From the NCBI GenBank assembly GCA_035527835.1, contig DATKZS010000187.1:1-22440 (forward strand): a stretch of DNA of 22,440 nucleotides, given 5' to 3'. Under the pieces are notes generated by a model. The model saw only the letters and a list, made by a program, of their open reading frames with translations. It searched no databases and was not told the DNA's origin. The position numbers and the translations under genes were made by a program. The stretch comes from DATKZS01 sp035527835 [NCBI: bacterium] (GTDB lineage Bacteria; RBG-13-61-14). This document shows, in pieces, positions 1-22,440 of this stretch; position 1 is the stretch's first letter; every line of letters begins with the position of its first letter.

Positions 1-68
1 CTCCCACGGCGGGTTCCTGGATTCTTGCGAGAGTATAGGAAAAATGCCCGGACCACGGAGGATATGAC

Positions 69-1574
69 ATGAGCTCGGCCGGAAAAACAGGGTGCGATCC
101 CACCACCTTTTTCGATTCCGTCGCTCCCGCCGCCGAGACCAGGGCCTCGTATTCCGACTTCCCCTTTACCTGGGGCGAGGTGGAGGCGCTGTTCCGGACG
201 GCGCGGCGTTTGCCGGGGTCATATTTCAGGAAGCTGGAAGAGACGCGGGGAAAAGCCAGGGAGTTCGCGGAGCGATACGTGCGTCCGGCGGCGCTGGAGA
301 TCGAGCGCCGGGTTTCCGAGGACCATAATTATTTCGCGTGGGACCTGATGAAGCAGGCGTGCAAGTACCGCTTTTTTTCCATGATCATTCCGGAGGCATT
401 CGAGGGCGTGGGCCTCGGGGTCTTGCACATGGCGGCGATGGCGGAAGAAGTGGCGGCGGGTTGCGCGGGGGTGGCGAGCACGATCGGGGTGCACTCGGCG
501 GGCATCTCGTGCGGGCTGTTGTCGCTGGACGCTTACGTATTGGAGAAGTACATCCGTCCGGTGGCGAGAGCGGAGAAGCGGGGCGAGCCGGTGCTGTGGG
601 GCGGCGCGGTCACGGAGCCGCTGGCCGGCACCGACATCTGGGACGAGGATTTCTTGAAGCTCGGCAAGATCGTGACCTTTGCCAAAAAGGTCCCGGGCGG
701 GTACCGGCTCACGGGGCGCAAGTGTTTTATCTCGAACGGGAGCGTGGCGCGCTGGATCGTCGTGGCCGGCGCATTGGACCCCAAAGCCGTGGCCGAGTCG
801 TGGACCGGGTTCCTGGTGGATACAAAGTCGCCGGGCTTTTCCGTGGGGAGGGTGGAGCGCAAGATGGGCCAGAAAGCGAGCCCCGCGGCCGAGCTGATCA
901 TGGAGGACGTATTCGTTCCCGCCGAATGCCGGCTCGGCAGCGAGGGCAAGGCGGGCCGTTTTATCTCCATCTACCTGGCCGGCTCGCGCGGTCCGGTGGG
1001 CGCGATCGGGGTGGGCTGCGCGTGCCGGTCCCTGGAATGCCTGATCGAATGGGCGCAGCAGAAGCGCGCGCGCGGCGGCCGCATGATTGACCAGCAGGCG
1101 GTGCAGCTCGCCATGGCGCGGATGTCGTCCGAGATCGCGGCGGCGCGGTCGCTCTACGTCGCGTCCTGCCTGTTCAACGATGAGCTGTTTTACGAGATGA
1201 TCGGGGGGCCGGTGCAGAGGGCCGCGCTCGCGCTCCTGCCGCATTCACTCATCCTGAGACCGTCGGGCCGCGCGGTGCTTCAGTCAGCCACGGTGCGCAA
1301 GGCCGCGGACTGGGCGCTAAGCAAGATCGTTCCCGACGATAGGCTGGCGTTCATCAGCCGTCTTGCGACGGCGGCCAAGGTCGTGGGGAGCGAGACCGGG
1401 GTGCGCGTGTCGGGAGAGGCCGCGCGGCTGATGGGCCCGGACGCGCTGGACCCGCGCTGGCCGGTGGAAAAGGCATGGCGCGACGCCAAGCTGACCATGA
1501 TTTACGAGGGCACCAACCAGGCCAACCTCATCACGCATTTCAAGGACACGGCCCGGACCTTGCGGAGAAGCTGA
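69..1574 (+). CDS. Acyl-CoA dehydrogenase, catalytic subunit candidate (501 aa)
   Basis: FAD-dependent acyl-CoA dehydrogenase expected to introduce the alpha-beta double bond into an acyl-CoA thioester in the cytoplasm. Family signatures are visible: AVTEPLAGTD at residues 180-189 (flavin-binding region), GRKCFISNG around 216-224, a KMGQKAS stretch at 265-271, and the C-terminal IYEGTNQ in which E480 matches the catalytic base of medium-chain-type enzymes. At 501 residues it is longer than the usual 380 or so, with about 50 extra N-terminal residues and extra sequence near 395-450. The ATG start is supported by GGAGG at 57-61, seven bases upstream. The next gene starts one base after its stop, so the two are almost certainly cotranslated and may form a heteromeric enzyme. 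Substrate chain length cannot be read from the sequence. Confidence 0.93.
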   Translation: MSSAGKTGCDPTTFFDSVAPAAETRASYSDFPFTWGEVEALFRTARRLPGSYFRKLEETRGKAREFAERYVRPAALEIERRVSEDHNYFAWDLMKQACKYRFFSMIIPEAFEGVGLGVLHMAAMAEEVAAGCAGVASTIGVHSAGISCGLLSLDAYVLEKYIRPVARAEKRGEPVLWGGAVTEPLAGTDIWDEDFLKLGKIVTFAKKVPGGYRLTGRKCFISNGSVARWIVVAGALDPKAVAESWTGFLVDTKSPGFSVGRVERKMGQKASPAAELIMEDVFVPAECRLGSEGKAGRFISIYLAGSRGPVGAIGVGCACRSLECLIEWAQQKRARGGRMIDQQAVQLAMARMSSEIAAARSLYVASCLFNDELFYEMIGGPVQRAALALLPHSLILRPSGRAVLQSATVRKAADWALSKIVPDDRLAFISRLATAAKVVGSETGVRVSGEAARLMGPDALDPRWPVEKAWRDAKLTMIYEGTNQANLITHFKDTARTLRRS

Positions 1575-1575
1575 G

Positions 1576-2703
1576 ATGGAATGGTACGAGAGCGAAGACC
1601 GGGCCATGTTCGCGGACACCGCGGCCAAATTCGCGGCGTGGGCGCGCGAGAACATTGACGCCGAGCACATGGCCGGCCGCGCCGCTCCGGAAAATTTTAC
1701 CTGGGAGATAGCGCGTCAGGCCGGGCGGGCCGGGTTCCTCCATGCTCCTCTGCCGGAGGACATGGGCGGCGCGGGCCTTGACGCGCTGGGGCGGATGGTG
1801 GTCATCGAGCGCATGGCCCGGGGACTGGCCGGGCCGGCGGCCATGCTCGCGGCGCACTGGGCCGGGATGAGCGCGCTGGTTGCGCTCATGGAGCATGGGC
1901 CGGTCCGCGCCTGGCTCGGCGCGCTCGGGGAAGCGGCGGAGAGCGACAGGCCCGGGCTCTGCGGCGTCGCGGTCCCGGCGGCGGTGGTGGACACCGGCTC
2001 GACGGTGAGCCCCGAGATCGTTGAGAGCGAGCGCGGGCTGATACTTCATGGAGAATACATCTGCCCGGTCCATCCGGCGCTCACGGACCGGCTGATCGTT
2101 CCGATAACGGCCGCGGACGGGCGCCGGGAAATTCTCGGCATTGACGGCGCCGCGCTCGCGTCTTCCTGCCGGGAGACATTCCCGGGCTCCGGTCTCCTGG
2201 AGCTTCCCATGGCGCGGCTCAGGTTCGCGGGGTATGATATTGATCCACAGAGCGTGCTGGCCGCGGGGGCCATCGCGGAGGAAGCCGTCTCCGAGATGCG
2301 GCGCGGGCTTTACCTGGGGCTCGCCGCGGCCATGGCCGGGAACGCGGCGGCGGCCGCGGAGTACGCGTGGGATTACGCGGGCGAGCGGGTGCAGACGGGC
2401 CGGCCGATCCGCGCGCACCAGGACGTGCGCCGCGCGCTGGAGCAGATGAAGACCATGGCGGAAGCGGCCCGCGCCATGGTTTTTACCGCGGCCGCGGCCA
2501 CCGACGGCGGCGGGGACCGGGCGCGGCGGGCGTTCACGTTCGCGGGCGGCGCGTGCGAGGCGGTGTGCCAGGACGCGGTCCAGTCGCTCGGCGGCTACGG
2601 CTACATGAAGGACTACGGGCTGGAGCGGAGGCTGCGCGACGCCAAGACCATGCAGATCATGCTCGGCGCTCATGCGCTGGAATGGGCGGGGGAAGGACAA
2701 TAA
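1576..2703 (+). CDS. Acyl-CoA dehydrogenase-like subunit lacking the canonical catalytic Glu (375 aa)
   Basis: Normal-length member of the acyl-CoA dehydrogenase family. The C-terminal flavin region is clear (SLGGYGYMKDYGLERRLRDAK, roughly residues 335-355), with the three-domain order of helical, beta and helical regions. Where the family normally has QIYEGT this protein has QIMLGA, so the catalytic Glu position is L363. An alternative Glu, as in isovaleryl-CoA dehydrogenase, would lie near the helix around 235-245; EMRRG is nearby but I cannot align it with certainty. Many isolated domain positions are Ala-rich and divergent. The start lies one base after the stop of the upstream dehydrogenase. 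In actinobacterial steroid side-chain degradation, adjacent genes of this kind form alpha2-beta2 enzymes with the base in only one subunit; that role is inferred here. Confidence 0.9.
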   Translation: MEWYESEDRAMFADTAAKFAAWARENIDAEHMAGRAAPENFTWEIARQAGRAGFLHAPLPEDMGGAGLDALGRMVVIERMARGLAGPAAMLAAHWAGMSALVALMEHGPVRAWLGALGEAAESDRPGLCGVAVPAAVVDTGSTVSPEIVESERGLILHGEYICPVHPALTDRLIVPITAADGRREILGIDGAALASSCRETFPGSGLLELPMARLRFAGYDIDPQSVLAAGAIAEEAVSEMRRGLYLGLAAAMAGNAAAAAEYAWDYAGERVQTGRPIRAHQDVRRALEQMKTMAEAARAMVFTAAAATDGGGDRARRAFTFAGGACEAVCQDAVQSLGGYGYMKDYGLERRLRDAKTMQIMLGAHALEWAGEGQ

Positions 2704-2778
2704 ATTATGAATGATGAATTATGAATTATGGCCTTATCTTGTCTCACGTTCATAATTCATAATTTTGAATTCATAATT
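2703..2778. repeat. Heptamer-built inverted repeat, AATTATG family
   Basis: The left arm, 2703-2730, is four head-to-tail heptamers (AATTATG, AATGATG, AATTATG, AATTATG). The right arm, 2751-2778, is its reverse complement at 24 of 28 positions; the differences are one block of four bases. The loop is 20 nt. The arm begins on the last base of the upstream stop codon, and the element ends just before the AAGGAGG ribosome-binding site of the next gene. A long AU stem here could affect readthrough or mRNA stability, but no function is shown. The very low GC contrasts with both flanking genes. Confidence 0.9.
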
Positions 2779-2795
2779 GAATTAAGGAGGAGATC

Positions 2796-3677
2796 ATGGT
2801 ACAGGTTGATGTGTTCTGGAGTTTTGCCCTGGGCGCGGGGTTCGCGGGGGCGGCGGCGCGTCAGATTCGGCGTCAGGACAAGGATGGCGGCTACCAGCTG
2901 CTGCATGATCCGTATTTCACGCGGAACCTGATTTACCTGGCCTGCCTGTTCGCGCCGTCGGGCATCTACCTGCTGTGGCAGTTCACGGGCTGGGAGACCA
3001 TGTATTTCTGGACGGGGCAAGTCCAGACGGGCCTGTACCATTACGAACGGGTGCTGCCGGCCTGGCTGGTGGTCCTGTTCGCCATCACCAACGTGACGCA
3101 GGGCATCCTCGGCTACTGGTGGGCATCCGCTTACATCCGGCAGGGCAAGTTCTTCCATGCGCACCTGTTATGGATCGTCGGCTACTTCTGCATGTTCTTC
3201 ATCCTGGTGCACGGCTGGGACGGCCACGGCTACGTGCGCTTCTTCACCAAGGACCTCGCGCAGTGGGACGCGATGTTCGATCCGGCGACCAAGGCCGTGA
3301 CCCATCCGTTCGCGCTGTGGATGGCCCTCAAGTGGGCGGTAACGGCGCCGGTGGCGTGGACACTCTACGCCATGGGCGTGATCATGCTGCCGCTCTTGTT
3401 CTATTGGATGAGCGACTGGGCCAAGCGCGGGTTCGAGCTCGGAGAGGTGGACGAAGAGCGGGCGCGCGCGACCACCGGCAAGGACCTGGTCAACACCGTG
3501 CTGCGCGTGGTCTTCGTGCACACGCTGGGCGCGGCCATCGTCTTCAGCATCCTGATTCACCTGGTCGGCTTCTGGATCGCGCTGGTGATATTCGCCGCGC
3601 TCGTCTATGGCGTGTGGCTGCGGCCCGGCGGACTCTTGCACGGCGAGATCAGACGGATCACGCTGGAAAAGGCCTGA
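2796..3677 (+). CDS. Polytopic membrane protein of unknown family, possible heme or quinone site (293 aa)
   Basis: I do not recognise the family. Hydrophobic segments lie near residues 44-63, 86-109, 122-140, 172-203 (possibly two) and 236-275 (probably two), so about five to seven membrane helices are likely. Histidines sit inside or at the ends of helices: H123 and H139 in one segment, H242 and H255 in another (spacings of 15 and 12 residues between), which resembles bis-His heme b arrangements but is not proof. A strong AGGAGG site at 2785-2790 sets the ATG start. It follows two acyl-CoA dehydrogenase genes and precedes a DUF362 gene by 15 nt. A role in passing electrons from fatty acyl oxidation to the membrane is an inference from context; a transporter or other membrane enzyme is equally possible. 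Confidence 0.85.
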   Translation: MVQVDVFWSFALGAGFAGAAARQIRRQDKDGGYQLLHDPYFTRNLIYLACLFAPSGIYLLWQFTGWETMYFWTGQVQTGLYHYERVLPAWLVVLFAITNVTQGILGYWWASAYIRQGKFFHAHLLWIVGYFCMFFILVHGWDGHGYVRFFTKDLAQWDAMFDPATKAVTHPFALWMALKWAVTAPVAWTLYAMGVIMLPLLFYWMSDWAKRGFELGEVDEERARATTGKDLVNTVLRVVFVHTLGAAIVFSILIHLVGFWIALVIFAALVYGVWLRPGGLLHGEIRRITLEKA

Positions 3678-3692
3678 GCAGGGCGCGGAAGC

Positions 3693-5231
3693 ATGAGCAC
3701 GGGCGCGAAAACTGCATCGAGGGCGGACGGCGCGGACAACGTGGTCGCGGTTGTCACTGACCACGCGCTGGATAAATACTCGCTCCTGGAGAAAGTGCTC
3801 AACGATGCCCGGTTCCGGGAAACGCTCGAGCGCGCGCAACAACAGTCGGGCAAGGAAAAGGCCGCGTTCCGCATCGCGGTCAAGCCGAACCTGTCCATGA
3901 TGCTGCGGCGCTCGGACGTGGGGACCTACACCGATCCCTTCCTGCTGGTCCACCTGCTTAGGCTGCTCATCCTGCGCGGCTACACCAATCTGGTGGTGGT
4001 CGAGACCCAGAACCTCTACGGCAACTGGTTCCTGAACCGCCGGGTCCTGCAGGTGGCGGCGCGGGCCGGACTGGTGGCTGAGTCCGTGTTCGACACCGCG
4101 GACGGGCTTACGAGCGCGGACATCGTGGTGCGCGGCGGAGGGGTGGACGCGCGGGTGCCGCTCGTGGACATGAGCCTGGACAAGGTTACGCACGACTGCG
4201 GAGAGCCGATCGGCGCGATCGAGCTCGGCCGGGCCTGGACCCGGGCCGACTTCCGCGTGAGCTTCGCCAAGATGAAGACGCACTTCTACTCGGTCTATAC
4301 GCTCGGCATCAAGAACGTTTACGGCTGCCTGCCGCTGCAGGACAAGGTTGAGAGCTATCATTGCAAGAAGGCCGTTGGCAAATGGACGGCCGCGCAGATC
4401 AGGGACTTCCCGGTCCATTTCTCGATCGTGGACGGGTTCACCGCGGCCGACGGGTGGCTCGGCGTCAAGATGAAGGCTGTTCCCGCGAAGCCGCACACCA
4501 TGATCGCGGGCGCGGACCTGATGGCGGTGGACCACCTGGGCGCGCGGCTGATGGGCGTGAAGCCCGGCTCGAGCATCCTCTACCGCCACGCCCGGAAAAT
4601 CCTGCCCATAAAACCGTACCAGGTCGCCGGCGACGCCGCGCCGATCAAGGGCTGGCGCAAATGCCCGCAGATCCTGTCCACCTTCTCCATCATGCTGGAG
4701 GCCAACGCCGACATCATGAACCTCTCGGGCTCACTCGCCACCGGAGGCTACGACCCCTGCTTCCCCCATAAAAGCGCCAGCAAGGGGCCAATCAAGCGCG
4801 CGCTGTTCTACCTCACCCTGCCCTTTAACATCATGCTCGACGTCGGCGCCGTGCGGCTCCGGCTCCGCGAAAAAATCTTTAACCGCCGGCTCCGCCAGCA
4901 CCGCGACCGCTTCCCCGTCATTTGCGCCTCCGACATCATCATGCAAGGCCTAACGTTTCTCGCGCCCGACGACCTCGTCCGCCTCGCCGCCCTCATCGTC
5001 CACGGACTCGGCGCCGCGGAGCTCTCCGGCCATTACCTCGTCCACAACGGCTCCGAGTACCCCTTCCCCGCCCGGCTCTCCACCGCCAACATCGCGGCGC
5101 GCGACATCCTGCGCCACGCCGAGGAAAAAGGCCTCGACCCAAAGGCCCTGGCCAAAGAGCTCGACGCGCTCGGCCAAAGCTACGCGGAGATGTTCCCGGG
5201 AGACCAGAACTATTCGTATTGTTACCGATGA
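3693..5231 (+). CDS. DUF362 domain protein (512 aa)
   Basis: Family features visible are an N-terminal IAVKPNLSMM strand (residues about 66-75), KMKTHFYSVYTLGIKNVYG (about 192-210), VDGFTAADGW (about 246-255) and the ADLMAVDHLGARLMG segment (about 274-288), all typical of DUF362. The C-terminal part, from about residue 340, is less familiar and carries a hydrophobic stretch near 370-385. No CxxCxxC ferredoxin cluster is seen, unlike some DUF362 proteins. The biochemical function of most of the family is unknown. The gene follows the membrane protein by 15 nt in the same direction and has only a weak ribosome-binding site (GGAAG), consistent with coupling to the upstream gene. Synonymous codons drift from G-ending to C-ending in the last third, without a frameshift. 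Confidence 0.88.
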   Translation: MSTGAKTASRADGADNVVAVVTDHALDKYSLLEKVLNDARFRETLERAQQQSGKEKAAFRIAVKPNLSMMLRRSDVGTYTDPFLLVHLLRLLILRGYTNLVVVETQNLYGNWFLNRRVLQVAARAGLVAESVFDTADGLTSADIVVRGGGVDARVPLVDMSLDKVTHDCGEPIGAIELGRAWTRADFRVSFAKMKTHFYSVYTLGIKNVYGCLPLQDKVESYHCKKAVGKWTAAQIRDFPVHFSIVDGFTAADGWLGVKMKAVPAKPHTMIAGADLMAVDHLGARLMGVKPGSSILYRHARKILPIKPYQVAGDAAPIKGWRKCPQILSTFSIMLEANADIMNLSGSLATGGYDPCFPHKSASKGPIKRALFYLTLPFNIMLDVGAVRLRLREKIFNRRLRQHRDRFPVICASDIIMQGLTFLAPDDLVRLAALIVHGLGAAELSGHYLVHNGSEYPFPARLSTANIAARDILRHAEEKGLDPKALAKELDALGQSYAEMFPGDQNYSYCYR

Positions 5232-5244
5232 GGGCTGGACAATA

Positions 5245-5331
5245 ATTAACCACAGATGAACACGGATTAACACAGATGATTGCGGATAAAAATTTTTTAT
5301 CCGTGTTCATCTGTTTTCATCTGTGGTTAAT
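5245..5331. repeat. Inverted repeat of the CACAGATG family; likely bidirectional terminator
   Basis: The outer 16 bp, 5245-5260 (ATTAACCACAGATGAA), pair perfectly with 5316-5331. The inner part contains CGGATAAAAA at 5283-5292 facing TTTTTATCCG at 5294-5303, a perfect 10-bp match. Between them, units of 10-11 nt (AACCACAGATG, AACACGGATT, AACACAGATG) are stacked in tandem. It sits in the convergent gap between the DUF362 gene and the MFS gene, where a terminator for both strands is expected, and the inner stem has T tracts on both strands. The right arm runs into the end of the MFS gene and encodes its last four residues and stop. Confidence 0.85.
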
Positions 5332-6669
5332 TTCTTTCCCTGGCGGCTTGCCCGGCTCCGTGGCCATGGAGATGGCGGAGGCGATGTCGGCGGAGAGGCC
5401 TTTTTGTTGGTAAACGGGCAGGATGAGGCGGCGCAGCGCGGGGAGCTTGAGCGAGAACCAGATGGCGGCGATGACGCAGACGCCGCCGCCGAAGAGTACG
5501 GTGTAAGGCGCACCGATGAGGTCGGCCAGTCCGCCGGCCAGCAGGCTCCCGAAGGGGGCCATGCCCATGAACGACATGGTGTAGAAGCTCATGAGCCGGC
5601 CGCGCTTGTCGTCGTCCACCAGCGATTGCAGCACGGTGTTGGACGACGCGAGCTGGACCATCATGCCGAAGCCGGCCAGGAAGAGCACCACGAGCGAGAG
5701 CCAGAACCAGGGCGACAGGGAAAAGGCGATGAGGCCGGAGCCGAAGAGCAGGCACGCCACCACGATCAGGCGGTTCAGGCCGCGGACCCCCTGCCGCGCC
5801 GCCAGGTAGATCGCGCCCCCCAGCGCGCCCGCCCCGGCCGCCGCCATCAGGAACCCGAGACCGTGCGGGCCGCGGTGGAAAACGTCGCGCGCGAACACCG
5901 GCATCAGCACCACGTACGGCATGCCCATCAGGCTCACCACCGAGACCATCAGCAGGATGGCCCGCATCGGCGGAAAACCGAACACGTAGCGCGCGCCCTC
6001 CTTAAGGTCGCCGAGCATCTTTTCGCCGCCGCGCGCCGGAGCGCGGTGCTCGATTTTCATGGCCAGGAGCGCGATCAGCACCGCTACGTAACTCACCGCG
6101 TTGATGAGGAAGCAGGTGCCCTCTCCCGCCGCCGCGATCAGCAGCCCCGCGATGGACGGGCCTATCAGCCGGGCCCCGTTCACCATGGACGAGTTCAGCG
6201 CGATCGCGTTGCCCAGGTCCTCCCGGTCCTCGATCATGTCCACGATGAACGACTGCCGCGCCGGGATGTCCAGCGAATTCACCGTGCCCATGAACAAAGA
6301 CAGCGCGATCAAATGCCAGACCTCGATCCGGCCCGTCAGCATCAGGAACGCCAGCACGAACGCCTGCGCCATGGACAGCGACTGCGTGAAAACCAGGATG
6401 CGGTGCCGGTCCCAACGGTCGGCCAAGACACCCATCACCGGCGCCAGCAAAAAAATCGGGATGCGGCCGGCAAAGCTCACCAGGCCCAGCATCAACTCCG
6501 AGTCCGTGAGCCGGTAAACCAGCCAGCTCATCGCAACCTGCTGCATCCACGTCCCGATCAGCGAGATCCCCTGGCCCCCGAAAAACAACCGGTAGTTCCG
6601 GAAGCGCAGCGTGCGCAGCACCACCCGGAATCCGGCCATCTTCCCGTTAGTTTTTCCAGGCTGAGCCAT
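5317..6669 (-). CDS. MFS transporter, MFS_3 / enterobactin-exporter-like (450 aa)
   Basis: Twelve-helix major facilitator, inner membrane, proton-coupled export of a small molecule being the usual family role. The N-terminal FRNYRLFFGGQGISLIGTW (about 23-41) is typical of the MFS_3 group, and the loop 2-3 signature GVLADRWDRHRIL lies at 80-92. Length matches the family. The ATG at 6669 is preceded by an AGGA some ten bases upstream. It is the last gene of the leftward radical SAM group, separated from it by a gap holding a perfect inverted repeat, so it could export the product of that group; this is inference. The final residues (INHR) and the TGA stop are read from an intergenic-type repeat, so the C-terminus has probably been altered by the repeat. 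Confidence 0.92.
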   Translation of the reverse strand: MAQPGKTNGKMAGFRVVLRTLRFRNYRLFFGGQGISLIGTWMQQVAMSWLVYRLTDSELMLGLVSFAGRIPIFLLAPVMGVLADRWDRHRILVFTQSLSMAQAFVLAFLMLTGRIEVWHLIALSLFMGTVNSLDIPARQSFIVDMIEDREDLGNAIALNSSMVNGARLIGPSIAGLLIAAAGEGTCFLINAVSYVAVLIALLAMKIEHRAPARGGEKMLGDLKEGARYVFGFPPMRAILLMVSVVSLMGMPYVVLMPVFARDVFHRGPHGLGFLMAAAGAGALGGAIYLAARQGVRGLNRLIVVACLLFGSGLIAFSLSPWFWLSLVVLFLAGFGMMVQLASSNTVLQSLVDDDKRGRLMSFYTMSFMGMAPFGSLLAGGLADLIGAPYTVLFGGGVCVIAAIWFSLKLPALRRLILPVYQQKGLSADIASAISMATEPGKPPGKEINHR

Positions 6670-6703
6670 CTCGATTACTTCCTGAACCGCCTTGATAAAT
6701 ATA

Positions 6704-6776
6704 GACAGGATGAACAGGATTTACAGGATAATTCCCCGCGCGTTTTTTTCATCCTGTAAATCCTGTTCATCCTGTC
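6704..6776. repeat. Perfect 26-bp inverted repeat, ACAGGAT family
   Basis: Positions 6704-6729 are the exact reverse complement of 6751-6776, with a 21-nt loop (6730-6750). Each arm is built from 9-nt units beginning ACAGGAT (ACAGGATGA, ACAGGATTT, ACAGGAT). It lies between the stop of the radical SAM gene at 6796 and the start of the MFS gene at 6669, both on the minus strand. It could attenuate transcription into the MFS gene or stabilise mRNA; no function is shown. Confidence 0.95.
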
Positions 6777-6795
6777 AATAAAATCTTCGCTTCTC

Positions 6796-7827
6796 CTACT
6801 CTCCCGCCGTCCAGACCTCGCCGGCCCTCATGTACAGCGCGATGCAGTCGCCGCAGGCCGAGGGCACGGCGCCGGAGCGGATTTCCGCACGGGCGCGGAC
6901 ATAGGCCGGGTCGCGCCAGAGCTCGGGAAGCGGCCGCTCCCGAACGTCGCCGAAGGTCACCGCCAGAGTGCGCTCCAATTTGCCGTCGCGGCGGTACAGC
7001 GCGCACGGATACGCCATGGCGCAACAGACCGAGACCAGGCCCGACGCCGTGATGAAAGGACGCGAGATATCGAACCCGCCGCAATTTCCCGTCCGAGAGC
7101 CGCCGATCTTTTCCGGGCCCACGATCACGAAGCCTTCGGGAGCTTTCTTGCTCGCGCGCGCGAGCGCCTCGGCAAGGCGCCGGTCGTCAAACGCGTTGCC
7201 GTAATAGGCCGCGTGCGTGGCCGAGGCCATGCCGGCGTCCGTGAAGATCCCGGTGAGCTGCTGGAGCACCACGCCCTCGAAGCCGTGGCCGGCAACCATG
7301 GACACGAAGTCGGCAAGCTCGGAGAGGGCCTCCTTGCGCAGCAAAAAGGTCGCAAACAGGTGCGGCTTGCCGGCGCCGGAGAGGTGCGTGAGCGACGCGA
7401 ACTCCTCCATGGCCTTGCGCAGCCGACCGAAGTCGCCGCCCGGACGCGCCGCCTTGTACGGCCGCTCATTGGCCGCGTCCACCGACACGCACACCGTGTC
7501 CAGCCCGAAGCGGATGATCTTCTTCATGGCGTCGGGCGTGAGTAACTGTCCGTTCGTCGTCATGGTGAGACGGCCGGAAAAATGGCGGCGAATGAGACGG
7601 AGGATGTCGAAGAGCGCCGGGTTCAGGAGCGGCTCGCCCCAGCCGGTAAGATCAATCGAGGTGAGCCCGGCCAGGTAAGGCGCCACGGCCTCCACCACCG
7701 CGAGCGGCATCAGCGTTGGCTCCGGACGCTCCGAATAAGACCGCAGGAAGCACAGCGGACAGCGCAGGCCGCAGGCGGCGCTGGTCTCCAGCACCAGGCC
7801 GGACATGGTATCGGGGTCTTTAGTCAA
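6796..7827 (-). CDS. Radical SAM protein with SPASM-like C-terminus (343 aa)
   Basis: The [4Fe-4S]/SAM motif CGLRCPLC gives C19, C23 and C26, and GWGEP at 62-66 is the SAM-contacting glycine region. Strands LTMTTNG and VCVSVDA follow in the usual barrel order. The C-terminal third has GNCGG, then SVCCAMAYPC, a FGDV..LPELW stretch and ACGDC, a pattern like SPASM domains that bind extra FeS clusters. The first codon is read as TTG at 7827 because GGAG at 7835-7838 lies seven bases upstream; an ATG at 7806, after seven codons, lacks a good site. Substrate is unknown: SPASM enzymes act on peptides, sugars or other small molecules, and no precursor peptide gene is seen nearby. Confidence 0.92.
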   Translation of the reverse strand: MTKDPDTMSGLVLETSAACGLRCPLCFLRSYSERPEPTLMPLAVVEAVAPYLAGLTSIDLTGWGEPLLNPALFDILRLIRRHFSGRLTMTTNGQLLTPDAMKKIIRFGLDTVCVSVDAANERPYKAARPGGDFGRLRKAMEEFASLTHLSGAGKPHLFATFLLRKEALSELADFVSMVAGHGFEGVVLQQLTGIFTDAGMASATHAAYYGNAFDDRRLAEALARASKKAPEGFVIVGPEKIGGSRTGNCGGFDISRPFITASGLVSVCCAMAYPCALYRRDGKLERTLAVTFGDVRERPLPELWRDPAYVRARAEIRSGAVPSACGDCIALYMRAGEVWTAGE

Positions 7828-7834
7828 ATTACAG

Positions 7835-7838
7835 CTCC
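7835..7838 (-). promoter_or_regulatory. Ribosome-binding site supporting a TTG start
   Basis: GGAG on the minus strand lies seven bases before TTG at 7827. The alternative ATG at 7806 has no comparable site, which is why the longer start was chosen. Confidence 0.6.
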
Positions 7839-7854
7839 ATTGAATGAAGACTTT

Positions 7855-7941
7855 TAGTATCTAGTATTTAGCAATCATGCGGGCGCATGGAAATGATGAA
7901 CGCCTCTTCCGCTAGATACTAAATACTAGATACTAGATACT
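7855..7941. repeat. Heptamer-built inverted repeat, AGATACT family
   Basis: Positions 7855-7871 are the exact reverse complement of 7919-7935 (17 bp), with a 47-nt loop. The right side, 7914-7941, is four tandem heptamers (AGATACT, AAATACT, AGATACT, AGATACT); the left side holds two of them in the opposite orientation. It fills most of the gap between the radical SAM genes ending at 7956 and starting at 7827 on the minus strand. It is AT-rich against GC-rich flanks. Confidence 0.92.
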
Positions 7942-7955
7942 TTCTCCTGATTCTC

Positions 7956-9011
7956 TCACTCCCATCCGCCCCTCACCCACTCCCCCGCGGGCATCGAGTC
8001 GCCGAGCGAGCAGGAGAGCATGCAGGTGGGGCAGAACTCGCGGGCGATGCGGCGGCGCATGTCGCGGGCCTCGCCTCCCGACCAGAGCTTTTCCACGTCC
8101 TCTTTGAGCACGTTTTTCGGGAAGAGGTCGGAGGCCGCGGGGCAGGGGAAGAGGCTGCCGTCGGCGTTGATGTTGATGGTGGTGAAGAGGGTGAGGCAGC
8201 GGCGCGGCCTTGTTCCTCCTCTCAGCACCTCCTTGATGATGCCGTATTGATAGCGGAAGGGCGCGGGGCTCTCGGGCGCGATGCGGTCAAGGAAAGCGAT
8301 CACCCTGCGCCTGTCGTCGTCGCTGAACGCGAGCGCGGCCCCCATGCTCTGGTTCCGGTAAATTTGGTCGGTGACCAGGACCACGTTGAACATGAGGGGC
8401 AGGCCGCGGCCCCTGGCAAAGGCGAAGAGGTCGTCGAGCCCGGCCACGTTGCCCGGCTGGATCACGCAGTTGAGTCCGATCTCGATGCGGGCGGCGGGGT
8501 TGTCGTCGCGCAGTTTGACGAGTCGGCTCAGCGTCTCGGCCACGGCGGCAAAGGCACCGGGCCGGCCGCGGACCTGGTCGTGGATCGCGCCCGTTCCGTC
8601 CAGCGACAGGTGCGCGAACAGGCCGTGGCGGGCGGGATCGAGGGCCCCGCGCATGGCTTTGACGCGGGCGATTACGCGGTCGGGGTCGAGTCCGTTGGTG
8701 GCGAGGCCGAGGGTGCAGAGCGCGGAGAGGGATGAGGCCATGGCGGCGGCGAGCTCGCCGAGGTCGTCGCGGAGCGTGGGCTCGCCGCCGGTGATCCACG
8801 CGGTCTCCACCTTCTGGAACAGCGCGCCCGCGAGCACGCGGCCGAGGTCCGACGCGCCCAGCTCCACGCCCGTTGGCTTCTCCTTCCAGATCCCGCAGTG
8901 GCCGCAATGCCCGTCGCAGCGGAGCGTCGCGTTGAAGCACAGGTATCGGGGCCGGGGCAGGAACAAGCGCCCCGCCGCGTAATAATTCACCAGCCGTTCC
9001 AGGTCATTCAT
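7956..9011 (-). CDS. Radical SAM protein (351 aa)
   Basis: CDGHCGHC places the cluster cysteines at C32, C36 and C39, and GGEPTL begins at 75. A barrel strand ending LATNG and an AHLSLDG strand follow in order. The C-terminal region has a NINADGSLFPCP segment followed by CPTCMLSC, which looks like an auxiliary cluster-binding (SPASM or twitch-like) tail. It belongs to the MoaA/PqqE-like broad group by eye, with no specific substrate indicated. Its ATG overlaps the stop of the upstream gene by eight bases (ATGAATGA), so it is translationally coupled to the radical SAM protein at 9004-10110. Together with the two genes upstream it forms a run of three tightly packed radical SAM genes. Confidence 0.93.
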   Translation of the reverse strand: MNDLERLVNYYAAGRLFLPRPRYLCFNATLRCDGHCGHCGIWKEKPTGVELGASDLGRVLAGALFQKVETAWITGGEPTLRDDLGELAAAMASSLSALCTLGLATNGLDPDRVIARVKAMRGALDPARHGLFAHLSLDGTGAIHDQVRGRPGAFAAVAETLSRLVKLRDDNPAARIEIGLNCVIQPGNVAGLDDLFAFARGRGLPLMFNVVLVTDQIYRNQSMGAALAFSDDDRRRVIAFLDRIAPESPAPFRYQYGIIKEVLRGGTRPRRCLTLFTTININADGSLFPCPAASDLFPKNVLKEDVEKLWSGGEARDMRRRIAREFCPTCMLSCSLGDSMPAGEWVRGGWE

Positions 9012-10110
9012 TGCTCTGCATGGCCTTGTGGAATTCCATGTTCTCGTACACGTACCCGCACTCGCCGCACAGGCAGCCTTCGAGCGCTCCCCCGTTTTCG
9101 CGGATGCCCATCATCTGGTCGCGCTGCCCCTGGTAGCGCTCGGAGTGCCAGATTTCCACGAATGAGCGCTCCATGAGGTTGCCCATGACCGGCTCGCAGT
9201 GGCAGCAGGGCCGGACGTCGCCGTTCGGGTAGATGGCGGCGAAGGAATAGCCGGAGTAGCAGGGGGCTCGCCGGTACAGATTGCCCGAGTCCATCACTCC
9301 ACCGTCGCTGGCGGTCCCGGCATAGCCCAGGAAAAAGCCCTCGGCACGCGCCCGTTCGCCCAGGCGGCCGATCTGGTCGAGGAAGCGCTGGAACCGGCCG
9401 GGCTCGACGCGCAACCCGCGGTTCACGGCCTCTTGGTCAAGCACGATCTCCATGAGCGGAACATAGGTGACCGACTCGACCCCGGTCCTTTTCCCCAGCT
9501 CGAACAGGGCCTCGACGTCATCCGCTGATGACCGGGTCAGCACCACCGACAGGGTGACGCGCGGCCGGGCCGAGCCGATGCGCTTGCGCTCCTTCATCAC
9601 CGTCTCGATGCCGGCGACGATCTCATCGAACGTGTCGCCGCCCGCGGCCGGGTTCTGTTCGCGGTAGGAGCGCGCGGTCCCGGCGTTGAGGCTGACGTGG
9701 AGATCGTGGAGCCGGGCGTGGACCAGGAAGGCGCCGAATTTTTTGAGCCTGGTCCCGTTGGTCACGATGCTGAGCTCGGCTTCGGGGAAGGAGCGGGCGA
9801 ACTGGAAGACCATGGGCACGAGGTGGGAGTAGAGCAGCGGCTCGCCGCCGGTGATGGTGAGTCGTTTGAGTCCGCCGAGGTAATAGAGGTCATCGGCCAG
9901 GCGGTCGAGCAGTCCGCCGGGCAGATCGCCGCCGGCGGCGAAGCGGGGCGTGTGCTTCATGAGGCGCGGGGGGATGGCGTGGAGCGGGCAGAAGCAACAG
10001 GCGGCGTTGCAGCGGGAGGTGGGGATGATCTGGACGTCGGCCGGTCCGCGCAGGGGCCGGCGCGCGCGGATCGAGCCGCTTATGGACCAGATGGTCTCGT
10101 ACGAAAACAT
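9004..10110 (-). CDS. Radical SAM protein with SPASM-like C-terminus (368 aa)
   Basis: CNAACCFC gives cluster ligands C34, C38 and C41, with an extra Cys at 39; GGEP is at 88-91. SIVTNGTRL and LHVSLNAG are the next barrel strands. The C-terminal part has APCYSGYSFAAIYPNGDVRPCCHC, then LCGECG near the end, a clear SPASM-like arrangement for one or two extra clusters. The ATG at 10110 shares a base with the stop of the preceding B12-type radical SAM gene and has GGAG eight bases upstream. Substrate unknown. The IYPNGDVRPCC segment resembles those of SPASM enzymes, which act on peptide or small-molecule substrates, so it does not distinguish between them. Confidence 0.93.
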   Translation of the reverse strand: MFSYETIWSISGSIRARRPLRGPADVQIIPTSRCNAACCFCPLHAIPPRLMKHTPRFAAGGDLPGGLLDRLADDLYYLGGLKRLTITGGEPLLYSHLVPMVFQFARSFPEAELSIVTNGTRLKKFGAFLVHARLHDLHVSLNAGTARSYREQNPAAGGDTFDEIVAGIETVMKERKRIGSARPRVTLSVVLTRSSADDVEALFELGKRTGVESVTYVPLMEIVLDQEAVNRGLRVEPGRFQRFLDQIGRLGERARAEGFFLGYAGTASDGGVMDSGNLYRRAPCYSGYSFAAIYPNGDVRPCCHCEPVMGNLMERSFVEIWHSERYQGQRDQMMGIRENGGALEGCLCGECGYVYENMEFHKAMQSNE

Positions 10111-11888
10111 CAGGGAATCTCCATGATCAGAGGATAGCCGAAGCCCACGGTGTTGTGGTCGGGATGCGCGGCGTCAACGGTCCGGGTCTCGAATTCGAGG
10201 TAGACCTTTTTGCCGCCCCAGTCAAGGAGCGGGACCGTGAATTCGTGCCAGCCCCGGTGCGCCGGGACGCGCTTGGGGTCCAGCGTCTCCTGGAACACCT
10301 CCCGCATCGTGCGCGCGAACCGCCCGACCCGGACCGTGAAGACCACTCCATCGCCCGCGCCCCGCTCCAGCACCGCGGGGTGCATGGCGAGCGAGAAAGT
10401 CAGCTCCGACCGCCGGGGCAGTCTCACCCGGAACCGCGCGCGCGAAGGCGGATGCAGGCGCAGCACCCGACGCGCGTCGTCCCCGATCCAGAAGTAGTCC
10501 TCCCCCACGAAGATCGGGTCCGGCGTCTCCACCCGGGCCTCCCCGAGCCGCTCCACGAAATCGTATTCCGGCAGGGTCCGCCCCAGCTTGCGCCTGAGCT
10601 TCTTCGCGGTGTGGCACTGGTCGCGCAGACGGATCAGCCGCTGGTGCATCTCGCGGATCTCTTCCGGCGGGAACTCCGGAAGCGTGAGCGCGGAGTCCGG
10701 CTGGAAGTACCCGTCGCGCGTCTCCCCCGTCAGCACCCCCCGCTCCTTGGCCACCTGGTAAAGCCGAGTCCCCGGATACGGGTTGAACACCGACACCTGC
10801 ATGTGGTCCGGGCACAGACGCTCGTTCAACCGGTACGTCTCCTCCGCGTCCTCTTTGGTCTCGCCCGGCAGGCCCACCATGTTGAACGCCCACGTCTCCA
10901 GGCCCGCGGCCTCCGCCTCCGCGAACACCCGGACGATCCTTTCCTCCGACATCGGCCGTCCCATGATCTCCCGCCGCGTGCGCTCGCACCCCGACTCCAC
11001 CCCCACCCGCACCATGTCGCAGCCCGCGGCCCGCGCCGTCTGGAGCATCCCGCCGTCAACCGTCTCCGCGTGCACGTTGATGTCAAAGGGCTGAGCGAAT
11101 TCCTTCGGATACCGCGCGCAGAACTCGTCGAACCACTCGCGCTTGAGCGTGAAGATGTCGTCGTTGAAGCGCCATTTCCTGACGTCGTACTCCGCCAGCA
11201 GCGCGCGCATCTCCGCGAGCACGTGGCCGACGCTCCGCCAGCGCACGTATTTGCCCTTGCCGCGGTAAAGCTCGGACAGGCCCTTGTTGGCGCAATAGGT
11301 GCAGCCGTAGGGGCAGCCGCGGCCCGAGAGCATCGAGCATTTGCCGCCCTGCCGCCTCAGGATCTCGTCGAAATTGAAGGACTCGCGGTCCACGAACGGC
11401 AGCGCGTCCAGATCCTGAATCAGCGGCCGCACCGGGTTCTTGATCACCTCGCCCCCGCGCTTTACCCACAGGTTCGCGGTCCCTGAAAAATCGCGGCCCG
11501 CTTCCATCGCGTCCGCGAGCTCCACCATCGCCCCCTCGCCTTCGCCAACGCAGAGCATGTCAAAGCACGGCTCGGTAATGGTCTCGTCGGCCGCCAGCGT
11601 CGCATGCATGCCGCCGATGATCACGGGCAGCCCGAGCGCGTCCTTGATCCAACCCGCGTAGCGCCGGGCCCGCGGGTACTGGTTAGTCACCGAGGAAATG
11701 GCCGCGAGGCCCGGACCTAGCTCGCGCGCCCGCTCCACGATCTCCTCTTCCGACATCTCGTCGTGCGCGTAAATCAGGCGCGCGTCGTGGCCGGAGCGCT
11801 TCAACACCGCGATCAGCGTGCCCACCCCGTGCTGATAGTCGGGAGGCAGCATGGTGCCGACATCAGGATATATGAACAATATTCTCAA
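10110..11888 (-). CDS. B12-binding-type radical SAM protein with C-terminal beta domain (592 aa)
   Basis: Three parts are visible. Residues 1-140 form a Rossmann-like cobalamin-binding-type domain (RILFIYPDVG at 2-11, VIIGGMHATL at 89-98, CVGEGEGA at 113-120). Residues about 180-430 are the radical SAM barrel, with CPYGCTYC giving C192, C196 and C199, and GLPGET at 339-344. Residues about 474-590 are a beta-rich domain (DGVVFTVRV, then DPKRVPAHRGWHEFTVPL, then KVYLEFETR) also recognisable in the GT2 gene upstream. Such enzymes often methylate or rearrange unactivated carbons, for example on lipids or natural products. The TTG start at 11888 is favoured because the domain begins immediately with its first strand and GGAG lies five bases upstream. 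It overlaps the next gene by one base. Confidence 0.93.
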   Translation of the reverse strand: MRILFIYPDVGTMLPPDYQHGVGTLIAVLKRSGHDARLIYAHDEMSEEEIVERARELGPGLAAISSVTNQYPRARRYAGWIKDALGLPVIIGGMHATLAADETITEPCFDMLCVGEGEGAMVELADAMEAGRDFSGTANLWVKRGGEVIKNPVRPLIQDLDALPFVDRESFNFDEILRRQGGKCSMLSGRGCPYGCTYCANKGLSELYRGKGKYVRWRSVGHVLAEMRALLAEYDVRKWRFNDDIFTLKREWFDEFCARYPKEFAQPFDINVHAETVDGGMLQTARAAGCDMVRVGVESGCERTRREIMGRPMSEERIVRVFAEAEAAGLETWAFNMVGLPGETKEDAEETYRLNERLCPDHMQVSVFNPYPGTRLYQVAKERGVLTGETRDGYFQPDSALTLPEFPPEEIREMHQRLIRLRDQCHTAKKLRRKLGRTLPEYDFVERLGEARVETPDPIFVGEDYFWIGDDARRVLRLHPPSRARFRVRLPRRSELTFSLAMHPAVLERGAGDGVVFTVRVGRFARTMREVFQETLDPKRVPAHRGWHEFTVPLLDWGGKKVYLEFETRTVDAAHPDHNTVGFGYPLIMEIP

Positions 11889-11956
11889 GCGATCTCCACA
11901 CCTTCACACCCTTCCAACCATCCACCATTTTCACCAAAGGGGCGTGGGTGCCCTCA

Positions 11957-11992
11957 CCCGCGCATTTGCCCGCGCATTTGCCAGCGCATCCG
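11957..11992. repeat. 12-nt tandem repeat, about three copies
   Basis: CCCGCGCATTTG occurs at 11957-11968 and again perfectly at 11969-11980, with a degenerate third copy at 11981-11992. It lies in the 163-nt gap between the GT2 gene and the B12-type radical SAM gene. No coding sequence is supported in this gap. Confidence 0.8.
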
Positions 11993-12016
11993 TCCGCGCT
12001 GACCCTCATCATGTCA

Positions 12017-12039
12017 GGCACAGGTTGAAAACCCGTGCT
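12017..12039. repeat. Small hairpin, CACAGGTT/AACCCGTG
   Basis: CACAGGTT at 12019-12026 faces AACCCGTG at 12030-12037 across a GAA loop, with one non-Watson-Crick pair; flanking bases extend the stem to 12017-12039. It sits about 12 bases past the stop of the GT2 gene on the minus strand. No T tract follows, so it is a weak candidate for a terminator and may be a dispersed repeat. Confidence 0.7.
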
Positions 12040-12051
12040 ACTAAATAGCGA

Positions 12052-13491
12052 TCACGGATGCCGAAGCGGCTCGCCCGTGACCCGGTTCTTCGCCCACGAG
12101 AGAACGCCGTTGTACAGCCGGTCGCCGGCCGACAGCGCGTCGGTCACGATGCGCGGCGCTCCCCACCCGGCCCAGCCGTAGTCGGTGTTTTCCGAGCGCG
12201 TGGCCAACATCACGGTGACGCGCTTTCCCGCGAAGCGGGCGAGGTCCACCGATGCCTCCACCCAGCGCGGTTCCTCGCCGCGAGCGCCGGGCCCGATTTC
12301 CCGGTGCCACAGCGCCTCGGAGCCAACCATCACCACGAAGAGCACCGGGTCCCTGCGCTGGCCCCGCGCGGCCGGATTGATGGCGGCGCCGAACTCGAGC
12401 CGCGCGCCGGGCGGCACGTGGAGCCGGGCCGCGGCCGCGGAGTTCGGGTTCATGAACAGCGTGGGCCGGGTGTCGGCGCCGAGGGTGAAGCGGGTCCGCA
12501 GAATGCGCGTGCTTTTCTCGACCATGGGCAGCGTGGCCCGGGTCATGGCGCGGGCCAGGTCGTGCGCCGCGTGCCTGTCCACGGGATCGCCGGCGGCCAG
12601 GTAATTTCCAGCCATCTCGGCGGCGAGCCGCGCCGAGTTCCAGGCCAGGAGCGTGAGCCGCGCCGTCAACGGCCGGCCGCCGCGCGCGATGGCCCTGGCC
12701 TGGTCGCGCCAAATGCGGGGGTAGCCGCGGAGCAGAGCGCCCACACCATCAAAGTATAACACGCCGAACCAGCGCTTCACCACGGCCTGGTCGAGCCAGC
12801 CGCGGCGGAAGGCGTGCGCCAGCGTGTCCGCGTGCGAGTGCCGAACCACCGAGCGCGGCTCGAACACGATGCGGTGTCCGGAGAGCAACACCTCCCGCGC
12901 CCACACCAGGTCCTCCGCCCAGTCAACCGCCGGGATCGGAAAAGTATCCTGCAGCGAGCGCCGCCGGCAGCACGACACGTCGTCGAACTCGCAAAAATAA
13001 AAGCGCTCCTCCGGCGCCAGCGCCCAGAAGTCCGTCGCGGGCGCGATTTCCTTGACCACGCGCTCGCGGCCGGAAGACGCCCGGTGTCCGAGCCGGTGCG
13101 CCTCGATCGGGCCGGCGCCCTCCCGCGGCACCTGCCTGGAGTATGCGCCGGCCACGCGGCCATCGGAGGCCACGGCGTCCACCAATGCCGCGAGCCAGTC
13201 CCGGTCGGCGGGGACCGCGTCGGCCACCAGGTAGACCAGGAACTCGCCCCGCGCCTGCATCGAGGCCATCTGCCGCGTGCGGCCGTGCTGGAACTCCGCC
13301 CGCGGGATCTCGATCACGCGCGCGCCGAACGACTTCGCGACCTCCGCGGTCCGGTCGCGCGAGCCGGAGTCAACCACGATGAGCTCGTAATCGAACGGCG
13401 CCCGCTGGGAACGCACGGCTTCGAGGCAGCGCTGGAGATTGCGCTCCTCGTCCCGCGCCACGATGATGATGGAAGCGAGCGGGGTGGTCAT
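12052..13491 (-). CDS. GT2 glycosyltransferase, rhamnosyltransferase-like, with C-terminal beta domain (479 aa)
   Basis: Family 2 glycosyltransferase expected to move a sugar from a nucleotide donor at the inner face of the membrane. The GT-A fold is visible: SIIIVARDEERN at 7-18, ELIVVDSGSRDRT at 36-48, HGRTRQMA at 69-76, the metal-binding DxD-like region ADAVP at 90-94, and WAEDLVWAREVLLSGH at 191-206 with acidic E193 and D194. The HGRTRQ and RHSH (217-220) stretches resemble rhamnosyltransferases. Residues about 342-449 form an extra beta-rich domain (DPVLFVVMV, RWVEASVDLARFAGK, DYGWAGWGAPRI) matching the tail of the B12-type radical SAM protein. Its ATG overlaps the stop of the upstream radical SAM gene by four bases. 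Donor and acceptor are not known. Confidence 0.92.
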   Translation of the reverse strand: MTTPLASIIIVARDEERNLQRCLEAVRSQRAPFDYELIVVDSGSRDRTAEVAKSFGARVIEIPRAEFQHGRTRQMASMQARGEFLVYLVADAVPADRDWLAALVDAVASDGRVAGAYSRQVPREGAGPIEAHRLGHRASSGRERVVKEIAPATDFWALAPEERFYFCEFDDVSCCRRRSLQDTFPIPAVDWAEDLVWAREVLLSGHRIVFEPRSVVRHSHADTLAHAFRRGWLDQAVVKRWFGVLYFDGVGALLRGYPRIWRDQARAIARGGRPLTARLTLLAWNSARLAAEMAGNYLAAGDPVDRHAAHDLARAMTRATLPMVEKSTRILRTRFTLGADTRPTLFMNPNSAAAARLHVPPGARLEFGAAINPAARGQRRDPVLFVVMVGSEALWHREIGPGARGEEPRWVEASVDLARFAGKRVTVMLATRSENTDYGWAGWGAPRIVTDALSAGDRLYNGVLSWAKNRVTGEPLRHP

Positions 13492-14579
13492 GGCGTGAGC
13501 AGGTCCTCGTTAAAGTGGTTGGCGCGGTTCTCGTGGATGCACAGGGAGCAGAACTCGGGGAAGGCGCCCTGGAAAAGGGCGCGGCGGAGCAGGCGGTAGA
13601 GCGGGCCGTTCCAGATTTCGTCGAACGGCTGGGCGCCGAGGTCGCCCATCGGCTCGATCATGCCGCAGCAGGTGAACACGCGGCCGTCCACCCTGACGCC
13701 GAAGGTGAGCCACGGCTCGGCGCAGGTCTGCGTGAGCGCCGGGCCGGCGGCGAGGTAGTGGGAGGAAAAGACCAGGCCGAGGCGGGCGGCCTCGCGGGCG
13801 GCCTCGCGCACGTCCTCGACCACGTTCTCGGCCTCCACGGCGTGCTCGTGATAAAACGCGAAGTATTCCGAGTCGAAGCAGAACACTGGGGTCAGCGGCT
13901 CGACCACCAGGTGGTTTATTCCGAGCGACGCGGCGAGGGGCACGGCCCGGGTGATCTCCGTAGCGTTGAGGTCGGAGACGGTGAACTGCATGTTGAGGAA
14001 GGGCCGCTCGGAGCCCGCGAGTTTTTTCAGCTCGGCCAGGCGCCGGATGTTGGCGGTGACGCGCCCGAAATCGGCGGGCACGCGGATTTTCGCGTAGGTC
14101 TCGGCGGTGGCGCCGTCAATGGAAAAGGAGATGGTGTCCACCCCGGACGCGATCATCTCGCGGGCCCTGGCCTCGTCGAGCAGGGTGGCGTTGGAGTTGA
14201 AGTGGACCTCGATGGCGTGGCGCTTCAAGCGGCGCACGATGTCGAAGAATTTCGGGTGCAAGAGCGGCTCTCCGCCGCCGGAGAGGAAGGCCCGGGCCAC
14301 GTAGGGCAGGACGGATTCGATTTTGGGCAGCAGCTCGAGGTCGAACATCTCGGTGCGGTAGGGCTCGCGGGGGAGCCCGATGGTGGTGGGGCACATGGGG
14401 CAGCGCAGGTTGCACACGGCGGTGGCTTCGAGATAGAGGACGGCGGGATACGACTCCAGGTCCTCCCGGCCATGGGCCGCGGCCTCCCGGAGCTTCACCA
14501 GGTTCTGCTCGCGCGCGGCGCGTCCGGCCTTGTTTTCCGGCATGATCACCATGTTTTTGATTCCCGGCGCGCGGCCCAA
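13488..14579 (-). CDS. Radical SAM protein with SPASM domain (up to 363 aa)
   Basis: CNLRCPMC places cluster ligands at C56, C60 and C63 when counted from the TTG at 14579, and GGGEP is at 101-105. VHFNSNATLL and ISFSIDGA follow as barrel strands. The C-terminus has TCAEPWLTFGV, VFTCCGM, a PFDEIWNG stretch and FCSLCIHEN, the usual SPASM pattern. The first gene after a good promoter at 14626-14655, it heads the leftward group. The start is uncertain: TTG at 14579 has a weak site, while ATG at 14552 has GGGA nine bases upstream and would give 354 residues; the missing residues are not part of the fold. SPASM proteins of this shape modify peptides or other small molecules; no precursor peptide is visible. 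Confidence 0.92.
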   Translation of the reverse strand: MGRAPGIKNMVIMPENKAGRAAREQNLVKLREAAAHGREDLESYPAVLYLEATAVCNLRCPMCPTTIGLPREPYRTEMFDLELLPKIESVLPYVARAFLSGGGEPLLHPKFFDIVRRLKRHAIEVHFNSNATLLDEARAREMIASGVDTISFSIDGATAETYAKIRVPADFGRVTANIRRLAELKKLAGSERPFLNMQFTVSDLNATEITRAVPLAASLGINHLVVEPLTPVFCFDSEYFAFYHEHAVEAENVVEDVREAAREAARLGLVFSSHYLAAGPALTQTCAEPWLTFGVRVDGRVFTCCGMIEPMGDLGAQPFDEIWNGPLYRLLRRALFQGAFPEFCSLCIHENRANHFNEDLLTP

Positions 14580-14599
14580 GTTCCGCCCGCGTGCCCTGC

Positions 14600-14614
14600 C
14601 CGCTCGCTGAGCGG
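14600..14614. other. Leader hairpin of the radical SAM operon
   Basis: CCGCTC at 14600-14605 and GAGCGG at 14609-14614 form a perfect 6-bp stem with a three-base loop. It lies just downstream of the predicted minus-strand start site, so it would be at the 5' end of the operon mRNA. It may stabilise the message; nothing indicates a riboswitch. Confidence 0.5.
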
Positions 14615-14625
14615 ACCTGACATAG

Positions 14626-14655
14626 ATTGTAGCCGCTCGTCTCGCGCGGGGTCAA
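14626..14655 (-). promoter_or_regulatory. Sigma70-type promoter for the radical SAM operon
   Basis: On the minus strand, TTGACC (14650-14655) and TACAAT (14626-14631) are separated by 18 bases, matching five of six consensus bases each. Transcription would start near 14619 and run into the radical SAM gene at 14579 or 14552 after a 40-70 base leader. Confidence 0.6.
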
Positions 14656-14675
14656 GGAGCGGGCGGCGCGCCATT

Positions 14676-14703
14676 TTGTTATCCTTAAAAATGAATTTAC
14701 AAT
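14676..14703 (+). promoter_or_regulatory. Sigma70-type promoter for the membrane sulfatase-fold gene
   Basis: TTGTTA (14676-14681) and TACAAT (14698-14703) are separated by 16 bases on the plus strand, with AT-rich sequence between. It would start near 14710, about 57 bases before the ATG at 14768. It faces away from the minus-strand promoter, about 20 bases away. Confidence 0.45.
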
Positions 14704-14767
14704 AACGTGGTCGGCGCATGATTTTATCGCGGGCGTTAATTCCGTTGGCCCATTTTCCGGGAGGATC

Positions 14768-16825
14768 ATGAATAAAGCGCGAGCCGATAAGTTATTGAGC
14801 ATTGCCCTCGGCCTGCTGGGCCTTTTTTTCGTGGGCGCGGCAATGGCGGTGTGGTTCACGGGGAGCCACCATTGGCGGGTGCTCGGGATCAAGATCACGC
14901 TCTCGGAGTGGCACAAGCCGTTCGGGATCGGGATGAGCCTGCTCATTTTGCGCGGGCTGGTGGCGGATGGTCCGGCGTGGATCGTGGCGCGGGCCGCGGC
15001 GCTGGCGCGGTGGCTGGCGGGCCGGGCCGGGCTGGACCTCGAGCGCGGCGCCTTTTTATGGCTGGCTTTCGGGACTTTTCTCGGGGTGACGGGCAGCGCG
15101 CTGTTCGCGAGGCATTATTATTACTTTTTCTCCAGCGTGGGCACGGGCCTGGTGGTGGGCCTGGGCGCGGGCGCGCTTTGCGGGTGGGCGCATTTTATTT
15201 TTTACGACATGACGGAGGCGCTGCTGCCCCGGATTTTCCGTGTCAGCTCGGAGGCGAGGCGCTCGAGCATCAGGCTGAGCCTCTACCTGGTTTTCTGGGC
15301 CTGGCTGATCAGCGGTCCGCTCGAGGGTTGGGAAGCGCGGCTGACCGAGCCGATCGTGTCGCAGTCGCTGGTTGCCGCGCTGATGGGGATTTCCGCGGTA
15401 TGGATTTTCTGCCCGCCGTGGAGTCCGCGGGGCCGGGCCGGGCAGGCGCGAAGGATCGCGATGATCGTGGCCGTGCCTGCCATCCTGGCCTACGTCTTTT
15501 GGTGCTCGCGGGTGGAACGGGGCCGGGACCATCCGGCCTCTCCGGTGCGCGACCGGGTGTTCCTGATCACGATTGACACGGTCCGCGCGGACCATCTCTC
15601 CTGCTACGGGTATTACCGCAACACGAGCGCGAGCCTGGACGCCCTGGCCAAGACGGGGTCGCGGTTCTCGCGGGCGTTCACGGAGATTGACATCACGGAC
15701 CCGAGCCACGTATCCATGTTCACCGGCTTGTATCCCCGCACTCACGGGATCGAGAACCCGTTCAACGCGCGCGCCGCCGGGAACGTGCTCTCCATGATCG
15801 AATACTTCCGCGACCGGGGCTTTGCCACCGCCGCCATCTCGTCGCGCATCGCGCTTGACCCGGACCAGCTCGGCGTGCCCGGGTTCAGCTACATCTCGCT
15901 CCCCTGGTCGTACAACACGGACGCGCCCGAGACCTATCGCCGCGCCATGAACTGGCTCCGCCGACACCGTGACCGGAACACGTTCATGTGGATCCATTTC
16001 TTCGACCCGCACCAGCCGTATGAGCCGCACCCGGACTCGGCCGCCAAGTTCACGGACAAGAAGCTGAAAGCCATGTCCGCCGACAAGTGGCTCGATCCCG
16101 GCAAATATTATTCCGCGGAAGAGGTCAAGGACATGGTTGACCTCTACGACGGCGAGATCGCCTACACCGACCTCTGGCTCGGCCGCCTGCTTACAGCGAT
16201 CCGCAAGCTTGAGCCCGCGAGCGAGCGCCCGCCGCTGATCGTGGTGCTCGCGGACCACGGCGAGATCCTGGGCGAGTTGCAATATCGGCCGGCCCATTAC
16301 GCCTTCGGGCACGGCGGACAGCTTTACAACGGGGTGACCCACATCCCGCTCATCATCTCGTGGCCCGGGGTGGCGCCGGCGGGAGAGGTGGTGGACGACG
16401 TGGTCGAGACGGTGGACCTGGCGCCCACCCTGATCGAGTACATCTTCGGGACCCATGATTACCCGGGCCAGGGCAAGAGCCTCACCGATGTGATCGCGGG
16501 CCGGGCCCACACCGGCCAGCGCGCGCGCATCCAGCGCCGGAGGTTTGACGAGCCGCCGCGGCTTTACCTGGCCAAGAAGCAGTTCGCGCTCGTTCACTGG
16601 CCCTACAAACTGTTTTATACGGTGAATGGAGACGTGGAAACCTATGACCTGTCCACCGACTTCGGCGAGGAGCGGGACCTCACCGCGGCGCGGCCGGACC
16701 TGGTCAAGGACCTGTTTGCCGAGCTTTCGCAGTGGCTCAAGGACACGCCCGAGGCCAAGGGCGGCAACCGGACGCTCTCGCCCGCGGAGATTGACCGGCT
16801 GCGCTCGCTCGGATACCTGCCATAG
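14768..16825 (+). CDS. Membrane-anchored sulfatase-fold protein with Thr at the nucleophile position (685 aa)
   Basis: The N-terminal part, residues 10-246, has about six or seven hydrophobic segments (for example 10-30, 96-114, 120-143, 168-184, 199-215, 229-246). The rest is an alkaline-phosphatase-superfamily domain: FLITIDTVRADH at 265-276 with D270, ITDPSHVSMFTGLYPRTHG at 309-327, FFDPHQPYEP at 411-420, ADHGE at 495-499 and FGHGG at 513-517. In true sulfatases the motif is C/S-x-P-S-R; here it is T310-D-P-S-H314, so there is no residue for formylglycine formation. Thr as nucleophile is known in LtaS and EptA-type phosphotransferases, so phosphotransfer or phosphate-ester cleavage outside the membrane is more likely than sulfate hydrolysis. 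The start is supported by GGGAGG at 14759-14764. Substrate unknown. Confidence 0.9.
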   Translation: MNKARADKLLSIALGLLGLFFVGAAMAVWFTGSHHWRVLGIKITLSEWHKPFGIGMSLLILRGLVADGPAWIVARAAALARWLAGRAGLDLERGAFLWLAFGTFLGVTGSALFARHYYYFFSSVGTGLVVGLGAGALCGWAHFIFYDMTEALLPRIFRVSSEARRSSIRLSLYLVFWAWLISGPLEGWEARLTEPIVSQSLVAALMGISAVWIFCPPWSPRGRAGQARRIAMIVAVPAILAYVFWCSRVERGRDHPASPVRDRVFLITIDTVRADHLSCYGYYRNTSASLDALAKTGSRFSRAFTEIDITDPSHVSMFTGLYPRTHGIENPFNARAAGNVLSMIEYFRDRGFATAAISSRIALDPDQLGVPGFSYISLPWSYNTDAPETYRRAMNWLRRHRDRNTFMWIHFFDPHQPYEPHPDSAAKFTDKKLKAMSADKWLDPGKYYSAEEVKDMVDLYDGEIAYTDLWLGRLLTAIRKLEPASERPPLIVVLADHGEILGELQYRPAHYAFGHGGQLYNGVTHIPLIISWPGVAPAGEVVDDVVETVDLAPTLIEYIFGTHDYPGQGKSLTDVIAGRAHTGQRARIQRRRFDEPPRLYLAKKQFALVHWPYKLFYTVNGDVETYDLSTDFGEERDLTAARPDLVKDLFAELSQWLKDTPEAKGGNRTLSPAEIDRLRSLGYLP

Positions 16826-16831
16826 GCGCGG

Positions 16832-16886
16832 TATAATTATGAACTGGCGAAGCATGGCGCGGCCTAATGCCGCGATCAATTTATAG
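16832..16886 (+). other. TATAAT box followed by a 15-codon frame and hairpin; function uncertain
   Basis: TATAAT at 16832-16837 is a perfect -10 match but has no acceptable -35. It is followed at 16839-16886 by an ATG-to-TAG frame of 15 codons. Inside that frame CGCGGC (16858-16863) and GCCGCG (16869-16874) form a perfect 6-bp stem around CTAAT. The hairpin could terminate the upstream gene weakly, but no T tract follows. The small frame has no ribosome-binding site and is probably chance. Confidence 0.3.
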
Positions 16887-16897
16887 AATGAAGAAGT

Positions 16898-16985
16898 TAA
16901 CCACGGATGAACACGGATAAACACTGATTTTCTTTTTCGCAACATCATCAATTGATCCGTGTTGATCCGTGTTCATCTGTGGTTA
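16898..16985. repeat. Second copy of the CACAGATG-family inverted repeat
   Basis: The arm at 16898-16931 matches the reverse complement of 16952-16985 with a few mismatches, leaving a 20-nt loop. It uses the same unit as the repeat at 5245-5331 (CCACGGATGAACACGGAT here, CCACAGATGAACACGGAT there). It separates the sulfatase-fold gene from the protease gene. Between it and the protease start I see no further gene; the palindrome GTCATGAC at 17073-17080 is the only other notable sequence. Confidence 0.9.
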
Positions 16986-17105
16986 TCAAAAAAAGGGGCA
17001 AGAAATTTATACATCTCGCATGTTAGCAGTACAGAGGACCGGGGGGAGGGGCTTTAGCGTTCGATGTCAGATGTCATGACCGCTTGCTTTCGGGAGAGAT
17101 AGGAC

Positions 17106-20105
17106 ATGGCGCAGGCGACGGAAAGGATCATTGCATTGGCCAAGCGGGCGGCGCGGGCGGAGGGCTCGGCGGAGCTTGGCGCGCGCCATTTCCTGATCGC
17201 GGCTTGCCTTGACGCCGAGGCCCGGAGCTACGTGGGCAAGGAGCTTAACGGGGGCGCCGAGCCGGCGCTGCCGCAGGGCTGGCGGGCGGCGGTCGCGCGG
17301 GTGGCGGGAGAGCCGGCGGTGGCGGACAAGATCCCGCTGGGCGCCGGGTTCAAGGAATTGTTCCAGGAGCTTTACTCTTCCCGCCGCGGTTTTCCGCCGT
17401 TTTCCGTTCTCATCCGGCGTCTGCTTCTGGCTTCGGATCCGGCGGTGGATGAGTTCAAGGAGGCTAATCCGGGTCTCAAAGCGGCCGCGGGTCCGGAGAC
17501 GCTGCGTCCGCTTTCGCGGCTGGGCCGGCTGGTGGACGAGGTTTCGGCTTTGCGCAATAAGCTGCTGAGCCGGGTGATCGGCCAGGCGAAGGCCATCGAG
17601 CGGATCGCGGACGCTCTGTTCGCGGCGGGCCTATATCCGGCGGAGAGCTTGGGTCCTCCCCGCGGGAGTCTCTTGTTCCTGGGCCCTCCCGGCGTGGGCA
17701 AGAACTTCGCGGCGGAGCTGATCGGGGAGAGCCTGTGCGCGGACGACCCGGAGGGGTTTCTGCGCCTGGACATGTCCGCGTACTCCGACCCGTCGGCCCA
17801 TCGCCTTTTGACCGGCTTTGAGCCGAGCTTCGCGGGAGCGAGGCCCGGGCTGCTCACCGGCCACGTCAGCGATCACCCCGCCGCCGTGGTGCTGGTTGAG
17901 AACCTGGAGCAGGCCCACGCCTCGGCGCAGAGCCTGTTCGCGCGTGTCCTCGACAGCGGGATGGTGGAAGACAAGTTCCTGAAGAAGAAAATCCCCTTCG
18001 GCAAGACGGTATTCATTTTCAGCACCGGGCTGGGCGGCGAGAGCTACGAGGCCGAGGGCCGGGCCGGGGCCGGCGCGGCGGGCGCGGGGCCGGCGGCGCT
18101 TGCGATGTTAAGGGAGGCCCGCGACCCGTTGAGCGGGCAGCCCGCGATTCTGCCCGAGCTTTGCTCCAAGCTGGCCCGCTGCTTTCCGGCGGTGTTCCGT
18201 CCACTTCCGGCGGGGCGGCTGAAGGACGTGGCCCGGCATGCGGTGGATGAGCTGGACCTTGAGTTCCTGCGTCGCCTCGGGATCAGGGTGACGGTCTCCG
18301 ACCCGCGCCTGCTCACGCTGCTTCTGCTCCGGCTGGGCCCGGACCTCGACGCCTGCGGGCTTGCCGCCGGGGTCCCGCGGATCATCAAGGACGGGTTCCG
18401 CGACGCTCTGATCCGGCACCGGAGCGGGCTTACGGATGGCGACTCCGCGTTCGAGCGTCTGAAGTCTCTGGAGCTGCGCCCGCCGGAGGGCGAGGCCGGA
18501 GAGTTTTTTAAGCACATTGATGAAAACGATGGGCCTCCGGGCGCGGGACCGGAGGGCACGGAAGCACGGAGGCGCGATCGGTTCGTTGAGTCCTGGTTCC
18601 GGTCGAGGAAGGCGGTGAGCTTCGAGTGGTCGTCCGAGCTCAAGTTCGAGGACAAGCGGGGCGTAATCATTCTTCGTCCGGCAAATATCGTGGTGCGCAC
18701 GGCGGTTTCGGGGCGGGACCTGGGCGCGCGGCTTTCCATGAGCGGAGTGCCCACGGAGCGCTTTTCCGCGGTGGCGGGCGCGGGCGAGGCCAAGCGGCGG
18801 CTCCGTGAGATCATCCAGTGGATGCGCGCTCCCGAGACCATCCGCTCTCTGGGGGTGGACCTGCCCACCGGCATCCTTTTGGAAGGCCCGTCGGGAAACG
18901 GCAAGACGCTGCTCGCCCGCGCGGTGGCCGGGGAGGCGGGGCTGCCGTTCTTCGCGGCCAACGCCACCGACTTCGCGTCCAAGTGGGTGGGCGAGAGCGA
19001 GCGGAACGTGCGCGAGCTGTTCGAGCGCGCCGCGGCCTATGCGCCGTCCATCCTGTTCCTGGACGAGCTCGACGCCATCGGCTCGCGGCGCGACCTGGAG
19101 AGCTCCGCGGTCCACGACCAGGTGCTGACCCAGCTCCTGGTGTGCATGGACGGGTTCGCGAGGCGGGAGAGGCCGGTCTTCTTCCTGGCCGCCACCAACC
19201 GCGCCGACCTGCTCGACCCGGCGCTCAAGCGGCCCGGCCGCTTCGATTACGTAATCTTCATCGGCGACCTCGACCTAGGCGCCCGCGCCGAGCTCTTGCG
19301 CCTCAAGACCGCGGCCATCCCGCTCGCGCCCGACGTTGACCTGGCCGCGTTGGCCCGCGCCTGCTGGGGATTCTCCGGGGCCATGCTGGCGCAGGCGGCC
19401 AAGGAGGCGGCGGTGCTGGCGTTCCGCGACGCGCCGGCCGGGTCTGTACCGGGCGGAACTGGGCCGGGCGGCATCCGGGCGGGCATGAAGCATTTCCGGG
19501 AGGCCGTCACCAACGTGCGCCACGGCCTCGCCCGCGACGGCGCGCGGCCCACCGGCGACGACTTGAGGCTGACGGCGTATCACGAGGCCGGGCATGCCCT
19601 GATCGCGGAGAGCGGGCGGCCGGGGAGCGTCACCCAGGCCACGGTCCTGCCGCGCGGCCGCGCGCTGGGGCTGGTGGATTCCCTGCCGGAGGGGGAGGAC
19701 CATGCGTGGACCATGCGGGACCTGCTGCTCCGCGTGCGCGTCGCTTTGGCCGGCCGGTGCGCCGAGATCATCGCGTTCGGGGAGGACATGGTCTCGGCGG
19801 GCTCATGCCGGGACCTGGAGACGGCGACGAGGGCCGCGGCGCTGGCCGTGACCCGCTTCGGCATGTCGCGGGAGATCGGCCCGCTCTCCCTGCCCGAGCT
19901 GGAGCGTGCGCTTCCCGGCTCCGGGGCGGGGGAGCGCGCGGGCCGCGAGGTCGAGCGCATGGTGCGCGAGCAGGAAAAAGCGGTCCTTGCGACGCTCGGC
20001 GCGAACCGGGCCGCGCTGGACGAGCTTGCGGAATTGCTCATGGAGCGCGAGACCGTTGACGGAGCCGAGGTCGCGCGGGTGGCGGAAAGGATCGGGGAAA
20101 AATAA
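17106..20105 (+). CDS. Chimeric AAA+ protease: Clp-like N-terminus and dead ClpB-type motor fused to CDC48-like AAA+ and M41 peptidase (999 aa)
   Basis: ATP-dependent zinc protease, predicted soluble: no transmembrane helix is visible, unlike FtsH. Residues 1-120 resemble the paired-helix Clp N domain. Residues about 155-440 align with the second AAA+ domain of ClpB (GQAKAIERIADAL, GPPGVGKN at 193-200, LRLDMSAYSDP), but six ATP-handling positions differ: N200 for Thr, E265 and N266 for the Walker B Asp-Glu, G308 for sensor-1 Asn, K355 for the Arg finger, V423 for sensor-2 Arg. A beta-rich linker spans about 455-545. Residues 550-770 are an intact AAA+ module: GPSGNGKT 594-601, D653 E654, N698, R709, R712, pore loop KWVGES. 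M41 follows: HEAGH 826-830 and third zinc ligand D903. The start has GGGAG about nine bases upstream. The downstream gene overlaps by one base. Confidence 0.9.
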   Translation: MAQATERIIALAKRAARAEGSAELGARHFLIAACLDAEARSYVGKELNGGAEPALPQGWRAAVARVAGEPAVADKIPLGAGFKELFQELYSSRRGFPPFSVLIRRLLLASDPAVDEFKEANPGLKAAAGPETLRPLSRLGRLVDEVSALRNKLLSRVIGQAKAIERIADALFAAGLYPAESLGPPRGSLLFLGPPGVGKNFAAELIGESLCADDPEGFLRLDMSAYSDPSAHRLLTGFEPSFAGARPGLLTGHVSDHPAAVVLVENLEQAHASAQSLFARVLDSGMVEDKFLKKKIPFGKTVFIFSTGLGGESYEAEGRAGAGAAGAGPAALAMLREARDPLSGQPAILPELCSKLARCFPAVFRPLPAGRLKDVARHAVDELDLEFLRRLGIRVTVSDPRLLTLLLLRLGPDLDACGLAAGVPRIIKDGFRDALIRHRSGLTDGDSAFERLKSLELRPPEGEAGEFFKHIDENDGPPGAGPEGTEARRRDRFVESWFRSRKAVSFEWSSELKFEDKRGVIILRPANIVVRTAVSGRDLGARLSMSGVPTERFSAVAGAGEAKRRLREIIQWMRAPETIRSLGVDLPTGILLEGPSGNGKTLLARAVAGEAGLPFFAANATDFASKWVGESERNVRELFERAAAYAPSILFLDELDAIGSRRDLESSAVHDQVLTQLLVCMDGFARRERPVFFLAATNRADLLDPALKRPGRFDYVIFIGDLDLGARAELLRLKTAAIPLAPDVDLAALARACWGFSGAMLAQAAKEAAVLAFRDAPAGSVPGGTGPGGIRAGMKHFREAVTNVRHGLARDGARPTGDDLRLTAYHEAGHALIAESGRPGSVTQATVLPRGRALGLVDSLPEGEDHAWTMRDLLLRVRVALAGRCAEIIAFGEDMVSAGSCRDLETATRAAALAVTRFGMSREIGPLSLPELERALPGSGAGERAGREVERMVREQEKAVLATLGANRAALDELAELLMERETVDGAEVARVAERIGEK

Positions 20106-20596
20106 TGGCGGCCACACTGGACCAGATCGCCGGCTTTTTCGGCAACCGCAACATCACCTTCCGGCGCGACGACGCGCGGGGATGGCTGCTCGTGCCCTTT
20201 CAATATGAGCCGCTTAGCCCGTTGATCGTGGCGGTGGCGCTGGAGGAGGACGGGAGGTTCTTGAAGATTTTCGCGCCGCGGCTCATGCAATACGGCGACG
20301 GCCCGCACAAGCTCGCGCTGATGCAGACGCTGCTGCACACGTCGTGGGAGTCCAAGATGCTGCAATGGGAGTACGACCCGATAGACGGCGAGGTCCGGGC
20401 CATGGTCGAGTTCCCGATCGAGGACGCGGAGCTCACCGAGGCCCAGTTTTTCCGCGCCTTCGACGGCTTGAGCCGGCTCGCCATGCTCTTTTATCCGCGG
20501 CTCAAAAGCGTGATCGAGACGGGGTCCGATCCCGGCCGCGCGGAGGCCGTTCCGGAATCCACCCTGCCGCCCGGAAGCCCGCCGGACGCCCTGTGA
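20105..20596 (+). CDS. YbjN-like small protein, possible protease partner (163 aa)
   Basis: A small acidic-aromatic protein of alternating strand and helix pattern: LDQIAGFFGNRNITFRR, then LIVAVALEEDGRFLKIFAPRL, then KLALMQTLLHTSWESKM, then VRAMVEFPIEDAELTEAQFF. This order, with an N-terminal helix, a five-strand sheet and a C-terminal helix, resembles the YbjN family, whose fold is related to type III secretion chaperones. The match is by eye and the last 25 residues are low complexity and probably disordered. Its ATG shares a base with the protease stop codon (TAATG), so it is translated with it. A role as adaptor, chaperone or substrate-recognition subunit of the protease is inferred only from this coupling. 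Confidence 0.75.
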   Translation: MAATLDQIAGFFGNRNITFRRDDARGWLLVPFQYEPLSPLIVAVALEEDGRFLKIFAPRLMQYGDGPHKLALMQTLLHTSWESKMLQWEYDPIDGEVRAMVEFPIEDAELTEAQFFRAFDGLSRLAMLFYPRLKSVIETGSDPGRAEAVPESTLPPGSPPDAL

Positions 20597-20610
20597 AAAT
20601 CCGGCCGGTC

Positions 20611-20653
20611 CCGCGCCATGACGCGGCCCCGGAAAAGTGGTAGCATTTTCCGG
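20611..20653. terminator. Two adjacent hairpins between the YbjN-like and membrane-protein genes
   Basis: CCGCG at 20611-20615 pairs with CGCGG at 20622-20626 (6-base loop). CCGGAAAA at 20629-20636 pairs with TTTTCCGG at 20646-20653 (9-base loop). They occupy the 84-base gap. No T tract follows, so termination is weak or partial; they could instead define mRNA segments. Confidence 0.4.
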
Positions 20654-20680
20654 TGCAGATGTCGTTAAAAAATCACCGCC

Positions 20681-21685
20681 ATGAATGACTCTCCCGCCAT
20701 TAATCCGGGCCCGTCCCGGAAGTACCTGACCCCGCGCCGGCTCATCACCTGGCTCATCCTGGTAGTGCTTTTCGTGCTCCTGTTCAAGATGATCCCTCCC
20801 GCGCAGGTGCTGCTCGAGCTCAAGGGCATGAGCGTCTCGCGGCCGTGGGACCTGCTCGCGCTGCTCGGCTGCTCCTGCGTCGTCATCTGCGGGATCACGC
20901 TGCTCGACGGCACGGCCATGTGGTACTGCTTCTCGCGGTTCGAGCCGGCGATCAAGTGGCGGGAGATTATCAAGGTGCGCGCGGCCATGATGCTGCTCGC
21001 GTCCATCTCCACCCTGATCGGGCAAGCCGGGCTCGCGGTACACGTGGCGCGCAAGTACAAGGTCCCGGCCGGGACTGCGGCGGGCATGGTGATGTTCCTG
21101 TTCCTCTTGGAGATCTACGGGATGATCGCGGTGTCCACGCTGGCGCTGCCGGTGCTGGCCATTTTCGGCGTCCCGCCGGGCCCGGCGTTCCGCACGGGAG
21201 TGCTGCTGATCGCGGGGGCGTGGCCGGCGCTCATCATTTTCATCGCGGCGGGCCGCCGGATGAGAGACACGCGCCTGTTCGAGCGGCTGCGCCTGGCCCC
21301 GCTGCTCATCCCGCTGCGGACGCTCACCAACGCGGACATCCTTCGCCTGCTCCTCTTCAAGGGCCTGCTCGCGCTGTGGCAGGTGGTCATGGCCGTCGTG
21401 GTCTTCCGGCTCTACGGACTGCTCGTGCCGAGCGCGGACTTCTTTTTCTTTTTGCCCCTCGCCATCCTCTTCAGCTCGATCCCCATCACCCCGGCGCGGC
21501 TGGGCACCACCCAGTTCTCGTGGGTCTTCTTCATGGGCCAATACCTGACCAAGGAATCGCTTGTCGCCTTCTCGCTGCTCTTCCAGTTCCTGCTCAATAT
21601 CGCGCGCTGGGCCGTCGGCCTCCTCGCGCTGCCGTTTGTTTCCAGGGAGATCAAGATCACGGGCGAGGCGCGAGACGAGACTTGA
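20681..21685 (+). CDS. LPG-synthase-type (UPF0104) polytopic membrane protein (334 aa)
   Basis: Seven or eight hydrophobic segments are visible, the first at about residues 21-40, then about 60-80, 105-120, 125-160, 170-195, 228-250, 255-275 and 295-320. The pattern and the PITPARLGTTQFSW segment at about 272-285 resemble the LPG_synthase_TM family, which includes the flippase half of MprF and many lone membrane proteins near glycosyltransferase genes. There is no soluble synthase domain, so a lipid-flipping or structural role is more likely than aminoacyl transfer. Lone members often sit near cell-surface lipid or glycan genes. No clear ribosome-binding site precedes the ATG, so the start is less sure. 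Whether it shares a transcript with the protease is undetermined because two hairpins separate them. Confidence 0.8.
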   Translation: MNDSPAINPGPSRKYLTPRRLITWLILVVLFVLLFKMIPPAQVLLELKGMSVSRPWDLLALLGCSCVVICGITLLDGTAMWYCFSRFEPAIKWREIIKVRAAMMLLASISTLIGQAGLAVHVARKYKVPAGTAAGMVMFLFLLEIYGMIAVSTLALPVLAIFGVPPGPAFRTGVLLIAGAWPALIIFIAAGRRMRDTRLFERLRLAPLLIPLRTLTNADILRLLLFKGLLALWQVVMAVVVFRLYGLLVPSADFFFFLPLAILFSSIPITPARLGTTQFSWVFFMGQYLTKESLVAFSLLFQFLLNIARWAVGLLALPFVSREIKITGEARDET

Positions 21686-21689
21686 GACT

Positions 21690-21730
21690 GGAAGCCGGCC
21701 AAGCGCAATGGCCCTCCGGTCTCGGCTTCC
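21690..21730. terminator. Hairpin in the convergent gap after the membrane-protein gene
   Basis: GGAAGCCG at 21690-21697 pairs perfectly with CGGCTTCC at 21723-21730, followed on the plus strand by a T-rich stretch (CTTTTGCTGATTTATTTT from 21735). A second GGCC-GGCC pairing is possible in the loop. It lies where a terminator for the plus-strand gene is expected. Confidence 0.45.
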
Positions 21731-21745
21731 GCGGCTTTTGCTGAT

Positions 21746-22440
21746 TTATTTTCGGCAGACCGCGAGGAGGTCGAGACTGTCGGCGAGCCCTTCCCGGATG
21801 ACGAAAAATTCTTCGATGCCGTACTTTCGGGTGAAGTCCTGCCCCGGGGCGTCGGCGGGGTCGCGGTAGATGAGCCTGCGCAGCAGCCGGATGACGGCGG
21901 GGATGACGGGTTCAGGGAGCAGCCAGCGGAGGTTGAGCGGGTCGAGCGACGCGATCTTCAGGTTCTGCTTGACGCGCGTAAGCTCCATCTGCTGGACGGC
22001 GTCGGTGGCGCGGATGCCCATGACCTGCACATCGGCGAAGCCGGTCCGGAGCACGTCCGCGAGGCCCTCCGGCGAATACTCGCGCACGTGGAAGCGGTTC
22101 CACGGCTTCATGCCCGGCTTGAGGCGGTTCAGCCGGTTGGGGGTGGTGACCAGGAACAGGCCCGGCGATTTCAGGACCCGGCCGGCCTCCGCCGCGTAAT
22201 TCTTGTCGTCCACGATATGCTCGATCACCTGGAAAGAGGTGATGGCGTCGAAGGAGGTGTCGGGGAAGGGGATGATATTGCCGTCGTAAGGCAAAAACTC
22301 GCACTTTTCCGATCCGTACTTCCGGGCGGCATGATCCACGGCCTCGGGGTCCACGTCCAGACCGACGACATGCACGGCCCGCTGGGCCAACAGCGACGCC
22401 CCATAGCCTTCACCGCAGCCCAGGTCGAGCACCGCGGAGC
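21746..22440 (-). CDS. SAM-dependent methyltransferase, class I, 5' end outside window
   Basis: The Rossmann-type core is present: VLDLGCGEGYG (motif I, 22432 leftwards), VVGLDVDPEAVDHA (motif II region), LPYDGNIIPFPDTSFDAITSFQVIEHI (motif IV and post-motif) and VTTPNRLNRLKPG. This order is the Methyltransf_11 type, often acting on lipids, quinones or sugars. The frame continues past the window end (in-frame Ser-Ala before motif I), so the GTG at 22432 is an internal Val, not the start, and perhaps 30-60 N-terminal residues are missing. It is convergent with the preceding membrane-protein gene. A methylated lipid or glycan head group would fit a neighbourhood with a glycosyltransferase, but no substrate is evident. 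Confidence 0.9.
   Translation of the reverse strand, partial: SAVLDLGCGEGYGASLLAQRAVHVVGLDVDPEAVDHAARKYGSEKCEFLPYDGNIIPFPDTSFDAITSFQVIEHIVDDKNYAAEAGRVLKSPGLFLVTTPNRLNRLKPGMKPWNRFHVREYSPEGLADVLRTGFADVQVMGIRATDAVQQMELTRVKQNLKIASLDPLNLRWLLPEPVIPAVIRLLRRLIYRDPADAPGQDFTRKYGIEEFFVIREGLADSLDLLAVCRK

Follow-up and report, generated by a model that had tools for sequence, protein, structure and literature searches.

A putative soluble FtsH-type zinc protease with a degenerate Clp D2-type ring at its front, encoded by a single bacterial reading frame

Introduction

FtsH proteases are described as typically having an N-terminal transmembrane domain (PMC9020784). The protein reported here resembles FtsH and the AAA-M41 proteins in general (TIGR01241, PF01434) in that AAA, lid and M41 domains follow one another in order with an FtsH fold, and in its intact Walker A and B motifs, sensor 1, arginine fingers, HEXXH motif and aspartate zinc ligand. 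It differs from FtsH in having no membrane anchor as judged by hydropathy, in its Cdc48-type pore loop, in an extra ring of Clp type and in its score of 375 bits, below the curated cut-off of 600, against the NCBIfam FtsH model TIGR01241, which covers residues 549-988. The extra ring (AAA1) is akin in sequence and fold to the D2 module of class 1 Clp/Hsp100 proteins (ClpA/B/C) and to single-ring CLPB/Skd3, and a Clp-N-like N-terminus may be a further shared trait. However, Walker B, sensor 1 and the arginine finger are missing from AAA1, there is no Clp D1 (about 145 residues precede AAA1, with no Pfam AAA domain among them), and the peptidase is fused and of M41 type rather than ClpP. A Klebsiella plasmid (L006) also encodes a Clp protein and an FtsH, clpK and ftsH, side by side, but as distinct genes separated by a small one, the Clp protein having two GKT Walker A motifs and the FtsH being anchored.

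The gene lies in a stretch of 22,440 nucleotides (contig DATKZS010000187.1, hereafter the window). A preliminary description, made from the letters and their reading frames, had proposed a soluble FtsH-type protease fused to a Clp-like front end, and the computational analysis reported here follows it up.

Results

One intact gene for a protein of four parts

The protein and its parts are laid out as follows, with residue numbers counted along the 999-residue chain.

17106..20105, + strand: whole protease gene, 999 aa, ATG to TAA, single ORF
17106..17540, + strand: N-terminal helical region, weakly Clp-N-like (residues 1-145; profile alignment, model)
17541..18425, + strand: AAA1, Clp/Hsp100 D2-type, catalytic motifs lost (residues about 146-440; Pfam AAA_2, alignments, fold)
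18426..18740, + strand: linker (residues 441-545; no Pfam match in 441-549 as searched, low-confidence model)
18741..19430, + strand: AAA2, FtsH-type, motifs intact (residues 546-775; Pfam AAA, TIGR01241, trees)
19566..20081, + strand: peptidase M41 domain (residues 821-992; Pfam)

Positions 17106-20105 are one intact 999-codon gene, its ORF having exactly the bounds and strand first proposed. Codon use resembled that of the other genes of the window in frame 1 only, in 10 of 10 bins of 100 codons, GC3 along the gene was 0.77-0.99, and neither measure gave any sign of a frameshift within the gene. A frameshift between two genes, named beforehand as an outcome that would undo the proposal, likewise left no trace in the frame-1 codon use of the ten bins. 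Pfam placed AAA_2 at residues 185-318 (E 9e-19), AAA at 590-720 (1e-43), AAA_lid_3 at 743-775 and Peptidase_M41 at 821-992 (3e-35), all above curated cut-offs. Of the Pfam domains expected at the outset, AAA_2, AAA and Peptidase_M41 were thus recovered in order and Clp_N (PF02861) was not, and the domain order appears to be better described as a dead Clp D2 ring ahead of a complete FtsH AAA-M41 unit.

A front end with a Clp D2 fold and lost catalytic motifs

Residues 1-145 gave no Pfam match even at E 10, Clp_N included, and a single, weak and irrelevant match in the PDB. Aligned by hhalign with a profile of 21 Clp N-domains, residues 4-96 scored 26.3 (P 9e-4, probability 23%), a score reached by none of 150 shuffles (best 21.4) and none of 99 natural segments (best 17.4), and residues 1-140 are all-helical in the predicted model (pLDDT 49-73). 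The Clp-N-like front of the preliminary description hence survives as a weak profile similarity and not as an established Clp_N domain, which we dropped on account of the missing Pfam match and the profile probability; residues 1-145 may at best be called weakly Clp-N-like.

Two motifs of AAA1 are altered.

17682..17705, + strand: AAA1 Walker A, GPPGVGKN (K199 kept, T200 replaced by N)
17886..17909, + strand: AAA1 Walker B, VVLVENLE (D265 replaced by E, E266 by N)

Over residues 141-415 the protein is 29-32% identical to three Clp D2 modules (two labelled ClpC-like here and one annotated as ClpK), and AAA1 keeps 43 of the 95 columns whose conservation reaches 90% or more across 32 viral-contig Clp D2s, G193, G196, V197, G198 and K199 among them. 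The catalytic losses relative to these 32 modules are T200N, D265E, E266N, N308G, N354S and R355K, to which an alignment-dependent loss of the GAR-motif arginine (R417) can be added, so that the module is without the Walker A threonine, both Walker B acids, sensor 1 and the arginine finger; its pore tyrosine has become a phenylalanine (Y242F, V243A). In a model of residues 1-545 (mean pLDDT 69, with the ten-residue blocks of 201-300 at 92-96), AAA1 matched Skd3 (7ttr; Z 24.1, rmsd 3.8, 288 residues) and ClpB NBD2 (4lj7; Z 24.1, rmsd 3.4, 282 residues). The models of this study were built on small custom alignments (33 and 30 rows) of loci retrieved through their likeness to Clp, FtsH or Cdc48, and are biased towards these folds. 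Sequence and predicted fold both agree with the ClpB-D2-like module seen at the outset, whose degenerate catalytic motifs had gone unmentioned. By alignment and model, AAA1 is a Clp D2 fold with its hydrolytic motifs gone, most likely a non-hydrolysing cap that would have lost ATPase activity, and since K199 survives it may still bind nucleotide.

A complete FtsH-type back end

The back end carries the following motifs.

18885..18908, + strand: AAA2 Walker A, GPSGNGKT (motif reading, alignment)
18981..19001, + strand: AAA2 pore loop, KWVGESE, in place of the FtsH FVGVGA (motif reading, alignment)
19062..19067, + strand: AAA2 Walker B, D653 and E654 (alignment)
19581..19595, + strand: HEAGH, with zinc ligands H826 and H830 and catalytic E827 (residues 826-830)
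19812..19814, + strand: D903, third zinc ligand (alignment with FtsH)

AAA2 and M41 together keep 125 of the 215 columns that are at least 90% conserved in 17 FtsHs from viral contigs, and K600, T601, D653, E654, N698, R709, R712, H826, E827, H830 and D903 are all unchanged. The second AAA+ module proposed earlier is therefore present, FtsH-type and with intact motifs, as is an M41 domain with every residue that had been listed for its zinc site. FtsH chains align structurally over residues 537-995, and the back-end model matched both an integrative model of FtsH (9a2p; Z 35.6, 442 residues) and an FtsH crystal structure (3kds; Z 34.9, 424 residues), matches that confirm the FtsH fold rather than discover it, since FtsH and Cdc48 relatives made up the alignment from which this model was built. 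Of the 46 ten-residue blocks after residue 540 in the full-length model, 31 had a pLDDT of at least 90; the pTM of this model was 0.50, and it gave no placement of the two rings relative to each other. AAA2 also scored 119 bits with PADLOC IetA and 117 bits with the NCBIfam anti-phage IteA model (cut-off 510), which we read as general AAA similarity, and a defence role was set aside.

AAA2 carries a Cdc48-type pore loop and groups with FtsH

The KWVGESE loop of AAA2 is of Cdc48 type, as found in Cdc48-type modules from genome pattern scans. FtsH frames picked without regard to the pore motif had FVGVG in 47 of 47 cases and again in 10 of 10, and six of six divergent FtsH frames had F, Y or I followed by VGVG. 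In phmmer searches against the PDB, two-module Cdc48-type chains, for which the scores of both modules are summed, ranked above FtsH chains, the best single Cdc48 module scoring 173 bits and FtsH 284 bits over AAA and M41; by sequence, AAA2 appears about equally close to Cdc48 modules and to FtsH.

In a tree of 45 AAA modules, AAA2 and 26 FtsHs were split from 18 Cdc48-like modules with support of 100/97, or 100/99 after removal of 11 pore-loop columns, and the placement of AAA2 on the FtsH side stands. The protein also lacks a pair of Cdc48-type AAA modules, AAA1 being of Clp D2 type and AAA2 splitting from the Cdc48-like rows. AAA2 fell outside all FtsHs both in the first tree (FtsH clade 100/99, 20 rows) and in the second (99/98, 26 rows), the second consisting of the 42 rows of the first minus L139, L215 and L236 (the last two long Cdc48-like rows) plus six FtsHs. 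AU tests on the second tree gave p 0.03 against AAA2 nesting beside L389 and L369 and p 0.014 against its nesting beside L390, the groups having been chosen post hoc. A position as a deep-branching FtsH nevertheless does not stand: without the 11 pore-loop columns support for the FtsH clade drops to 74/87, with the clade in 70% of bootstrap trees, and the rows were mostly picked by motif (20 FtsHs by [FY]VGVG, the Cdc48-like modules by K[WYF]xGESE).

No anchor-like hydrophobic stretch

The highest 19-residue hydropathy mean of the protein is 1.46, at residue 873 within M41, and ahead of AAA2 the maximum is 1.35, at residue 402. For comparison, the values ahead of Walker A were 2.16-2.75 in 47 FtsH frames and 1.78-3.21 in six divergent ones, while the whole-frame values for two N-terminally cut FtsH frames (L379 and L370) were 1.59 and 1.28. 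By this measure the 999-residue protein contains no stretch resembling an FtsH anchor, in line with the absence of the expected membrane helices on which the preliminary description had remarked, and the protease would be soluble and cytosolic.

A single known sequence

No second protein of this kind was found in the plasmids, phages and genomes searched, so that the recurrence of the same domain order in several genomes, which the proposal had set as its support, did not materialize. None of 3186 matching plasmid records (72,556 searched) and none of 271 matching phage records (50,697 searched) had one place covering 80% of the query; the two-piece plasmid matches listed fall on clpK and ftsH, separate genes in the one examined. 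Relatives of the front end were absent by exact 8-mers from one genome for each of 84,980 species, and a full-length search of 603 genomes (in sets of 6, 301 and 296, from groups reached by way of the four genomes G001-G004) gave no hit at 1e-95 or 1e-92; in the sets of 301 and 296 two candidates were scored per genome, and a relative as distant as L139 (see below) would escape. Among the matches listed for a front-end search of 148 genomes, four of the best and seven long frames were all Clp-type. Other genome patterns returned at least 80 loci, the 80 being mostly archaeal and Cdc48-like, and in none of the 80 listed did a single frame combine HE[A/M/S]xH with a Walker motif.

A motif scan of 180 loci, which used HE[A/M/S]xH and is thus blind to HEGGH, yielded one contig (L088, the same as L139) with an AAA-M41 protein carrying KWVGESE; another candidate (L094/L149) has HEAIH ahead of the Walker motif and was rejected as not M41-like. 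The protein on that contig, IMGVR_UViG_3300027811_000003 (L139:4134-6227), has 697 residues and shares KWVGESE, AAA and M41 domains, HEAGH and the lack of anchor-like hydropathy (maximum 1.34) with the protease, to which it is 27% identical over the AAA-M41 part. Its N-terminal 250 residues, however, match no Pfam family and do not align significantly with the Clp-like front end, and in the tree its AAA module joins the Cdc48-like rows by a long, uncertain branch. We rejected it as an orthologue, significant alignment being confined to AAA-M41 and the AAA module being placed elsewhere in the tree; it hints at anchorless AAA-M41 proteins elsewhere, in another architecture.

The open-licence literature searched contained no description of this domain order, which agrees with its being outside the standard protease classes and tells against the same architecture having already been described, the other outcome named in advance as fatal to the proposal. 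The protease is known from one sequence only, and no family is established.

An overlapping gene for a remote YbjN-like protein

The gene that follows is a candidate partner of the protease.

20105..20596, + strand: 163-aa remote YbjN-like protein, its start overlapping the protease stop by one base

The 163-aa protein had no direct family match, PF10722 included. Searches turned up weak homologues in a Synechocystis plasmid (E 2e-6) and, among genomes, in 8 of 400 from one searched group and none of 395 from another. Two of the eight (L383 and L384; E 6e-5 and 8e-5) were scanned, and each scored 40 bits against PF10722 (cut-off 22), a two-step assignment that weakly suggests a YbjN-like protein. 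Beside all eight homologue genes (loci of 2.1-3.3 kb) no neighbouring frame carried either a Walker motif or HEAGH, and the large neighbour of the Synechocystis homologue had no Pfam match at 0.01; a conserved partnership of the YbjN-like gene with Clp or FtsH is unsupported (0 of 8 loci), and a role as adaptor is at most plausible.

Pfam further identified an LPG_synthase_TM gene downstream of the protease gene and a sulfatase-domain gene upstream of it. A membrane-protein gene at 2796-3674 had no match in plasmids or in sets of 198 and 101 genomes.

Discussion

Our preferred reading, which we consider probable, is that of a cytosolic single-chain ATP-dependent zinc protease with AAA2 as its sole motor and a dead AAA1 ring replacing the anchor. 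A misassembly that joined two genes, or a recent fusion of clp and ftsH fragments that has no function, would account for the single copy and for the failure of our searches to find a relative with the same order, but we hold it to be very improbable: the codon use of its single frame is like that of the window's other genes in every one of the ten bins, and both halves are distant from any relative seen, AAA1 at 29-32% identity to the three Clp D2s and the back half at 39-45% in the single-piece plasmid FtsH matches listed. Moreover, the losses in AAA1 strike catalytic motifs while the fold is kept, unlike what a fresh join of ordinary genes would give.

Two further explanations accept the protein as it is and differ on the front ring and on the place of work. 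AAA1 could be a nucleotide sensor, in which ATP would be bound but not hydrolysed and this binding would gate the complex or drive its assembly; the retained Walker A glycines and K199 speak for this, as does the precedent of other two-ring AAA+ proteins, in which inactive rings that still bind nucleotide are known, whereas the loss of T200, both Walker B acids, sensor 1 and the arginine finger speaks against it, and we regard this role as rather unlikely. We find it more doubtful still that the fused unfoldase-protease docks on the membrane via a partner or a lipid surface and regulates neighbouring cell-surface genes: such genes do flank it, in the form of the flippase-like LPG_synthase_TM gene downstream and the sulfatase-domain gene upstream, but genomic neighbours are weak evidence and the protein itself has no anchor-like hydrophobic stretch.

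For the cytosolic protease, the functions that we infer for its several parts, those of AAA2 and AAA1 following what is established for FtsH and Clp machines, would combine as follows. The chain probably hexamerizes, with its AAA+ modules stacked as two rings. The Clp-N-like domain would sit atop AAA1 and collect substrate, and AAA1, without hydrolysis, would most likely hold the hexamer together and form an entry collar, standing in for the FtsH membrane anchor as an assembly platform. AAA2 would hydrolyse ATP as the only ATP-driven motor, its KWVGESE loops gripping the substrate and threading it into the M41 chamber, where zinc would be held by HEAGH and D903. The product of the overlapping YbjN-like gene may be an adaptor or substrate chaperone.

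More tentatively, the protein may stand for a class of its own among AAA+ zinc proteases, soluble and with two rings, in which a retired Clp ring replaces the anchor, an FtsH lineage that keeps a Cdc48-type pore loop may have diverged ahead of the membrane FtsHs of today, and a YbjN-like protein serves as dedicated adaptor; we think this wider proposal possible rather than likely. What is new here is the set of catalytic losses of AAA1 within an otherwise kept ClpB-D2 fold. If a dead Clp ring does stand in for the anchor, the anchor of FtsH would be replaceable and a naturally soluble full-length FtsH-type enzyme would exist, with AAA1 as a clear example of how a ring from an unfoldase can be reused as a passive component of a protease. 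The unusual pore loop of AAA2 bears on the origin of FtsH from Cdc48-like ATPases.

AAA-M41 and putative YbjN-like proteins on viral contigs and a plasmid

The viral contig IMGVR_UViG_3300027811_000003 encodes a 697-aa AAA-M41 protein (locus L139, 4134–6227), the pore loop of which reads KWVGESE. Nowhere in this protein did the 19-residue hydropathy mean reach the level of FtsH membrane anchors, and its front 250 residues had no Pfam match; a gene near it resembles, by eye, a radical SAM protein. The pattern HE[A/M]GH overlooked ten viral-contig FtsHs among loci L007–L070, and HEGGH was present in all of these that were examined (10/10).

Two adjoining hypothetical proteins encoded on the Synechocystis plasmid pSYLA (L380, 4669–8023) are YbjN-like in appearance, as judged by eye. 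The window's 163-aa gene has a match in the shorter of the two, and neither plasmid protein had a Pfam match at 0.01.

Other genes and inverted repeats of the window

Five radical SAM genes lie at 6796–11888 and 13488–14579 (one of the five has a B12-binding domain), and a glycosyltransferase gene has radical SAM genes on either side. Flanked by acyl-CoA dehydrogenase and DUF362 genes is a 293-aa membrane-like protein (2796–3677), for which neither Pfam, the plasmid search nor searches of 198 + 101 genomes returned a match.

Inverted repeats of the window (arms 28–41 nt), all in intergenic gaps or at gap edges
2703–2778, inverted repeat
5237–5339, inverted repeat containing GATGAACACGGAT
6700–6780, inverted repeat
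16898–16985, inverted repeat containing GATGAACACGGAT

GATGAACACGGAT is common to two of the four repeats, and the one at 16898–16985 is immediately upstream of the protease gene.
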